From: Phycisphaerales bacterium
GTDB lineage: Bacteria; Planctomycetota; Phycisphaerae; UBA1845
DNA length: 64,000 nucleotides
Reading direction: 5' to 3'
Assembly (NCBI GenBank): GCA_020852275.1
Contig: JADZBE010000023.1
Location: 1 to 64,000 of the forward strand
A model generated the notes under the pieces. It saw nothing but the letters and a program-made list of their open reading frames with translations. It was not told the DNA's origin and did no database searches. This document shows positions 1-64,000 of the stretch, piece by piece; positions within the stretch are counted from its first letter, which is position 1; every line of letters begins with the position of its first letter. Both the position numbers and the translations under genes were made by a program.

Positions 1-2
1 AC

Positions 3-197
3 ACGCTGAACCTGACCAAGGGGATGCTCGTGAAGCGGGTTCTCGAATGCGAAGGCGTGGTCAAGCTCAAGGGCAACGGCACGCTGGAGGTCGGCAGCGA
101 CGAGAACGCCATCGTGTTTCGCGTCTATTCAGACGAGGACACCACCATTACGTTTGATAGCGGGACGGGCAGTCTTGTTGTTGCATCGGGAGGTTGA
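3..197 (+). CDS. 3' end of a secreted beta-strand-repeat protein (partial)
   Basis: An open frame enters from the left edge in phase 3 and ends at TGA 195-197, giving the last 64 residues of a protein. The visible part alternates short hydrophobic and polar stretches with glycines (for example GVVKLKGNGTLEV), as expected for beta-strand or beta-helix repeat proteins exported to the surface. Its end loosely resembles the end of the gene at 2032-2982 (an L-x-L strand, then a G-N-G-T/K-L/F-x-V motif), so the two may be paralogues separated by the propeller gene. The downstream gene starts only 2 bases after the stop, which suggests one transcript. No function can be assigned from this fragment. 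Confidence 0.6.
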   Translation, partial: TLNLTKGMLVKRVLECEGVVKLKGNGTLEVGSDENAIVFRVYSDEDTTITFDSGTGSLVVASGG

Positions 198-199
198 CT

Positions 200-1975
200 A
201 TGGCCCCGCAGACGATCACCCAAGATTTTATCCGCTTTGACCTTGCCTTGCTCGTTGTGGGATTCCTCCCCGCCGCCGCCACCTTGGCCCAGAATTGCCC
301 GCATAGGGAGTATGCGTGGACGAAGACGGTGGGGGGAGAGGGTGGCGACTATGTGCAAGGGAACGGCATGGTCGTGGACGCCAACGATTACGTCCTGCTC
401 GTAGGTGAATTCGCCTACAAGGCGGACTTCGATCCGGGAGAGGGAAGGGACAACCGGAGATCAAAGGGGACAATCGACGGGTATGTGACGTGGTACTTGC
501 CAAATGGCGACTACGGCGGAACTTATACGTTTGGCGCGAAAAGCGGTCCAGAATTCCGATTCAATTCCGTGCTCGGGATCAGTCTCCGGCCATCGGGAGG
601 CTTCGCAATAGGCGGGGTTTTTGACGGGAAAACCGATTTTGACCCGTTCGAAAGTCACGACACGCGCCGCCCAGTGGAAAGACAGGATGCTTTTGTTACC
701 ACGTTTCGTGGTGACTACAGCTATGACTGGACGTGGACCTGCGGTGGAGCGTCGGAGAATGCCATATGGGCCACTGCCGTGGCTCCAGACGGGTCCGTCT
801 TTGCCGCGGGGTACTTCAGAGATCGAATGGTGGTAGGGGAGGGTGACGGGCGCCGGGAACTTGTATCCAACGGCGGAAGGGATGCGTTTCTCGTCAAACT
901 GTCTGCCGGCGGCGAGTTCCAATGGGCAGTCGCGTTCGGAGGACCTGCGGAGGATCGCGCGTGGGGCGCTGCAACGGATGCTGAGGGGCACGTGATCCTT
1001 GTGGGCCAGTTCAGCGGAACGGTGGATTTCGATCCCGAAGGCCGGCACAACTACAAGACGTCCAATGGTGATCGCGACGTTTTCATTGTCAAGCTCGCAC
1101 CCGACGGCAGGCCCATGTGGATCAGGACAATCGGCGGCGGCGGTTATGACCGTTCGGATGCGGTCGCCGTAGGGATCTCAGGCGAAGTGTTCGTCGGAGG
1201 TCAATTCTCAGGCCTGGTGGATTTTGATCCCGAAGGCGGCGGGGACCTGCACGACAGCGGGCAGGCTGACAGCTTCGCCTTTGTGACTCGATACGCAAGC
1301 GACGGCTCGTATGTCTGGACAAAGAGCTTCGGCGGTGCAGGAATCGCGTACGTAGCGGGAATGCAGCTTGCGCCGGACCGCATCATTCTCACGGGGGGTT
1401 ACGTAGAGAATGTGGACTTTGATCCGGGCGTCGGGGTTGACGAGCGTCCGGCGCTGGGCGACCGCTCCTGCTTTGTGTCGTACTGGACGTCCGACGGCAC
1501 GTACCGGTTTGTCGATGTGTTCGGCGGCGCTGAGGACGATCGGGCGCAGGCCGTTGCGACCGACTCATTAGGCAGCGTCTATGTGGCCGGTGATTTCAAC
1601 TCGCCTGTAGTCGACTTTGATCCGACGGCCGGCGTCTCCCAGTACAAGAGCAAGGGCAGCGCGGACATCTACCTGACGAAGTTCTACTGTGGAACGTGCG
1701 AATACGTCGAGCGGCACGACCTCGAGTTCGTTGACGGTTTTATCCGCGCCACGGCGTACACGCGGGTCCCCGGCGGCAAGCTCACCTGGGTCCTGACCGG
1801 CCCCGATGGCGAGGTCCGAAAGACGCGGGCCATCAGCGGCGACGGTGTGGCGCGATTCGTGTTCCCCGCTCTGCCGCCGGGAGACTATCGCTGCTCAATC
1901 CGGCACCTTCGAGACGCCAACGGAGCAGACTTGTGCACGGGCCGGATCGCGGAGCGCCGGATCAACATCCCATGA
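200..1975 (+). CDS. Secreted seven-bladed beta-propeller (SBBP-like) protein
   Basis: The protein has 591 residues and an N-terminal hydrophobic segment ending in ALAQ-like sequence (FLPAAATLAQ), consistent with a Sec signal peptide. Repeats of about 75 residues follow, each with a 'V.G.F...DFDP.....D' signature. Six clear DFDP motifs are visible (near residues 80, 155, 280, 345, 415 and 475), and one degenerate copy (VVGEGDGRR) lies between the second and third, giving seven units. SBBP-type repeats fold as beta-propellers, and the Asp-rich DFDPG loop may bind calcium. A roughly 90-residue C-terminal beta domain with Cys residues follows (CGTCEY and a late LCTG). ATG 200 was chosen over the in-frame TTG 194 because it begins right after the upstream stop. 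Likely extracellular; ligand unknown. Confidence 0.75.
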   Translation: MAPQTITQDFIRFDLALLVVGFLPAAATLAQNCPHREYAWTKTVGGEGGDYVQGNGMVVDANDYVLLVGEFAYKADFDPGEGRDNRRSKGTIDGYVTWYLPNGDYGGTYTFGAKSGPEFRFNSVLGISLRPSGGFAIGGVFDGKTDFDPFESHDTRRPVERQDAFVTTFRGDYSYDWTWTCGGASENAIWATAVAPDGSVFAAGYFRDRMVVGEGDGRRELVSNGGRDAFLVKLSAGGEFQWAVAFGGPAEDRAWGAATDAEGHVILVGQFSGTVDFDPEGRHNYKTSNGDRDVFIVKLAPDGRPMWIRTIGGGGYDRSDAVAVGISGEVFVGGQFSGLVDFDPEGGGDLHDSGQADSFAFVTRYASDGSYVWTKSFGGAGIAYVAGMQLAPDRIILTGGYVENVDFDPGVGVDERPALGDRSCFVSYWTSDGTYRFVDVFGGAEDDRAQAVATDSLGSVYVAGDFNSPVVDFDPTAGVSQYKSKGSADIYLTKFYCGTCEYVERHDLEFVDGFIRATAYTRVPGGKLTWVLTGPDGEVRKTRAISGDGVARFVFPALPPGDYRCSIRHLRDANGADLCTGRIAERRINIP

Positions 1976-2031
1976 TTCCACCGGAATACCGCTTTGGGAC
2001 AAGCGGGGTCCATCGGAGAGGAGACAGCATC

Positions 2032-2982
2032 ATGATGCGTTTGTTGTTGGCGATCACCGTGGCTGTCGCGTGCCCCGCTCTTGCACAACAGGAGGCGTGT
2101 CCGGGTGCCACCAAGTATACTTGGCAGGGAGATGAGAATGCCTCTTGGAGTGTGCCGCAGAACTGGGATCTGGACGCTGTCCCGGGCGCGAATGACATCG
2201 CTTACATTCCATCCATCCCTGGTGGCCAACAGTTCCCCGAAATCTCCGGCAGCGGCGCGCAGGTCTGCGCGCTCCAGCTCAAGAAGACCGGATCGAGAGA
2301 TCCACAAGTGACGGTCAAGTCCGGCTCGGGTGAACAAGTCCTGTACATCTACGGGCAGAACGGGCTGGACGTCGGCGCGGGGTGCGAGATCAGACTGGAG
2401 AAGGACCAGTCGCTTTCCCTGATTTCGCCCGGAATCGTCAAGCTTGACGGCAAGATCGTCTTCAAGTCGAGTCAGGATCAGGAGCGCCCGAACATCTTCT
2501 TTCCCGAAGGCGCGACGATCCTTCAGGGCAGCGGGCAGATCCTTGGCGAAACGCGCGGGAGGCTCTTTGGGCCCGGGGGCAATGAAGAGCTGGGCTGGCT
2601 GGTCGTCGGGACGGGCAACGCGCTGTATGGGGAACTGCAAGTCGAGGTCGGGCTGATCAACAACGGCATTGTCGATCCGCTGATCAGCCCCAACGACCAT
2701 CCGGCGGTCGTCAGTCTGACCTGCATGCCCAAGCTGGGCAGCGGCCAGTGGAACATCACGGGCGGCACGGAGACGTACCGTAACCGGATCGACGTGAATG
2801 TGGATGTGGCCTCCACGGGGACCGTCACGATCGGCAACTACGGCGAACTGCACCTGAACAGGAACATGATGGTGTCCGGCGGGATTACGATGGAGGGCAA
2901 CGGCAAGTTCGTCGTGCCCTGGTTCATCCTGTTCGACGTGCGCCAGTTCGCCACGATGGTCTGCGATTACACGGGGTCGTGA
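2032..2982 (+). CDS. Secreted protein with beta-strand repeats
   Basis: The start ATG 2032 (a second ATG follows at once) is preceded by a strong Shine-Dalgarno, GGAGAGGAGA at 2015-2024. The 316-residue product begins with a clear signal peptide (RLLLAITVAVACPALAQ). The mature N-terminus reads as 'W...A.W....NWD...VPGANDIAYIP', a motif seen at the start of autotransporter-associated beta-strand and G8-like repeat proteins common in planctomycetes. The rest is glycine-rich short strands, with no catalytic motif visible. It probably shares a transcript with the propeller gene 56 bases upstream and may be a surface or adhesive protein; that role is inferred. The annotated start could be extended upstream because the frame is open, but the signal peptide and SD fix it here. 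Confidence 0.7.
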   Translation: MMRLLLAITVAVACPALAQQEACPGATKYTWQGDENASWSVPQNWDLDAVPGANDIAYIPSIPGGQQFPEISGSGAQVCALQLKKTGSRDPQVTVKSGSGEQVLYIYGQNGLDVGAGCEIRLEKDQSLSLISPGIVKLDGKIVFKSSQDQERPNIFFPEGATILQGSGQILGETRGRLFGPGGNEELGWLVVGTGNALYGELQVEVGLINNGIVDPLISPNDHPAVVSLTCMPKLGSGQWNITGGTETYRNRIDVNVDVASTGTVTIGNYGELHLNRNMMVSGGITMEGNGKFVVPWFILFDVRQFATMVCDYTGS

Positions 2983-3144
2983 TTCGCCAGCCTCTCGGCG
3001 ACTTTCGGGATGCGGGGGCTGCCGCGAGGCGCCCGTTGGGATGCCGGGGCTGCCGCATGGCGTTGTGATTCTCGACCCACTCCTCCTTGGCGGATGATTC
3101 CCCGCAGGTCCGCGCCTGCTTGATCGCGAGGGATTTTGCCGCGC

Positions 3145-3314
3145 GGACCTTCGCGTGGGCTGAAGCCCGCGGCTCGGCGGACCTTCGCGCGGGCTGAAGC
3201 CCGCGGCTCGGCGGGCATTCGCGTGGGCTGAAGCCCGCGGCTCGGCGGACCTTCGCGCGGGCTGAAGCTCGCGGCTCGGCGAACGTTCGCGCGGGCTGAA
3301 GCCCGCGGCTCGGT
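3145..3314 (+). repeat. Five tandem 34-bp units with a perfect hairpin core
   Basis: The word TTCGCG recurs at 3150, 3184, 3218, 3252 and 3286, a strict 34-bp period. Each unit holds the palindrome GCGGGCTGAAGCCCGC or a one-base variant (7-bp stem, 2-base loop) followed by GGCTCGGC. The array fills most of the 2983-3437 gap upstream of nuoH; I see no gene in the rest of that gap. It is one of several palindrome families in the window. Confidence 0.9.
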
Positions 3315-3437
3315 GAAAAAACCAGCCCCTTGTCCCCTTACACGCGCGGTCAGGCCCGCTATAATCCCCCCTCCACGGCGGGCGGAAGCCGGGCGCGGTC
3401 GCCGCTTTCCCGTGGGGGTTCAAACAGGAACAGCGAC

Positions 3438-5108
3438 GTGAGCCAGTTTTCCGTCCCTTGGACGAGTCGATACCTCCCCAGCGCCAACGTGTTCGTCAGG
3501 AACATGCTGCTCTTGTCCGCGCTCCTGGCAGGCGGATTGATCGCGGGCGCGGCGATCACGCGATACTACTTCGACGGACACCCGTTGGCCTCGTTCCTGC
3601 TGATCCTGGGGCCGGCGGTCACCCTGGCGGGTCTGCTGGGGCTGGCGGTCGCGGTGAAGGCTTGGAGGCTCATCGAAGCCTCCCTGATGCGATTCGCCTT
3701 TTTCATCCTCATAGGGGCGGTTGTCGGCGTTTCCGTTGGAGTCTTCGCAGGGGCGCTCTTCTTCGAATGGATCCAGGCGCTCATCACCCATCCCGCCAAC
3801 GACCCGACCCGCTTCGCCTACTTCGGCGGCGAGCTGATGCTCTCCGAAATCGCGCAGGCCTGCCCGAATCTGCCGCGGTTGGTGCACGGGGCCGTGTGGC
3901 TGTTTCAGTTCCCGCTCGTACGCGACCTGGTGAATGTCGGCATCGTGTTTGGCTGGATAAATGTCGTTCCTGCTTACATGATTTGGTGGGAGCGGAAGAT
4001 CGCCGGGCGCATTCAGTCGCGGCTCGGGCCGATGCGGGTCGGTCGCTGGCATGGGTGGGCACAGACGGTGGCCGACGGCGTCAAGCTCATCTTCAAGGAA
4101 GACCTCATCCCCGAGGGCGCGGACAAGCCCCTCTTCAAGGTGGCGGCGTACCTGGCGTTCGTGCCCGTGGTGCTGGCGTTCGTGGCGCTTCCGTTCGGCG
4201 CGACCTATGTGTTCCGCGAAATGGACGTGGCGCTGGTGTTCATCCTGTCGATGATGGGCATCGAGGTCGTCGGCGTGATCCTCGCGGGGTGGGCGTCGAA
4301 CAACAAGTGGAGCGTGTACGGGGCGATGCGCGAGGCCTGCCAGATGGTGGCGTACGAGATTCCGATGGGTCTGGCGCTGGTCCTGCCCGTCATCGCCGCC
4401 GGGTCACTCAACCTGACGCACATCGTGGATTCGCAGACCGGCGGGTGGTTTTCATGGATGGCGTTTCGCAATCCGTTCCTCTTCGCCGGGTTCGTCTGCT
4501 ACTACGTGGCCTCGCTGGCGAGCTGCAAGCGGGCGCCGTTCGACCTGCCGGAGTCGGAGAGCGAGCTGGTGGCCGGGTTCCATACGGAATACTCCGGCTT
4601 CCGCTGGTGCTTGTTCTTCTTCGGCGAGTACGCGGCGATGTTCGTGGTGTCGGCGCTGGCCGTGATCCTGTATCTGGGCGGGTGGCATTCGTTCATTCCG
4701 CCGTCGTGGGTTTCGGGTCTGGGCGAGGGCGTGGCGGCGCGGGCGATTTCCGGTTTGCTGGTGAGCGGACCGCTGTGGTTCATTGTCAAGTGCGTATTCC
4801 TGCTGTATGTGCAACTGTGGCTGCGGTGGACGCTGCCGCGCATCCGCATCGACCAGGTGCTGTATGCGTGCGTGCAGGTGCTGCTGCCGCTGACGATGCT
4901 GCTGCTGGTGGGGAACACGCTGTGGGTCTGGGCGGATGAGGCGTGGACGTCCAGCGGCTGGAGCGGGCTTTCGAGCATGCTGAACTGGTCGCTGGGCGGT
5001 ATCGGGGTGCTGTTCATGGCGGGGTTCTTCGCCATCGCGGTCTATGGGTTCTATCACCGGCGCAGACTCGTGGGGACGCTGGTGATTGATCCGCTGCCGG
5101 CGGCGTAG
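3438..5108 (+). CDS. nuoH: NADH-quinone oxidoreductase subunit H, with N-terminal extension
   Basis: NuoH is the membrane subunit that connects the hydrophilic arm of complex I to the proton-pumping subunits and lines the quinone cavity. Family landmarks are the first-loop motif ERKIAGRIQSRLGP (near residue 185) and the quinone-site motif AGFHTEYSG (near 378), with DLPESESEL just before it. The protein is 556 residues long, against roughly 330-430 in most bacteria. The excess is an N-terminal block of about 155 residues with roughly three extra hydrophobic segments. GTG 3438 was chosen because AGGA lies about 8 bases upstream; the frame is open further back (to 3330), but that part lacks hydrophobic character. 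It is the first of the nuoHJKLMN series here; nuoI, usually between H and J, is absent. Confidence 0.93.
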   Translation: MSQFSVPWTSRYLPSANVFVRNMLLLSALLAGGLIAGAAITRYYFDGHPLASFLLILGPAVTLAGLLGLAVAVKAWRLIEASLMRFAFFILIGAVVGVSVGVFAGALFFEWIQALITHPANDPTRFAYFGGELMLSEIAQACPNLPRLVHGAVWLFQFPLVRDLVNVGIVFGWINVVPAYMIWWERKIAGRIQSRLGPMRVGRWHGWAQTVADGVKLIFKEDLIPEGADKPLFKVAAYLAFVPVVLAFVALPFGATYVFREMDVALVFILSMMGIEVVGVILAGWASNNKWSVYGAMREACQMVAYEIPMGLALVLPVIAAGSLNLTHIVDSQTGGWFSWMAFRNPFLFAGFVCYYVASLASCKRAPFDLPESESELVAGFHTEYSGFRWCLFFFGEYAAMFVVSALAVILYLGGWHSFIPPSWVSGLGEGVAARAISGLLVSGPLWFIVKCVFLLYVQLWLRWTLPRIRIDQVLYACVQVLLPLTMLLLVGNTLWVWADEAWTSSGWSGLSSMLNWSLGGIGVLFMAGFFAIAVYGFYHRRRLVGTLVIDPLPAA

Positions 5109-5112
5109 GGGG

Positions 5113-5253
5113 GAATGGCGAATGGCGAATGTCGAATGCGGAATGCTGAATGCTGAATGAACAAAGCCGAAAGCCGAAAGCCCAAAGCCCAAAGCCCAAA
5201 GCCCAAAGCCCAAAGCCCAAAGCCGAAAGCTAAAAGCTAAAAGCTGAAAGCAA
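5113..5253 (+). repeat. Two abutting arrays of 7-bp units between nuoH and nuoJ
   Basis: Six consecutive heptamers of the form GAATGNN run from 5113 to 5154. Thirteen consecutive heptamers of the form AAAGCNN run from 5163 to 5253. GAGTGCC-type heptamers continue to about 5290. The unit drifts in its last two bases while the phase is kept, as in slippage-grown arrays. The array fills the nuoH-nuoJ gap, where nuoI would normally be. Confidence 0.92.
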
Positions 5254-5303
5254 GAAGCCAAGAGTGGAAAGCGGAGTGCCGAGTGCCGAGGGCGGACCGA
5301 TGA

Positions 5304-5951
5304 ATGCTGGATAGTGGATGCCGAGTGTTGAAAGGCCGGGTCATCTTGAGGTTGCTGCTGATTGCGTCGCTTGGGTTTGTGGCGCTGCCGGCGCTGGCGC
5401 AGGCTCAGGCTGCGCCACGGGTCGAACCGGGCGTGGTGTATGCGACGCCGGGCGGGTGGTTTGAGGCCGCAATGTTCTACGTGTTCGGCGGCTTGGCGAT
5501 CGCTTCGGCGCTGGGCGTGTGCGTGTCGCGCAGCGTGGTGCGGATGGCCACGTGGCTGTTCTTCGCGCTGGGCGCGGTGTCGATTCTGTATTTCCTGCTG
5601 GCGGCCACGTTTCTTGCGGCGATCCAACTGATTGTATACGTCGGCGGCGTGTTGATCCTGCTGATCTTCGGCGTGATGCTGACGAGCCAGTCTGCGTGGG
5701 TGCGGTTTACGCCGACTCGGACGAACCTGGCGGTGGCGTCGCTGATCTGCGTCGGGCTGCTGATCTGTTTGATGTCAGTGCTTGCAGGGACGGACTTCGG
5801 CCCGCCGTCGGCCACTTCGATCGGGACGCCGGTGGAAGCGATCGGTCGGCGACTGCTGACGCACTATCTCGTTCCTTTCGAGATCGCGGGCGTGCTGCTG
5901 ATGATCGTGATGGTGGGGGCAGCGCATCTGGCGCGGCAGGAGAAGAATTAG
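5304..5951 (+). CDS. nuoJ: NADH-quinone oxidoreductase subunit J
   Basis: NuoJ is a five-helix membrane subunit of complex I. The 215-residue product shows the hydrophobic pattern of the family, including the helix-3 motif ATFLAAIQLIVYVGGVLILL with the conserved V-Y-x-G-G-V that forms a pi-bulge. The N-terminus carries an additional signal-peptide-like stretch (LLLIASLGFVALPALAQAQA) before the first usual helix. ATG 5304 is the first start, but it lies in the tail of the heptamer array without a clear SD. TTG 5346 just before the hydrophobic segment is an alternative. The order relative to H, K, L, M and N matches nuo operons. Confidence 0.9.
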   Translation: MLDSGCRVLKGRVILRLLLIASLGFVALPALAQAQAAPRVEPGVVYATPGGWFEAAMFYVFGGLAIASALGVCVSRSVVRMATWLFFALGAVSILYFLLAATFLAAIQLIVYVGGVLILLIFGVMLTSQSAWVRFTPTRTNLAVASLICVGLLICLMSVLAGTDFGPPSATSIGTPVEAIGRRLLTHYLVPFEIAGVLLMIVMVGAAHLARQEKN

Positions 5952-5956
5952 CAAGG

Positions 5957-6047
5957 CCGAATGGCGAATGTCGGATAGCGAATGCCGAATGGGGGCGGGG
6001 AAGCACCTGACAGGCGAATGGGGTTTCGGCATTTGGCATTCCGCATT
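5957..6047 (+). repeat. Inverted pair of heptamer arrays between nuoJ and nuoK
   Basis: Five heptamers of type CCGAATG run from 5957 to 5991. Three heptamers of the complementary type (CGGCATT) run from 6027 to 6047. The two arms can pair with mismatches around a roughly 35-base loop, so the nuoJ-nuoK spacer may form a hairpin in the mRNA. Confidence 0.8.
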
Positions 6048-6064
6048 GGGAAAGCGGGTGTGGT

Positions 6065-6379
6065 TTGCTGGCGATCGGTCTAATTCATTATCTCATCATC
6101 GCCGCCGTGCTGTTCTGCGCCGGCGTGTTCACCATGGTGACGAAGCGCAACGCGATCGGGATCCTGATCGGCGTCGAGCTGGTGCTCAACAGCGCCAACG
6201 TGAACCTGATTGCGTTCGACCGCTACCACGGCAAAGGCGCGATGGACGGGCAGATCGCGGCGCTCTTCGTGATCGTGCTGGCGGCGGCGGAGGCGGCCAT
6301 CGCGGTGGCGATCTGCATGAACTTCTACAAGAACCTGGTCACGGTGGACGTGGATCAGGGGGATGCGCTGCGGGGTTGA
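6065..6379 (+). CDS. nuoK: NADH-quinone oxidoreductase subunit K
   Basis: NuoK is a three-helix, antiporter-linked subunit of complex I (MrpC/MnhC-like). The 104-residue product has the typical length. It carries both conserved buried glutamates: one in helix 2 (GILIGVELVLNSANVNL) and one in helix 3 (VIVLAAAEAAIAVAI). The only start near the family N-terminus is TTG 6065. A purine-rich GGGAAAGCGGG lies just upstream and could serve as SD. The 3' gap to nuoL (6380-6571) begins with short CGCCGAAA-type repeats and otherwise shows nothing recognisable. Confidence 0.93.
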   Translation: MLAIGLIHYLIIAAVLFCAGVFTMVTKRNAIGILIGVELVLNSANVNLIAFDRYHGKGAMDGQIAALFVIVLAAAEAAIAVAICMNFYKNLVTVDVDQGDALRG

Positions 6380-6571
6380 AACGCCGAAACGCCGGAACGC
6401 CGAAAGTTGAAAGTCGAGCGTCGAATCGTCCAGGAGGCTGAAAGCCCAGGCCTTTCGACGAGCGTGCAACACGAGCACAGGGTCTTGGAAGGCGCAGCGG
6501 AGGCACGGGAAAGGCGAGTCATGATTTCGGCGCATGGCGGGTAGCCGGCAGCCAGTAGCTAATAGCATTCT

Positions 6572-9121
6572 ATGGAACCGTTTCTGTCAAAACTTCTGGC
6601 GGCGTCGCTGATTCCGCCGTTCCTGACCTTCTGGATCCTCGTCCTCTGGGGTCCGAAGATCGGCAAGCCGCGCGCCGGATGGGTGGGCCTCATCGGCGGC
6701 ATGGGGCTGCCGCTGCTGCTCTCCACGATCGTCTTCGTCACCTGGTTCTTCACCGGTCCCGAGCAGCGCGACGCGCTGACATCGGCGGCGCAGAACAGCC
6801 AGGTGCTCTGGTCGCAGCTTGGCGATTTCAAGGTGACATTCGGCGTCAAGCTCGACTCGCTCACCGTCGCCATTCACTTCATGGTCTGCTTCATCGCCTT
6901 CTGGATCTTCTTCTTCAGCATCGGCTACATGGCCGGGCATTCGGACTGCGTCCATCATCAGAGCAAGTATTGGCGATTCTTCGCCTACCTGGCGCTGTTC
7001 GGCTTCTCGATGCTGGGGCTGGTCATTTCGCCGAGCCTGCTGTTCCTCTTCATCTTCTGGGAACTCGTGGGCTTGTGCAGCTACCTGCTGATCGGCTTCT
7101 ACTTCGACACCGACTACGCGCCCCCCGCGGCCATGAAGGCGTTCATCACCAACCGCGTCGGCGACTTCGGCTTCATCATCGGGCTGGGGATCGTTTTCAC
7201 GTTCCTGGGCACGCTGGACCTCGAAGGCGCGGCGGCTGCGTTCAAGACCCAGCTCGCGGCGGGCACGGGGCTGTTTGCCAAGACCGTCTCCGTGCCGATC
7301 CTGGGGTGGTCGTTCTCCGGCATGACGCTCGCGACGCTGATGGGCATCGGGCTGTTCTGCGGCGCGATGGGCAAGAGCGCGCAGTTCCCGCTGCACGTCT
7401 GGCTGCCGGATGCCATGGCCGGTCCCACGCCGGTTTCGGCGCTGATCCACGCGGCCACCATGGTCGCGGCGGGCGTTTATCTCGTCGCGCGCGTGTTCCG
7501 CCTGCTGACGCCCGATGCGCAGATGTTCGTCGCGGTGATCGGCTGCATCACGCTGACGTTCATGGCGCTGATCGCCATTGTGCAGACGGACATCAAGAAG
7601 TGCCTGGCCTATTCCACGCTGTCGCAGCTTGGGTACATGATTTTCGGCATGGGCGTGGGGGCTTGGACGGCCGCCCTGTTCCACCTTGTCACGCACGCCT
7701 TTTTCAAGGCCATGCTGTTCCTCGGCAGCGGGCAGGTGATCGAAGGCTGCCACCACGTGCAGGACATGCGGCGGATGGGCGGGCTGAAGAGCAAGATGCC
7801 GGTGACGTGCTGGACGTTTTTCATCGGCGTGCTGGCGATCGCGGGGACGGGCATTCCCGGATTTCATATTGGAGATTTGAGATTCGGTCTGGGCGGGTTT
7901 TTCAGCAAGGACGAAATTCTCGCGGTTGCGTACGACCGTGCGTTCAACTGGGGCAGGTTTGAGAGTGGGGGGGAGCACGCTGCTGCACAGAATGGCGGAT
8001 GGCAAATAGCGAATAGCGAGCGGGAAGAGGCTTCGGAGAGCGTTTCATTGGCGGCATTCTCTGCGCAACACAAGACGGCGCAGCCGAAGGGCGCGCCGGA
8101 ACTGGCGGAACAGGACGCCCATGCGAAGCAGGAAGGCCGCACCGGGGAAGCCAATGGACACGGTGCCGGCACTGCGCAGGAAGCCGGTGGTCACGGCGCG
8201 GAGGAGGGTCACGGCGGCGCCGCCGCGCATCATGCAAGCGCCAAGGATCCGGTCGCCGCGGGCATGAAGGCGCTGCCGAAGTGGATGTTCTTGTTCGCCA
8301 TTATCACGGCCTACATCACGCCGTTCTACATGTTCCGCGCGTGGTGGCTGACGTTCATGGGCAAGCCGCGCGACCCCCACGTTCACGAGCACGCGCACGA
8401 GTCGAAGATGATGACGCTGCCGCTGGCCGTCCTGGCGGTCGGCACGCTGGTCGCAAGCTACGCGCTGTTTCGGCCCATGCTGGCGCATGCGGCGCCGGTG
8501 GCCGCGGACGCGCCGCTGGTCGTCGCCGTGGACGGCGAGGCCCACGACCCCGCGGCTTCGCTGATCGCGCTGGATCACTCGGCGGATCGCAACCCGCACT
8601 CGAAGCTGGTGACGATCGTGGGGTTTTCATTCCTGGTCGGCTTCGCCGTCGCGTGGCTTGTATATCGCAAGGGGCTGGGGATTGCGGAGCGGCTGAAGAA
8701 CACATTTCCCCTCAACTACCTGCACACGTTGCTGGAACACAAGTATTATTTCGACGAGCTGTATGGGTTCCTCTGGGTGCGGGGCTGCCGCGGCGTGGCG
8801 GCAGTGTGCGGGTTTATTGACACGTGGGTCATTGACCTGGTTTACAACCTGCTCTCGTCAGTGACGGAGCGGCTGGCGGCCTTTACGGGTCGCGTGCTGG
8901 ACGCGCAGGGGGTCGACGGCTTTGTCAACGGCATCAGCGAAACGGCGGACGATCTGGCGGAGGCGCTGCGCCGACCGCAGACCGGCGGCATTCGCAAGTA
9001 TGTGTTGTGGACGGTGGGCATAGGCACGGCGGTGATCGCCGCGTTCCTTCTCGCCCCCTACGGCGAATCGGCGTGGACGGTGGTGGCGGAGCGACTCGGA
9101 TTCGGAACCCACGGCGGTTGA
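6572..9121 (+). CDS. nuoL: NADH-quinone oxidoreductase subunit L, with repeat-derived insertions
   Basis: NuoL is the distal antiporter-like proton-pumping subunit. Family motifs include FWELVGLCSYLLIGF (near residue 168), HVWLPDAMAGPTPVSALIH (near 275) and GFFSKDEIL (near 445). At 849 residues it is well above the usual 610-700. Two insertions explain much of this. A short FHIGDLRFG sits inside the normally continuous G-I-P-G-F-x-G-F-F-S-K-D motif (nt 7860-7890). A block of about 100 residues, rich in Ala, His, Gly and Glu, lies at residues 465-565. Its start is written in the same heptamer words seen between genes (nt 7990-8025). Downstream the normal C-terminal helices and the lateral-helix region resume, so the gene looks functional. 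Confidence 0.93.
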   Translation: MEPFLSKLLAASLIPPFLTFWILVLWGPKIGKPRAGWVGLIGGMGLPLLLSTIVFVTWFFTGPEQRDALTSAAQNSQVLWSQLGDFKVTFGVKLDSLTVAIHFMVCFIAFWIFFFSIGYMAGHSDCVHHQSKYWRFFAYLALFGFSMLGLVISPSLLFLFIFWELVGLCSYLLIGFYFDTDYAPPAAMKAFITNRVGDFGFIIGLGIVFTFLGTLDLEGAAAAFKTQLAAGTGLFAKTVSVPILGWSFSGMTLATLMGIGLFCGAMGKSAQFPLHVWLPDAMAGPTPVSALIHAATMVAAGVYLVARVFRLLTPDAQMFVAVIGCITLTFMALIAIVQTDIKKCLAYSTLSQLGYMIFGMGVGAWTAALFHLVTHAFFKAMLFLGSGQVIEGCHHVQDMRRMGGLKSKMPVTCWTFFIGVLAIAGTGIPGFHIGDLRFGLGGFFSKDEILAVAYDRAFNWGRFESGGEHAAAQNGGWQIANSEREEASESVSLAAFSAQHKTAQPKGAPELAEQDAHAKQEGRTGEANGHGAGTAQEAGGHGAEEGHGGAAAHHASAKDPVAAGMKALPKWMFLFAIITAYITPFYMFRAWWLTFMGKPRDPHVHEHAHESKMMTLPLAVLAVGTLVASYALFRPMLAHAAPVAADAPLVVAVDGEAHDPAASLIALDHSADRNPHSKLVTIVGFSFLVGFAVAWLVYRKGLGIAERLKNTFPLNYLHTLLEHKYYFDELYGFLWVRGCRGVAAVCGFIDTWVIDLVYNLLSSVTERLAAFTGRVLDAQGVDGFVNGISETADDLAEALRRPQTGGIRKYVLWTVGIGTAVIAAFLLAPYGESAWTVVAERLGFGTHGG

Positions 9122-9125
9122 GCCT

Positions 9126-9196
9126 GTAGGGCGGGCTACGCCCGCCGTGAGGCAGTTGGTAAGTACGTGCGAGAAGGCGGGCAGAGCCCGCCCTAC
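9126..9196 (+). repeat. Inverted pair of 21-bp GC-rich palindromes
   Basis: GTAGGGCGGGCT followed by ACGCCCGCC at 9126-9146 is matched by its near-perfect inverted copy at 9176-9196, with two mismatches. Each arm is itself a palindrome (GGCGGGC/GCCCGCC). A 29-base spacer separates them. The pair lies in the nuoL-nuoM gap. Confidence 0.88.
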
Positions 9197-9246
9197 GATA
9201 ATAGAGGAATACTGGGATCCGAGTCAGATCCCGTGGATATCAGGTC

Positions 9247-10917
9247 ATGCTAAGTTGGACGATTTTCCTTCCGGCGATCGGCGCGGTGCTTTGCATGTTC
9301 GCGCCGAAAAACCAGATCAAGCGCATCGCATTTATTTCGACGCTTGCGACGCTGCTGCTGTCGCTGCTGCTGATTCCTGCATTCATGGGCGGCGGCATTG
9401 ACCCCGCCGGTACGTTTGGCACGCGCTACGGGCTGATGCACTTCGTCGAACGCCTGCCGTGGATCACCGGCGAGTCGTTCACCATAGAATACTTCGTCGG
9501 ACTGGACGGACTGAGCTTCCCGCTCTTCATCCTCACGACGCTGGTCGGCTTCCTGTCCTGCTGGGCGAGCTGGAACTTCGAGAACTGGAGAGTCAACAAG
9601 GGGATGCGGACGTACTTCATCCTCTTCCTGCTGCTTGAGACGGGCATGTTGGGGGTCTTTGCCTCGCTCGACTTTTTCCTGTTCTATGTGTTCTGGGAGG
9701 TCATGCTCCTGCCCATGTATTTTCTCATCGGCGTCTGGGGCGGGCCGCGAAAAGAATACGCCGCGATCAAGTTCTTTCTCTTCACTCTCGCCGGCTCCGT
9801 GCTGATGCTCATCGCCCTCGTGGCCATGTACTTTTACAGCGGGGACGCGGTTCGCGCGGCCATGGCGGACGCCTCGTCGCCGGCGGGAGCACAGAGCCAG
9901 GGACTGGTCAGCGGCTACCGCCCCGCCGACGCGCCATTGCTGAACGGTGGAACGTTCGACCTGATCGAGATGGCCACCAACGACGTGATCGCCAAGCACT
10001 TCGCCTCGGACGGAACCACGTTCCTCGGCGTGAAGTTCGCGGTGATCATGTTCATCTTTCTGTTCATCGGCTTCGCCATCAAGCTGCCGAGCTTTCCGTT
10101 CCACACGTGGTTGCCCGATGCGCACGTGGAGGCGCCGACGCCCATCTCCATGATCCTTGCCGGCGTGCTTCTGAAAATGGGAGGATACGGCTTCCTGCGG
10201 CTGTGCTATCCGATCTTTCCTTCCGGTGGGGAGGCGTGGGCGTTTGTGCTCGCCACGGTCGGCGTCATCAGCATTCTCTATGGCGCGCTCTGTGCCATGG
10301 CGCAGACGGACTTCAAAAAGCTCGTCGCCTACAGCTCCGTGTCGCACATGGGCTACGTGCTGCTCGGCGTGGCGGTGATGACCCAGGCCGGCTTTCAGGG
10401 GGCGATGTTCCAGATGCTCGCGCACGGCATCAGCTCGCCCATGTGCTTTTTTTTGGTCGGCGTGATTTACGACCGGGCGCATCATCGCGATCTCAACCGC
10501 TTCGGCGGATTGTGGCTGACGATGCCCCGATACGGCACGCTGGCGACGATTGGCTTTTTCGCCTCGCTGGGTCTGCCGGGCTTGTGCGGTTTCATCGGCG
10601 AGGCGTGGGTGCTGATCGGCACGTTCCAGGCGGGCGCCAACCCGCAGATGCCTTGGGCCTACACGATGGCCGTGCTGGCGGCGGCGGGCGTGATTCTGAC
10701 CGCGGGATACATCCTCTGGACGATCAAGCGCGTGTACCTCGGTCATCCGCACGAAGAGCCGGGTCACGAGATGCCGGAAGCCACGGCGCGCGAGACGGCG
10801 ATCCTCGTACCGTTCGCCGTGCTGTGCATTCTCATGGGCGTGTTCCCGAGCCAGACGGTGTTCAATTATTGCAATGGGACGCTGAATCATATTCTTGCGG
10901 TGGTGACGGGGGGGTAG
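9247..10917 (+). CDS. nuoM: NADH-quinone oxidoreductase subunit M
   Basis: NuoM is one of the three antiporter-like proton-pumping subunits of complex I. The 556-residue product has the family signatures FYVFWEVMLLPMYFLIG (near residue 145, with the key Glu), FHTWLPDAHVEAPT (near 287) and KKLVAYSSVSHMGYV (near 358), which contains the conserved helix-12-side Lys and His. Start ATG 9247 directly precedes the first helix. The upstream SD is weak (CAGG). A segment at residues 200-245 with low conservation resembles a loop expansion. It follows nuoL after the palindrome pair and precedes the S23-type insertion. Confidence 0.95.
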   Translation: MLSWTIFLPAIGAVLCMFAPKNQIKRIAFISTLATLLLSLLLIPAFMGGGIDPAGTFGTRYGLMHFVERLPWITGESFTIEYFVGLDGLSFPLFILTTLVGFLSCWASWNFENWRVNKGMRTYFILFLLLETGMLGVFASLDFFLFYVFWEVMLLPMYFLIGVWGGPRKEYAAIKFFLFTLAGSVLMLIALVAMYFYSGDAVRAAMADASSPAGAQSQGLVSGYRPADAPLLNGGTFDLIEMATNDVIAKHFASDGTTFLGVKFAVIMFIFLFIGFAIKLPSFPFHTWLPDAHVEAPTPISMILAGVLLKMGGYGFLRLCYPIFPSGGEAWAFVLATVGVISILYGALCAMAQTDFKKLVAYSSVSHMGYVLLGVAVMTQAGFQGAMFQMLAHGISSPMCFFLVGVIYDRAHHRDLNRFGGLWLTMPRYGTLATIGFFASLGLPGLCGFIGEAWVLIGTFQAGANPQMPWAYTMAVLAAAGVILTAGYILWTIKRVYLGHPHEEPGHEMPEATARETAILVPFAVLCILMGVFPSQTVFNYCNGTLNHILAVVTGG

Positions 10918-10922
10918 GAGAA

Positions 10923-11576
10923 GGCAACGAGGCAACGAGGCAACTAGGCAACCAGAGAATAGGGCGAACAGGCAGGAAGGCAAGCGGCGGCAGGTTGGTT
11001 GTTGATGGCGGAGATTCGGTCATTCAAGGATCTCTTGGCGTGGCAGAAAGCCATGGATCTGTGCACGAGCGTTTATGAGATCTCTCGTGCGTTTCCGAAC
11101 GACGAGCGGTTTGGGTTGACCAGTCAGATCAGGCGCGCCGTCGTATCGGTTCCTTCGAATATCGCCGAAAAATATGGGCGACAACGGACGCACGACTACT
11201 TACGGTTTCTAGATGTTGCCCTCGGTTCGCTGTGCGAGGTCGAAACTCAACTGCTCCTGTGCCGAAACCTGAGAATCGCTTCCGAGGATGGAATCGCCGG
11301 GTGCATGAGCCTCCTGCGTGATGTGGATCGGCTTCTGTGCGGATTGAGTCGGGCCGTGAGGAATAGTGCGCATAAAGTGGAGCACTGATTCATGGGTGAA
11401 GAACAACAACTGGGCGGCTCGCTTTCAGCGGAAGACGCGGAGTATCCAATGGTCCACGTGCCGGTTCCGGAGGCTTGTGCTTCCCGTCTGTCCCTGTATG
11501 CCTTGTCGCATAGTTCGCTGAAAGGCTTGTTGCTCGGTTGCCTTGTTGCCTTGCTGCCTTGTTGCCTGGTTGCCTT
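10923..11576 (+). repeat. Inverted octamer arrays bracketing the S23-type gene
   Basis: The left arm at 10923-10954 has four consecutive octamers of type GGCAACGA. The right arm at 11537-11576 has five octamers of type TTGTTGCC, the reverse complement. Between them lie the four-helix-bundle gene (11005-11388) and about 150 bases without a convincing gene. The arms could form a long imperfect stem of about 32 bp with the gene in the loop. The whole block separates nuoM from nuoN. Confidence 0.85.
11005..11388 (+). CDS. Four-helix bundle protein (S23/IVS family)
   Basis: The 127-residue product begins SFKDLLAWQKAMDLC and contains LTSQIRRAVVSVPSNIAEK. These are the hallmark sequences of the four-helix-bundle family first known as proteins encoded in intervening sequences of 23S rRNA genes. 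Members form pentamers of helical bundles, and their biochemical role is not established. The length (about 120) is typical. ATG 11005 was chosen; two in-frame TTG codons precede it. The gene stands alone between nuoM and nuoN and is bracketed by inverted octamer arrays, so it looks inserted into the operon. Its base composition appears less GC-rich than nuoM and nuoN, consistent with acquisition. Confidence 0.9.
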   Translation: MAEIRSFKDLLAWQKAMDLCTSVYEISRAFPNDERFGLTSQIRRAVVSVPSNIAEKYGRQRTHDYLRFLDVALGSLCEVETQLLLCRNLRIASEDGIAGCMSLLRDVDRLLCGLSRAVRNSAHKVEH

Positions 11577-11609
11577 TGCACCGTTTCGCCTTTCCAACTC
11601 GACGCACTC

Positions 11610-13244
11610 ATGTTAGCTGAATCAAACATCTGGACCGGTATCGACGTCGGCCAACATCTGCGCCTCTTCGCGCCGGAGCTGGCGCTGGTGGCGACGATGC
11701 TGGCGATCGTCAGCGTTCCCGTGCTTCTGGGTCGCAGCGCGCGAACGGTAGGGACCGTGGCGACGATCGGCGTGCTGGCGGCGCTGTTTCTGGTCTGGCG
11801 CGGGTTCGGGCTTAAGCAGGTCGGCAGCGGGGCGCTCTCGACCGACTCCGGCTCGACGATGCTGATCGCCGATCAGCTTGGCTTGTTCTTCAAGCTCATC
11901 CTCATGGTCTTTCTGTCCTGCGTGACGCTCCTGTGGTGGATGGGCAGCGCGCGGGAGGAGCGCGACGCGCCGGAGTTTTTCATCCTCCTTCTCGGCAGCG
12001 CCCTGGGCATGGCGCTGATGGTCAGCACGACCAACCTGCTGATGATGGTCATCGCCATCGAGACGGCCTCGATGCCCAGCTATGCGATTGTCGGTTTTGA
12101 CAAGCGCAACCCCAAGGCCGCCGAGGCGTCGCTGAAGTACATGATTTTCGGCGCGATCTGCGCCGCGACGATGGTGTACGGCGTGAGCCTGCTCTACGGG
12201 CTGACGGGCGGCTCGCTGGAGGCGGCGGACGCGGCGAAGATGTGGTTTGCGACCTTGGAGTCGCCCAACCGCCTGCTGGCGTCCGTGGGGCTGATTTGCG
12301 TGCTGGTGGGCATCGGCTTCAAGATTTCCGCCGTGCCGTTTCACTTCTGGTGTCCCGACGCGTTCGAGGGCGCGCGGATCGAAGTCACCACCTGGCTCAG
12401 CGTGGTGAGCAAGGCCGCCGGGTTGGTCATGCTCATCCGGCTCGTGCAGGTGTTCTGCATGGCCGCCGGCATCGAGTCAGTGGACCTGTGGCAAGCCCGC
12501 TGGTCGATGATGGCGCCGCTGGCGTGGGGCATCGGGCTGATGGCGATGGTCACGTGCACGTGGGCCAACTTCGCCGCGTATAAGCAGACCAGCGTGAAGC
12601 GCATGCTGGCGTACTCGTCGATCGCGCACGCAGGATACATGCTGATGGCCGGCGCGGTATTTCTCAGTCCGGCCGCGCCGGATTCTCAGACCGCCACGAG
12701 CGCGCTGCTGGTGTACATCGTCATATACCTCTTCATGAATCTCGGCGCATTCGGCGTCGTGGCGCTGGTGGTGTGGCGGACGGGGAGCGACGACCTTGAC
12801 GCCTTCACCGGGTTGATCCGCCGCGCTCCGGCGCTGGCGGTGCCGATGGTCATCTGCCTGATCTCTCTGGTGGGACTGCCGCCGTTTGCCGGATTCCTCG
12901 GAAAATGGTGGATCCTCGTGGCACTGGGAAGGCAGGGGACGATCCTGTCGTGGGTGCTGGTGTCCGTGGCGGCGCTGAACACGCTCTTCAGTCTTTACTA
13001 CTACATGCGCGTCGTCGTGCGGATGACGCTCAAGGACGATGGGCGGGCCTCGTTCTCGTCCCCGGCGGGGGGCGTGGCGATGGTGAACGTCTGTGCCCTG
13101 GCACTGATCGTGCTGTTCATTGCGATCGGACCGTTGAAGCGATCCGCTGACCACTACGCCGCCCGGATGTTTGTCCCGCGGGCGTCGCAGAGGGCGTCGG
13201 CCGTCGCGCCGGGGACCGCGTCGCTGGCGGAGCTTGCACCGTGA
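11610..13244 (+). CDS. nuoN: NADH-quinone oxidoreductase subunit N
   Basis: NuoN is the third antiporter-like membrane subunit of complex I. The 544-residue product shows the conserved ETASMPSYAIVGF (near residue 150), FHFWCPDAFEGA (near 247) and KRMLAYSSIAHAGYML (near 330) motifs of the family. ATG 11610 was chosen because upstream in-frame codons translate the octamer array (LLPGCL and similar). No clear SD is visible, so translation may depend on the operon context. The stop TGA overlaps the GTG of the next gene by 4 bases, implying translational coupling. Confidence 0.94.
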   Translation: MLAESNIWTGIDVGQHLRLFAPELALVATMLAIVSVPVLLGRSARTVGTVATIGVLAALFLVWRGFGLKQVGSGALSTDSGSTMLIADQLGLFFKLILMVFLSCVTLLWWMGSAREERDAPEFFILLLGSALGMALMVSTTNLLMMVIAIETASMPSYAIVGFDKRNPKAAEASLKYMIFGAICAATMVYGVSLLYGLTGGSLEAADAAKMWFATLESPNRLLASVGLICVLVGIGFKISAVPFHFWCPDAFEGARIEVTTWLSVVSKAAGLVMLIRLVQVFCMAAGIESVDLWQARWSMMAPLAWGIGLMAMVTCTWANFAAYKQTSVKRMLAYSSIAHAGYMLMAGAVFLSPAAPDSQTATSALLVYIVIYLFMNLGAFGVVALVVWRTGSDDLDAFTGLIRRAPALAVPMVICLISLVGLPPFAGFLGKWWILVALGRQGTILSWVLVSVAALNTLFSLYYYMRVVVRMTLKDDGRASFSSPAGGVAMVNVCALALIVLFIAIGPLKRSADHYAARMFVPRASQRASAVAPGTASLAELAP

Positions 13245-13681
13245 CCGATCGTCGCCAGGTCATCGATATCCTCAACGAGTTGCTTCGCCAGGAGCGGGGC
13301 AGCCTCGTTTCGCACCTGCTCGATTCGACCCTGTTCGTCTCACGGGGCACGACGGACCAGGACGCCGCCTTGCGCAGGATCGCGGCAGAGATCAGGGAGC
13401 ACGAAGGCTGGCTGGCGGAGACCATTGCCTCGCTGCATGGCGGCGTGGCCCCCTCGTGCGGTGATGTGCGGGCTGCGGGACTGCACTATCAGGAGGTTCA
13501 CTTCCTCCTGCCGCTCGTCATCGAGAACGAAAGCCGCGTCATCCGCCGCTACGAGGCCGCGCTGAAGCTGCTCGCCGGGGAGCCGGGCGCAGCCGCCGTC
13601 GCGTCCCGCATCCTCTCGCGCCACCGCAAACACATGGCTGAACTGAGGGCCTTCGTCGGCGCGCCCTCCCCGGCGTCATGA
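13241..13681 (+). CDS. Ferritin-like helical protein
   Basis: The gene starts at GTG 13241, overlapping the nuoN stop by 4 bases (GTGA). The 146-residue product is predicted to be four amphipathic helices. Possible metal-ligand positions recur in ferritin order: Glu in helix 1 (ELLRQERGS), E-x-x-H-like in helix 2 (EIREHEGWL), Glu in helix 3 (YQEVHFLLPLVIENES) and His/Glu in helix 4 (RHRKHMAEL). This suggests a di-iron ferritin-like or rubrerythrin-like fold, but the ligand set is not exact. Its coupling to nuoN is notable; a link to complex I is inference. The stop codon TGA is formed by the first bases of a dispersed repeat (TGAACCCGTAGC). Confidence 0.6.
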   Translation: MTDRRQVIDILNELLRQERGSLVSHLLDSTLFVSRGTTDQDAALRRIAAEIREHEGWLAETIASLHGGVAPSCGDVRAAGLHYQEVHFLLPLVIENESRVIRRYEAALKLLAGEPGAAAVASRILSRHRKHMAELRAFVGAPSPAS

Positions 13682-13761
13682 ACCCGTAGCGCCGGCGAGG
13701 AAGCACATTCCGAACCCGTCGCTCCGGCGAGGGAGACCCGAACCCGTGCCGCCGGCGAGGG
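13680..13761 (+). repeat. Three copies of the GAACCCGT...CCGGCGAGG element
   Basis: Copies start at 13680, 13712 and 13740. Each reads GAACCCGT, a few variable bases, then CCGGCGAGG. A related inverted form lies near 13799-13818 (TTGGCGCTACCGG). The same element appears as an inverted pair at 18591-18634. It fills the gap between two convergent genes (13681-13846); I see no gene there. Confidence 0.85.
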
Positions 13762-13845
13762 CAAGCCGGATGCTCGGTCCGCACGGACATTCCACCCTTG
13801 TTGGCGCTACCGGTACGGAGCGGGGTGGCGGCGCACTCACGGGCA

Positions 13846-14655
13846 TTACGGTTTCGGCGGCGACTCGCCACCGGGGCTGCGCGGCGGGGAGTCGCCGCCG
13901 AGGATGCGCGGCGAGGTCCGATCCGGCGGAATCTCGTCGAGAAACTTGATCAGCCGCTCGGCGAACGCCGCCGGATCGTTCAGGTAGCACGGGTGCGGCG
14001 CGCCGGGCATGAGATAGAACTCGCCCTTGGGCAGCTTCGCCGCGAAAGCTTCCCCCTCCTTGTACGGGTGACCCTCGTCGCGCTCGCCCCACACGACCAG
14101 CGTCGGGCAGGTGATGCGGTCCATCCTGTCCGCGACATCTTTCAACCCGACGGGCGCGACCGGCACGAAGCCCGCCAGCTTCTCGGCGTTCTCCACGACG
14201 TAGGGCAGCGCGTAACCGCCGCTCATCGACGGCGCAACCACGACCGGCTTGGTCTTCGCAAGGAGGGGAATCAGCTTTCCCAGCAGCTTCTCCCTGGCGA
14301 CCGCACACTTCGCCGACTGCCCAAACCCCGGCAGATCCACCGCCACGACCCTTCGCCCAGACTTGGCGAGCGCTTTGAGGATGCCCTGCTCCTCCCATGT
14401 CTTGGCTTGGAACGCCTGCCCGTGCAGCAGGATGACGACCTGCCCATACTCCGGTCCGCTGGCGAGCACACGAATCGTGCAGTCCTCAACGACGACGGTC
14501 TGCGATTCGACTTTCAACACGCCGTCCGCGGCCGGGTCGGCCGGTTGCGGCTTGCCGCCCTGTGGAGGGGGCGGCGGCGATTTCGGCGCATCCTGGTTGG
14601 GCAGCAGGAACGGCAATGAAAATGCCATCAGAAGAAGGCACAGGGTCGCGTTCAT
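13846..14655 (-). CDS. Secreted ABHD14/CIB-like alpha/beta hydrolase
   Basis: The 269-residue product has a signal peptide (LCLLLMAFSLPFLL), a Pro-rich linker and an alpha/beta-hydrolase domain. The domain follows the ABHD14 (CIB) pattern closely. It has oxyanion strand LLHGQAF, then VVAVDLPGFGQS, and the nucleophile elbow APSMSGGYALPY, which uses P-S-x-S-G rather than the usual G-x-S-x-G. GFVPVAP, the acid in WGERDEG and the catalytic His in PHPCYL follow. In mammals this family includes a hydrolase with reported deacetylase-type activity; the substrate here is unknown. The C-terminal 25 residues are a Pro/Gly/Ser tail encoded by a small inverted sequence (GGCGACTCGCC). Start ATG 14655. The 14656-14861 gap between the divergent genes probably holds both promoters. 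Confidence 0.82.
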   Translation of the reverse strand: MNATLCLLLMAFSLPFLLPNQDAPKSPPPPPQGGKPQPADPAADGVLKVESQTVVVEDCTIRVLASGPEYGQVVILLHGQAFQAKTWEEQGILKALAKSGRRVVAVDLPGFGQSAKCAVAREKLLGKLIPLLAKTKPVVVAPSMSGGYALPYVVENAEKLAGFVPVAPVGLKDVADRMDRITCPTLVVWGERDEGHPYKEGEAFAAKLPKGEFYLMPGAPHPCYLNDPAAFAERLIKFLDEIPPDRTSPRILGGDSPPRSPGGESPPKP

Positions 14656-14861
14656 AACAGGTCAGCTCCTCACTACTACGACATCGCGCCGGGCCGCGCT
14701 GCGCCTAAGTGAAGCGTACTCCAATCTCGCATCCTTCGCCAAAGCTCGCCTCACCCGTGCCCTCGACTTTCCGATAAATCCGAAACGGATGCCTTGAAAA
14801 ACCCCGCTTTGCCTGCTGTCGTCGCGGGGTCCCCGGCGTTTGGCGCTCGGATCGGCAGGAA

Positions 14862-17015
14862 GTGCGCATACCTTTGCTTCAACATCCCATTCGCGTCTGG
14901 CGAACCCTGTCGGCGCATCCGTGCCTGACGGTTCTGCTCACCGCGGGGGCGGCCGGCGTCTTCTGCTTTGCGTGGGATATGCAAGAACAGCGGGCGATCG
15001 GCCGCGCGACGCGCTGCCTCGTTGCACCGGACCAACCCGCCGATTTGAAGGTCCTCGCGTTGACGGAGTGGGTTTACGCCTCCTCGCGCTCGACGCGAAA
15101 TGAACGCTATTTCCTTCTACCGGGCATGAGAGCTACCGCGTGGCAGATCCTCGTTGAGGGCGGAGACTGTGCGGACAAGGCGCGGCTGCTGGTCGCCATG
15201 CTCGCGTCCATCGGTATTCCCGCGTCGCCCGTCATGCTGTTCGATTCGGCGACCGGCCGCGCCAGTCACACGGTGGTTGAGGCGGAGTACGCGCCCGGTC
15301 TGCGCATGGTCGTGGACCCGTCGTTCAATCTCGACTTCCCGCGGATCGGCGGCGGATATCACGACGTCTTGTCGCTGCGAGCGGATCCCCATGCAGCCGA
15401 AGACCGGGTGCGGCAGGCGCGCGCCCGGGCGCCCTGGCCGGCGAAAGTCATCTTCTACCGCATGGGCGCGGCCGGATACGGCAACGCGAGCGCCATTCAC
15501 TGGAACCGCAACTTTTTCACGCGGCTGGTGTTCGCCACGCTGCATCCATTCCTCAGCGACGGCGTTTTTCAGTTGCGGCGACCGGCGCTCGCCGAGAATC
15601 CGGCGCAACTGTGCGGCGTGCTGGCGCTCTTGGCGGGCGCGGTGCTGGCGATTGTGCTGCGGCTTGTGCTTCGTCAGCCGGCCGCGCGTGCCGTGCGCAT
15701 GCGGCGTGAAATCGTGCTTTTCAAGCCCGAGTGCGAGGTCCCGTGGGTTCGGGGCGCTGCCCGGTCACGGTTCGCCTGGGTGTTGGCGGGCGGGCTGGCG
15801 CTTCGACTGGCATGGATGGCATGGGTGCAGCCGGCGCCCGTGTCGGACTTTCTACACTATCAGGTGCTGGCGGAGAAGCTGCTCGACCACCACCAATTTG
15901 GCTTCCCCGCGCCCACCGCATTTCACCCGCCGCTTTTTCCCGCGTTTCTGGCGGGAGTCATGCTGATCAGCCGCAGCACGGCGGCGCTCACGCTGGCGTG
16001 CGTGGCGCTCTCCACGCTGCTGATCGCCGTCGTGCACAAGCTTGCGCTGCGCGCGACGCGAGGCGATTCACGCGCGGCGATCATCGCGGCGACACTGTGC
16101 GCTGCGAATCCGGCCTTCGTTTTTTTCTCCCCCGTGCTGGCGTCAGAACACCTGTTCGCCGTGCTCGTCGGTGCAAGCCTCATCATTGCGACGGGCGAAT
16201 CGACCGGCGCGGGCGTGAAGCCGGTGCTCGCCGGCGCCTTGCTCGGACTTGCAGCCCTGACGCTCTCAGAAGCGGTTTTCTACGCGCCCGTTGTGGCCGC
16301 GGCCGTGGGCATGGGAGAACTCCGGCTTCGGAAGCGCGTCGGCTGCGCGGCGATCTGCGGACTGGCTTTCGTGCTGACGCTGGCGCCGTGGCTGCTGCGC
16401 AATCGCATGATGGTGGGCGAGGGCGTCGGGCTGACCACGGCCGGCGGCATCCATCTTTACCTGGCGCACAACCCCGACGGCTACGGCTGGCGAAATCTCA
16501 ATGAGACGCCGCTGGGCGGGCTTGATACCGCCACGGCGCATCACGTCGGGGCGAGGCTGGCCTTCGATCACATCGGCAACGACCCCGAACATCTCCTGCG
16601 GAACTTCGTGACGGGCCTGGTCGCGCTCCTGCGACCGGCGAACTACGGGCTGTTCTGGAGCACGGGCTGGTCGCCGGGGGCGGGTGCGCCGCCGCCGCGA
16701 ACGGGTTATCCGCCCGTGCTGTACTTGCTCCTGTCCGTGGGAGTCGTGTTCTACGCGGCGCTGGCCCTGCTCGGGACGATCGGGCTGTGGCGGCTGCGCG
16801 AACAGCACGTCGCGGGATGGCGCGTACTCGTCGGCATTCTGATCATGCACGTGCTGTGCTACGCCGGCGTCTTTTGGGGTTCGGGGCGTTACCGTTACTT
16901 CATGGAGGCGATCCTCTGCGCTGGCGGAGGCGTGGCGCTCGACGCCGCGCTGCGCCACGCCAGCCGGCGCGATGTGCGCCGCATCGAACGAGTCGGGCTG
17001 CTCGCCCCGGCCTGA
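14862..17015 (+). CDS. Transglutaminase-like domain fused to a GT39-like membrane glycosyltransferase
   Basis: The 717-residue product has one N-terminal hydrophobic segment, then a transglutaminase-like core at residues 60-190. This core has Cys in GGDCADKARLL, His in RASHTVVEAEY and Asp in VVDPSFNLDF, the classical Cys-His-Asp order. From about residue 290 a multi-span membrane region resembles the ArnT/PMT (GT39) clan, with an early acidic motif (PVSDFLHYQVLAEKLL), HPPLFPAFLAGV and about ten hydrophobic segments. GT39-type enzymes transfer sugars from polyprenyl phosphates on the outer face of the membrane. The listed GTG 14862 directly abuts AGGAA; TTG 14874 would give better SD spacing. 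The gene appears monocistronic. Confidence 0.75.
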   Translation: MRIPLLQHPIRVWRTLSAHPCLTVLLTAGAAGVFCFAWDMQEQRAIGRATRCLVAPDQPADLKVLALTEWVYASSRSTRNERYFLLPGMRATAWQILVEGGDCADKARLLVAMLASIGIPASPVMLFDSATGRASHTVVEAEYAPGLRMVVDPSFNLDFPRIGGGYHDVLSLRADPHAAEDRVRQARARAPWPAKVIFYRMGAAGYGNASAIHWNRNFFTRLVFATLHPFLSDGVFQLRRPALAENPAQLCGVLALLAGAVLAIVLRLVLRQPAARAVRMRREIVLFKPECEVPWVRGAARSRFAWVLAGGLALRLAWMAWVQPAPVSDFLHYQVLAEKLLDHHQFGFPAPTAFHPPLFPAFLAGVMLISRSTAALTLACVALSTLLIAVVHKLALRATRGDSRAAIIAATLCAANPAFVFFSPVLASEHLFAVLVGASLIIATGESTGAGVKPVLAGALLGLAALTLSEAVFYAPVVAAAVGMGELRLRKRVGCAAICGLAFVLTLAPWLLRNRMMVGEGVGLTTAGGIHLYLAHNPDGYGWRNLNETPLGGLDTATAHHVGARLAFDHIGNDPEHLLRNFVTGLVALLRPANYGLFWSTGWSPGAGAPPPRTGYPPVLYLLLSVGVVFYAALALLGTIGLWRLREQHVAGWRVLVGILIMHVLCYAGVFWGSGRYRYFMEAILCAGGGVALDAALRHASRRDVRRIERVGLLAPA

Positions 17016-17148
17016 GAACGAAAACCCTCCGCTTTCCGGCGTCGCCGGCGGCGATGCGTTTCGGCCGCTTCCCTGCCGGCGCCGCGCTGTTAACATGCGT
17101 CCGGTTTGCAGCACGTCTTGGGCGGTCGATCCGCGGGGAGGTCCACAC

Positions 17149-17559
17149 ATGCGCGCCGCTGTGGCCGATCAGCTTTCCATCTTCTTGATGAATCGCCCGG
17201 GCATCCTCGCGGATCTCTGCGAGACGCTCTGCCGGCGCGACGTTCACGTGCGCGCCATGACCGTCCTGGAGAGCTTTGACATCGGCACCGTGCGCATCGT
17301 CTGCGACAACGTCACCGTCGCGGAGGAATGTCTCACGCGATTCGGCGCAAGCTGGATCGTCGTGCGCGTGCTCGTCATCGAGATCGCCAATCGCCCCGGC
17401 GCCGTCGCCGGCATTTCCCGCGCCCTGGCGAGCGCCGGCGTCAACATCGAGTACATGTACGCCTCCGCCAGCCCGCATGCGGAAAGCACGATCGGCGTCT
17501 TTCGCGTCGCGGAGAAGGACCTCGATCGCGCGGTCCTGCTGGAGTTTCCCGACGAGTAG
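17149..17559 (+). CDS. Tandem ACT-domain protein
   Basis: The 136-residue product consists of two ACT domains and nothing else. The first covers residues 6-65 (LSIFLMNRPGILADLCETL) and the second 70-136 (VLVIEIANRPGAVAGISRAL then AGVNIEYMYA). ACT domains bind amino acids or other small ligands between paired domains. Stand-alone double-ACT proteins are usually regulators, often linked to amino-acid or acyl-CoA metabolism. ATG 17149 was chosen because GGGGAGG lies 7 bases upstream; the frame is open further upstream inside the previous gene, but that part is not ACT-like. No obvious partner is adjacent, so the ligand and target cannot be named. Confidence 0.85.
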   Translation: MRAAVADQLSIFLMNRPGILADLCETLCRRDVHVRAMTVLESFDIGTVRIVCDNVTVAEECLTRFGASWIVVRVLVIEIANRPGAVAGISRALASAGVNIEYMYASASPHAESTIGVFRVAEKDLDRAVLLEFPDE

Positions 17560-17587
17560 CCGCCCGTGCCGAGAGGCGATGCTCGCC

Positions 17588-17688
17588 ATTCCCGCGCAGG
17601 CGGGAATCCGGCCGGTGGCCTGCGAGCTACCACGTATCCAGCGGTTTTCCCCGGCGGAGTGAACCCCTGGTTGCGCGGGGGTGACGGG
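17588..17688 (+). repeat. ATTCCCGCG...CGCGGGAAT-type palindromic element
   Basis: The perfect palindrome core ATTCCCGCGCAGGCGGGAAT at 17588-17607 is followed about 60 bases later by CGCGGGGGTGACGGG near 17675-17687. A better-preserved copy is at 20589-20661 and a truncated one at 37817-37832. This core is a widely dispersed bacterial repeat type. No gene is seen in 17560-17771. Confidence 0.85.
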
Positions 17689-17771
17689 CGCCAGGTCCGC
17701 TTTCCAGTTCCGTCACGCGCTGCCAAGGGGCCTGCGTTGCGGCCGGCACGATCGAGCAGCCGCGCTCCCGC

Positions 17772-17954
17772 TCAGTCGCCCAGGTCGTCGAAAAACTCGT
17801 CCAGGTCGTCGAAGAAATCGTCGTTGTTGTCGAAGTCGATGTTGATGTCCTGCCCTGGCACTTCGATGCGGCAGCTCTCCGCCTGAAGAATCCCCGCCAG
17901 CGGAATCAAACCCAACACCCAACGCCATCCTACCCGCTTCGCCCATGTGAACAT
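17772..17954 (-). CDS. Small secreted acidic protein
   Basis: The 60-residue product begins at an ATG preceded by AAAGGGGA, a good Shine-Dalgarno 6 bases upstream. The first 28 residues form a signal peptide (WRWVLGLIPLAGILQA). The mature part is short and very acidic, ending with two near-repeats of F-F-D-D-L (DFFDDLDEFFDDLGD). The Cys after the signal (ESC) is not a canonical lipobox. The acidic repeats suggest cation or cationic-surface binding, but nothing proves it. The SD, signal peptide and isolated position support a real gene; no homologue is recognised. Confidence 0.55.
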   Translation of the reverse strand: MFTWAKRVGWRWVLGLIPLAGILQAESCRIEVPGQDINIDFDNNDDFFDDLDEFFDDLGD

Positions 17955-18114
17955 GACACGTCCCCTTTCGGCCAAGAAGTCCATTTCCCACCGCGGCTGC
18001 AGTCCCGGCCCGTTGGAGGAAACGACGGCCCGGCCGCGCCTGCGAAATGGTAGCCTTGCAGGGCGTGTCCTGTCCATGCGCGATCCGGCGCGAGCAGGGA
18101 ATTCAATGTTCGCC

Positions 18115-18293
18115 GGGTGGCATGTTCTCGCTGTACTCAGCGTGAGCATGTTGCCAAGCGTATGGGCGTGTGACGGCCGGGTGGCATGCTCTCGCTGTAC
18201 CCAGCGTGAGCATGTTGCCAAGCGTATGAGCGTGTGACGGCCGGGTGGCATGCTCTCGCTGTACCCAGCGTGAGCATGTTGCCAAGTGCGGAC
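18115..18293 (+). repeat. Three tandem 64-bp hairpin units
   Basis: GGGTGGCATG starts at 18115, 18179 and 18243, an exact 64-bp period. Each unit has a strong hairpin whose arms are GCTCTCGCTG and CAGCGTGAGC, with flanks extending the stem (GGCATG / CATGTTGCC). Units 2 and 3 are nearly identical over their shared length, so the duplication is recent. The array lies between two genes read leftwards. Confidence 0.92.
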
Positions 18294-18724
18294 TCAGGTG
18301 ACGACGGGAGGCTGTTATCCTGAGCCGGTCCGCAGGGCCCTTCGATTCTCAGTCGCTGCGTTGACGCAGCGTGCTTGCCGGTCGAAAGCGAAGCGACGTG
18401 TTGATCGCCGAAGCCGGGAAAGGGGATCATTGAAAGGCCCTGCCGGCGCGAGGATGGCGAGAGCTTGCGCAAAAGTTCAGGCAGGGCCATCGCAACGCCG
18501 ACAACGGGGGTGTTCTTGGCAGTGCCCTCGGGAGATGGCTCCTCGCTTCGGTGTTGCCGGCTTGCCCGGGACGATCGACGGAGCCTTTCGCCCTCGCCGG
18601 CGCTTCGGGTTCTGAACCCGTAGCGCCAGCAAAGGCGCCTGCGGCTCGGGCTGGCGTGGACGGTTCAGCCGCGCGCCGCGAGACGGCTCGTTCGTCGAGT
18701 CACGGCTCGCGCGGAGCGGTCTGC
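18294..18724. other. Gene-free stretch with one inverted element
   Basis: I see no convincing gene here. The only structured part is 18591-18634. There CTCGCCGGCGCTTCGGGTTC is followed immediately by its inverted form GAACCCGTAGCGCCAGC. This is the same element family as 13680-13761, here as a head-to-head pair that would form a tight hairpin. Confidence 0.6.
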
Positions 18725-19087
18725 TCAAGCGTGTGCCACCGGACACCGGCCACCCGCCGCCGGCGCCGTCGGTGCGCCGCCCGCCGCGGACATCGGCTTG
18801 CCCTCCGTGCCATAGATCTCGTGCTTGGGGCGCTTGGAGAGAATCTGCTCGCGGCCCCAGTCGGCGACGTTGCGGAATTGCTCGGAGGCAATGAACGCCT
18901 GAAACGCCTGCGGGTCCGTCCACTCGGAGATGATCAGGTACGACTGCGCCGAGGCCACGTCGCGGTACAGGTGCGACTCCTTGTGCCCTGCCATGCGGTT
19001 CATCACGTCGAGCACCTTCTTGAACACCTGCTCGAACTGCGCCTCCTTGCCCGGCAGCACGTCGTAATTCATTCCCACGGTTGTCAT
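18725..19087 (-). CDS. Antibiotic-biosynthesis monooxygenase (ABM) family protein
   Basis: The 120-residue product has an ABM/dimeric alpha-beta barrel domain over the first 95 residues. It shows the alternating pattern MNYDVLPGKEAQFEQVF, then HLYRDVASAQSYLIISEWTD and a helix FQAFIASEQFRNVADWG. Proteins of this fold include small monooxygenases and heme-degrading IsdG-like enzymes. The C-terminus adds a low-complexity tail ending GGRCPVAHA, whose Cys-Pro recalls a heme-regulatory motif; this is only suggestive. ATG 19087 was chosen because AAGGAGAAAC lies about 8 bases upstream. The gene is followed in the same direction by nothing close; the ZIP gene lies 89 bases upstream of its start. Confidence 0.8.
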   Translation of the reverse strand: MTTVGMNYDVLPGKEAQFEQVFKKVLDVMNRMAGHKESHLYRDVASAQSYLIISEWTDPQAFQAFIASEQFRNVADWGREQILSKRPKHEIYGTEGKPMSAAGGAPTAPAAGGRCPVAHA

Positions 19088-19176
19088 GGCGAAGTTTCTC
19101 CTTGCCCGAAACGCCTTCCCATCGTGCGTCCCTGCAAGCTTATCGGTCGATCCGGCCGCGCAGTCAAGCAGCGGCC

Positions 19177-20202
19177 TCAATGCGCGTGTCCGACCGCGTG
19201 GGCAGGCTCGAAGAGCGCCGTCACGTACATGACCGCGGCGCCGAGAATCACGGCCATGAAGAGCTTCATGCGATCGTGCGAGTGAAACTGCACCTCGGGC
19301 AGCAGATCCGAAAGCGCGATGCACACAAACGTCCCCGCGCTGAACGCCAACATGCCGCCCGTCAGCTCGCTCTGCAGGACCCGCTCCGCCAGCGCCGACT
19401 CTCCCAGTCCGAAAAGCACCACGCCCAGAGGAATCATGCCCGCGAAGGCGATCTGAGCGATGAACGCCGTCCCGCGCGAGTAACCGCTCTTGGTCAAGAG
19501 CGTCGAAATGGTGAACGAGTCCGCCGGCTTGTGCAGCACCGTGGCCACAAACACCGCAAAACCCAGTTGCGGCGCCGCATCATGCCCCAGCACCGCGCTG
19601 CCCAGCGCCGCCCCGCCCATCAGCGTGTGCAGGAACAGCCCGATCACCGCCGACCAGCCGGCCACGCGAGGCGCGGCCGCCTGCGACCCCGCGCCATCCG
19701 ACGCCAACCCCGCGGCGCCTTCCGTGGAAGCCCGTTCGGTCGCCGGCGCGTCGATCCCCTTGGAGACTTTCGGACACGGCTCCGCGCGGACGTGCTCGTG
19801 AGAGTGTGGGTGCTCGTGAGAGTGAGTCGGCTCGTGAGAGTGGGCGGGGCTGGGCGCATGCGTGTGTGCGTGAGCAGGTGAATGTCCGCCCTGATGCGAA
19901 TGCCTGTGCGAGTCGAGTTCCCGCCCAAGCTCCTCGACCGTTTCGTGGCTGTGCGGGCTGAGAAATCGCTCGATGACGTACAACCCCAGCACGCCCACGG
20001 CCATCCACAAACCAAACTGCTCCTCGCACAGGTGCGCCGACTCCGGCATCATGTGGAAGAACGCCGCGCCCAGCATCGCCCCGGCCGACAGGCTCAGGTA
20101 CACCTGCAGCTTCACGTGCGAAATCCGCTGCGCCAGCGGAAACCAGCCGCCCAAGAGCGAGACCAAGGCAATTGCCAGGCAGTAGAAGATGATGCGGCTC
20201 AT
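19177..20202 (-). CDS. ZIP-family divalent metal transporter
   Basis: The 341-residue integral membrane protein has the ZIP layout: three N-terminal helices, a long cytoplasmic-type loop, then five helices. The loop (residues 105-175) is extremely His-rich (HSHEPTHSHEHPHSHEH), as in zinc-binding ZIP loops. The metal-site helices read LFLHTLMGGAALGSA (TM4) and VATVLHKPADSF (TM5), corresponding to the H-N-x-x-D and H-E-x-x-H positions. They fit the ZIP group with H-K-x-x-D. It likely imports zinc or a similar cation across the inner membrane. ATG 20202 begins just before the first helix; the frame is open upstream, but the extra residues are not membrane-like. Confidence 0.85.
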   Translation of the reverse strand: MSRIIFYCLAIALVSLLGGWFPLAQRISHVKLQVYLSLSAGAMLGAAFFHMMPESAHLCEEQFGLWMAVGVLGLYVIERFLSPHSHETVEELGRELDSHRHSHQGGHSPAHAHTHAPSPAHSHEPTHSHEHPHSHEHVRAEPCPKVSKGIDAPATERASTEGAAGLASDGAGSQAAAPRVAGWSAVIGLFLHTLMGGAALGSAVLGHDAAPQLGFAVFVATVLHKPADSFTISTLLTKSGYSRGTAFIAQIAFAGMIPLGVVLFGLGESALAERVLQSELTGGMLAFSAGTFVCIALSDLLPEVQFHSHDRMKLFMAVILGAAVMYVTALFEPAHAVGHAH

Positions 20203-20267
20203 GGCTGGAAACTGGAAACTAAAGACTGGATGACTCCGCGTTGAACGTAAAATGGTCCCAGAGCGCG

Positions 20268-20406
20268 GGTGGCATGGTCTACGGTACTCCGTTGACTCTG
20301 CTCTCGCCCCGCGCGCCGCGGCGGGTGGCACGGTCAACGGTACTCCGTTGGCCGTGGTCCTGCCCCGCCCGCCACGGCCTGGCGAGTACGCCAGACCGTG
20401 CCGCCC
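20268..20406 (+). repeat. GGGTGGCA...TGCC(A/G)CCC palindromic elements
   Basis: Two GGGTGGCA-headed elements, near 20269 and 20323, each contain ACGGTACTCCGTTG. An inverted end follows at 20372-20406 (ACGCCAGACCGTGCC then GCCC). About 30 bases of this end are identical to 42194-42224, so it is a dispersed element. No gene is seen in 20203-20764. Confidence 0.85.
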
Positions 20407-20588
20407 GGTTTCCCTTCAACGAGCTTCTCGCTGGAAACTGGAAGCTCGGGTTCGCAAGCTGGGACAAAATAAAGCGACCGGCTTCTTCGAACCTCAATCC
20501 TCGCCGCCGCGGCTATAATCCAAAGGCGGCGCGGTTCGGTCAACCTGCGCCGTTTGGAGTCTATCAGTCTGTGTTCAAAGGCGGCACT

Positions 20589-20661
20589 CGTCATTCCCGC
20601 GCAGGCGGGAATGCAGCGGTCTGGCGATGTGCTCTGGACCCCCGCCTGCGCGGGGGTGACG
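20589..20661 (+). repeat. Intact palindromic element of the ATTCCCGCG family
   Basis: The left arm starts CGTCATTCCCGCGCAGGCGG. The right arm, ending near 20661, is its inverted form with G-to-A-type variants (CCCCCGCCTGCGCGGGGGTG then ACG). Each arm is a palindrome and the two are inverted relative to each other across about 25 bases. This makes a MITE-like unit of about 73 bp without coding capacity. Confidence 0.88.
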
Positions 20662-20764
20662 GCGGTCATGCTCAGTTTCTAGTTCCATCTGGGCCTGCCA
20701 TGCCCCACAGGCATCGGCGCGCAGAAACTCCGTGCAACTAAAAACGCTCCTCAGCGATCACACC

Positions 20765-21784
20765 ATGCCATCCGCCCCCGCGCTGGTACTACGTTCCAAC
20801 GACGGAATGGTTCGCTGTGTTGCGTGTGGACATCGCTGCCTCATCAAGCCCGGTCGCGCCGGCGTCTGCCGCGTCCGCTTCAACCGCGACGGCGAGCTGC
20901 GCGCCCCGGCGGGCTACGCGGCCGGCGTGCAGATCGACCCCATCGAGAAGAAGCCCTTCTTCCACGTTCTGCCCGGCAGCGAGGCCTTGTCCTTCGGCAT
21001 GTTGGGCTGCGACTACCACTGCGGCTACTGCCAGAATTGGGTGACCAGTCAGGCGCTGCGCGACGACCGCGCCGTCGCCGACTTCCGCTCGACGTCGCCG
21101 CAGCGCCTCGTCGAGGCCGCGCGACGCCACGGCACGCCCGTCATGGTCAGCACGTACAACGAGCCGCTCATCACCGCCGACTGGGCCGTCGAAATCTTCA
21201 AGCTGGCACGCGCGGAGGGCATCACCTGCGGCTTCGTCAGCAACGGCAACGCCACGCCCGAGGTGCTGGAGTTCATCCGCCCGTGGGTGGACCTGTACAA
21301 GGTGGACCTCAAGGGCTTCGACGACCGGCGCTACCGCGAACTGGGCGGCGTGCTGGACAACGTGCTGCAGACGATCCGCCGCCTGCACGCGATGCGCTTC
21401 TGGGTCGAGGTTGTCACGCTGCTCGTGCCGGGTTTCAACGACTCCCAGGACGAGCTGCAAGCGCTCGCCGATTTCATCTCCGGTGTGTCGCCAGTCATCC
21501 CGTGGCATGTCACGGCCTTTCATCCTGACTACAAGATGGTGGACGCGCCGCGCACCTCCGCGGACGCGCTGCTTCGCGCTTATGACATCGGGCGCCGCGC
21601 CGGTCTGCGATTCGTGTACGCCGGCAATCTCCCCGGCGGCGTGGGCGACCGCGAGAACACCGTATGCCCGACATGCGGAACCGTTTTGATAGAACGGATC
21701 GGGTTCACCGTGAAGTCGAACCGCCTCGCCCGATCCGGGTGCCCTGGATGTGGCGCAAACATTCCCGGCCGCTGGGAAAGATAA
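20765..21784 (+). CDS. amrS: AmmeMemoRadiSam-system radical SAM enzyme (AmrS-like)
   Basis: The roughly 340-residue product has the radical SAM cluster motif C-x3-C-x2-C (GCDYHCGYCQNW, near residue 83). A Cys pair precedes it (VRCVACGHRCLI), followed by PIEKKPFFHVLPG. This is the pattern of the family once annotated as pyruvate-formate-lyase activating enzyme-like and now grouped as AmrS. The C-terminus has a zinc-ribbon-like set (VCPTCG ... GCPGCG). Partners AmrA (AMMECR1 domain) and AmrB (Memo) are not in this window. ATG 20765 fits the family N-terminus. GTG 20732 is an alternative that adds 11 residues; no clear SD favours either. Confidence 0.85.
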   Translation: MPSAPALVLRSNDGMVRCVACGHRCLIKPGRAGVCRVRFNRDGELRAPAGYAAGVQIDPIEKKPFFHVLPGSEALSFGMLGCDYHCGYCQNWVTSQALRDDRAVADFRSTSPQRLVEAARRHGTPVMVSTYNEPLITADWAVEIFKLARAEGITCGFVSNGNATPEVLEFIRPWVDLYKVDLKGFDDRRYRELGGVLDNVLQTIRRLHAMRFWVEVVTLLVPGFNDSQDELQALADFISGVSPVIPWHVTAFHPDYKMVDAPRTSADALLRAYDIGRRAGLRFVYAGNLPGGVGDRENTVCPTCGTVLIERIGFTVKSNRLARSGCPGCGANIPGRWER

Positions 21785-21999
21785 CGGGGATGGCACGCGC
21801 CTTCCTTTTGCAGGGTGCCGGGACGGGTCAGGTTTCGGCAGGTTACGGCATCGACCCCCCGGCCCGTCCCTGGCCCTTCCCCGCCGCAAGGGGTCCGCGG
21901 TGATGTCTTGCAGAACCAGCGCGACTTGCCATTTCGTCGCGCTTGCGGTGAGAGTATCGCCGGCGCACGAACCGGGCAGCAGGGGAATGAGGCACAGAC

Positions 22000-23352
22000 A
22001 TGCCTGACGGACACGCAGATACGAAGCAGACAGAGGGCACGTCAACAAGCCTTCGCTCCGTCGCGCCGTCTGCCTGCCTGATCTTCTGCGTCGCGCTCGC
22101 CGCGCGCGCGGCGTTTGCGCTGCTTTACGGCGGAAGTGAGCCGGCCGCCAAATTCGGCGGCAACAAGGAAGATCCGCAGGCCTACCTTTGGATCGCGGAG
22201 AACTTCTGCGACCACGGTACGCTCGGGTTTCGCGGTGAACCCAGCGCCCGCCGCGCGCCGGCCTATCCCCTTCTGCTCGCTGCGCTGACGGCCATCGGCG
22301 GCGGCGACCTTCTCGCCGTGCGCCTCGCGCAAGGCGCGCTCGACGCGATCACGGCCGTGATGGTGTTCGCCGCTGTGCTGAACTTTGCCTCGCGCCGCGC
22401 GGCGCTGATCAGCGGGCTGCTCTACGCGGCATATCCGATCTACATTTTCAACACATCAGAAATCATGACCGAAGTGCTCGTGCTGTCCTTCACCGCCCTG
22501 GCGACGTGGGCCGCGTCGAGATCGCTGCTGCGGAGATCGACGCTGGCCGCGGCGCTGGCCGGGATGGCGTGCGGGCTGCTCGCGCTGACCCGAGAGAACA
22601 ACCTGCTGCTCGTGCCGCTATGGGCGGGCGTGCTGGTGTGGGCGGGCTGTCGGAGGGGTCGGCGCGCCGGCTTGCTCAGCGCCATTCGACGCCCCGCCGT
22701 GCTGCTCGCCGCCGCGCTGCTGACTTACGCGCCGTGGGTCGTGCGCAACAGTCTCCTCTTTCACACGTTTGTTCCCACCGGAACCAGCGGCGGCGAGAAC
22801 CTGCTGCGCAGCATGGGCATCGCGCGCGAGGGCGAGAGCTTCGACTGGCCCCGCTGCCTGGAAGATCATGGCCTGCTGAACTACTGGGCGTATCACAACC
22901 CCGCCAATCGGGGCAGCGCTTTTCCGGACGAGCTGGCCAGCGACCGCGCGGCGCGGGAGCTTGCATCGACCTGGATACGGGAGAATCCCGCGCGATTCGC
23001 GACCTACGGCGTGGAGAAGCTCGCGCGCATCTTCACCCAGATCGACGTGGTCCGCCCCGCGGCGCGCGGAGGCACGCTGCGCGACGTGCTCACCTGGTCG
23101 TACCGCACCGTGGCCGTGCTGGGACTGATCGGCGCCGCGCTGCTGCTCCGAGCCGGCCGCGGCGATCTCGTCGCGCTCTTGGCCGCCCTGACCCTCACCT
23201 GCGTCGTCGTCTTGTTTCTCTTCTGCGCCTGGAAGCGCTATCGCTACGTGGCGTTCGACTTCGCGTGCATTCTGACCGCCGGCGCCGCCTTGGACTGGAT
23301 GCTGTCGGTACCAGTCAGCTTCCGGCGTTTGGCTGCGCACGGAGCGCGTTGA
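22000..23352 (+). CDS. GT39-like (ArnT/PMT clan) membrane glycosyltransferase
   Basis: The 450-residue membrane protein has about ten hydrophobic segments. It shows the hallmarks of polyprenyl-phosphate-sugar transferases: an early acidic loop (EDPQAYLWIAENF), RRAPAYPLLLAAL and a conserved ALTRENNLLLVPL segment. A periplasmic loop follows (TYAPWVVRNSLLFHTFVP, then SGGENLLRSMG). Acceptor and donor are unknown. It resembles the C-terminal half of the protein at 14862-17015 (for example the RNS/RNR motif after the 'APW' helix), so the two are probably related. ATG 22000 has a weak GAGG upstream. The 21785-21999 gap shows no gene or clear motif. Confidence 0.8.
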   Translation: MPDGHADTKQTEGTSTSLRSVAPSACLIFCVALAARAAFALLYGGSEPAAKFGGNKEDPQAYLWIAENFCDHGTLGFRGEPSARRAPAYPLLLAALTAIGGGDLLAVRLAQGALDAITAVMVFAAVLNFASRRAALISGLLYAAYPIYIFNTSEIMTEVLVLSFTALATWAASRSLLRRSTLAAALAGMACGLLALTRENNLLLVPLWAGVLVWAGCRRGRRAGLLSAIRRPAVLLAAALLTYAPWVVRNSLLFHTFVPTGTSGGENLLRSMGIAREGESFDWPRCLEDHGLLNYWAYHNPANRGSAFPDELASDRAARELASTWIRENPARFATYGVEKLARIFTQIDVVRPAARGGTLRDVLTWSYRTVAVLGLIGAALLLRAGRGDLVALLAALTLTCVVVLFLFCAWKRYRYVAFDFACILTAGAALDWMLSVPVSFRRLAAHGAR

Positions 23353-23423
23353 ACCGCCCGCAGTCAGGCCCAACATCCAGCGGTTTCTTGGCCGCGGACG
23401 GGGTGGCCGATATATTCGGGTCC

Positions 23424-25625
23424 ATGAGTTCTTCCCTGAAAGTCACTTTGCCCGACGGAACCATCTTGGACCTTCCGCCGGGTGCCACCACGCTGGACGT
23501 GGCCTCGAAGATCGGCGCGGGGCTGGCGCGCGCCGCCGTGGCCGGAAAAGTCACCCGTGACGGGCACTCCGAGATCATGGACCTTTCCCGCCCGCTCCCC
23601 GGCGACTGCTGCATTAAGATCCTCACCAAGTCCGACGACGACCCCGACGCGCTCTACGTCCTCCGTCACAGCACGGCGCACGTCATGGCCGAGGCCGTCT
23701 GCAAGCTCTTCCCCGAGACCCAGCTCGTGTACGGCCCGCCGCTGGAGGACGGCTTCTACTACGACATCGACCTGCCGCGATCCATCACGCCGGAGGACTT
23801 CGCCGCCATCGAGGCGGAGATGGCCCGCATCGTCAAGGAGGACCGCAAGTTCACCCGCCTCGAAATGAACCGCGCGGACGGCATGGCCAAGCTCGCCGCC
23901 GAGCAGAACCGCTACAAGGTGGACAACGCCGAGCGGGCCGAGGGCGACACGCTCAGTTTCTACGTCACCGGCGATCGCTGTGGGCAGGACTTCGAGGACC
24001 TTTGCCGTGGTCCGCACATCCCCTCCACCGGCGTGATCGGCGCCTTCAAGGTGCGGCAGGTCAGCGGCTCGCATTACCGCGGCGACGTCAACGACCAGCG
24101 CCTCCAGCGCGTGTACGGAACTGCTTTCTTCAAAAAGGCGTCGCTGGCGGCCCACCTCGAGCAGCTCGAACAGGCCAAGGCGCGCGACCACCGCGTCATC
24201 GGGCAGGAGCTGGGGCTGTTCACGATTGATCCGCTGGTAGGCAGCGGGCTGATCCTCTGGAAGCCGAAAGGGGCGACCATCCGCCTCCTGCTGGAGGAAC
24301 ACCTCCGAGGCAAGCTCCGCGAGCAGGGATACCAACCCGTCTTCAGTCCCCACGTCGGACGGCTCGAGCTGTACCGCACCAGCGGCCACTTCCCCTACTA
24401 CCGCGATTCCCAGTTCCCCCCGCTGTATGAAACCGAGACCGCGCGCCTGCTCAACGAGTTGTGGATCGCGCTCTACGAGGCGGACAAGGCCGGTGCGGCG
24501 GACCCGCTGGCGGGCGGGGTCGCCAAGCTGCTCGACGAGCTAAGGATCGCCGATCCGCCCAAGCACGCCGAGCTGGTCGCGGACCCCGCCAAGCCCGACG
24601 CCCGCAGGCTCGCCTCCGGTCCCGGTCACGCGGCGCAGAACCTCCAGCTCGTCCGCGAGCACCTCCAGCAGTCGGACGGCTTCCTCCTCAAGCCCATGAA
24701 CTGCCCGCACCACGTCCGCATCTACGCCAGCGAGCCGCGAAGCTACAAGGACCTCCCCATCCGTCTCGCGGAGTTCGGCACCGTCTATCGCTATGAGCAG
24801 TCGGGGGAACTTTCCGGCCTGACCCGCGTCCGCGGCTTTACCCAGGACGACGCCCACCTGTTCTGCACGCCGGAGCAGTTGCCGCACGAGCTGGACGCCT
24901 GCCTGAGCCTGACCCGCTACGTCCTCGATATGCTCGGACTGGGACAGTATCGCGTCCGGATCGGCCTGCACGACCCGAAGGACCCCAAGTTTATCCACAA
25001 CCCGGAGGGCTGGCGCCGGGCGGAGGAGGCCATCCGCGTCGCCGCCGCCGCCAGCGGCATGGCCGCCACGGAGGAGGTCGGCGAGGCCGCCTTCTACGGC
25101 CCCAAGATCGACTTTGTGGTCAAGGATTGCATCGGCCGCCAGTGGCAACTCGGCACGGTGCAGGTTGACTACAACCTGCCGGAGAGGTTCAATCTGACCT
25201 ATGTGGGACCGGACAACCGACCCCACCGCCCGGTCATGATCCACCGCGCTCCGTTCGGCAGCATGGAGCGGTTTGTGGGCATCCTGATCGAGCACTTCGC
25301 CGGCGCGTTCCCGCTGTGGCTCTCGCCGGTGCAGATGGCCGTCGTGACCGTCAGCGAGAAGAGCGACGCTTACGCCCGCGAGGTGCATGAGAAGCTGCGA
25401 GTGGCTGGATTCCGCGCTGAACTGGACCTGTCCAGCGAGAAGATCGGACCGAAGAAGCACCGCCACCGGCAGGCCAAGGTGAATTACATTTTGGTCGTCG
25501 GCGAAAGCGAGGCCGCCAAGGGCGAGGTAAACGTTAACGACCGTGATGGCAAGACGCTCGGCAACCGTCCGCTGGAGGCGTTTATCGAGGAGTGCCGAAG
25601 AGAGTCGGAGGAGCGGAAGGCCTGA
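23424..25625 (+). CDS. thrS: Threonyl-tRNA synthetase, with an internal insertion
   Basis: ThrRS charges tRNA-Thr. The 733-residue product has a TGS domain (1-65), the editing/SAD domain (HSTAHVMAEAV near 80) and a class II core. Motif 2 is YRYEQSGELSGLTRVRGF (near 455) and motif 3 MIHRAPFGSMERFVG (near 610). The zinc ligands are present: Cys in KPMNCPHH, His in QDDAHLF and His in MIHRAPF. An anticodon-binding domain ends the protein. About 75 residues (nt 24430-24660), rich in Ala/Asp/Lys, are inserted between the core strand after YYRDSQFPPLY and the Zn-Cys segment; most bacterial ThrRS (about 640 residues) lack this. ATG 23424 begins exactly at the TGS domain, although the frame is open far upstream. 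infC follows, as in many bacteria. Confidence 0.96.
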   Translation: MSSSLKVTLPDGTILDLPPGATTLDVASKIGAGLARAAVAGKVTRDGHSEIMDLSRPLPGDCCIKILTKSDDDPDALYVLRHSTAHVMAEAVCKLFPETQLVYGPPLEDGFYYDIDLPRSITPEDFAAIEAEMARIVKEDRKFTRLEMNRADGMAKLAAEQNRYKVDNAERAEGDTLSFYVTGDRCGQDFEDLCRGPHIPSTGVIGAFKVRQVSGSHYRGDVNDQRLQRVYGTAFFKKASLAAHLEQLEQAKARDHRVIGQELGLFTIDPLVGSGLILWKPKGATIRLLLEEHLRGKLREQGYQPVFSPHVGRLELYRTSGHFPYYRDSQFPPLYETETARLLNELWIALYEADKAGAADPLAGGVAKLLDELRIADPPKHAELVADPAKPDARRLASGPGHAAQNLQLVREHLQQSDGFLLKPMNCPHHVRIYASEPRSYKDLPIRLAEFGTVYRYEQSGELSGLTRVRGFTQDDAHLFCTPEQLPHELDACLSLTRYVLDMLGLGQYRVRIGLHDPKDPKFIHNPEGWRRAEEAIRVAAAASGMAATEEVGEAAFYGPKIDFVVKDCIGRQWQLGTVQVDYNLPERFNLTYVGPDNRPHRPVMIHRAPFGSMERFVGILIEHFAGAFPLWLSPVQMAVVTVSEKSDAYAREVHEKLRVAGFRAELDLSSEKIGPKKHRHRQAKVNYILVVGESEAAKGEVNVNDRDGKTLGNRPLEAFIEECRRESEERKA

Positions 25626-25633
25626 GGCCAAGT

Positions 25634-25752
25634 GCCGAAAGTCGAGAGTCGAAAGCTGAAAGTCGAAAGTCGAAAGTCGAACGCTAGGAGCTAGGAGCTA
25701 GGAGCTAGGAGCTAGTAGCTAATAGCTAAGAGCTAACAGCTAGGAGCTATTC
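25634..25752 (+). repeat. Seventeen consecutive heptamers between thrS and infC
   Basis: Seven units of type GTCGAAA (25634-25682) pass without a break into ten units of type GCTAGGA (25683-25752). The 7-bp phase is kept across the change of word. The array fills most of the thrS-infC spacer. It is the longest continuous 7-bp-phased array in the window. Confidence 0.93.
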
Positions 25753-25833
25753 AAAGGATGGGTGGAAGTTCAGCGCATCGCCGTTTCATCGTGAAACGGC
25801 TCGCGCGGGGGTGGAAGTTCAAGGAGTTGGATC

Positions 25834-26349
25834 ATCGTTAAGTCGCTTCGTCTGAATGAGCAGATTCGCATTTCTCCTGTTCGCGTCATCGATCAGGAAA
25901 ACCAGCAGCTTGGCGTCATGCCGACGTCCGAGGCCCTCAGCTTGGCGCGCACGGCCGGAATGGACCTGGTGGAAGTCTCCCCGCAGGAAAGCCCGCCCGT
26001 CTGCCGCATCATGGACTACGGCAAGTTCAAGTACACCCAGAAGAAAAAGCAGAAGCAGTCCCACGCCGTCAAGGTGGACCTCAAGGAAGTGCGCCTCCGC
26101 CCCAAGACCGACGACAACGACCGCATGATCAAGGTCAACCACGCCCTCGAGTTCCTCGACAAGGGGCACAAGGTCCAGTTCACCATGCTGTTTAAAGGCC
26201 GCGAGCGCTTCAACATGGAGTTTGCCATGTCGAAGTTCCGCGAGATCATCGCGGCCATCGGCGAAAAAGGAAAAGTCATCCGCGCCCCGCTGTCCGAGGG
26301 TAAGCGCATGACCATGATCATCGTCCCCGCCAAGCACACCGGACCGTAG
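25834..26349 (+). CDS. infC: Translation initiation factor IF-3, AUC start
   Basis: IF-3 binds the 30S subunit and discriminates against non-canonical start codons. The reading frame encodes RLNEQIRISPVRVID right after ATC 25834, exactly the IF-3 N-terminus. AAGGAG at 25821-25826 is spaced 7 bases from it. This gives 171 residues, the normal length. The first in-frame ATG (25918) would delete the N-terminal 28 residues and is not credible. Rare AUU/AUC starts are a known feature of infC, used for feedback control of its own translation. The C-domain motif GKFKYTQKKKQK and the ending LSEGKRMTMIIVP are standard. rpmI and rplT, often next, do not follow here. Confidence 0.95.
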   Translation: MVKSLRLNEQIRISPVRVIDQENQQLGVMPTSEALSLARTAGMDLVEVSPQESPPVCRIMDYGKFKYTQKKKQKQSHAVKVDLKEVRLRPKTDDNDRMIKVNHALEFLDKGHKVQFTMLFKGRERFNMEFAMSKFREIIAAIGEKGKVIRAPLSEGKRMTMIIVPAKHTGP

Positions 26350-26379
26350 CAGCCGACACGGCTCCCGCCCGGCTCCCCA

Positions 26380-28287
26380 TCAGGGCGCGGCAGGCGATTT
26401 CCCCTGAGGGAGAGTGACAATCTGCTGAGCGTTGCCGAAACGCGGGGAGGTCAGCGTGACGGCAATCGGGTCCCCGGGTTGGCCCAGCACGAGCCAGCGG
26501 AGCTTCTCGCGGCCGCCGCTGCCGGGAATGGAGCCGAAGCGGCTGAGGCGCTCGCCGCCGACGATGCGCTCCAGCGGCAATTCCAGCGTGACGAGCATGG
26601 GGCGGACGCGGCGGGTCTGCGCGCCCATTGCCGTGGCCGTGGGGAGGTAGCCGTCGTTGACGACGGCGGATTCGATTTCAAACACGTGGTCGGACAGCGC
26701 CTTGACCTTCAACTCTTCAAGGACGGGTTTGGGGAATCGGCCCAGAAGGTCGCTCAGGAATTCGGTTTGCTTGGCGGCCACGGCATCGAGTTGATCCGGC
26801 GGGGGTGTGGTCTGGAAGAAGGGGTCAAAACCGCCGATTTCGACCGGGCCTAGCTGCGGATGCTCAAAGGGCGTCCACGGCATGAAGCCCTGCCCCTGCC
26901 GCTGGGTGTCGCTGTAGGCGAGCCAAGCCACGGCCTCCTTGTCGGCCGGCTCGGGCTTTTCAGCGGGTTTGGCTGATGGGTCCGCAGGCTTGTTGGTCTG
27001 GTCGCTGGACTTGACTGGGGGTTCGGTCGGCGCGGCCGACGGCGGGGGAGGGGTTTCGGCCGGCGGAGCGCCCGTTGCGGCAGCCGGCTCAGGCTGCGCC
27101 GCCGCAGGTTCAGGCTGCGCCGCCGGAGGCTCAGGCTGGGTCGCGGGCAACGGCTCCGCAGGCTTCGGAGATTCGGGCGCCGCGGATCTGGACTCCTCGG
27201 GTCGCGTCCACACCCGGCAGGCGAACGCGGGCACGCCGAACTGCGCATACGCCCAACCGTGCAGCGCGCCGACCTCCTCGTCCTTCACCAGCTCCTTGAC
27301 GCCGGTGATCTCCTTGTACCGCTTGCTGAGCTGTTCGTAGATCGCGGCATCGTCCTTGTGCAGGCTGACGGGGGCGCGCTGCGTCACGTCCATCCTGCCG
27401 GCCTCGGGGAGCTTGACGATGTTGTCGTAGCGGCCATACACAACGGCGACGGCGATGTTGGGATGGGCGAGGAAGAAGTCGATCAGGGCTTTGGACTCCG
27501 GCTCGCTGATGGTGTGCGGTCCGCTGGACGGCTCGTGCTCGGCGTAACCGTGAGGGAAGTTGCGGTTGAGATCCACGCCGCCGACGCCGTCCTCGTTGTA
27601 CTCGCCATCGCCGTCGTCATCGATCCCTTCGGTGTAAACCTTGTAGATCGGCTTCTGCCCTTTCGCGCGATCGGGCTCCTTGAGCAGCCTCGGCTCGGCG
27701 GGATCCGGCAGGTGCGTCGCCTCCGGGTCGAGCTTGCGCATCAGTGAAATCTTGCCGTCGCAGTTGACGTCGTCAGGCCCGTCCTCATCCGCCAGACCGT
27801 CACGGTCGTCGTCGATGGGTCGAAGCGTCGTCCGCTGCGCAAGCTTGACGGGCGCGAAGAACGAGGCGCAGGCGTCGGGGTTGGCGCGCGGGATCAGGTA
27901 AATCGTTTGACGATCCAGCAGGTCGCCGTGGGTGGCCGAGGGCTGTGAGGCGTTCATCACCGATTCGACAACGCGGATGGCGACGTCGGTGGTGGAGAAG
28001 GTGTCGCCGTCGAGTCCCGCGATGAGCACGAGCGCGGGGCGCTGATCGACGTCCTCTCCGCGTCCGACGCGCAGCACCCACAGATCGCGCCCGCCGCGGC
28101 TGGCGCCGTAGGTGGACAACGCGCAGTCCCGCGGGTTCCGGGCGACCATCTCGCTGAGCCGACGGCCCAGCCGCGCCTCGTCCAGATAGGCGGACTCGGG
28201 CGACGAGGACGCCGCGGCTTCCTGTAGGGATGGAGAGTCCGGCGCGTGCAGGCAGACCGCGAGAAGGAGGAGGTTAAATCCCATCAT
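26380..28287 (-). CDS. M14 carboxypeptidase-like protein lacking visible zinc ligands
   Basis: The 635-residue product has a signal-like N-terminus (FNLLLLAVCLHA), a zinc-carboxypeptidase-like domain at about residues 35-350, a Pro/Ala/Glu-rich linker (370-460) and a C-terminal domain. The M14 substrate motif is present as GGVDLNRNFPHGY (near 245). The expected H-x-x-E of strand 3 instead reads LIAGLDGDTFST (near 90). The later zinc His region reads VAVVYGRYDN, with no His. Two Asp-rich, EF-hand-like calcium loops are seen (DDDRDGLADEDG and DDDGDGEYNEDG). I therefore infer an M14-fold protein that is non-catalytic or has altered metal use, exported to the periplasm or outside. Start ATG 28287 is followed at once by a second ATG. 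Confidence 0.7.
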   Translation of the reverse strand: MMGFNLLLLAVCLHAPDSPSLQEAAASSSPESAYLDEARLGRRLSEMVARNPRDCALSTYGASRGGRDLWVLRVGRGEDVDQRPALVLIAGLDGDTFSTTDVAIRVVESVMNASQPSATHGDLLDRQTIYLIPRANPDACASFFAPVKLAQRTTLRPIDDDRDGLADEDGPDDVNCDGKISLMRKLDPEATHLPDPAEPRLLKEPDRAKGQKPIYKVYTEGIDDDGDGEYNEDGVGGVDLNRNFPHGYAEHEPSSGPHTISEPESKALIDFFLAHPNIAVAVVYGRYDNIVKLPEAGRMDVTQRAPVSLHKDDAAIYEQLSKRYKEITGVKELVKDEEVGALHGWAYAQFGVPAFACRVWTRPEESRSAAPESPKPAEPLPATQPEPPAAQPEPAAAQPEPAAATGAPPAETPPPPSAAPTEPPVKSSDQTNKPADPSAKPAEKPEPADKEAVAWLAYSDTQRQGQGFMPWTPFEHPQLGPVEIGGFDPFFQTTPPPDQLDAVAAKQTEFLSDLLGRFPKPVLEELKVKALSDHVFEIESAVVNDGYLPTATAMGAQTRRVRPMLVTLELPLERIVGGERLSRFGSIPGSGGREKLRWLVLGQPGDPIAVTLTSPRFGNAQQIVTLPQGKSPAAP

Positions 28288-28535
28288 GCGAACGGCTTAA
28301 CGGGAAAACGCGCGATTGACAAGCGCGATCGGGAGCAGGGAGGGACGCCAGGATGGATGCGAAGAAGGATGCCCGCGCCGGTAGTCAAGGGAGGCCGAGG
28401 CGCCGGATGGTGCTCCACGCTCGCTGGGAAGTTCGAGGGGTTGGCGCTCCCTGCGAGTCGGCGCCTTGATGGAAGGCCCCTCGCTTGAGTGCGGGGTTCT
28501 GATGGCGGCGTCTTGGCGTTTGCGGCGCGGGGCGA

Positions 28536-30080
28536 TCAGGAGCCTAAGGCGGGCTGGTCGGAGACCTGCGCCACGGATTCCTCACGGCGAAGGAAGGTCC
28601 AGTCGCGCGGCATGGAGAGCCAGCCGGTGGTCAGGAATCCCACGGCGTAGATCAGCAGAAAGACACTGAAGCCGCGATGCTCGTCGAAGAAGTAGCGGAA
28701 AAAGCACGCCAGCGAATAAACGCCCAGCAGCAGCTCCGCCATCCAGAGATTGCCCGTGGCCGCCTTGTAGAAGCTGCCGGCGGGCTGACCGGTGCTGCCC
28801 GACTTGGGCGTGCGCACGAACTCGCCGCCGCGCACGCACAGCCCGCGAAGCACGGCAATGGCATTGCTGAGACACAGCCCGCAGCCGAGGACGAACATGC
28901 CGGGAATCGACGTCAGTCCGCCCCACCGGCCGTCGAGGCTGTAACGCGCATAGGCATACGTCAGCGGCGGCGCGATCGAAGCCAGCACGACAAGCTTCCA
29001 CGTCAGCCAGAACCACTCGCCGAAGAGCGGGACTTCGTCCATCGCGAAGATGATAGGGCGCGCCACCATCGCCAGCACCAGCATCCAAAGCGAGACGGAA
29101 TAATGCGTCAGGTGCAGCGTGGCTTCGAGTTTTTCGCCCAGTCCGCCCGGTGAGCGCCAGATCCGCGGGAGCAGCTTGCGCGCCACCTGGATCGAGCCGG
29201 TCGCCCAGCGGCGCTGTTGGCTCTTGAGCGCCAGGATGTTGCCGGGCAATTCCGCCGGGCAGGGCAGATCGACGCAGTAGTCCAGCTTCCAGCCGGCCAG
29301 TTGCGCGCGGTAGGAGAGGTCCAAGTCTTCCGTCAACGTATCTCCACTCCAGCCGCCCACCTTGGGATCGTCGATGGCGGCACGCCGCCAGACGCCCGCG
29401 GTGCCGTTGAAGTTCAGCATCAGCCCGTTCCACGCGCGGGCGCCCTGCTCAATGGCGAAATGCCCGTCGATGCCCAGCGCCTGCGAGCGGGTCAGCCAGG
29501 ACTCGTCGCGGTTGAGGTGCGACCAGCGGCCTTGAAGGCACGCGAGGTCCGATCGTTCCGCGAGCAGCGGGACGGCGCGGCGCAGGAAGTCCTTCGGCGG
29601 AACAAAGTCGGCGTCGAACACGGCGATGAACTCGCCGCGCGCGACGGAGAGTCCGTGCGCCAGGGCGCCGGCCTTGTAGCCCTCGCGGTGGGCGCGGCGC
29701 ACGACGCGAACATCCAGCCCGCGCCGCGTGAGCATCGCCGCGACTCGATCCACCCGGTCCGCGGTTTCATCGTCGCTGTCATCGAGAACCTGGACTTCAT
29801 GGCGCCCCTTCGGGTAGTCCATCGTCGCCACGGCCTGGATGACGCGCTCGGCGACGCCGGCCTCGTTGTAAATGGGAATCTGGCTGGTGACGACGGGCCA
29901 GCGTTCGTCCGGGGTGACCGTCGCGTAGGCTTCGATGACCTCCTTCTGGCGCGCGCGGTTCGTCGCCCGTCGGCGCAGGAAGAGAAAGAGCAGGACGTAG
30001 AGGTGCAGCCCGTAAACGGCCAGCGCCAACGTCGCCCCGCCGAAGAGGGTCAGGACCGCCCAACTAAAAATGGTTTCCAC
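28536..30080 (-). CDS. Cellulose-synthase-like family 2 glycosyltransferase (CslA type)
   Basis: The 514-residue product starts at GTG 30080 with AAGGAAG about 8 bases upstream. An N-terminal membrane helix precedes a GT2 domain. The full processive-type set is present: QIPIYNE, the first Asp in VLDDSDDETAD, DAD in VFDADFVPP, TED in GDTLTEDLDLSYRA and QQRRWATG. Four or five C-terminal helices follow. This matches CslA/CslC-like beta-mannan or glucan synthases, which make a beta-linked polymer at the inner membrane. It sits beside an export lipoprotein, a chain-length kinase and a further glycosyltransferase, so it probably makes the backbone of the polysaccharide assembled by this locus. The product identity cannot be read from sequence. 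Confidence 0.85.
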   Translation of the reverse strand: METIFSWAVLTLFGGATLALAVYGLHLYVLLFLFLRRRATNRARQKEVIEAYATVTPDERWPVVTSQIPIYNEAGVAERVIQAVATMDYPKGRHEVQVLDDSDDETADRVDRVAAMLTRRGLDVRVVRRAHREGYKAGALAHGLSVARGEFIAVFDADFVPPKDFLRRAVPLLAERSDLACLQGRWSHLNRDESWLTRSQALGIDGHFAIEQGARAWNGLMLNFNGTAGVWRRAAIDDPKVGGWSGDTLTEDLDLSYRAQLAGWKLDYCVDLPCPAELPGNILALKSQQRRWATGSIQVARKLLPRIWRSPGGLGEKLEATLHLTHYSVSLWMLVLAMVARPIIFAMDEVPLFGEWFWLTWKLVVLASIAPPLTYAYARYSLDGRWGGLTSIPGMFVLGCGLCLSNAIAVLRGLCVRGGEFVRTPKSGSTGQPAGSFYKAATGNLWMAELLLGVYSLACFFRYFFDEHRGFSVFLLIYAVGFLTTGWLSMPRDWTFLRREESVAQVSDQPALGS

Positions 30081-30562
30081 TCGCCGATCTTCCTTCGTTG
30101 AGAGCTTTTCGGGAAACCCGCTAGCATATTCGTTTGTCCCCGGATGTCACCTGCCCCGTGCAATTTCCGACCAAAGCGGCGCTGAACGAGCGGGATTCAT
30201 GAACGGAACCGGCAAGGTGCGTGCCTGAGGTTGAGGCGTGGAACCTGTTCCTCACCCAAGCATAGGCGGCGAGAACCGCGATTTCCACGAAGGATTCGCG
30301 CAGGCTCAAGCCGCAGGCTCGGGAATGGCGAACCACTGAGAAAACTCGGCGCTTGCCAAATTGCCGCAACCTCCCAGTTTATCGCGGGAGCCGCGAGGCG
30401 CGTGAGTTCGCATGGGCCTCTAACTTCACGGTTGGATGCTGGAGAGGCTGCCGGGATTCGAGGCGGCAAAGTGCTTGTGTGGCGCGCGTTGATGCCGCCG
30501 GGCACGTTCCTACGGCATGGCGCGCCGGGATGCCGTCGCGATGGGGTGCCGGCGGCCGGGCG
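30081..30562. other. Gene-free stretch
   Basis: No convincing gene, RNA or terminator is seen in these 480 bases. The region is upstream of the GT2 gene, which reads leftwards, and presumably holds its promoter. The only local symmetry is a short CAGGCTCAAGCCGCAGGCTC near 30301. Confidence 0.4.
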
Positions 30563-32419
30563 CTACGACGCTTGCATCAGGTCGAGCAGCCCGCGCAGGC
30601 TGCCCAGCAGCGGGGAGTCGTCCGCGGTCGAGTTGCGCTCGAACGGCGCCGCCTCGCCGCCGAACCCTCCCGACTCGTGTGCAAACGATTCCTGCTCGTG
30701 GTCGAACGTCGCTGATGCACGAACCACCGCATCCGACCCTTGTTCGAACCGCTCCCGATCGACGCGTGCGAACTCGACGTCGCGTTTGGGAGTAGACGCA
30801 GCGCACACCAGCGATTCGAGTTCTTCCACCGCGCGCCATGCTGGCTGGGTGGGAACGGCCTCGAGCGGTGAGTCGCAGGCAGCCGCGGCGGCGATCGCCA
30901 GATCGTCGAATCCATCCAGACCGGTTTTGTCGAGCGACAGCGCCAGCGCGTCGAGGGGATTGAATGGCGCTGACGAGGTTGGCCGGGCGGACCACTCCGA
31001 TCGGGGCAGAACCTGCTCACGCGAAGCGGAGGCCTCACGCAGGATTTCGGGTCCGAGGTCGCCGGACTCGTGCCGCGCGATGGCGCGGCTCGCGCGCACG
31101 TCGGCGGCCTCAGCGGGGCGATTCGAGTCGGCGTCGTCCATCCGATCGGAAAGCAGGCGCAAATGCTGAACAACGCCGCGCACCAGGGTGGTCATCTTCA
31201 GGAGCGACTGCGACTGGCGGCGCTGGTGCTGCTCGTCCGCCGGTGGCCGCGACGGCACGCGAGTCGACAGATCACGATCGAACCTGCGGCTGCGGATCAT
31301 GTCCGTGGCCATGTGCGAGAGGCGATCCTCGAGCATGTCGAGGCGGGCGTTCGCCAGCTCGAGTCGATCGAGACGGCTTTCGAGCGAGGGCGCCGAGGCC
31401 GCAGTCGGGCGGCCGCGTGCATCGGCATCGCCGTTGGGATCGTCCGCGGCACGGGCGGCGGCGAGGCTTGAAGCGGCGTTGATCCGCGGCGCGGGCGAGG
31501 TCCTTTCAGTTTGCGTGATTGAGCCTGCGCCGGGCGTCCGTGTTGACGCGCCACGAGCGGAGCGAGGGCGAATGGGCACGCGATCCGGCACGGCGGTGGA
31601 CGGCGCGGAGGCATCGGGGAGTATCTGGGAGAGCACGTCCGCGACGAAGGGGCCGGTGATCCGCTCCTGGTTCTCGGCGTACGCGCTGAGCAGGGCGTTG
31701 TCGCAGGCGGTGTTGATCATCCGCGGCAGTCCGCCGGAGAATGTGTGGATGGCGCGGATGGCATCGTCGTCGAAAAGGTCTTCACGCGTCGCGCCGGCCA
31801 CCTTCAGGCGGTGGCGGATGTAATCGGCGGTCTGGCGCAGCGTGAGCGCCTTGAGATGAAAGCCGCGGAAGACGCGCTGGCGCAACTGGCGGAGCCGCGG
31901 CGAACGGATGACGGAGTGCAGCTCCGGCTGCCCGAGCAGAATGACGTGCAGGAGCTTGGCGTCCTCGGCATCGAGGTTGCCGATCATGCGGATCTGCTCG
32001 AAGCACTCGACGGAGAGATTCTGCGCCTCGTCCACGACAAGGACGACCGAGCGGTTGGCGGCGAACTCGGTGACGAGAAAGTCCTGCAGCGCCTTGACGA
32101 GCGTGCCGCGCCCGCTGCCCGGTTCCACTTCGACGCCGAACTCCGCGCAGATCGCTTCGAGCAGGTCCGCCGGCGAAGTGCATCCCTGATGGATCGCGGC
32201 GAACGTCGCGCTGCCGCCGAAGTGCGCGACCAGCATGCGCGAGACCAGCGTCTTTCCCGTGCCCGCCTCGCCCGTCAGCAGCGCCAGGCCCTTTGACTCC
32301 CGCACGACGTAGATCAGGCAGGCGAGCGCTTCATCATGCTCGGGCGTGGAGAAGAAAAAGCGCGGAGTGGGCGTGTTGTTGAAGGGTGCTTCACGCAGGC
32401 CGAAGAAGTTCAGGTACAT
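30563..32419 (-). CDS. ExeA/GspA-like AAA ATPase with long C-terminal tail
   Basis: The 618-residue product begins YLNFFGLREAPFNNTPTPRF, the characteristic N-terminus of ExeA-like ATPases. It has Walker A GEAGTGKT (near residue 48), Walker B VVLVVDEAQN (near 125) and sensor region GQPELHSVI (near 162). ATPases of this group are found in type II secretion and in exopolysaccharide loci next to the Wzc/CpsD-like kinase. Here they probably power or order assembly of the export machinery at the inner membrane. Beyond residue 270 the sequence is low-complexity, with charged and helical stretches near 340-420 and no known domain. It runs divergently from the export lipoprotein gene. Confidence 0.82.
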   Translation of the reverse strand: MYLNFFGLREAPFNNTPTPRFFFSTPEHDEALACLIYVVRESKGLALLTGEAGTGKTLVSRMLVAHFGGSATFAAIHQGCTSPADLLEAICAEFGVEVEPGSGRGTLVKALQDFLVTEFAANRSVVLVVDEAQNLSVECFEQIRMIGNLDAEDAKLLHVILLGQPELHSVIRSPRLRQLRQRVFRGFHLKALTLRQTADYIRHRLKVAGATREDLFDDDAIRAIHTFSGGLPRMINTACDNALLSAYAENQERITGPFVADVLSQILPDASAPSTAVPDRVPIRPRSARGASTRTPGAGSITQTERTSPAPRINAASSLAAARAADDPNGDADARGRPTAASAPSLESRLDRLELANARLDMLEDRLSHMATDMIRSRRFDRDLSTRVPSRPPADEQHQRRQSQSLLKMTTLVRGVVQHLRLLSDRMDDADSNRPAEAADVRASRAIARHESGDLGPEILREASASREQVLPRSEWSARPTSSAPFNPLDALALSLDKTGLDGFDDLAIAAAAACDSPLEAVPTQPAWRAVEELESLVCAASTPKRDVEFARVDRERFEQGSDAVVRASATFDHEQESFAHESGGFGGEAAPFERNSTADDSPLLGSLRGLLDLMQAS

Positions 32420-32844
32420 GCGATCGCTTGCTCCGTGCTCGCCGTCGACGGTGAGGTCGGCGCCCTCGGACGCGGCCGGAAGGACGAATCCGTCACCGGC
32501 GACATCAACGGAACGGGCTAAAGTTCGGGTGGCCTTATCGGGCCGCCATCGGACCTATCGGTCCAAGGCGCCGCGCGGTTAAGGCGCGCAGGCAAGCCTC
32601 GCCGAATCCGCGTTGATCCTTGCGCGGGTTTGGCTCGACGGACGCTTCGCGGGGGCCGATAACCGCCTTATCTTGCCGGACCGTCCCTTCAAGCCCGGCG
32701 GCACGCGTCCGCGGTTTTCAGATCGCCCCGTGCGCACCCGATAAACGATGCAGTTCGCGGACGATGCCGGCTCGCGCCGCGCCTGGACGGGCAGCCGGGC
32801 GTCGTCCGCAAGACCGTCGCGAAGCGCGCGACGATTCGAGAGTC
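32420..32844. other. Divergent promoter region of the polysaccharide locus
   Basis: The 425 bases lie between the divergently read ExeA-like gene and the Wza-like gene and must carry both promoters. I could not identify -35/-10 boxes with confidence. Frames on the + strand are open here but show no protein-like pattern. Confidence 0.4.
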
Positions 32845-33729
32845 ATGATGAGCGCACTTACGGTCAGCACGATGACGCTTCCGGCGCAACGCCGCATCGC
32901 CCGCGCGGCGGCCGCGACGAAGCCCGCGCGGTCCGCGCTGCCCAGGATCGCGTGGTCCGCGCGGCGGAGGCTCGCGCCGCCCATGCTGGTGGGGCTTGCG
33001 TTTCTCGCCGCCACCGGGTGCTCGCACAAGAACGAGGACATCCTCGACTTCCTGCAGGCGCACGAGCATGAGACTTCCGCCATCGAGTATCGCGTGGGCG
33101 TGCCGGACTCCATCCTCATCAGCGCGCCGCGGATTCTGGAAATCGACGGCGAGGCCGCGCGCATTCAGCCGGACGGGAAGATCAGCCTGCGGCTGCTCGG
33201 CGACGTGAAGGTCAGCGGCATGACGGCCAAGGAGATCGGCGCCAAGCTGGAGGTGCTGCTCAACGAGTATTACGTGGACCCGAAAGTCAGCGTGCGCATC
33301 GCGGGGTACGGCAGCAAGAAGTACTACGTCTTTGGCGAAGTCGGCGGCGTGGGTCCGCACACGTACACCGGTCGCGACACGCTGATGGACGTCATCGCGC
33401 GCTCGGGCGTTTCGTTCATGTCGTGGACCAGCCAGGTGAGGATCCTGCGCCCCAGTCCGAACGAGAAGGATCGCCGCACCATCGTCGTGGACGTGGACCA
33501 CATGATTCGCACCGGCGACGTGAGCGCCAACGTCCTGATCGAGCCGGAGGACATCGTGTACGTGCCGCCGACGCCGCTGGCGTGGGTCGGGCAACGCATC
33601 CGCGAAGTGCTGTTCCCCATCGCTCCGGTGATGGAGGCGTACAAGGCGCCGGCGCAGGTGATGGACGCGGCGGATGAGTACCAGGAAGAGGACGACGACA
33701 ATAATCGGCCGAGATTCAGGAGGTTCTAG
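32845..33729 (+). CDS. Polysaccharide export lipoprotein (Wza-like)
   Basis: The 294-residue product has a basic N-terminal stretch and then a lipoprotein signal, LVGLAFLAATGC. The poly-export domain follows (EYRVGVPDSILISAPRILE, then IQPDGKISLRLLGDVKVSGM, about residues 75-160). One SLBB-like segment comes next (YYVFGEVGGVGPHTYTGRDT). Wza-family proteins form the outer-membrane exit channel for exopolysaccharides. The C-terminus is short, acidic and then basic (EEDDDNNRPRFRRF). ATG 32845 (followed by ATG 32848) is the listed start; ATG 32983, just before the signal, is possible and would remove the basic extension. The neighbours agree with an export role. Confidence 0.85.
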   Translation: MMSALTVSTMTLPAQRRIARAAAATKPARSALPRIAWSARRRLAPPMLVGLAFLAATGCSHKNEDILDFLQAHEHETSAIEYRVGVPDSILISAPRILEIDGEAARIQPDGKISLRLLGDVKVSGMTAKEIGAKLEVLLNEYYVDPKVSVRIAGYGSKKYYVFGEVGGVGPHTYTGRDTLMDVIARSGVSFMSWTSQVRILRPSPNEKDRRTIVVDVDHMIRTGDVSANVLIEPEDIVYVPPTPLAWVGQRIREVLFPIAPVMEAYKAPAQVMDAADEYQEEDDDNNRPRFRRF

Positions 33730-33782
33730 GTGCAGCGCCGCGGGATTCTCGCATCGGATGTTTTTGAGAGCCGCGCCCGTTC

Positions 33783-33945
33783 AGAGCCGCGACCGTAAGG
33801 GAGCGAGTTGTGCAGCTCAGAAGCGATTCTTCAGACGCAACAGGCAAGATGCAACAGAACCGCTCCCTCACGGTCGCGGCTCTGCAAGGCACGGTCGCGG
33901 CTTCGAAAGGCACGGTCGCGGCTCCGAAAGGCGCTGCAGCGCGGA
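33783..33945 (+). repeat. Repeats of the ACGGTCGCGGCTC family
   Basis: AGAGCCGCGACCGTAAGGGA at 33783 is matched by its inverted form (TCCCTCACGGTCGCGGCTCT) ending near 33884. GGTCGCGGCT then recurs every 23-24 bases (near 33870, 33894 and 33917). The same family occurs at 61979-62032. It lies in the 33730-34068 gap between the export and kinase genes, where I see no gene. Confidence 0.85.
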
Positions 33946-34068
33946 AGCGGAAATCGTGATATCTGACGCGTCGCCGGCGCTGCGATCGGCGTGCTCTGGG
34001 GTGTGACGCGGCGGACGCGGACTGCCCGGCGATGGCTCGGGCGGCAGTCCGCTGAAAGTGGATGGCAT

Positions 34069-35025
34069 ATGGGCAGAATGGCGGAGGCTCTCAAACGGGC
34101 GGAACAGGAGCGCAAGGACGCCATGAGCCGCCGCGCGCAGCCGGCGCCCGGTGCCGCTTCGGCCACGGCCCTGCTCGATGCGCCGGCGATCATGCCGCCG
34201 CCGTTGCACGACGCCCCCGCGCAGCAGCCGTCCGCCCCCGCACAGGAACACGTCCCGCCGCCGCCGCCGGTCCCGGGCATGGCGGAGTCGCTGGTGGCGT
34301 ACTACGAAAAATCATCGCTGGTCACGGAGCAGTACCGCTCCCTGCGAACCCGCCTGCTGAGCCAGAACCCGCAGGGCGAGCATCAGGTCATCGCCATCAC
34401 CAGCGCCATCCCGCGCGAAGGCAAGAGCGTGACGACGCTGAACCTCGGCTGCATCATGGCCGAGATTCGCCACCAGAAGGTGCTCATGGTGGACGGCGAC
34501 TTCCGCCGCAGCACGCTCCACAAGCTGCTGAACCTGCCCAGCAAGCCCGGGCTGACGGACGTGCTGGCGGGCGAGGCCTCTTATGAGGATGTGATCCAGC
34601 CGACTCCGCTGCCGAACCTGTTTTTCATTCCCGCCGGCGGCGCCAAGGACCGCTCCGCCGCGGAGCTCCTCAGCAACCCGTTGGCGCGCCAGCTCGTCCG
34701 CCGCATGAACAGCGAGTTTCACTACACGTTCGTCGATACGCCGCCCGCCACCACCGTCACCGACGCGGGCATCATCGGGCAGATGTGCAACGGCGTGCTG
34801 GTCATCGTGCGCCTCAATTACACGCACGAAAGCACGGCGCGAACGGCGGTTCGTCTGCTGCAGGCCAACAACGTGCCCATCATCGGCGGACTCGTGATCG
34901 GGCGCGATCGTCCGCACGCGGGGTATGGATACGGATACGGCTACGGGTACGGATACGGCTACGGGTATCAGAGGTACTACAACTACTACCGCGACTACTA
35001 CCTCGAGGGGAAGGATTCCAAGTGA
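34069..35025 (+). CDS. CpsD/CapB-like tyrosine-protein kinase
   Basis: The 318-residue product has an N-terminal helix (GRMAEALKRAEQERK), a Pro/Ala linker and a BY-kinase ATPase domain from about residue 85. Walker A is IPREGKSVTTLN (deviant, with EGKS), Walker A' VLMVDGDFRRSTLH and Walker B YTFVDTPPA. Such kinases control chain length and export of polysaccharide together with Wzc-type partners. The C-terminus has seven or more alternating Gly-Tyr residues followed by a Tyr cluster (QRYYNYYRDYYLEG), the expected autophosphorylation tail. Start ATG 34069 matches the family N-terminus. The stop overlaps the next gene's GTG by 4 bases (GTGA), so the two are coupled. Confidence 0.88.
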   Translation: MGRMAEALKRAEQERKDAMSRRAQPAPGAASATALLDAPAIMPPPLHDAPAQQPSAPAQEHVPPPPPVPGMAESLVAYYEKSSLVTEQYRSLRTRLLSQNPQGEHQVIAITSAIPREGKSVTTLNLGCIMAEIRHQKVLMVDGDFRRSTLHKLLNLPSKPGLTDVLAGEASYEDVIQPTPLPNLFFIPAGGAKDRSAAELLSNPLARQLVRRMNSEFHYTFVDTPPATTVTDAGIIGQMCNGVLVIVRLNYTHESTARTAVRLLQANNVPIIGGLVIGRDRPHAGYGYGYGYGYGYGYGYQRYYNYYRDYYLEGKDSK

Positions 35026-36422
35026 GCACGGTCGCGGACACGGACACGCAGGCCGGGGGTGCGGTGCAGCGCCGCGGCGAGAGGGTTGAGGATGGCTTTT
35101 CGCCGGCGCATTCGCACCCGCATGCGCAAGGCGGGACTCGCGCGGAGCATCCGCGCAGAGGCTCGACCGCGCTGGATGATTGCGCAGGCGGCTCGCCGCC
35201 CCATCCTTCGGAACCGCCGATCCTCGCGGACCGCGCGATCGTGTGCATTGCCAGCGACTACGACTTCGACCCCACGGGCAAACACCACATCATGCGCGAG
35301 CTGGCGCGCTCCAATCGCGTGCTGTGGGTGAACTATCACGGGTCGCGGCGTCCCCGCGCCACCGGCTCCGACGCGGGCAAGGCGCTGCGGACGCTGCTGC
35401 GCGCGGCGCGTGGCGCCAGCGCGGTGAGACCCGGCATGATGCAGGTGACGCCGATCATCGTGCCCGGCGCGCGCTCGCGGCTCTTCGACCGGATCAACCG
35501 GGCGCTGCTCGTGCGTCAGCTTCGCGCGCCGCTGGAATCGCTGTGCGCCGGCCGTTCTCTGCCGGTGCAGGTCTGGTCATTCGCCCCGGACACGGCCTTT
35601 CTGCGCGGCGCGTTCAACGAGGAAGCGCTGGTCTATTACTGCGTGGACGAGTTCAGTCAGTTCGAGGGTTACGATCCGTCCGTGGTGGCGCGCAAGGAGG
35701 TCGAGCTGCTGCGCTGCGCGGACGTGGTATTCGCTTCGTCGGAGGAGCTGGCGCTGACCAAGCGCCATCACCGCGGCGACGTGCACCTCGTGCGCCACGG
35801 CGTCGAGTACGACCATTTCGCGCAGGCGTGGCGCTCGCCCTGGCCTTGCCCGGCTGATCTGGCGGACTGGGACACGCCGATCTTCGGGTTTTTCGGGTTG
35901 ATCCAGCATTGGGTGGACGTCGAGCTGATCGCGGCCGCGGCACGACTGCGTCCGCAGTACGCGTTCGCACTTCTCGGCGAGGCGCGAACGGACGTGTCAC
36001 TTCTGGAGGGCTTGCCCAACGTCCGCCTCCTCGGGCGCCGTCCCTACGGCGACCTTCCCGCCTACTGCGCCCGCTTCAGCGCCGGGCTTCTGCCGTTCAA
36101 GCGGAACGAGCTGACGCGGAACGTCAACCCGATCAAGCTGCGCGAATACCTTGCCGCCGGTCTGCCGGTCATCTCGACCGCGCTACCCGAGGTGGAGCGC
36201 TACGCGCCGCACGCCCGCATCATTGCGACCCCCGAGGAACTCGCCCGCGCCTGCGACGCGCTGGCATGCCCCCCGGACCGCCACGCGCGGGAACGCCTCA
36301 GCCGCCGCATGGCGGACGAGTCCTGGCCCAGCGTGGTGCGCGAGCTTTCGCGCGTGGTTGTCAAGTCGATGGCGCCGCGAACGACTCACCGCGACGTTCT
36401 TTCGGCTCCAGACGCGGGCTGA
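35022..36422 (+). CDS. GT4-type glycosyltransferase
   Basis: The 466-residue product begins at a GTG overlapping the kinase stop. The first 65 residues are disordered-looking, then a GT-B fold follows. N-domain strands include ADRAIVCIASDYDFDPTGKH and VLWVNYHGSRRP. The C-domain has HLVRHGVEYDHFA, FGFFGLIQHWVDVELI, LLGRRPYGDLPAY and the donor-site region NPIKLREYLAAGLPVIST with the E-x7-E-like acidic pair (LREYLAAGLPVISTALPEVE). This is typical of family 4 enzymes using nucleotide sugars. Its place at the end of the export operon implies it adds a sugar to the exported polysaccharide or its lipid carrier. Confidence 0.85.
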   Translation: MSTVADTDTQAGGAVQRRGERVEDGFSPAHSHPHAQGGTRAEHPRRGSTALDDCAGGSPPHPSEPPILADRAIVCIASDYDFDPTGKHHIMRELARSNRVLWVNYHGSRRPRATGSDAGKALRTLLRAARGASAVRPGMMQVTPIIVPGARSRLFDRINRALLVRQLRAPLESLCAGRSLPVQVWSFAPDTAFLRGAFNEEALVYYCVDEFSQFEGYDPSVVARKEVELLRCADVVFASSEELALTKRHHRGDVHLVRHGVEYDHFAQAWRSPWPCPADLADWDTPIFGFFGLIQHWVDVELIAAAARLRPQYAFALLGEARTDVSLLEGLPNVRLLGRRPYGDLPAYCARFSAGLLPFKRNELTRNVNPIKLREYLAAGLPVISTALPEVERYAPHARIIATPEELARACDALACPPDRHARERLSRRMADESWPSVVRELSRVVVKSMAPRTTHRDVLSAPDAG

Positions 36423-36586
36423 GCGGATGCATCGCTGCGGCATCGAAGCGCGGTCTTCCCGACGATTCCTTGCAGCTCGACGCGTTTCTGAAGGGCCCTG
36501 CTCAAACAGGGATTCTGGTCGTTTCGCGTTGGATGCCGTTTCCGTAAAGTGGGGAGATGGAGGCCGCGCGATCCACATCTTGCAGA

Positions 36587-36623
36587 CCATGAAATTCCGT
36601 CATTGCCTACCGGATTTTCATGG
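36587..36623 (+). promoter_or_regulatory. Inverted repeat overlapping the first ATG of the DUF4143 gene
   Basis: CCATGAAATTCCG at 36587-36599 is mirrored by CGGATTTTCATGG at 36611-36623, with a single mismatch across an 11-base loop. The right arm contains ATG 36620. In RNA it would sequester that start; as DNA it could be an operator. Confidence 0.55.
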
Positions 36624-36637
36624 TGTATCCTCAAGGC

Positions 36638-37804
36638 ATGATTGACCGGAAAGAGGAGGTGAGGCGGGTAGGGACGGCGCTGCGACGCAGCCCGATCGTG
36701 GCGCTGCTGGGTCCGCGCCAATGCGGTAAGACCACCCTCGCACGACAATTCGTCGCCGCCGATTCGCTCAACACGTTCGACCTTGAGGATCCAACGAGCC
36801 TCGCCCGGCTCAACGAGCCGGACCTGGCACTCCGCGGGTTGAAGGGGCTTGTGATCATCGATGAGATTCAGCGCCGTCCCGATCTGTTCCCACTGTTGCG
36901 CGTGCTGTCGGACCGTCGCCCGGTGCGCGCTCGGTTCCTGATCCTTGGCCGCGCGTCGCCTGAACTGCTCCGCCAGTCCTCCGAGACGCTGGCGGGTCGC
37001 ATGGAGACGGTCCTGCTGCACGGCTTCCGCGTGAGCGACGTGGGGGCGTCTGCGCAACACCGGCTTTGGCTTCGTGGAGGGTTCCCGCGCTCGTTCACGG
37101 CCCGCAGTGAGAAAGACTCCTTCGCCTGGCGTCGAGAGTTCGTTCGAACTTTCCTGGAACGCGACGTGCCCCAGCTTGGAGTTCAGATTCCGGCCGCAGC
37201 GCTGCACCGTTTCTGGAACATGCTGGCTCATTACCACGGTCAGGTATGGAATGCCGCGGAGCTGGCGAGGGCGCTGGCGGCTAACGAATCAACCGTCCGG
37301 AGGTACCTTGACCTGCTGAGCGGGTTGTCCATGTTGCGCCAGCTCCCGGCGTGGTTCGAAAACCTCCGCAAGCGCCAGGTGAAGTCGCCGAAAGTCTACG
37401 TCCGTGACAGCGGGTTGCTGCACGGGTTGCTCGGCGTCGCGGGTCTGCGCGAGCTGCAGAGTCATCCCAAGGTGGGGGCATCGTGGGAGGGGTTCGCGGT
37501 CGAGCAAGTGTTGATGGCCGTGGAGCCGGATGAAGCGTATTTCTGGGCCACACACCAGGGGGCGGAGCTTGACCTTCTTCTTTTCAAAGGTGGCAGGCGG
37601 TTCGGTGTCGAGTGCAAGCGGGTCGATGCGCCGAGACTGACTCCCTCGATGCGCATGGCTCTGACGGACTTGGAGCTGGAGCGCCTGTACGTCGTGTACC
37701 CCGGGGAAAAGGCTTACACTCTCGCGGAACGCATAGAGGTGATTCCGTTGCACGAATGGGCGGGATCGACTGCGCGGGCGCGACGCGCGCTGGGGCGCGG
37801 ATGA
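36638..37804 (+). CDS. AAA_14/DUF4143 ATP-binding protein
   Basis: The 388-residue product has Walker A LLGPRQCGKTTLARQF (near residue 28) and Walker B LVIIDEIQRRPDLFP (near 78). A winged-helix-like middle follows, then the DUF4143 domain with the PD-(D/E)XK-like stretch GAELDLLLFKGGRRFGVECK near residue 315. Proteins of this architecture are frequent and mobile-looking in bacteria and their function is unresolved. ATG 36638 gives the usual family N-terminus (MIDRKEEVRRVG). ATG 36620, inside the inverted repeat, would add six residues. The gene stands alone between the polysaccharide locus and sucD and is followed immediately by a truncated palindromic repeat (37817-37832). Confidence 0.85.
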   Translation: MIDRKEEVRRVGTALRRSPIVALLGPRQCGKTTLARQFVAADSLNTFDLEDPTSLARLNEPDLALRGLKGLVIIDEIQRRPDLFPLLRVLSDRRPVRARFLILGRASPELLRQSSETLAGRMETVLLHGFRVSDVGASAQHRLWLRGGFPRSFTARSEKDSFAWRREFVRTFLERDVPQLGVQIPAAALHRFWNMLAHYHGQVWNAAELARALAANESTVRRYLDLLSGLSMLRQLPAWFENLRKRQVKSPKVYVRDSGLLHGLLGVAGLRELQSHPKVGASWEGFAVEQVLMAVEPDEAYFWATHQGAELDLLLFKGGRRFGVECKRVDAPRLTPSMRMALTDLELERLYVVYPGEKAYTLAERIEVIPLHEWAGSTARARRALGRG

Positions 37805-37888
37805 CAGGATTGGAGTCCCGCCTGCGCGGGAAAGGCAATTGCGCAACGATTCAGCCCCGCGGCCGCTCTCGCTCCAGCGCCGCGACCG

Positions 37889-38779
<891 letters not shown>

Positions 38780-38912
38780 GCGAGAGTTCCGCTGAAGTTG
38801 AAGCCGAAAGCCGCCGACGCGGCGCCGCGTCCACGCGGTTGGCGGCAGGGACGGAGTATGCCGGGGACGCAGGTGCGTGTCCAACGGCAAGAGTGAGGGA
38901 GCGGGTTGCGGC

Positions 38913-39255
38913 GTGTGCCCATCCCGTCGGGCGCTTCGGGTCTGCCAACCCGCCCGAAAACATGGGCACACCCGACGGTGCGCTGCGGCCCGTGCGACGT
39001 TGCCCGTGCGGCGTCGCGCGGCTAGGATGGTCCGCTCGCCGACGGCGCCCGCTGACGGCCAGGTCCCATGCAGTGAGCTGCGTGGGCAACGGGTCAGGCT
39101 GGAAACAGAGCAGCCCACCCATTCGGTTCAGGTGCCGTGGTCAACCTGGTCGTCAGCGGGCGCCGTCGGGGAGGAGACACAAGTTTCGAACCGTGTCTGC
39201 GGCACAGGTCTGCAGCCGTGCAGGTGGCACAGGTTTTCAGCCTGTGGGCAAAGCA
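38913..39255 (+). repeat. Cluster of unrelated inverted repeats upstream of dnaX
   Basis: Three structures lie between the divergent sucD and dnaX genes. GTGTGCCCAT at 38913 pairs with ATGGGCACAC at 38962. GCCGACGGCGCCCGCTGAC at 39038-39056 pairs with its inverted copy at 39152-39169. CACAGG...CCTGTG palindromes occur at 39205-39250 (for example CACAGGTTTTCAGCCTGTG). I see no gene in 38780-39300. The region must contain promoters for both flanking genes. Confidence 0.8.
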
Positions 39256-39300
39256 CGGGGCCGCGACCCGCGACGAAGGGATCACCCGACCGAGGCGCGC

Positions 39301-40614
39301 ATGTCGTATCAGGTTCTGGCACGCAAATACCGCAGCGCGACGTTCGACGAGCTGGTCGGACAGGAGGCGGTCGCCGCGACGCTGAAGAACGCCATCCTCT
39401 CCAACCGGGTGCACCACGGCTACCTGTTCACCGGCACGCGAGGCGTGGGGAAGACCTCCGCCGCGCGCATTCTCGCCAAGGCGCTCAACTGCCTGGGCTT
39501 CGACCAGCCGACGGTGACGCCGTGCCGCGCGTGCGAACCGTGCCGGCGGATCGCGGAGGGCGAGGACATCGACGTGGTGGAGATCGACGCCGCGAGCAAC
39601 ACCGGCGTGGACGACATCCGCATTCTGCGCGGCAACGCGGCGTTCCGACCGGCGCGCTGCCGGTTCAAGGTCTACATCATCGACGAAGTCCACATGCTCA
39701 GCACGAACGCCTTCAACGCGCTCCTCAAGACGCTGGAGGAGCCGCCCGAGCACGTCAAGTTCATTCTGGCGACGACGGAAATTCAGAAAGTCCCCGCGAC
39801 GATCCAGAGCCGCTGCCAGCGGTTCGACTTCCGCGCGCTGCCGCCGGCGCGCATCGGCGAGCAGCTCGACCGCATCCTTCAGTCCGAGCAGATCCGCGCC
39901 GAATCTGAAGTGGTGAAGCGCATCGCGCGGCTGGCGAACGGCTCCATGCGCGACGCGCTCTCGCTGCTGGACAAAGTGCTCTCCTTCGGCGGCAACGAGC
40001 TGACGGCGGGCCTGCTGGACGAGTTGCTGCCGCCGGCGCTGGACGAGTGGTCGTACGACCTCGTCGATACGCTCGCGGCCGGGGACGCCGCCGCGACGCT
40101 CCTGAAGCTGGACGAGGCCGTGGGCACCGGGCAGACGCTGGATCGCATCGTGGATCTTTTGATCGAACACCTGCGCAAGCTGATGGTCGTGCGGGTCTGC
40201 GGTCAGGACACCGAGTTGCTCGACGCGCCGGAGCATCTGCGCGCCCGATTCGCGCAGCAGGCGGCGGCGTTTGATCCGCCCGTGTATGTGTTCATGGTGA
40301 CGCTGCTGGAGGAGCTTCGCCGAGCGTTGCGTTCCAGCGGCGCGGGGCGGTCGCTGGCGGATGCGGCCATGGTCCGGCTTGCCATGGCGCCGCAGTTTAC
40401 GGACATTCGCAAGCTCCTTGCCGCCGCGCCCGCGGATCGTCCGGCCGCGGTCGCGGATCGACCGGCTCCGTCTTCTGATCGTTCAGCGGCGTCCGCACAA
40501 CCTCCGACGAGGTTGGCGGGCCCGGCTGCGTCGACGGCATCCGGCGCCGGCGTTGCGGCGGCGAGCGCGGAAAAAAAAAACTGGACGCCCCGACCGTCGT
40601 CGCGGAGCGCGTAG
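39301..40614 (+). CDS. dnaX: DNA polymerase III gamma/tau subunit, zero-frame (short) product
   Basis: DnaX is the clamp-loader ATPase. The frame from ATG 39301 encodes YQVLARKYRSATFDELVGQE, Walker A GTRGVGKTSAARI (near residue 45) and the zinc module CLGFDQPTVTPCRACEPC (near 65). Walker B is YIIDEVHMLSTNAFNALLK (near 122), and ATTEIQKVPATIQSRCQRF carries the arginine finger (SRC). The ATPase and collar domains end near residue 350, followed by an Ala/Pro linker. The zero frame stops at TAG 40612-40614, giving 437 residues, a gamma-like product. Just before the stop is a run of ten A (40571-40580), from which the -1 frame stays open to 41066. ybaB and recR follow. Confidence 0.95.
   Translation: MSYQVLARKYRSATFDELVGQEAVAATLKNAILSNRVHHGYLFTGTRGVGKTSAARILAKALNCLGFDQPTVTPCRACEPCRRIAEGEDIDVVEIDAASNTGVDDIRILRGNAAFRPARCRFKVYIIDEVHMLSTNAFNALLKTLEEPPEHVKFILATTEIQKVPATIQSRCQRFDFRALPPARIGEQLDRILQSEQIRAESEVVKRIARLANGSMRDALSLLDKVLSFGGNELTAGLLDELLPPALDEWSYDLVDTLAAGDAAATLLKLDEAVGTGQTLDRIVDLLIEHLRKLMVVRVCGQDTELLDAPEHLRARFAQQAAAFDPPVYVFMVTLLEELRRALRSSGAGRSLADAAMVRLAMAPQFTDIRKLLAAAPADRPAAVADRPAPSSDRSAASAQPPTRLAGPAASTASGAGVAAASAEKKNWTPRPSSRSA
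40571..40580 (+). promoter_or_regulatory. dnaX: A10 slippage site in dnaX
   Basis: Ten consecutive A occur at the end of the dnaX linker. They contain the classical A-AAA-AAA heptamer in the zero frame (GAA AAA AAA AAC). Slippage by -1, in the ribosome or as an extra A during transcription, moves reading into the long frame. dnaX genes of other bacteria use A-rich slippery sites to make two subunits. A homopolymer length error in the assembly is the alternative explanation. Confidence 0.75.
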
Positions 40615-41066
40615 CCCCTGCGAGATTCGTGGCGCCTGCAAGCGGAGGCGCCCCGCTGCCCGGGCCGGGTTCCCTCGGCGGTCGTCGGGATGCCGTCGCG
40701 CCGGGTTCCTCAGCAGAAGCAAGGCGGATGCGAGCGCCGGCGCCGCCGCAGCCGGTCGCCTCTGCGGGCGCGGCGTTGCTGCCTGGAATGCCCGACCCGG
40801 GGCCGGAGCGTCTATCTCCTGCAACGCCGGGGCGCTCGACGGATGAGCTGCGCAAGGCGGCGATGCGGGACCCGTTCGTGAGAGAAGCAATGGCGCGCTT
40901 CGATGCGCGGCTGGTGGATGTCACGGAGGCCCAGTCCGAGCCTGCGACGGCGAGCGAGCCGGCCGCGGAGTCGGAGCCGAAGGTCGCGCCGCTCGAGCCG
41001 GGAATGACCGCGGAGGCCGACGTCCTTCCGGTGATGGAAATCGAGGAATCAAGGGAGCTGGACTGA
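40572..41066 (+). CDS. dnaX: tau-type C-terminal extension of DnaX (-1 frame)
   Basis: From the A10 run the -1 frame reads KKKLDAPTVVAERVAP and continues without a stop for 164 codons to TGA 41064-41066. It contains a Pro/Ala linker and ends with a compact motif, LRKAAMRDPFVREAMARFDA then RLVDV. This resembles the short conserved segment near the end of many DnaX tau proteins ('D-P-x-V-x-x-x-x-x-x-F-x-A-x-x-x-x-V'). The TGA shares its last base with the ybaB ATG, which only makes sense if this frame is translated. With the shift, full-length DnaX would be about 588 residues. A Met codon at 40629 is unlikely to be a real start. Confidence 0.75.
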   Translation, partial: KKKLDAPTVVAERVAPARFVAPASGGAPLPGPGSLGGRRDAVAPGSSAEARRMRAPAPPQPVASAGAALLPGMPDPGPERLSPATPGRSTDELRKAAMRDPFVREAMARFDARLVDVTEAQSEPATASEPAAESEPKVAPLEPGMTAEADVLPVMEIEESRELD

Positions 41067-41413
41067 TGTTTGGAGGCCTGGGAAATCTGACCGGCATGTT
41101 GAAGTCCGCGCGCGAACTGCAGGGCAACATGGCGAAGATGCAGGAGTCGCTCGCGGCGCGACGCTATGAGGCGGAGTCCGGCGGCGGGTTCGTCCGCGCC
41201 ATCGTGGACGGGCGCGGCGCGCTGATGGATATCAAAATCGATCCGCGCGCCGTCGCGGACGTCGAGCTGCTCGAAGACCTCGTCAAGAGCGCCGTGACGG
41301 CGGCGGCCGCGCGGGCGCAGGAGGGCATGGCCGCGGAGATGAGCCGGCTCACCGGCGGTCTGAATCTGCCGCCGAACCTGGTGGAGATGCTCGGGGGGCA
41401 GGCGTCGCCGTGA
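41066..41413 (+). CDS. ybaB: YbaB/EbfC family nucleoid-associated protein
   Basis: The 115-residue product (GNLTGMLKSARELQGNMAKM, then ESGGGFVRAIVDGRGALMDIKIDP) is a typical YbaB/EbfC protein. This is a small homodimeric DNA-binding protein found in the dnaX-ybaB-recR operon of many bacteria. Its ATG overlaps the TGA of the -1 dnaX frame by one base, and its own TGA overlaps the recR GTG by four. Translation of the three genes is therefore probably coupled. The conserved C-terminal segment (GLNLPPNL) is present. Confidence 0.93.
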   Translation: MFGGLGNLTGMLKSARELQGNMAKMQESLAARRYEAESGGGFVRAIVDGRGALMDIKIDPRAVADVELLEDLVKSAVTAAAARAQEGMAAEMSRLTGGLNLPPNLVEMLGGQASP

Positions 41414-42015
41414 AGGGTTCCAGCCACATCGAGTCGCTGGAGCGGCTGAAGGACCGGCTCAAGAAGCTGCCGGGCATCGGCGCGCGCAGCGCGGAGCGCA
41501 TCGCCTTCTTCATCCTGCGCGGTCCGCGCGAGGATGCCGAGTCGCTCGCGGCGGCCGTGCTCGATGTCAAGGACAAGGTCAATCACTGCTCCGTATGCTT
41601 CAACCTGACAGAGACGGACCCGTGCGCGATCTGCGCCGACCCGCGGCGCGAAGCGGGCGAAGTCTGGGTGGTCGAGCAACCCAACGATGTCATCGCGCTG
41701 GAAGCGACGGGTCTGGTGCGCGGCAAGTATCACGTGCTGCTGGGGCACGTTTCCGGCTTGGACGGCATCGAGCCGGACGACCTGACCATCGCGCCGCTCG
41801 TGCAGCGCGTGAAGGGCGGCGGCATCCGCGAGCTGGTGCTCGCGCTCAACCCGACGCTCGAAGGCGACGGCACGGCGTTGTACATCCAGAGCCTGCTGGC
41901 CGACGCCGGCGTGCGGATGACGCGGCCCTCGCGCGGGCTGGCGGTCGGGTCGCAGATTGAGTATGCATCGAGCGGGATGCTGGAGGCGGCCATTCGCGGG
42001 CGCTCGCCGATGTAA
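41410..42015 (+). CDS. recR: Recombination protein RecR
   Basis: RecR works with RecF and RecO to load RecA at gaps. The 201-residue product has the N-terminal helix-hairpin-helix (LKKLPGIGARSAERIAFF) and the C4 zinc finger (CSVCFNLTETDPCAIC, near residue 58). The Toprim domain follows (VWVVEQPNDVIALE and LALNPTLEGDGTALYI), then the C-terminal Walker-B-like GLAVGSQIEYAS. Length is standard. Start GTG 41410 overlaps the ybaB stop (GTGA). Confidence 0.96.
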   Translation: MKGSSHIESLERLKDRLKKLPGIGARSAERIAFFILRGPREDAESLAAAVLDVKDKVNHCSVCFNLTETDPCAICADPRREAGEVWVVEQPNDVIALEATGLVRGKYHVLLGHVSGLDGIEPDDLTIAPLVQRVKGGGIRELVLALNPTLEGDGTALYIQSLLADAGVRMTRPSRGLAVGSQIEYASSGMLEAAIRGRSPM

Positions 42016-42128
42016 TCGCGCGTCCCAGCGCGGGCGCGCACGGATCGCCGCATGCATCGCGTGACCTGCGCCCGGCGGCACGCGCCGCGCGGCACGCGCC
42101 GGGTGGATCGCGCCGGCTGGCACGCGCC

Positions 42129-42227
42129 GGGTGGCACGGGTATGCCGCAGCGGACCCGTGGCGAGTGCGAGAGTGTGCTCGTATCTCACGCTCCACGGCC
42201 TGGCGAGTACGCCAGACCGTGCCACCC
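42129..42227 (+). repeat. GGGTGGCA...TGCCACCC element
   Basis: The left end GGGTGGCACGGG at 42129 contains the inner palindrome CACGGG...CCCGTG. The right end ACGCCAGACCGTGCCACCC finishes at 42227, so the outer ends GGGTGGCA and TGCCACCC are inverted. About 30 bases of the right end are identical to 20372-20402. The preceding 42020-42125 is a run of imperfect GGCACGCGCCG words. No gene is seen in 42016-42251. Confidence 0.87.
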
Positions 42228-42251
42228 AACCGGCATGGGTCGAGCGTCCTT

Positions 42252-44894
42252 TCAGACGCCGACGGTGATCGTTGCGCGTGGCGCGGGTTCGATCGGCATG
42301 GGGGGCGGACGCGGAGGCGGGGATCCTCGCGGATCGTCGGCGAGCATGTGTGCAAGGCGGGCGAACTCCGCTTCGAGACAAAGGAACGCATCCACCACGT
42401 CGGGATCAAACTGCTTCCCGCGACCGTCCGTGAGAATCTGTCGGGCGCGCTCGTGGGAAAACGCCTTCTTGTACACGCGTTCGGTGGTCAGAGCGTCGTA
42501 GACATCGGCGACCGAGGTGATTCGCGCCGCCAGTGGAATCTCCGCGCCGCTCAGTCCCGACAGGTAGCCGTGGCCGTCATACCACTCGTGATGACAGCGG
42601 GCGATCTGCTCCGCCATGTGGAGGAACTGCACGCCGGGGATCTTGTCGATGATGGCGCGAAGGGTCTGGCTGCCGACGGTGACGTGCGACTTCATCACGT
42701 TCATCTCGTCCGCGGAGAGTTTGCCGGGTTTGCGGAGGATCTGGTCAGGGACGGCGACCTTCCCGATATCGTGCAGCGGGACGGCGCGCTCCAGCGCAGA
42801 GAGGAACTCCTCATTGATGGCGGGAGCATGGAGGGGGTTGCGCGCCAGCTCGCGGGCAAGGAGGATGGCGAACTGCGTGACGCGGTCGAGATGGCGACCG
42901 GTCTCCGTGTCGCGGTGCTCTGCAAGCTTGGCAAGCGCGACGACGAGCGAGTCCTGTGCGGCCTCGCGCGCGTGGCGCGTCATCAGATCGGCGAGCGCGG
43001 GCGCGGCGATGTTGCCGATCATGTCGAGGCATTCCATCTCCAGCTCGGAGAACGGAGTCGTCTCGCGCCGGCGCGCCGCGTAGAGAACGCCCGCAAGTTT
43101 GTCCGAGACGCGAAGCACTCGATGCTGATGCGGCCGGTCCTGATCGCCGAACGCTTCGCCCAGAAGCGCCGCGAGGTCCCCTGAAACGTCATCGGAGACC
43201 GCGTCTGCGCTCGCTTCGCCGCGCATCGCGAAGGGGATTCGCTCCGTCGCCGCCGTCCCGATCGAGCGGATCGTTCGCAAACCGTCTCGTCCCTCCTCCG
43301 GCATGAGCAGGGCGGAGCAGTCGGCGCGGAGCACGGCGCTGAGCGTGCGCACGAGCGTATCCGCGGCGGAGTCGATGTCCCGGGATTGCGCCAGTTCGCA
43401 GGAGAAGTCGAGTACCGCGGTCAGCGCCACGGCCTGCTCGGCGCGAACGCCATTGCTGCTCGCCAGCGCATTGCGGCTCGTGGCGTGTCTGAGCATGGAT
43501 CGCACTCGAAGGGAGAACTCCCTCGGACGCAGAGGCTTGCGCAGAAACTCGTCCGCGCCCTGTTCCAGGGCGCTGAGCCCCGTGCGTTCGTCGTCGTCGT
43601 CGCCGGACATGAGGATGATCGGAGTTTCGGCGGTCTGCGGCATGGACCGCAGGCGGGCCAGCACTTCCAGCCCGTTCATGCCCGGCATCCTGAAATCCAG
43701 GACGACAACGTCGGGCGAACGGTCCTGCGCATGCCGCAAAGCTTCGACGCCGTCCCCGGCGGTTTCCGCACGCAGCCCGTCGCGCCGCAATATGCGCTCG
43801 CAGAACCGCCGCACATCCGGGTCGTCATCCACCACGAGCACGTGCGGGCTTCCATGATCTTCGCCGCTCGCCGTCGGCGCCGGATCTTTCAAGGGTCCGC
43901 TGCGATCCCTCGGCGCCTCGTAGGATCCGGCGAGGACGACGCGGTTGCGCCCGCCGTGTTTCGCGCGGTATAAGGCGCCGTCCGCGGCTTTGAGGAGATC
44001 ATCAACCGAGCTCATCGCGGGGGCGCGCTCCGCGACTCCCAGACTCAGGGTGATGCCCAGGCGCTGGCCGTGGTGCATCAGGGGCGCATCCTCCACGGCG
44101 CGCCGCATGCGCTCCGCCGCAATTGCCGCGCCCTCCGCCCGGGTCTTCGGACAGACCAGCAGGAACTCCTCGCCGCCGACGCGGCAGGTGCGTTCTCCGC
44201 CGCGCGTGCACCGCTTCAGGGTCGCCGCGGTCTGCTTCAGCACTCGATCCCCCACGTCGTGCCCGTAGGTGTCGTTGAATCGCTTGAAGTGGTCGATGTC
44301 GATCATGATGCAGGACAACGGCTCGGAGTACCGCGTCGAGGATTCCCACAGTTCGTCAACCCGCCGCAGCGCCTCCCGGCGGTTGGTCAGCCCGGTCAGC
44401 TCGTCCGTCGTAGCCAGACGGTGCAGCTTGATGTTGGCGGCCTGAAGCCGGTTCATCGCGACCTCGAGCCGTGCGTACTGGAGGTTCACCTCCCGATTGC
44501 GCTTCCCGAGATCGTCCTGGAGCGCAATGAGGCGCTGCGCAGCGCGCAAACGAGCCCGGACTTCCTCGAAATCCAGCGGCTTGCGGATGAAATCGTCCGC
44601 GCCGGCCTCGAATGCGCCGACGAGATGCTCGCAGTCCACATGGGCGGTCATGAGGATGACGAAGGTGAAGCCGATGCCTTCGCGCGTGCGGATCTCGCGG
44701 CAAAGGTCCAGCCCGCTCATGGCGGGCATCTCCCAATCGGTGAGCACGATCGACGGCGACTGCGCGAGAACCTCGCGAATCGCCCGTTCGCCATCCGCGG
44801 CCTCGAGCACCTCGAAACCCTGGGTTTCGAGGTGGCGCGAGAGCAGACGACGGATCGAGGCGTCGTCATCAACGATGAGGATGCGTGAACTCAT
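42252..44894 (-). CDS. Hybrid response regulator: REC-GGDEF-REC-GAF-HD-GYP
   Basis: The 880-residue product has, in order, a receiver domain (ILIVDDDASIR, phospho-Asp in VLTDWEMPAMSG, Lys in IRKPLD; residues 5-120) and a GGDEF domain (RVGGEEFLLV near 240). A second receiver follows (HVLVVDDDPDVRR, Asp in VVLDFRMPGMNG; 350-475), then a GAF-like region (490-640). The HD-GYP phosphodiesterase domain has HDIGKVAVPD near 707 and DGHGYLSGL near 770, so the GYP signature reads GYL. It therefore has potential to both make (GGEEF is an active variant) and break down c-di-GMP. ATG 44894 begins at the receiver domain. It is transcribed alone, leftwards. Output targets are unknown, though the exopolysaccharide locus nearby is a typical kind of target. 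Confidence 0.9.
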   Translation of the reverse strand: MSSRILIVDDDASIRRLLSRHLETQGFEVLEAADGERAIREVLAQSPSIVLTDWEMPAMSGLDLCREIRTREGIGFTFVILMTAHVDCEHLVGAFEAGADDFIRKPLDFEEVRARLRAAQRLIALQDDLGKRNREVNLQYARLEVAMNRLQAANIKLHRLATTDELTGLTNRREALRRVDELWESSTRYSEPLSCIMIDIDHFKRFNDTYGHDVGDRVLKQTAATLKRCTRGGERTCRVGGEEFLLVCPKTRAEGAAIAAERMRRAVEDAPLMHHGQRLGITLSLGVAERAPAMSSVDDLLKAADGALYRAKHGGRNRVVLAGSYEAPRDRSGPLKDPAPTASGEDHGSPHVLVVDDDPDVRRFCERILRRDGLRAETAGDGVEALRHAQDRSPDVVVLDFRMPGMNGLEVLARLRSMPQTAETPIILMSGDDDDERTGLSALEQGADEFLRKPLRPREFSLRVRSMLRHATSRNALASSNGVRAEQAVALTAVLDFSCELAQSRDIDSAADTLVRTLSAVLRADCSALLMPEEGRDGLRTIRSIGTAATERIPFAMRGEASADAVSDDVSGDLAALLGEAFGDQDRPHQHRVLRVSDKLAGVLYAARRRETTPFSELEMECLDMIGNIAAPALADLMTRHAREAAQDSLVVALAKLAEHRDTETGRHLDRVTQFAILLARELARNPLHAPAINEEFLSALERAVPLHDIGKVAVPDQILRKPGKLSADEMNVMKSHVTVGSQTLRAIIDKIPGVQFLHMAEQIARCHHEWYDGHGYLSGLSGAEIPLAARITSVADVYDALTTERVYKKAFSHERARQILTDGRGKQFDPDVVDAFLCLEAEFARLAHMLADDPRGSPPPRPPPMPIEPAPRATITVGV

Positions 44895-45495
44895 TTCGCC
44901 ATCTCGTGCCAACCCGCCGTTGCGCCCGGCGCGCGGACCCTCTCCTTCCGCAAGAAGATCGTCGGGGGCAGGAGTTCAGTGGAATTGGTTTTCGGCTTAT
45001 CCAGACCGTCCCTTGTAGTCCGATAATCAACGCATTCGGTGGAGCTTGGCTGAGCCGATGGGGGAGCAGGGGGTTGCCGCAACCCCCGGTCTTGGATTCT
45101 CGTCGCATAGCTCGTGAAAACGTTCCCACTTCCAGAAATCAGCTTGACTCCACCGGGGCATGGGATTAGGATGAGTAGCCAGTAGAGCAGTGTCCTGGGG
45201 GAGGGATACTGGATCACGTCGAGACAGGGGGAAGCGAGCTAATTCTGTCCTAACAGAGATTCCGTCAGGGCTTAGTCCCGGCGGTTGCGGTTGCGCCATC
45301 GCGCTGGCTCCATGCCGACGCATAGGCCGGCTACCCTGTCCGCTACAGTGGGGTCTGGGGCGCCGGGTTTCGGCGCTCGACAAAGGATTCGGGCGAAGGC
45401 GCTTGAGTTTGCGGTTTTCTTAGAGGAGTTCGGTCTCCGCTGCGGCGGCGACCGGCGTTCATCGTTCCTTGTTTTGTTGTAGGAGGATGTAGAGT
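44895..45495. other. Long intergenic region upstream of the secreted-protein gene
   Basis: These 600 bases separate the divergent signalling gene from the gene at 45496 and must hold both promoters. The last 300 bases look like an untranslated leader, ending in a strong SD (AGGAGG at 45481-45486). I checked for a c-di-GMP (GEMM) riboswitch because of the neighbour and did not recognise its consensus. No gene is supported here. Confidence 0.4.
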
Positions 45496-46632
45496 ATGGC
45501 AAAGGTGAGGTTCGTTCTTGCCTGTCTGGCCGCGGTCGCGTTTGCTGTCAATGCCAGCGCGAAGGAACTGCAGCCGATCGGCAACCCGGTCAAGGTCATG
45601 CCGGAGAAGGCAATGCAGGTCCAGTTCAACGCGGACGGCACCGTGACGCCGCTGTCGGACTGGTACTACTTCAACGGCAACAATGGCGGCGGGACCGGGA
45701 CCGCTGCCAGCAGCTTGAACCTGTTTGACTCGTTCCAGAACGACGGCAACGACTGCATCACGGGCGCCGCGCCGGATGGCGGCACCGACTGCGGTCTGCC
45801 GGGCGGCGGCTATCGCTGGTTCTTCGGCGTCAGCTACTGCAACATGTTCACGGTGGGCAGCTTCAGCGCCACGTCCACCACGGCGGGCGATCGTCTCGAA
45901 GCCGGCTGGTACTGGTATTGCAGCGGCAGCGGCACGGAAGAGTGCTTCGTTGCCGTGTTCACCGGCACGCCGTTCGATGACACCTGCAACGCGGCCTACA
46001 CGCTGGGCGCGGGCGTCGTCCTCGGCTTCGGCCCGTTGACCTGCAACGGCGGCGGCTACTTCTACACGGACGTCTGCCTGTGCGATTTCGGTCTGGCGCT
46101 GGACATGTTCACGGACACGTACGCGTCGATCGGCGGCGTTCTGGCCCAGGCGTTCGACGGTCAGAACCTGACGCTGGCCACCTGCGGTCAGTTCATGCTC
46201 TGGGGTGCGGATGGCGGCAACGGCGGCACCGACCTGGCCGGCTCGCATGGCGACATCAGCTATGACGACGACAATCCGGTCGACGGCACGCACACCCCGA
46301 TCGACGAGTGCTACAGCACCGCGTTCGGCATCTGCCCGGACCCGATCCACTTCATGGTCGGCGTCGGCACCTGCGGCGGCCCCGCCTGCGACGCGGTGGT
46401 CACCAAGGTGAAACCGAAGAAGGGCCCGCCGTGCACGGTTGTCGTGGTCAAGGGCACCGACGCCACGTTCGGCGACACGTTCGACGTGACGCTCAGCACG
46501 GGCGCCACCAAGTCCGCGACGGCCAACGATCGCGGCAAGTGGAAGGCCAAGTTCACGGGCCAGAACATTGCCAACGGCGGCAGCGTCACGGCCTCCGCCT
46601 GCGGTTCGAGCAAGACGGGCACCTGCAGCTAA
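45496..46632 (+). CDS. Secreted Gly/Thr/Cys-rich protein, probably well expressed
   Basis: The start ATG 45496 is 9 bases after a perfect AGGAGG, and a strong terminator follows the stop. This arrangement is rare in the window and suggests high expression. The 378-residue product has a clear signal peptide (VLACLAAVAFAVNASA). The mature protein is rich in Gly, Thr, Asp and aromatic residues, with about 20 Cys in spaced pairs (for example DCITGAAPDGGTDCGL, CNGGGYFYTDVCLCDFG). This suggests disulphide-bonded beta structure. The last 85 residues form a separate basic beta domain (KVKPKKGPPCTVVVVKG then GTCS). No family is recognised. A cell-surface or extracellular structural role is plausible but inferred. 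Confidence 0.7.
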   Translation: MAKVRFVLACLAAVAFAVNASAKELQPIGNPVKVMPEKAMQVQFNADGTVTPLSDWYYFNGNNGGGTGTAASSLNLFDSFQNDGNDCITGAAPDGGTDCGLPGGGYRWFFGVSYCNMFTVGSFSATSTTAGDRLEAGWYWYCSGSGTEECFVAVFTGTPFDDTCNAAYTLGAGVVLGFGPLTCNGGGYFYTDVCLCDFGLALDMFTDTYASIGGVLAQAFDGQNLTLATCGQFMLWGADGGNGGTDLAGSHGDISYDDDNPVDGTHTPIDECYSTAFGICPDPIHFMVGVGTCGGPACDAVVTKVKPKKGPPCTVVVVKGTDATFGDTFDVTLSTGATKSATANDRGKWKAKFTGQNIANGGSVTASACGSSKTGTCS

Positions 46633-46664
46633 TTGCAGCGTGAAGTCAGTCTGCTAGTCTGAAA

Positions 46665-46708
46665 AAGGGGGCCGCGGTGGGAACTTCCCGTCGCGGCCCT
46701 TCTTTTTT
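46665..46708 (+). terminator. Rho-independent terminator
   Basis: A long GC-rich hairpin is followed by TTCTTTTTT. The left arm is AAGGGGGCCGCGGTGGG and the right arm CCCGTCGCGGCCCTT, with loop AACT and one small bulge. It lies 33 bases after the stop of the secreted-protein gene. Confidence 0.9.
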
Positions 46709-46743
46709 CGCGCCGACCGCCCGTGGTTCCAGGCAATCTCCGC

Positions 46744-46792
46744 TGGGGCACCGGTGACTCGGCTGGGGCACCGGCTTTCCAGCCGGTGATTC
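46744..46792 (+). repeat. TGGGGCACCGG palindromic element, two copies
   Basis: TGGGGCACCGG occurs at 46744 and 46764. The second copy completes the palindrome CACCGGCTTTCCAGCCGGTG at 46770-46789. Its architecture matches the CAGGTC/GACCTG and CACAGG/CCTGTG families elsewhere in the window. The rest of 46709-47017 shows no supported feature. Confidence 0.85.
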
Positions 46793-47017
46793 ATCGGCGT
46801 CGGGCGGCGACCCCCGCTCGCAAGTCCCTCTTCTTGGCTTCCCCGATCAGTAACCAGGCCCTCCCTGGGCTCGCTCTCCTGCAGAGGCCCGAGTCCGGCG
46901 CCCCCGCGCGCACCCGCTCCGGTTCCCATAACTCAGCCTGCCGACCCGCGAGACCGATATACCTGCGGGACGCCACGCGTCTGCGCGCAAAACGCAGCCG
47001 CGCCGCCGTGCCGGGAA

Positions 47018-47269
47018 ATGTCGTGTTCGACGGGGTGCGAGATGCCGGCGGAAATGAGAACAACCGCTTCGAATCTGAAGGTTCCTCCCGCGCCGGCGCC
47101 TGCCCCATCCGGCGCGGGCACAGGCGGAGCTGAGGCTTGCGGGGCTGAGGCGGACGAGCCCCGGCGCAGGGAAGTGCTCGTATCCGTGGGATCGAAGCTG
47201 CTCAAGGCCGCGCCGCTGATTCTCGTCCTTCGGCCGGGGAAGGCGTACGCGAGCAACCATTCCAGTTGA
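47018..47269 (+). CDS. Candidate substrate peptide of the PqqD/HprK-like cassette
   Basis: This open frame of 83 codons (ATG 47018, or ATG 47042/47054 nearer a purine-rich stretch) precedes the PqqD gene. Its TGA overlaps an in-frame TTG of that gene (TTGA). The N-terminal half is Ala/Pro-rich. The C-terminal part, RRREVLVSVGSKLLKAAPLI then LVLRPGKAYASNHSS, resembles the basic-plus-hydrophobic 'R-R-x-x-L-x-K-A-A-P' core seen in short peptides encoded beside PqqD-type chaperones. That resemblance is from memory and the family cannot be named. It has no catalytic motif. It may be the precursor handled by the three downstream genes, or a small exported protein. Confidence 0.45.
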   Translation: MSCSTGCEMPAEMRTTASNLKVPPAPAPAPSGAGTGGAEACGAEADEPRRREVLVSVGSKLLKAAPLILVLRPGKAYASNHSS

Positions 47270-47286
47270 GTTGGAGCCGCTTCTGC

Positions 47287-47622
47287 ATGGATGCAAGTCC
47301 CGGACCGTCCAACGCCGCCGGTTCTCCGCGCGGCCTGTCAGCCCGTTCGCGATTGCGCCATGCGCGACCTGCGATCCTGCGGGAACTGGACGGTGAGGCG
47401 GTGCTCTATGATCCCGCGGCGCACGAAGCGATCTACCTCAACGCGGCCGCGATGGACATCTGGCGCGCCGCGGATGGCGCCGCCGACGTGGAGTCCGTGG
47501 TCGTCCACCGCGCCGCATCGAGCGGCGTGGACATCGAGGAATGCCGCGCGGATGTGGTTCACGTGGTGGACGCCATGACGCGCCACGGCTGGCTGAAGTG
47601 GGAAGCGAGCGCCGCGAAATGA
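47287..47622 (+). CDS. PqqD-family peptide chaperone
   Basis: The 111-residue product has a PqqD fold over residues 35-110: ILRELDGEAVLYDPAAHEAI, then YLNAAAMDIWRAADGAADVE, and a C-terminal helix DVVHVVDAMTRHGWL. PqqD domains bind the leader of a ribosomally made peptide and present it to modifying enzymes. The combination with an HprK-related kinase and a nucleotidyltransferase matches what TIGRFAMs call, as I recall, the HPr-rel-A system. ATG 47287 has GGAG 11 bases upstream; an upstream TTG 47266 overlapping the previous stop is possible. Its TGA overlaps the kinase ATG (ATGA). Confidence 0.82.
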   Translation: MDASPGPSNAAGSPRGLSARSRLRHARPAILRELDGEAVLYDPAAHEAIYLNAAAMDIWRAADGAADVESVVVHRAASSGVDIEECRADVVHVVDAMTRHGWLKWEASAAK

Positions 47623-48713
47623 GCGAGTCGAGCGCGGCGAGCTTCGAGCTTTCGATACGCGCCGCAACGGTCGATGCAACGAGCGGCGGGTTGCCGCTCT
47701 CGAAGCTCGGCCGCCACCGCACGGATACCCGCGCGATTCCCCCGGCGCGGCGGACGGCCTGCTACCGCATCGGCGAGGTCGAGGTCGGGCTGCGGACATC
47801 GCTGCGGGACGTAGCGGCCGACTTTCACGGCCTGTACGGCATGCATTTCGTGGGCCGCGCGCTGCCCGGGGCGATCGAGGTCGAGGTGGACCGCTGCTGG
47901 AACCCGCGGTGCCGCGGCGCGTACCGCATCCGCACCGACGGCGAGGACCGTTTTATCGTGCGCCGCCGGCGGTCCGTGCTTCCGCACGTGGAGTGGGCGA
48001 TCAACGCCGCCGTGGCGGCTTCGCTGCCGCGCTTCTACCAGGTTCACGCGGGCGTGGTGGCGCGGGGCGGGGCGGGGCTGGTCCTTCCGGCGAATCCGCA
48101 GAGCGGGAAATCGACGCTGGTAGCGCGGCTGGTGACGCGCGGATGGGACTACCTGTCAGACGAGTTCGCGCTGATCGATCCGCGGACGCTGCACCTGTCG
48201 CCGTACCCTAAGGCGGTGTGCATCAAGCACGGGTCGTTCAGCGTGCTGGAAGGGTTCGGGGTGCGGCTGGACCGCTACCCGGAATATGACAAGGGTGCGA
48301 AGGGTCGCGTGCGACTGATCCATGCCCAGGACCTGCGCCCGCATGAGACGCCGTCCAGCGTGCCCGTTCGCATGGTCGTCTTTCCCCGGTACGCGGATCG
48401 CGCGCAGCCCGTGATCCGCCCCGTGTCGCGCGCCTTCGCGCTGTTCCAACTCTTGAACGTCTCGTTCACACTCTCGCGATTTCGCGCCCGGGCGCTGGAC
48501 ATCCTCGGCGAAGTGGTCCGCGGCGCGGCGTGCTATCAACTGGAGACGGGCGGGATCGACGCGGCGTGTGATGCGATCGAGCGGCTGTGGGATGAGGCGG
48601 CGCCGCAGGAAGCGGGCGGGGGAGTCGATGCGAAAGGGGAGACAAGTCACGCGGTCGACTCGCCACGGGAGACGGCGCGCCCGGGGGAAGCCTGTGAGTG
48701 GATCCATGCGTAG
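47619..48713 (+). CDS. HprK-related kinase
   Basis: The 364-residue product carries a P-loop in the HPr-kinase manner: HAGVVARGGAGLVLPANPQS then GKSTLVARLV (Walker A near residue 160). LSDEFALIDPRTLHLSPYPK follows. The N-terminal half is unlike true HprK. HprK-like proteins in peptide-modification clusters phosphorylate a residue of the precursor. A true HPr/PTS role is unlikely because no ptsH is nearby. ATG 47619 overlaps the PqqD stop by 4 bases. The 3' end overlaps the nucleotidyltransferase gene by 8 bases, so the cassette is translationally coupled. Confidence 0.82.
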   Translation: MSESSAASFELSIRAATVDATSGGLPLSKLGRHRTDTRAIPPARRTACYRIGEVEVGLRTSLRDVAADFHGLYGMHFVGRALPGAIEVEVDRCWNPRCRGAYRIRTDGEDRFIVRRRRSVLPHVEWAINAAVAASLPRFYQVHAGVVARGGAGLVLPANPQSGKSTLVARLVTRGWDYLSDEFALIDPRTLHLSPYPKAVCIKHGSFSVLEGFGVRLDRYPEYDKGAKGRVRLIHAQDLRPHETPSSVPVRMVVFPRYADRAQPVIRPVSRAFALFQLLNVSFTLSRFRARALDILGEVVRGAACYQLETGGIDAACDAIERLWDEAAPQEAGGGVDAKGETSHAVDSPRETARPGEACEWIHA

Positions 48714-49866
48714 CTCACGAAAGACCGGCCGTGACTCTCGCTGCCCGGACGCGATCGGGGCGGGGCTTGCCCTGTGCCTGTCCGGCGGCGGGGAGCGGGT
48801 GTCACATGAGTGGCACCGAAGGAAGCTGTGGGACCGGGCCGCGTGCGTCGCCTGCGAGCTGGGCGTCGGCGGATTCCTGGAGGAAGAGACCCGGCGCGGC
48901 GGCACGGCGATTCCTGATTCCGCTCGGGATATCCTGCTGGCCCATCGCGAGCACCTGCGCGCGGCCAACACCGAGAAGCTCTGGCGATTGCGCGGCGTGC
49001 TCGAAGCGCTGCGCGGGGCAGGCGTGCCGTGCCTGCTGCTGAAGGGCGCGGCGCTGAACGCGGCGCTGTACCAGCGCCTCGACCTGCGAGGGATGTCGGA
49101 CGTGGACCTGCTGATTCGCGCCGGCGACGTCGAGCGCGCGCTGACCGCGCTGGAAGGCATCGGCGCGCGACCGGAGCGCGAGCCGCTGCACCGCGACCTG
49201 TTTCCCCGCTTCTACTACGAGCAGCCCTTTGTTACCGCGGATCGCCCGGCGCTGCGGCTGGATGTGCACGTCAGGCCGTTTCGACCCGTGCGGTATCAAG
49301 CCACGGTTCCCCGGGAGGCCATGTGGCTGGCGCCGCGGCGCATCGAATGCGGCGGCGTGTCCGCGCTGACGCCGGGGCTGGAGGAAACGCTGATCCACCT
49401 CTGCGTTCACGCGGCCGGGCACGGGCTGGAGCAGCTTCGCTGGCTGTACGACATCCTGTTCTTCTTGAGGCGGCACGGTCCGGAACTGGCGGTTGAGCGG
49501 ATTGCCGCGTGGGTGACGGCGTGGCGGCTGGCGTATCCGATGCGGCTGGCGCTGCATTGCGTGGCGCGCGTGTTCCATGAAGTGCCCGTCGTGGCATCCG
49601 TGCTGATTGAACGACTTGGCGCGCGCCCCGGCATTCGGGATTGGCTGGCGATCCGGCAGGCGCCGCGGGATGCCGACGACCCGCTGGGGCACGTGCTGGT
49701 GGACACGATCTGCCTTGACGGGCTGCGGGATCGACTGGCGTATCTGTCCATGCACCTGCGCCCGTCGGATCAACACCTGTCGTCGCGAACGGGAGGTGGC
49801 AGACTCGGCTGGCGCTGGGCGGCGCAAGGGCGGCGACTCCTGCGCGCCCTGGCGAAAGCCGGTTGA
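48706..49866 (+). CDS. Nucleotidyltransferase family protein (NTP_transf_5-like)
   Basis: The 386-residue product has a nucleotidyltransferase signature near residue 115: LLLKGAALNAALYQRLDLRG then MSDVDLLI, with the D-x-D metal pair. A third acidic strand follows (ALRLDVHVRPF). A helical C-terminal part contains HLCVHAAGHGLEQLRWLYDI, typical of the PF14907-type family. Members of this family occur in lasso-peptide and exosortase-linked clusters beside HprK-like kinases and PqqD, where they are thought to attach a nucleotide or sugar-phosphate to the modified peptide. ATG 48706 overlaps the kinase gene; an in-frame GTG 48694 is an alternative. The last gene of the cassette. Confidence 0.82.
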   Translation: MRSSRKTGRDSRCPDAIGAGLALCLSGGGERVSHEWHRRKLWDRAACVACELGVGGFLEEETRRGGTAIPDSARDILLAHREHLRAANTEKLWRLRGVLEALRGAGVPCLLLKGAALNAALYQRLDLRGMSDVDLLIRAGDVERALTALEGIGARPEREPLHRDLFPRFYYEQPFVTADRPALRLDVHVRPFRPVRYQATVPREAMWLAPRRIECGGVSALTPGLEETLIHLCVHAAGHGLEQLRWLYDILFFLRRHGPELAVERIAAWVTAWRLAYPMRLALHCVARVFHEVPVVASVLIERLGARPGIRDWLAIRQAPRDADDPLGHVLVDTICLDGLRDRLAYLSMHLRPSDQHLSSRTGGGRLGWRWAAQGRRLLRALAKAG

Positions 49867-49881
49867 GGTCTGCCCGGCTGA

Positions 49882-50382
49882 TCATCTGAGAAACGGCCTG
49901 CCCGTCAGTCGCCGCAGCATCGCCAGTTGGCCCGCGTGGAAGGCCTCGTGGCGGGAGCAGTGGACGACCGCGCCGAGCTTGTCCTTGTAGTGCGGATGCG
50001 GCGCGCCGCCCGCGCCGAAGGCCGGCTCGGAAAGCAGGGCGTCGCTCATGCGCGAAACCGCCTCGAGCGTGCGGGCGTGGACCTCGTCCATCACGCGGCG
50101 CGCCTCCGATGGCGGTGGATACGCATGCTCGCCGAGGGAAAGCACCGGGCGCCCGATGGGGAAATGCCCGACGAAGGATTCGTCCAGCACGCCGCCGCCG
50201 AGGCATCGCACGTGGATCAGCGTGTGCTGCGAGACGGCCAGATGCCCGCACAACCACAGCGGATGCGCCAGACCCGGCGCCGGTTGAAAGCCCCACGCGT
50301 CGCCGTCGATGTCCGCCAGGAGCTTGAGGGTCCACTCGCGCGTGCCGTCGAGCTCGTGGGCCAGGCATTCGCCCAGTTTCAT
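49882..50382 (-). CDS. DinB-family protein
   Basis: The 166-residue product is a four-helix bundle with the DinB metal-site pattern: His in the second helix region (LWLCGHLAVSQH) and the C-terminal pair in HCSRHEAFHAGQLAMLRRL. DinB/YfiT-like proteins bind a divalent metal through three His. Many act as thiol-dependent transferases (for example mycothiol- or bacillithiol-linked), but most have no known substrate. ATG 50382 fits the family start. It is convergent with the peptide-modification cassette (16-base gap) and not obviously part of it. Confidence 0.8.
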   Translation of the reverse strand: MKLGECLAHELDGTREWTLKLLADIDGDAWGFQPAPGLAHPLWLCGHLAVSQHTLIHVRCLGGGVLDESFVGHFPIGRPVLSLGEHAYPPPSEARRVMDEVHARTLEAVSRMSDALLSEPAFGAGGAPHPHYKDKLGAVVHCSRHEAFHAGQLAMLRRLTGRPFLR

Positions 50383-50425
50383 GAAGCCTCTCCGTAGCGC
50401 ATGCGCGGCGCGCCGTGTGGAACCT

Positions 50426-51214
50426 TCACGCCGAGGCGCCGCTGTATCTGCGCAACCCGAACCTCCAGAAGAGCGTGGCGCCCGTCAGCGCCACCGCCGC
50501 CGCCAGCCAGCCCATCAGCATTCCCGAGGGCGTGCCTTTTCCCACCAACATTCCGGCCGGAAACGTGGTGAGAAACGCCAGCGGCACGAAGAACGTGAGC
50601 AGCCAGCGCAGCCAAGGCCGGTAGATGTCCACGGGATATCGACCGGCCTCGAAGACGTTCCAGAACACCATCTCGATGTTGGAAATCCGCGTCAGCCAGA
50701 ACGCCAGCGTGGCGAGCGCCAGCCAGAACGAGTAGATGATGACCACGCCCGCGCCGAGCATCAGCAGAAACAGGGCCGCCTGCATCACGCCAACCGATGT
50801 TCCGAGCTTGACCGAAGCCGTGCCGGCCATGACCAGCCCGACGACGATGTCCATGCCCCTCCAGAGCACGAAGCGCCGCGCGCTGACGTAGAACTGGGGA
50901 TTGACCGGCTTAAGCAGGACGAAGTCCAGCGTGCCGGAGCGGACGTCCTCCATCATGGCGCGCATGTTGGGGGCGATGCCCAGCCCGATCACGCCGCTCA
51001 TTACGCGAAAGACGCCCATCAGCGCCAGCATCTGCCACGCGTCCCAGCCGTTGAGCGACTCGGTGTTGGAGAAGATGATCCACAGACCGAAGAGCTCCGC
51101 GCCGAGCTGAAGGAAGGCGATGACGGAGTGCAGGAGGAAGTCCGCGCGGTAGGCGGCATCGTCCTGAACGCTGACGCGCAAGAAGAGCAGGATGAGACGG
51201 AAATAACGGCCCAC
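50426..51214 (-). CDS. ABC-2 type transporter permease
   Basis: The 262-residue membrane protein has six hydrophobic segments and the ABC-2 (DUF990-like) pattern: YFRLILLFLRVSVQDDAAYR, then IAPNMRAMMEDVRSGTLDFV, LLKPVNPQFYVSARR and a terminal helix pair ending FWRFGLRRYSGASA. The 'G-x-L-D-x-x-L-x-K-P' coupling motif is characteristic. Such permeases normally act in pairs with an ATPase, and neither partner is adjacent here. GTG 51214 starts right before the first amphipathic segment; no good SD is seen. The transported substrate is unknown. Confidence 0.8.
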   Translation of the reverse strand: MGRYFRLILLFLRVSVQDDAAYRADFLLHSVIAFLQLGAELFGLWIIFSNTESLNGWDAWQMLALMGVFRVMSGVIGLGIAPNMRAMMEDVRSGTLDFVLLKPVNPQFYVSARRFVLWRGMDIVVGLVMAGTASVKLGTSVGVMQAALFLLMLGAGVVIIYSFWLALATLAFWLTRISNIEMVFWNVFEAGRYPVDIYRPWLRWLLTFFVPLAFLTTFPAGMLVGKGTPSGMLMGWLAAAVALTGATLFWRFGLRRYSGASA

Positions 51215-51327
51215 ATGCGGAATTGTGCGATGAGGCCGGGGACTCGGCAATTGGGAGCCTCGCTTGTCCGCGTGGTCGGTCGCGCGGCGCGGTTGCCGCA
51301 GGCGGCGATTCCCGACAGAATAGCCGC

Positions 51328-52395
51328 ATGAGCAGCGGCACCCGGTCAACCGGCGGTTCGGCGCGATCCACCCGCGCCGCCGAGACTGAACCTCACGCAA
51401 CCCGCGGGGATCGTCTTCCGGACCGGCGCGAGCGGATCATGCTCCGCGCCCACGCCGTGTTGCGCGCCGAGGCCGAGGCGATTCTTGATGCCGATCGGCG
51501 GCTGGGAGATGCCTTCGTTCGTGCCGTGGAGATGATCCTCGACTGCAAAGGGCGCGTGGGCGTAACCGGCGTCGGCAAGGCCGGGCTGATCGGGAACAAG
51601 ATTCAGGCCACGCTGGCGAGCACCGGCACGCTCTCGTATGCGCTGCACCCGGTGGAAGCGCTGCACGGCGACCTGGGCATGATCCACGGCGACGACGTGA
51701 TCGTGGCGCTGTCCAAGAGCGGCGGGTCCGAACTGGTCGAGCTTCTGCCCGTACTGAAGAAGGAGGGCTGCCGCGTCATCCTGCTGACGGCGCGGATGGA
51801 CTCGGCTTGTGCGAAGCTGGCGGACGTCGTGCTGGACATTGGGCAGACGGAGGAGGCTTGCCCGCTGGGGCTGGCGCCGAGTTCGTCGGCGGCGGCGATG
51901 CTGGCGCTGGGCGACGCGCTGGCGCTGACGGTGATGGAATGCCGCGAGTTCACGCCGCAGCAGTATGCCCGCAATCATCCCGGCGGCGCGCTGGGTCGGC
52001 TGCTGATGAAAGCCGGCGAGGTGATGCGCACGGGGGCGAATTGTCCGGTGATCCGCGACACGGCTACGCTGGCGGATTGCTATCAGGCGATCCTTGCGGC
52101 GCCGAAGCGAGCGGGCGCGGCGTGCGTGGTGGACGTGGCAGGGCGCCTCGTCGGAATCGTGACGCACGGAGATTTCTTCCGGATGCTCTCCCGCGCCGAA
52201 CCGCTCTCAGGAATGAAGGTCGCGGAGGTCATGACCCGCAACCCCAAGCGCGTGGGCGCGGGGGAGCAGGCCGTCGAGGCGCTGCGCATCATGCAGCACT
52301 ATGCCATCGACGACTTGCCGGTCGTGGACGACCAGGATCGCGCGGCGGGTTTGATCGACATTCAGGATCTGGTGTCGCGGGGGTTTGTGACATGA
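51328..52395 (+). CDS. kdsD: KpsF/KdsD arabinose-5-phosphate isomerase
   Basis: The enzyme converts ribulose-5-phosphate to arabinose-5-phosphate, the first committed step toward Kdo for lipopolysaccharide. The 355-residue product has an N-terminal SIS domain (GRVGVTGVGKAGLIGNKIQA, ALSKSGGSELVELLPVL, GLAPSSSAAAMLALGDALA). NHPGGALGRL and two CBS domains follow (VMRTGANCPVI and VMTRNPKRVG). The KpsF/KdsD pattern is clear. ATG 51328 was chosen because the upstream open frame is basic and unlike the family. The 35-residue N-terminus before the SIS domain is longer than usual. Confidence 0.92.
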   Translation: MSSGTRSTGGSARSTRAAETEPHATRGDRLPDRRERIMLRAHAVLRAEAEAILDADRRLGDAFVRAVEMILDCKGRVGVTGVGKAGLIGNKIQATLASTGTLSYALHPVEALHGDLGMIHGDDVIVALSKSGGSELVELLPVLKKEGCRVILLTARMDSACAKLADVVLDIGQTEEACPLGLAPSSSAAAMLALGDALALTVMECREFTPQQYARNHPGGALGRLLMKAGEVMRTGANCPVIRDTATLADCYQAILAAPKRAGAACVVDVAGRLVGIVTHGDFFRMLSRAEPLSGMKVAEVMTRNPKRVGAGEQAVEALRIMQHYAIDDLPVVDDQDRAAGLIDIQDLVSRGFVT

Positions 52396-52402
52396 ATAAA
52401 GC

Positions 52403-52538
52403 AATGGCGAATGCCGAATGGCGAATAGCGAATGATCATTCGGCACCTGATGTTTCTCTTGTGATCGTTGCGTATTGATATTCTCGAATTGGTGTTTGCC
52501 TCTGCCCATTCGACATTCGCCATTTGCAATTCGCAATT
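52403..52538 (+). repeat. Inverted heptamer arrays between kdsD and the GT2 gene
   Basis: Five heptamers of type AATGGCG run from 52403 to 52437. The complementary type CATTCGC runs from 52507 to 52538 (about four units). The two arms can form an imperfect stem around a roughly 70-base loop. The loop has no gene. Confidence 0.87.
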
Positions 52539-52549
52539 AGTTGCTTGCC

Positions 52550-53251
52550 ATGCTGCTTTCCATCGTCATTCCTGTTTACAATGAGGTCCGCACGCTCGAG
52601 GCTTTGGTCGAGCGCGTGCTGTCCATTGACGTGGGCATGGAGCGGCAGATCGTGCTTGTGGATGACGGCAGCAGCGACGGCACGCGCGAGCTGTACCCGA
52701 AAATACAGGCAAGGTGGGCCTCGCAGCGCTTTGTGATCAAGCTCCAGGAGCAGAATCAAGGCAAGGGCGCCGCGATCCGCACGGGATTCCAACTGGCGGA
52801 AGGCGACATTATTCTCATTCAGGACGCCGACTTGGAGTATGATCCGGCGGATTACCCGTCGCTCTTGGAGCCGATCCTTGAAGGAAGGGCGGACGTGGTG
52901 TTCGGCTCGCGATTCGTCGGCAGCAAGGCGCACCGCGTGCTGTACTACTGGCACTACGTGGGCAACCGGTTTCTGACGCTGTTTTCCAACATGCTGACGA
53001 ACCTGAACCTGACGGACATGGAGACGTGTTATAAAGTCTTCCGCCGCGAGGTCGTGCGCAGCCTCAACCTGCGCAGCAACCGATTCACCATAGAACCGGA
53101 AATTACCGCCAAAGTGGCGAAGGGCCGCTGGCGCATCTATGAGGTCGGCATCAGCTACGCGGGGCGCACCTACGCGGAGGGCAAGAAGATCGGCTGGAAG
53201 GACGCGGTCACGGCGATGTGGGCGATTGTGCGGTTCCGGTTGTGGGATTGA
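52550..53251 (+). CDS. GT2 family glycosyltransferase (dolichyl/polyprenyl-phosphate type)
   Basis: The 233-residue product has [20 protein letters not shown], the nucleotide-binding Asp in [15 protein letters not shown], the D-x-D of [17 protein letters not shown] and the acceptor loop [12 protein letters not shown]. This closely follows DPM1-like enzymes, which load mannose or a related sugar onto a polyprenyl phosphate at the inner membrane. Their products feed GT39-like membrane transferases, two of which are in this window. ATG 52550 was chosen; an upstream TTG adds three residues. No C-terminal membrane helices are present. Confidence 0.9.
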
Positions 53252-53275
53252 ACTGCTGTAGTCGGAAGAGTTTAA

Positions 53276-54397
53276 GTGAATAGAGCCGCCATCGACAAAT
53301 TGACCGTCAAGGGGTTCAAATCCATCAGATCGTTGGAAGAGCTGGAACTGCGACCTCTGAATGTACTCATCGGATCCAATGGGGCCGGCAAGAGCAATTT
53401 CATCGGGCTTTTCTCCCTCATCCGAGCCTTGGCGGAACGTAACTTGCAGGATTTCGTCAGCGAGCAAGGCAGGGCGAAGGCGCTGCTTCATCTGGGTCCC
53501 AAAGTCACGTCCGAGATAACCGCCCGCGTTCAGTTCGGGAAGAATCGATACTCCTTTACATTGAAACGAACAGTCCAGGGAGACCTAACGTTCAAATGCG
53601 AAGTAGTTGGATACCGCCCGCGGGGAATCGATTGGTATGAAGAGCGACTGGGCGCCGCTGGCGCACGCGAATCCAAGCTTCATGATGCGGCCAGGACAAG
53701 AGGCACGTTGGGCGGGCCACATGTCGCCAGATTTGTTCTGAAGGCCATTCGCGATTGGGTCGTTTATCATTTTCATGATACGACTCCCCAGTCGGGGCTG
53801 AGAGACTACGAATCCATCACAGACAACGACTTCTTGCGTTCCAACGCCAGCAATCTCGCTCCCTACCTGTTGGAACTTTCGAACAGACATGGGCACGCGT
53901 ACACTCTTGTCCGCGACGTGGTTCGCCTTATCGCACCTTTCTTCGACGATTTCCGCCTGAAGCCGAGAAAGTTCGGAGTGCAGGAACAGGTGCGCCTTGA
54001 GTGGAGGCAGCGAGGGTCGGACTACCCGTTCGACCCCACTCAGCTATCCGACGGCACCCTTCGCTTTATCTGCCTGGCGACCGCCCTGCTCCAACCGGCC
54101 CCGCCGGCGACCATGATATTCGACGAACCGGAGCTGGGTCTGCATCCCCACGCACTCAGCGTGCTGGCGGGTCTGCTCCGGCAGGCCAGCGCACGGTCGC
54201 AGATCATCGTGTGTACGCAGTCCCCGCTCCTCGTGGACGAGTTTGAACCGGCTGACATTGTGGTGGTTGGAAGGGAAGGCGGCGCATCGACGTTTCACAG
54301 ACTGAACGCGAAGGACCTGAAAGCATGGCTGGAGGAGTACAGCCTGGGCGAACTTTGGCAGAAGAACGTCATCCGAGGGGGCCCGGTCCATGAGTAA
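53276..54397 (+). CDS. AAA ATPase (AAA_15/21 type) of a putative defence pair
   Basis: The 373-residue product is an SMC/ABC-like ATPase. It has Walker A NVLIGSNGAGKSNFIG (near residue 33), signature LSDGTLRFICLATALL (near 258), Walker B TMIFDEPELGLHP (near 285) and His-switch region VCTQSPLLVDEF. Such ATPases pair with TOPRIM-type nuclease genes in OLD-, PARIS- and Gabija-like defence. Here the next gene is DUF4276 and overlaps by 8 bases. GTG 53276 begins 24 bases after the glycosyltransferase. By eye, this gene and the next are clearly less GC-rich than their neighbours, consistent with horizontal acquisition. Confidence 0.85.
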   Translation: MNRAAIDKLTVKGFKSIRSLEELELRPLNVLIGSNGAGKSNFIGLFSLIRALAERNLQDFVSEQGRAKALLHLGPKVTSEITARVQFGKNRYSFTLKRTVQGDLTFKCEVVGYRPRGIDWYEERLGAAGARESKLHDAARTRGTLGGPHVARFVLKAIRDWVVYHFHDTTPQSGLRDYESITDNDFLRSNASNLAPYLLELSNRHGHAYTLVRDVVRLIAPFFDDFRLKPRKFGVQEQVRLEWRQRGSDYPFDPTQLSDGTLRFICLATALLQPAPPATMIFDEPELGLHPHALSVLAGLLRQASARSQIIVCTQSPLLVDEFEPADIVVVGREGGASTFHRLNAKDLKAWLEEYSLGELWQKNVIRGGPVHE

Positions 54398-55100
54398 GGT
54401 CTGGGTGCTTGTTGAAGGCGAGACGGAACTGGCCTTTGTTGAGCAAGTCCTGGCGCCCTGTCTGTCCCCCGGGGGTGTGGAGGTCCAGGCGTCAAGGATC
54501 GGCGCTGGGCGTGGTCGCTCAGGCATAGGAACATATGATGGCCTCCTGGGGGAAATTACGAAAGTGCTTCAACGGAGGGACGTTCAGTACTGCACAACGA
54601 TGTTCGACTATTACGGCCTTCCGGGCAAGTGGCCCGGTCTGGTTGAGGCCCGCAAGAAGACCGCCGTGGCTGACAAGGCCAAAGCGATAGAGGAACGGCT
54701 ATCCAGAGAAGTCTCCAAGGCACTGGGAGCGGGTTGCGAAGACAGCCATTTTATTCCCCATGTGCAAATGCACGAGTTTGAGGCGATGCTGTTCAGTGAC
54801 CCGAAGATACTCGCTGATTCTGTGGATCCAGGAAATCGCAAACTTGAACAAGAGCTCCTTGCGATTCGAAACCGTTACCACGCGCCGGAGAAGATTGATG
54901 ACGGCAGATTGAGCGCCCCTTCGAAGCGGCTCCAGAGGCTGATCCCCACCTACGACAAGAGATCATCCGGTCCTGTCGTTGTCCAGCGTATTGGCCTGCC
55001 GGCGATTCGCTCGCAATGCCCGCATTTCGATGCGTGGATCAGGCGCATGGAATCGCTCGGCCCGAAATCAAGCGTCAATCGGAGGAGGAAGCGGAAGTGA
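54390..55100 (+). CDS. DUF4276 (TOPRIM-like) protein
   Basis: The 236-residue product matches DUF4276: VWVLVEGETELAFVEQVLAP at the N-terminus, CTTMFDYYGLPGKWPG (near residue 70), then FIPHVQMHEFEAMLFSDPKI (near 125). The conserved acidic residues (Glu in VEGETE, Asp in MFDYYG, Asp in FSDP) are in TOPRIM-like order, which suggests a metal-dependent nuclease or nucleotide-processing site. The gene overlaps the ATPase gene by 8 bases and the next gene by 4. ATPase plus DUF4276 pairs are common in defence islands. The C-terminus is basic (RRRKRK). Confidence 0.85.
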   Translation: MSKVWVLVEGETELAFVEQVLAPCLSPGGVEVQASRIGAGRGRSGIGTYDGLLGEITKVLQRRDVQYCTTMFDYYGLPGKWPGLVEARKKTAVADKAKAIEERLSREVSKALGAGCEDSHFIPHVQMHEFEAMLFSDPKILADSVDPGNRKLEQELLAIRNRYHAPEKIDDGRLSAPSKRLQRLIPTYDKRSSGPVVVQRIGLPAIRSQCPHFDAWIRRMESLGPKSSVNRRRKRK

Positions 55101-56374
55101 AAAAGCGTAACCCCATGGGCGTGATGGTCGGTGGAATTACCCGGATCGCGGCGAGGCGCGCGAACTACGCAATTTGTGCGTTGCTCCTATCTATCACAGG
55201 CTGCCACGGCCCGCGCAAGGCGGCGGAGTTCGGCCGGGTGGAGCCGGTCCGCGCGGTGTGGGTGACGCGGTGGGATTACAAGACGCCGCAGGACGTGGCC
55301 GCGGTGCTGGAGAACTGCAAGCGCGCCGGGTTCAACACGATTTTGTGGCAGGCGCGGGGCGCGGGGACGGCGCTCTATCGCTCTCGGATCGAGCCTTGGG
55401 CGCCGGAGTTTGAGGGGAAGGACCCGGGGTTTGACCCGCTGGCGCTGGCGTGCTCGGAGGCGCATAAGCGCGGGCTGACGTTGCACGCGTGGGTCAACGT
55501 CATGCCCGCGTGGCACGGCAACAAGCTGCCGGCCGACCGGAGGCAACTGCTGAACGCGCACCCCGACTGGTTCCTGCGCGACGCGCAAAACCGCCCGCAG
55601 CCGATGGGGTGGTACCTCAGCCTCAACCCGTGCTTTCCGGAAGTGCGCGATTACCTCGTCGGCGTCTGCCATGAGATCGTCGCCCGCTACCCGGTGGACG
55701 GGCTGCACCTCGACTACGTCCGCTTCCCGAACGACTACCACAAGGGCTACGACGCAATGGGCGGCGTGCCGGATTACCCGCGCGACGCGCGCACGCTGGC
55801 GATGTTCCGGCGCGCCACCGGCAAGTCGCCGGATGACGACGCCCTCGCCTGGCGCAACTGGCGCGCGACGCAGGTCAACGTGCTGGTCAAACGCCTGCGC
55901 GACATGGTGGACCGGACGCGGCGCGGCGTGGCGCTCACCGCGGCCGTCGGCGCCGACCCGGACCGCGCGTTCAACGGGCACTACCAGGACGCGCGAAAGT
56001 GGATCACGCAGGGCTGGGTGGATGGCGTGTTCACCATGAACTACGCCTCTGCCATGGGCGAGTTCGAAGGCCGCTTCGCCAAGTGGCAGCCGTGGATGGC
56101 GCAGCGTCCCGTGGCCACGGGGATCATGTTCGACCAGCGCGAACCTGCGCTGGTGCAGGGGCAGGTCACGTCCGCGGTTCGACATGGCATGCACTTCGCG
56201 GCGTTTGCGTACAACTCGATGTTCGAGCGGCGCGACGCATCGGGCCGCCCGGCGATGGATACGCAAAGCCCGTCGCGGCAGGCGCTTCGGCAGGGCGTGT
56301 TGCCGCTGGTGCAGAACCTCGCGGCGGCCGAGAAACGTGCGCCGCACGCGTCCGCGCTCGCAGGGTCGAGGTAA
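55097..56374 (+). CDS. GHL10-type glycoside-hydrolase-like lipoprotein
   Basis: The 425-residue product begins at GTG 55097, overlapping the DUF4276 stop, with GGAGGAGGAAG about 8 bases upstream. A lipoprotein signal (ICALLLSITGC) is followed by a TIM-barrel domain with EPVRAVWVTRWDYKTPQDVA, GFNTILWQARGAGTALYRS, LHAWVNVMPAW and VDGLHLDYVRFPNDYH. DGVFTMNYASAMGEF follows. This is the GHL10/DUF187 (YngK-like) pattern. The acidic residues in HLDYVRFP suit a glycosidase, perhaps acting on cell-wall or surface glycans. Despite the overlap, it is probably unrelated to the defence pair and simply lies downstream. Confidence 0.85.
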   Translation: MKKRNPMGVMVGGITRIAARRANYAICALLLSITGCHGPRKAAEFGRVEPVRAVWVTRWDYKTPQDVAAVLENCKRAGFNTILWQARGAGTALYRSRIEPWAPEFEGKDPGFDPLALACSEAHKRGLTLHAWVNVMPAWHGNKLPADRRQLLNAHPDWFLRDAQNRPQPMGWYLSLNPCFPEVRDYLVGVCHEIVARYPVDGLHLDYVRFPNDYHKGYDAMGGVPDYPRDARTLAMFRRATGKSPDDDALAWRNWRATQVNVLVKRLRDMVDRTRRGVALTAAVGADPDRAFNGHYQDARKWITQGWVDGVFTMNYASAMGEFEGRFAKWQPWMAQRPVATGIMFDQREPALVQGQVTSAVRHGMHFAAFAYNSMFERRDASGRPAMDTQSPSRQALRQGVLPLVQNLAAAEKRAPHASALAGSR

Positions 56375-56380
56375 TGCAGG

Positions 56381-56460
56381 CGCGACACGGCGCGGGCGCG
56401 ACACGGCGCGGGTGCGACACGGCGCGGGTGCGACACGGCGGGGGCGCGACACGGCGCGGG
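56381..56460 (+). repeat. Five tandem 16-bp units
   Basis: The unit CGCGACACGGCGCGGG repeats five times without gaps, with one- or two-base variants. It degenerates after 56460 into GGTGCGGGCG words. The array separates the convergent GHL10 and hutI genes and has no coding capacity. Confidence 0.93.
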
Positions 56461-56491
56461 TGCGGGCGAGGGTGCGAGTGCGGGCGCTGGC

Positions 56492-57787
56492 TCAGATCAC
56501 TTGCCGTCCCTGCTTGATGACGTGCCGCACGCTGTTTCGCCCCGGCTCGTAGAGCCAGCGGACATGGTTGGGAACGTCGAGGACCACGAGATCCGCCTGC
56601 ATTCCGATCTCAATGGCACCGAGCCGGTCCGCCCGGCCCAGCGCCGCGGCGGCGTTGGCGGTGGCGGCGACCACCACCTGCGTCGGCGTCATGCGCATCT
56701 GCATGCACGCAATCGACATCGCCAGCGGCAGCGACTCCACCATCGACGAACCCGGGTTGAAATCCGTGGCGACGGCGACCGGCAGGTCTGCACCGAGCAG
56801 CTTGCGCGCCGGCGCCTGCGGAACGCCGAGGAAGAACGAGCACGCGGGCAGCAGGACGGCCACCGTGCCGGCGCGTTTCATCGCGTTCATTCCCGCGTCG
56901 TCGATGTGCTCCAGATGATCCGCGGAGATCGCTCCCACTTCCCCCGCGAGAACCGTCGCGCCCATCTGCGTGATCTGATCCGCGTGAAGCTTGGGGCGAA
57001 GCCCGAATCGCTTGCCGGCCTCGAGCACCCGCCGCGACCGCGCCACGTCGAAGGCCGTCTGCTCGCAGAAGACGTCGCAGAACTCCGCCAGTTTTTCATC
57101 GCGGAGGCGCGTCAGCACGGACTCGGCGAAGACTTGATCGAGGTACTCGTCCGGGCGGTTGGCGAACTCGCGCGGCGTGGTGTGCGCGGCCAGGTACGTT
57201 CCCACCAGCTCGACCGGCAGCGTTTCCGCCAGCCGCCGCACGGCTCGCAGCATCTTCAACTCGTCTTCGACGGTCAACCCGTACCCGCTCTTGATCTCGA
57301 CGGTGGTCACGCCGTTGCGCGCCATGCGCTCCAGCCGCGGCCGCGCAAGGGCGACAAGCTCCTCCAGCGAGGCGCGGCGCACGGCGTCCACGGTGACGCG
57401 GATGCCCCCGCCGGCTTCGGCGATCTGGGCGTACGACTTGCCCTCGATCTTCATCACAAACTCGTGCTCGCGCGTGCCGGCGAAGACGGTGTGCGTGTGG
57501 CAGTCGATCAGCCCCGGCAGCACGCAGCCGCCCTCGGCGTCCAGCACGGTGCAGCCCGGCGGGAGCGACACGTCGCCGTCCGCTCCGAACCAGGCGATGC
57601 GACCCTCGGCCACCAGCAGCGCCGCGTTGGACAACGTCTCCACGCGACCCATCGCTCGGCCGACGACGGGTCCGCGCGGAACCCGCAGCAGTTCGCCGAT
57701 ATGGCGAATGGCCAGAGCAGCCTTCTCCCCCGCGTTGGTTGATTTCGGGATGCCCACCGGCGACATGATACGGCCCGGAATCCGCAT
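56492..57787 (-). CDS. hutI: Imidazolonepropionase
   Basis: HutI hydrolyses imidazolonepropionate to N-formimino-glutamate in histidine degradation. The protein has the amidohydrolase layout: HxH in GLIDCHTHTVFAGTREHEF (near residue 95) and ARNGVTTVEIKSGYGL. His in LRPKLHADQITQMGA (near 270) and Asp in VATDFNPGSS (near 340) follow. These are the expected metal and catalytic positions. At 431 residues it is slightly longer than the usual 400-410. ATG 57787 has AAGG 6 bases upstream; ATG 57766 would remove seven residues and also fits. No other hut gene is visible nearby. Confidence 0.93.
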   Translation of the reverse strand: MRIPGRIMSPVGIPKSTNAGEKAALAIRHIGELLRVPRGPVVGRAMGRVETLSNAALLVAEGRIAWFGADGDVSLPPGCTVLDAEGGCVLPGLIDCHTHTVFAGTREHEFVMKIEGKSYAQIAEAGGGIRVTVDAVRRASLEELVALARPRLERMARNGVTTVEIKSGYGLTVEDELKMLRAVRRLAETLPVELVGTYLAAHTTPREFANRPDEYLDQVFAESVLTRLRDEKLAEFCDVFCEQTAFDVARSRRVLEAGKRFGLRPKLHADQITQMGATVLAGEVGAISADHLEHIDDAGMNAMKRAGTVAVLLPACSFFLGVPQAPARKLLGADLPVAVATDFNPGSSMVESLPLAMSIACMQMRMTPTQVVVAATANAAAALGRADRLGAIEIGMQADLVVLDVPNHVRWLYEPGRNSVRHVIKQGRQVI

Positions 57788-57891
57788 GCCCAACCTTGGG
57801 CGGTTCGTCCCCGCAATCCTCTGGGAGGTCCGTCGAATGCGGAGTATCATCCGCTCGATCGGCCCAGGCCGATTCAGAAGGAGAGGATGCC

Positions 57892-58503
57892 ATGGCGCTT
57901 CTGCGAATCATGCGGCTGTCGACGGGGGGATTGATCTTTCTGGCGGCTTGTCATCAGCCCAAGCCAACGGCCCGCGACGAAGCGGCACATGATCGCGAGT
58001 CGCCCCTGTGGCGCATCGCAGAGGCGGAAGCAGCGCGGCGGCTTGCGGCGATCGATGCGGAGATTGCGGCGTCGCCGGCGCATCCGTGGGCGGGGCGGTA
58101 CGTGCTCAGCGACCAGCCGACGACCGACCGCCTCGCCGTCGCGCCCCTTGCGGGCTACGTGCTGATTTCCGGCAAGGCCGGCTCCTGCTGCAAGGACGCC
58201 GCCGCCGGGCAGAGCTGCGGACCGGACTGCCCCGGCTCGCGCGAGGCCGTGTTCGGTGACATCATCGTGACACCGCAAGGCCGGCTCCGGCTGGCGCTGG
58301 AGCTTTCGCCGGGCAACGTGATCTCCGCCGGCGAATATGCGCCGATCGCGCGGGGCAGCAACCGTTGTCTCGTTCCGGCGGATGGTCTGGAGGCGTTCGG
58401 GAAGGCCGCTGCGGAAGGGTTGCAGCCGCAGGAGCGGGTCGAAGGGGGGTTCTTCGTCCGAATCGACGGCCCTGCCGCCGGTGGCTCGACGCCGACTCAG
58501 TGA
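57892..58503 (+). CDS. Hypothetical lipoprotein with Cys-rich motif
   Basis: The 203-residue product has a clear lipoprotein signal (STGGLIFLAACHQ). ATG 57892 is preceded by AAGGAGAGG. The mature part has a Trp-containing segment (AHPWAGRYVLSDQPTTD), then a Cys cluster GSCCKDAAAGQSCGPDCPGS (near residue 100) and a beta-rich tail (FGDIIVTPQGRLRLALELSP). The C-x8-C-x3-C spacing could bind metal or form disulphides. No family is recognised. It is divergent from hutI with about 100 bases between, and 75 bases before the hydrolase gene in the same direction. Confidence 0.6.
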   Translation: MALLRIMRLSTGGLIFLAACHQPKPTARDEAAHDRESPLWRIAEAEAARRLAAIDAEIAASPAHPWAGRYVLSDQPTTDRLAVAPLAGYVLISGKAGSCCKDAAAGQSCGPDCPGSREAVFGDIIVTPQGRLRLALELSPGNVISAGEYAPIARGSNRCLVPADGLEAFGKAAAEGLQPQERVEGGFFVRIDGPAAGGSTPTQ

Positions 58504-58578
58504 TTCAAGGGCCCGCGGTGGACCCGGCAAAATCGACAAAGAGGGCGTCCACCGGCTCATCATGCGTGGAAGGGGAAT

Positions 58579-59520
58579 ATGAAAAGCAAGTGCATGCGCA
58601 TCACGACGCTCGGATTGACCATCCTTCTGGCCTGTGCGTCTCAGGCTGCCGCACAAGATCAGTTCTTCGAATCCGCAGGCGTGAAGCTGCGCTACATCGA
58701 GCGGGGGCAGGGCGAGCCGGTGGTGCTGATTCACGGATTCTCCGGCAGCGCGGAGACGGGCTGGATCTTCAACGGCGTCCTGCCCGCGCTCGCCCCCGAA
58801 TACCGCGTCATCGCCCTCGACTGCCGCGGGCACGGCGGCAGCGACAAGCCGCATGAGCCGGACAAGTACGGCGCGGAAATGGCCGAGGACGTCGTGCGGC
58901 TGCTGGACCATCTGAAGATCGAGCGGGCGCACCTGGTCGGCTACTCCATGGGCGGGCTGATTACGTTGAAGGTCGAGCTGACGCATCCGCAGCGCGTAAT
59001 CAGCGCCATCCCCGGCGGCTACGGCTGGCCCGAAGGCGGCAGACCCGCGGGCAAGGAATTCATGACCCGCCTCGCCGAGTCGCTTGAACAGGGCAAAGGC
59101 GTGGGGCCGCTCATGGAGGCGCTCACGCCGGCGGACCGGCCGAAAATGACGGAGGAGCAGATCGCGGCTGTCAACACGATGGTGATGCGGAACAACGACG
59201 CGCTGGCGCTGGCGGCGGTGGTTCGCGGTTTCAAAGGTCTGGAAGCGGATGAGAAGTTGCTCCGCGCCAACAAGGTTCCGACGCTTTCCATCATCGGCGG
59301 CATCGATCCGTTGAAAGTCGACGTCGATCGTCTCGCGGGCGTCATGGGCAGCCACAAGGTCGTCACCATCGACGGCGCCGATCACGCGATGACCATGTTC
59401 AGGCCGGAGTTCCTTGCGTCGATCAAGGAGTTCCTCGCGCAGCACCGCCTGACGCCGCCTCCCGCGCCTTCGCAAGGTGGGGCAGGTCTCCGGCCTGCCA
59501 CCGGTCCAACAGGTCTTTGA
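58579..59520 (+). CDS. Secreted alpha/beta hydrolase
   Basis: The 313-residue product has a signal peptide (LTILLACASQAAAQ) and a standard alpha/beta-hydrolase fold. Oxyanion region LIHGFSGSAETGW precedes IALDCRGHGGSDKP. The nucleophile elbow is VGYSMGGLITLK (G-x-S-x-G), the acid lies in IIGGIDPLKVD and the catalytic His in IDGADHAMTM. GGAAGGGG precedes the ATG. The last 16 residues (SQGGAGLRPATGPTGL) are translated from a dispersed palindromic repeat, and the stop codon also lies in a repeat (CAGGTCTTTGACCTG). The natural C-terminus was probably a little shorter. Substrate unknown; acts in the periplasm or outside. Confidence 0.85.
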   Translation: MKSKCMRITTLGLTILLACASQAAAQDQFFESAGVKLRYIERGQGEPVVLIHGFSGSAETGWIFNGVLPALAPEYRVIALDCRGHGGSDKPHEPDKYGAEMAEDVVRLLDHLKIERAHLVGYSMGGLITLKVELTHPQRVISAIPGGYGWPEGGRPAGKEFMTRLAESLEQGKGVGPLMEALTPADRPKMTEEQIAAVNTMVMRNNDALALAAVVRGFKGLEADEKLLRANKVPTLSIIGGIDPLKVDVDRLAGVMGSHKVVTIDGADHAMTMFRPEFLASIKEFLAQHRLTPPPAPSQGGAGLRPATGPTGL

Positions 59521-59626
59521 CCTGCTGAACGCCGCCACAGCCGTGTGCCAAGGCTGCGCAGCCCAGTCATCGCCGTGCATGGAATCAAGCTTGCCCGCCG
59601 TCGTCCCTGCGGGGTAGCATTCCTGC

Positions 59627-60145
59627 ATGACGACCTTCACGCTTGTATCCACCGCTTGGGGTCATTTCGCGTTCGTCGCGCGCGATGGGAAGCTGGCCGC
59701 GACGTATCTGCCCGCCTCGCGCACCGCCGCTCTCGCCGCCGTCCGCAGGCAGTGGGGTCCGCTCGATGAGAACCCGGCCGCGCTGCCGCAGTTCCAGAAG
59801 CAGGTCCGCGCCTACTTCGCCGGCGAGTCGGTCGAGTTTGACGTGGACCTCGACCTTGCCAAGGCCACTCCCTTTCAGCGCCGCGTGATGGAGCACTGCC
59901 GCCGCATCGCGCCGGGCCGGACAAAGTCGTATGGCGAGCTCGCCCGCGCCGCGGGTCGCCCGGGCGCCGCGCGCGCGGTCGGCAGCGTCATGTCGCACAA
60001 CCGCGTGCCGATCGTCGTGCCTTGCCACCGCGTCGTCCGCTCCGACGGATCGCTGGGAGGATTCTCATCGCCGGGCGGACTGCGCGACAAGGAGCGGTTG
60101 CTGGCTTTGGAGAATCCATCTGCGCTGCCTGTACGGAAGCGATGA
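59627..60145 (+). CDS. ogt: Methylated-DNA-protein cysteine methyltransferase
   Basis: The suicide enzyme removes alkyl groups from O6-alkylguanine. The 172-residue product has the active-site motif VVPCHRVVRSDGSLGGF (Cys near residue 131) and the HTH region KSYGELARAAGRPGAARAVG. FQRRVMEHCRRIAPG also matches. Length is standard. ATG 59627 has no strong SD. It is preceded and followed by dispersed repeats. No Ada-type regulatory domain is present, so this is the constitutive-type Ogt. Confidence 0.93.
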   Translation: MTTFTLVSTAWGHFAFVARDGKLAATYLPASRTAALAAVRRQWGPLDENPAALPQFQKQVRAYFAGESVEFDVDLDLAKATPFQRRVMEHCRRIAPGRTKSYGELARAAGRPGAARAVGSVMSHNRVPIVVPCHRVVRSDGSLGGFSSPGGLRDKERLLALENPSALPVRKR

Positions 60146-60257
60146 ACCCTGCCGCAAGCGGCGGCCTGACCGGTCGGCAGGCGTTCACCGAAGCGAAGTG
60201 GATATTGGGTTCATTCGATGAACAAGCCGTTCATCGGATGAACTGCACAGGCATGGC

Positions 60258-60330
60258 ACCAGGTCGGAGACCTGCTGGACCGGAGGCAGGTCACAGACCT
60301 GCCCCACCTGCGTCAGAGACCTGCCCCACC
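60258..60330 (+). repeat. CAGGTC/GACCTG palindromic elements, three copies
   Basis: CAGGTCGGAGACCTG at 60260-60274, GGCAGGTCACAGACCTGCCC at 60286-60305 and CAGAGACCTGCCCCACC ending at 60330 are successive members of one family. The stop codon of the leftward gene (60291-60293) lies inside the second copy. Other members are at 59476-59514 and 61171-61240. Confidence 0.88.
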
Positions 60331-61145
60331 GCCGGCGGCTGGAACGCCGGGAGGTCCTTGCCCTTGTCCATCATCATTTGCCACTTCGAAACGGAGAACT
60401 CGATGCGCGAACCTTCCAGCGGCCAATCTACCACGATGTGAAACGGCACCCGCGGGCCGATGTCGCCGAGGGGCTGATGCTGCGAAAGTTGCGACTCCAT
60501 CTCGATCCTGCCCATGCCGTCGCGAAAAACGATGCGCCGCACGAGGCGCGGATCCGATCTCGCCAGCCAATACTCCTTCTCCAGCCGCGGCGCGCCCGTG
60601 CCGTCGTAGTCGAGAAATAACAGTTGCTGATCCTCGCTTTCCACCCGTTGCACAGGCCTGCGCATCGGATGAAGCTCCGCCCCGACCGGCAGCGGCGACA
60701 GGCCGATCGCCTCGATGATCTGCCGCGGCTGCACGGGAAACTCGCGGTCTCGGCCGTTCACGAGGCGGTCGAGCGAGCGGACCTTGGGAGGCTCCTCCGC
60801 GGTCAGGTCGTGGAACCAGTACTTTTCGCTGTTGGCGCCGACGATGAGCTGGTCGCCGGCGAGGTCGTGCTTCAGCGTGAACCGAAGGTGATCCGTCGGG
60901 GCGTAGATAAGGATGCCTTCGAGGTCGAACGTGCGGACGCGGTCGCCGCTCGTGCGGACCCTGGCGATGACCCGCCCCTCGGCCTTGAGCACGCCGACGA
61001 TGCGCCGGTTGTTGTCGTTGATCGTCTCAACGGCCTGATCGATTGGGAGCGGATCCAGCGGCGGCGGGCGGGACGGCGGCGTGCAACCGGCGTGGAGCAG
61101 GATCGCGAAGATCGCAGCCGCCGTTCGCAAGACTGGAGAAAGCAC
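60291..61145 (-). CDS. Putative outer-membrane-lipoprotein-like (LolB/DUF4292-type) protein
   Basis: From GTG 61145 the 284-residue product begins with a signal-like stretch (LRTAAAIFAILLHAGCTPP). A beta-rich domain follows, with KAEGRVIARVRTSGDRVRTF and then LEGILIYAPTDHLRFTLKHD, as in LolB/LppX-like lipoprotein carriers. The frame is open to ATG 61277, which overlaps the upstream gene's stop (ATGA). The extra 44 residues are translated from the palindromic repeats at 61171-61240 (RQVGDLPHRWQLGELPHLW), so that start probably reflects a repeat inserted behind the original overlap. The C-terminal residues and stop are also repeat-derived. Likely a periplasmic or membrane-anchored protein; function inferred. 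Confidence 0.65.
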   Translation of the reverse strand: MLSPVLRTAAAIFAILLHAGCTPPSRPPPLDPLPIDQAVETINDNNRRIVGVLKAEGRVIARVRTSGDRVRTFDLEGILIYAPTDHLRFTLKHDLAGDQLIVGANSEKYWFHDLTAEEPPKVRSLDRLVNGRDREFPVQPRQIIEAIGLSPLPVGAELHPMRRPVQRVESEDQQLLFLDYDGTGAPRLEKEYWLARSDPRLVRRIVFRDGMGRIEMESQLSQHQPLGDIGPRVPFHIVVDWPLEGSRIEFSVSKWQMMMDKGKDLPAFQPPAVGQVSDAGGAGL

Positions 61146-61170
61146 GGATGGAGTTGGGAACCTGCACCAA

Positions 61171-61240
61171 AGGTGGGGCAGCTCTCCGAGCTGCCAACGG
61201 TGGGGCAGGTCTCCGACCTGCCGAGGATGGGGCAGGTCTG
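61171..61240 (+). repeat. Palindromic element array in the gene 5' end
   Basis: Three units start GGTGGGGCAG or close to it at 61172, 61199 and 61228. They contain AGCTCTCCGAGCT, AGGTCTCCGACCT and AGGTCTGAAG, so each is a palindrome with a different arm. This places three members of the same family in tandem at about 28-bp spacing, inside the frame of the leftward gene. Confidence 0.88.
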
Positions 61241-61273
61241 AAGGGCCGCGGCCCGCGCGCCTCTGCGGCGAGG

Positions 61274-61852
61274 TCATGGGTCGCTTCCTGAAAGGACATC
61301 GCTTCCTGAGAGGGCGTCGCTTGGCGGGGAAGAGGGCGTCGCATCCAGCGCGTCGATCAGGGTGGTCGTGTCACCGTGGAGGATGGCCGTCAGCTCGCGG
61401 CTGACGCCTTCGATCTGATCATCGGTAAGCCCCGGGTTGACGACCGCGTGGCGCGTCTGGTCCCGGGGCATGAGCATGGTCCAAGTCTCCACGCCGTCGC
61501 GCGTTTTGGACGATTCGTATTTCAGCAGGCGCTTGCGCATCAGGATCAGCGCGAGCACGAAGCGGAACTGAACGCGGATCGGCTCGCGATCTTCGCTGAG
61601 CCGCTGGAAGAACGCCAGCAGTCCCTCGTCGTCGATGAGCAGGCGGCGACGATGTTCCTTGCGGGGAACGCGGGACTTGAAGAAGCAGAACGCGCCCGGC
61701 GGCAAACCGGTCCACGCATCCACGCCGTAATCGCGGCGCGCAAACGACTCGCCCTCCTCAAAGAGCGCGGCGTAATACTCCTCGCCCTCCGCCAGCGTCC
61801 GGCCCGTGACGGCGCAAACCCCGCAGCCGCGTTCGACTTCCCAGTCACGCAT
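61274..61852 (-). CDS. Conserved hypothetical protein with N-terminal Cys pair
   Basis: The 192-residue product starts DWEVERGCGVCAVTGRTLAE then GEEYYAAL, with a C-x2-C near residue 10 like the beginning of a small zinc-binding module. It continues with AFCFFKSRVPRKEHRRRLLI and a helical middle (RVQFRFVLALILMRKRLLKYE) followed by WTMLMPRDQTRHAVVNPGLT. The pattern recalls a planctomycete hypothetical family that often lies upstream of a lipoprotein-carrier-like gene, as here. No activity can be assigned. The stop overlaps ATG 61277 of the next gene. The ATG 61852 is the first in frame. The 61853-62087 gap holds repeats only. Confidence 0.7.
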   Translation of the reverse strand: MRDWEVERGCGVCAVTGRTLAEGEEYYAALFEEGESFARRDYGVDAWTGLPPGAFCFFKSRVPRKEHRRRLLIDDEGLLAFFQRLSEDREPIRVQFRFVLALILMRKRLLKYESSKTRDGVETWTMLMPRDQTRHAVVNPGLTDDQIEGVSRELTAILHGDTTTLIDALDATPSSPPSDALSGSDVLSGSDP

Positions 61853-61978
61853 GGACTTTCACCGCCGTTGCCGGTCGATCACGCGCGTCATCCGATTGGG
61901 CGCGTCGCGTCCCGTCCGGGATGCAGGCGCCGCTCCTGGAACACCACATCCTTGCGAGCGCGGACCCGTTGCATGGGA

Positions 61979-62032
61979 ACTCGCTCCCTTACGGTCGCGG
62001 CTCTGTCAGGTCGCGGCTCTGGCAGAGCGCGG
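61979..62032 (+). repeat. ACGGTCGCGGCTC-family repeats
   Basis: CTCGCTCCCTTACGGTCGCG at 61979 is followed by GGTCGCGGCTCTG words at about 16-bp spacing and ends with GCGCGGCTCC near 62032. It is the same family as 33783-33945. It lies between the two leftward genes. Confidence 0.85.
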
Positions 62033-62087
62033 CTCCGCAGCACGCGCAGCGCTTCCCTACGGGCTCGGCTCAGTGGCCGGTTTCGAG

Positions 62088-64000
62088 CTACGCCTTGGCC
62101 TTTTCCTCGATCATCACGGCCTTGCGCGAGAGCTTGACGCGCCCCTGGTCGTCCACGGCGATAACCTTCACGCGCAACTGGTCGCCGATCTTGCACACGT
62201 CGCCCACGTTCTTGACGTACTCGTCGGACAGCTCGCTGATGTGACACAGCCCGTCCTGGCCGGGGATGATCTCGATGAACGCGCCGAAGTCCTTGGTGCT
62301 GCTGACGCGCCCGGTGTACACCTTGCCGACCTTGACTTCCTCGGCGATGGCCTCGATGGCGTCGCGGGCGCGCTGCGCGCCGGCGGCGTCCATGCAGGCG
62401 ATAAGCACGGTGCCGTCCTGCCCGATTTCGATCTTCGCGCCGCTGTCGGCTTCCAGACCGCGGATGCCGCTGCCGCCGGGGCCGATCACGCGGCCGATTT
62501 TCTCCGGGTTGATCTTGATCGTGAGGATGCGCGGGGCGTACTGCGAAAGCTCCGCCCGCGGCGCCTTAAGCCCGGTGGTCAGCATCGTGCGCAGGATCGA
62601 GAGCCGCGCTTCCCGCGCCATCTCGAACGACTGAACGATCGTCTCCTGCGGGAGGAAGTGCGTCTTGAGATCAAGCTGCACGCCGGTGACGCCCTTCTGC
62701 GTGCCGGACACCTTGAAGTCCATGTCGCCGAAGTGGTCCTCCTCGCCGAGGATATCCACCACGAGCACGCGGTGATCGCCCTCGCTGAACATGCCCACCG
62801 AGATGCCCGCCACCGGCTGGCGGATCGGCACGCCCGCGTCCATCAGCGCCAGCGTCCCGCCGCACACCGACGCCATCGAGCTGGACCCGTTCGACTCGAA
62901 AATCTCCGAGACCAGCCGCACCGTGTAGGGGAACTTCTCCGGCGACGGCAGGACGGCCTCCAGCGACTTCTCCGCCAGCGCTCCATGCCCGATCTCGCGC
63001 CGTCCCACGGCGCCGACGCGCTTCACCTCGCCGGTCGCCAGCGGCGGGAAGTTGTAGTGCAGGAGGAACTTCTTGCTGTACTCCTCGGTCAGCCCGTCGA
63101 TGATCTGCTCGTCGCGCCCCGTGCCCAGCGTGGCCACCACCAGCGCCTGCGTCTCGCCGCGCTGGAAGATCGCCGAGCCATGTACGCGGGGCAGCACGCC
63201 CACCTCGCACGTGATCGGGCGGATTTCCTTCAGCCCGCGACCGTCCGGACGGATGCCCTCGTCAAGCACCATCTTGCGGACGACTTCCTCTTCCGTCTTT
63301 TCCAGCGCGCGTTTCACCGCGTTGCGCTCATAAGGCGGATTCTCGACGCCTTCCGGCGAAAGCTCGGCGAGGACCGCCTCGTTGATCTTCTCCATGGCGG
63401 CGTTGCGGTCCTGCTTGCCCTGGATGCGCTTGGCGTCGCGCATCGGGCGCAGCGCCCGCTCGCGGACCTTCGCCAGCAGCTCTTTGCCCCCCTCGGGCGC
63501 GGTCCACGTCACCGGCTTGCCCTTCTTCTCGCGCAGCTCGATCTGCATGGCGCAGATGTCGCGGATGGCGCGATAGCCGAACTCGATGGCCCCGGTGATG
63601 ACGCTCTCCGGCACCTCGGAGGCGCCGACCTCGATCATGTTCACGCCTTCCTTGTGGCCGCACAGCACCAGCTCGAACGGGCTTTGGCTCACTTCGCTCA
63701 GCGTGGGAAAGAGCACGTACTCCCCGTTGACCTGCGCGACGCGCACCGTGCCCACCGGTCCCTCGAACGGCAGACCGGAAATCGTCAGCGCGGTGGAGGA
63801 GGCGATGGACGCGAGCACATCGGGGTCGTGCTCCTGGTCCGTGGCGAGGCACATGGCCTGGATGAGCACTTCGTCAAAGAAACCGTCGGGGAAGAGGGGG
63901 CGCATCGGGCGGTCGATCATCCTCATCGTGAGGACTTCCTTCGTCGTGGGGCGCGACTCCCGCTTGAAGAAGCCGCCGGGAATCTTGCCCGCGGCGTAGG
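62088..64000 (-). CDS. pnp: Polyribonucleotide nucleotidyltransferase (5' end beyond window)
   Basis: PNPase degrades RNA 3' to 5' by phosphorolysis and is a degradosome component. The window holds about 637 residues of the C-terminal portion, reading off the right edge. Visible are [20 protein letters not shown] then [10 protein letters not shown] (first RNase PH core), an all-alpha linker and the second RNase PH core ([39 protein letters not shown]). The KH domain ([20 protein letters not shown]) and S1 domain ([18 protein letters not shown]) follow. It ends soon after S1 (EEKAKA). The Met near 63926 is internal, because the frame continues upstream with conserved sequence. rpsO, often upstream of pnp, would lie outside the window. 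Confidence 0.96.

Follow-up and report, generated by a model that had tools for sequence, protein, structure and literature searches.

What a PqqD-like protein, an HprK-related kinase and a nucleotidyltransferase act on, when they are encoded one behind the other and preceded by a small open reading frame, is the question raised by positions 47018-49866 of a 64,000-nucleotide stretch of a Phycisphaerales genome (contig JADZBE010000023.1, hereafter the window). A preliminary description, made from the sequence alone, took the small frame as the candidate precursor of a modified peptide. Whether this frame (hereafter T) is a gene, and what its product would become, are considered here by comparison with homologous loci and with known peptide-modifying systems.

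The cassette and its small frame

The cassette consists of T and genes for a PqqD-like protein, an HprK-related kinase and an NTP_transf_5 nucleotidyltransferase, and translations and family searches place the four frames exactly where they had been described (Table 1). The likely start codons, as read from the sequence, are the ATGs at 47287 (PqqD), 47619 (kinase) and 48706 (nucleotidyltransferase). T ends at 47269, 17 nt 5' of the PqqD ATG, the kinase start overlaps the PqqD stop as ATGA, and the nucleotidyltransferase ATG overlaps the kinase stop at 48711-48713. The kinase and nucleotidyltransferase genes thus each overlap the preceding gene, like coupled genes, in agreement with the translational coupling proposed earlier. 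The cassette is set apart by a terminator-like hairpin upstream and, from 49882 onwards, by DinB and ABC-2 genes on the opposite strand; sites of the hairpin type are no more numerous in the region than expected from shuffled sequence. In NCBIfam and Pfam scans, the adjacent genes encode DinB, an ABC-2 permease and a protein (45496-46632) assigned to no family; as had been noted, none of them is a cyclase, protease or radical SAM gene. The secreted-looking 378-aa protein directly upstream, which is closed by the hairpin, has no significant match in Pfam or NCBIfam. The genome carries a single HprK_rel_A gene and a single copy of the T motif, both within the cassette; three weaker NTP_transf_5 matches (C26:64518-64775, C38:81012-81254 and C38:92863-93069) are distant from this only HprK_rel_A gene.

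Table 1. Positions of the genes, precursor elements and upstream boundary in the window
Feature	Positions	Strand	Remarks
Terminator-like hairpin, upstream boundary	46667..46701	+	16-bp stem and T tract
Precursor T	47018..47269	+	at most 83 aa; alternative starts 47042, 47054; start uncertain
Arg-Arg of twin-arginine-like leader	47165..47170	+	invariant in 33/33 aligned T
K-A-A-P-L-I, degenerate [Y/F]xxPx[VIL] RRE-binding motif	47204..47221	+	Pro invariant
A-Y-A, predicted leader cleavage site (-3/-1 Ala)	47243..47251	+	AxA in most relatives
Core S-N-H-S-S, predicted Ser phosphorylation site	47252..47266	+	few residues after AxA
PqqD-like RRE	47287..47622	+	111 aa; PF05402
HprK-related Ser kinase	47619..48713	+	364 aa; TIGR04352
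NTP_transf_5 nucleotidyltransferase	48706..49866	+	386 aa; PF14907

Codon composition gives little support for the T frame as a gene, and conservation was therefore used as the test. Six of the seven nearest kinase relatives have a short frame before PqqD with a common C-terminal pattern, and in the seventh (L038) the locus is cut by a contig end. NCBIfam and Pfam scans place the window's own T in no family. A T profile matches the window at 47159-47254 (E = 7e-11), the only match in the genome, and a profile built from 20 seeds also finds such frames next to kinases outside the seed set. Among 397 genomes of the class, mostly MAGs, the kinase and a 32-residue profile of the C-terminal segment are both present in 59 and both absent from 333, with the kinase only in four and the profile only in one (P about 2e-64, a figure that ignores the relatedness of the genomes). 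In 642 kb of sequence there are 57 hits that pass the threshold, and every one is encoded on the same strand as the kinase, no more than 4 kb away from it. T is present in 55 of 67 oriented Phycisphaerae loci, most of the 12 misses being near contig ends.

The pattern of substitution points in the same direction. In several pairs of relatives, the motif/leader and tail of T have dN/dS values of 0.01-0.12 at dS of about 0.6-2.5, these pairs being taken beyond the window's genus, within which divergence is too low; the N-terminal part of T is loosely constrained. Judged from the purifying selection on the C-terminal segment and the co-occurrence with the kinase, T is a real gene. The earlier view of the small frame as a precursor tied to the cassette is thereby upheld, and the frame is conserved in homologous cassettes with substitutions far from random. 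It had also been asked whether such a frame always precedes the enzymes. This does not hold exactly: some relatives have T 2 kb further upstream, others have it after the kinase or joined to the kinase in a fusion.

Leader and tails of the precursor

T is composed of a variable acidic N-terminal part, a conserved leader and the tail SNHSS. The Pro of the leader motif is invariant in the 33 aligned T sequences and is the only universal motif residue. The pattern [YFW]xxPx[VILF] is found in 50 of 57 T sequences, and Lys occupies the aromatic position in the window and its genus. A leader motif of the [Y/W]xxPx[VIL] type is what PqqD-type RREs bind in the leaders of lasso peptides and LPPs (PMC13381572). 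The segment K-A-A-P-L-I-L had been regarded as the core of the peptide; this was wrong, as its position in the leader and the identity of its Pro with the RRE-motif Pro make it a leader segment, a degenerate YxxPx[VIL] motif not invariant beyond Pro.

The leader also resembles a Tat/Sec export signal in its sequence, with a twin-Arg, a hydrophobic stretch and AxA, the two Ala being at offsets 13 and 15 from the first residue of the motif in most relatives. TAT_signal profiles match two to three of the 33 T sequences, weakly, and the Lys or Arg inside its hydrophobic stretch would be uncommon in a Tat signal. TatC is present in the same genome. Its match (C33:156749-157654) is split (model positions 1-135 and 133-208) by about 260 bases within one 447-aa frame, possibly an insertion in TatC.

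The tails fall into two classes. Tiny tails (31 loci) have no Cys, are mostly 4-10 residues long and end with Ser in 24 of the 31. The tails at 24 further loci are Cys-rich, with a C...C...CC...C...C pattern like that of inhibitor cystine knots and weak matches to toxin ADO1 (E = 0.008) and to conotoxin-like Pfam models. Counted from the first residue of the motif, the first Ser of the tail has offset 17 in 25 of 31 tiny tails and offset 18 in 15 of 25 knottin-type tails, and in both classes a second Ser often follows three residues on (17/20 or 18/21). The Ser residues of the window's tail are at offsets 16, 19 and 20. Related cassettes thus appear, from their sequences, to use the same leader on knottin-like mini-proteins. 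At loci L117 and L128, a single open frame holds both precursor and kinase, which would yield a kinase-leader-knottin fusion.

The classes also differ in their linked genes. A VKOR-DsbA gene (PF07884, PF01323) is linked to 18 of 24 knottin loci vs none of the 31 tiny-tail loci (Fisher's exact test, P = 9e-10), an association that comes down to few independent events because the kinase tree needs only about three class changes. It was for this reason set aside as a strong statistical link, and the pairing of knottin tail and VKOR-DsbA, biochemically coherent, is taken as suggestive. GT2 genes are linked in 14 knottin loci and GT4 genes in 11, and both are absent from all 31 tiny-tail loci. A reading of the window's tail as a knottin that has lost its domain (SNHSS against GSNHSC) was unsupported, as the kinase tree has tiny-tail forms at its base too.

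Larger arrangements were seen among the knottin-type loci. Extended clusters with precursor, PqqD, kinase, NTP_transf_5, GT2 and GT4 occur at L085 (967-7633, minus strand), L091, L103, L123, L124 and L141, the VKOR-DsbA fusion being present in all of these except L141; clusters of the L085 type look like a pathway to a secreted, disulfide-bonded glyco-miniprotein. At L152 (2894-5495; G676:C1:2913480-2915871), a tandem array of five knottin-type precursors, all with this leader, lies about 330 kb from the kinase cassette of that genome.

Enzymes and comparison with known systems

The PqqD-like protein matches PF05402 with 42 bits (cut-off 23.4). The best PDB matches of its AF2 model (pLDDT 78) are complexes of the lasso B1 protein TbiB1 with leader (TM 0.75-0.80 by target), TbiB1 and PqqD structures being the top matches to its winged-helix RRE fold; the model therefore favors the leader-binding role assigned to it in the preliminary description. 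The kinase matches HprK_rel_A (TIGR04352) over the full model with 163 bits, and its structural model has a fold of the PEPCK/HprK/P type with modest TM-scores. The Walker-type GK[ST]T, the upstream His and the Asp of the HprK/PEPCK fold are all present, and H169, G189-K190, T192, D207, E208 and K229 (numbering of P0003) are invariant in 71 of 71 kinases. The fourth residue of the H-K-D-D motif of lasso kinases is apparently Glu here (D207-E208). The nucleotidyltransferase matches PF14907 with 147 bits (cut-off 31.2); K159-G160, R174, D178, D180 and H234 are invariant in 58 of 58 sequences, and D232 is found in 56. Searches of PDB sequences with the kinase, PqqD and the nucleotidyltransferase returned no useful match.

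In its mode of action the cassette probably resembles the linear polyphosphorylated peptide (LPP; lppA-K-B-S-D-N) system of Bacillota (Popov et al. 2026; PMC13381572) as well as the tailoring section of lasso clusters of the paeninodin type. With LPPs it shares a discrete RRE, an HprK-like kinase, an NTP transferase, the lack of a cyclase, a conserved leader with variable cores and, in relatives, the [Y]xxPx[V] motif of that leader. LppA has the motif residue at -16, is cleaved after -1 (offset 15) and is phosphorylated on Ser3, at offset 18 (PMC13381572). The -1 Ala of the cassette is likewise 15 residues past the first residue of the motif, as is T-1 of LppA, the first Ser (offset 17 in tiny, 18 in knottin tails) is within one to two residues of the place of Ser3, and S is often followed by N, as in A-Q-S-N of LppA. 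Within the LPP precursor motif YxxPxVLxHQxIxFETxxS, the relatives have YxxPx[VI] and Ser at matching offsets but are without HQxIxFET, and the window has Lys for Tyr. LPPs are described as Bacillota-restricted and patchy, their core genes including those for the SpI peptidase and the MsbA transporter (PMC13381572), whereas SpI-like leader peptidase and MsbA-like transporter genes are absent among the scanned families beside the window's cassette and do not recur across the 31 tiny-tail loci. The cassette further differs in being planctomycete and near-universal in one family, in its twin-Arg/AxA signal-like leader and in the knottin-like cores with VKOR-DsbA of its relatives.

Paeninodin- and pseudomycoidin-type lasso clusters likewise have a PqqD-like B1, an HprK-like kinase acting on the C-terminal Ser and a nucleotidyltransferase acting after the kinase, but the cassette is without a macrolactam synthetase, B2 peptidase or lasso core; neither an Asn-synthetase-like cyclase nor a B2 peptidase is found in it or recurs in homologous loci. 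The cassette also resembles the NCBIfam HPr-rel-A system (TIGR04352 for the kinase, TIGR04353 for PqqD), for which we found no paper under the name "HPr-rel-A"; its PqqD-kinase-NTP order is found in Sphingomonas too, where an RR-leader protein also precedes the genes. The window proteins are nevertheless under both curated cut-offs (kinase, 163 of 200; PqqD, 15.7 bits of 35). Because of these scores and of the missing SpI peptidase and transporter, the cassette is not filed as a member of HPr-rel-A or LPP. An export signal in the leader of an RRE-dependent precursor has a precedent in the DUF2063-RRE/DUF2282 systems, in which it is a Sec signal (PMC12710340); these have other enzymes, and the cassette has a twin-Arg and a defined YxxP motif.

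Proposed pathway, alternatives and distribution

We consider it probable that the cassette is a RiPP-type phosphopeptide system with T as its precursor. The gene content, the co-occurrence and linkage of T and kinase, the kinase and T shared frames at L117 and L128, the purifying selection, the RRE motif and its spacing, the intact active sites with invariant catalytic residues, and the RRE and kinase folds argue for this reading. PadeK and PsmK phosphorylate a C-terminal Ser, and PsmN is reported to add hexoses to the phospho-Ser of pseudomycoidin (PMC9266682); by analogy, the C-terminal Ser of 24 of the 31 tiny tails would match the target of PadeK/PsmK. From such parallels we infer the binding, the site of phosphorylation, the nucleotidyl or sugar transfer and the export route. 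PqqD would recognize the T leader via the Pro motif (K-A-A-P-L-I here, Y/F-x-x-P-x-V/I/L in relatives) and present T to the kinase, which would phosphorylate, perhaps repeatedly, the Ser just past AxA in S-N-H-S-S, the first Ser being predicted by analogy. The nucleotidyltransferase may then add a nucleotidyl or sugar group to the phosphate, as PsmN appears to do. As the leader resembles an export signal, a cassette without transporter or protease could leave export to the housekeeping Tat or Sec machinery and cleavage to signal peptidase I. The Lys in place of the motif aromatic in the window's genus and the first tail Ser at offset 16 instead of 18 speak against this reading, and the few and weak TAT_signal matches against Tat export. 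LppN was inactive in its heterologous host (PMC13381572), and the nucleotidyltransferase step is therefore unproven even in the LPP model system. The most likely product is a linear Ser-phosphorylated peptide. The earlier expectation of a phosphorylated or nucleotidylated product agrees with this, but "of a different kind" was too broad, given that a linear phosphopeptide system with this enzyme set was described from Bacillota in 2026 (PMC13381572).

The export-like leader could also mean that T is simply a small protein, exported by Tat/Sec or anchored in the membrane, that merely shares an operon with enzymes acting on another substrate, and some T-like proteins do have larger tails (270 aa in Vibrio, 161 aa in Sphingomonas). 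We regard this as unlikely: Tat substrates are common, yet of the 334 genomes in the class that lack the kinase, 333 are also without the T profile, the Pro motif is a known RRE-binding motif, the kinase is fused to T in some relatives, and no other candidate substrate recurs beside tiny-tail cassettes. Little likelihood is likewise given to a signaling role, in which the kinase would reversibly phosphorylate T in the way that HprK/P acts on HPr, with the nucleotidyltransferase reading or resetting the state of T, making T a regulatory membrane peptide rather than an exported natural product. The HprK-type fold and the near-universal, vertical presence, usually in one copy, fit such a housekeeping function better than a natural-product cluster, but the cores are variable and some are knottin-like, and the product expected from the VKOR-DsbA and GT2/GT4 glycosyltransferases of the knottin loci is secreted, disulfide-bonded and possibly glycosylated. 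That the cassette is an LPP or lasso-type cluster whose peptidase, transporter or cyclase is encoded elsewhere in the genome would account for the shared RRE, HprK and NTP set and the shared leader motif and spacing. It is very unlikely, considering the reported restriction of LPPs to Bacillota with SpI and MsbA as core genes, the lack of any such gene recurring beside tiny-tail cassettes, and leaders without HQxIxFET.

The phosphopeptide reading has consequences beyond this locus. The kinase is found in 43 of 46 sampled genomes of the window's family, usually in one copy, and by its sequence distribution the cassette is inherited vertically within one planctomycete family as a core trait. RR-leader proteins are encoded as well at HprK-rel-A-like plasmid loci of proteobacteria (Sphingomonas, Vibrio, Leisingera and Methylobacterium), which makes it probable that this layout is general. 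We tentatively propose, with somewhat less than even confidence, a RiPP class that is a core trait of the planctomycete family and present in proteobacteria, with a leader that is both RRE dock and twin-arginine export signal, and with phosphorylated, probably sugar- or nucleotide-bearing cores ranging from a five-residue tail to cystine-knot mini-proteins with a dedicated VKOR-DsbA. An annotated but functionally blank trio of HprK-related kinase, PqqD and NTP_transf_5 would thereby gain a defined substrate and a predicted modified residue, and a set of knottin-like mini-proteins of bacteria, equipped with dedicated machinery for disulfides and possibly for sugars, would be brought to light. 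Phosphopeptide RiPPs, so far described as Bacillota-restricted, would extend to Planctomycetota and probably Pseudomonadota, and would here appear less as a patchily distributed weapon than as a core trait conserved in one family.
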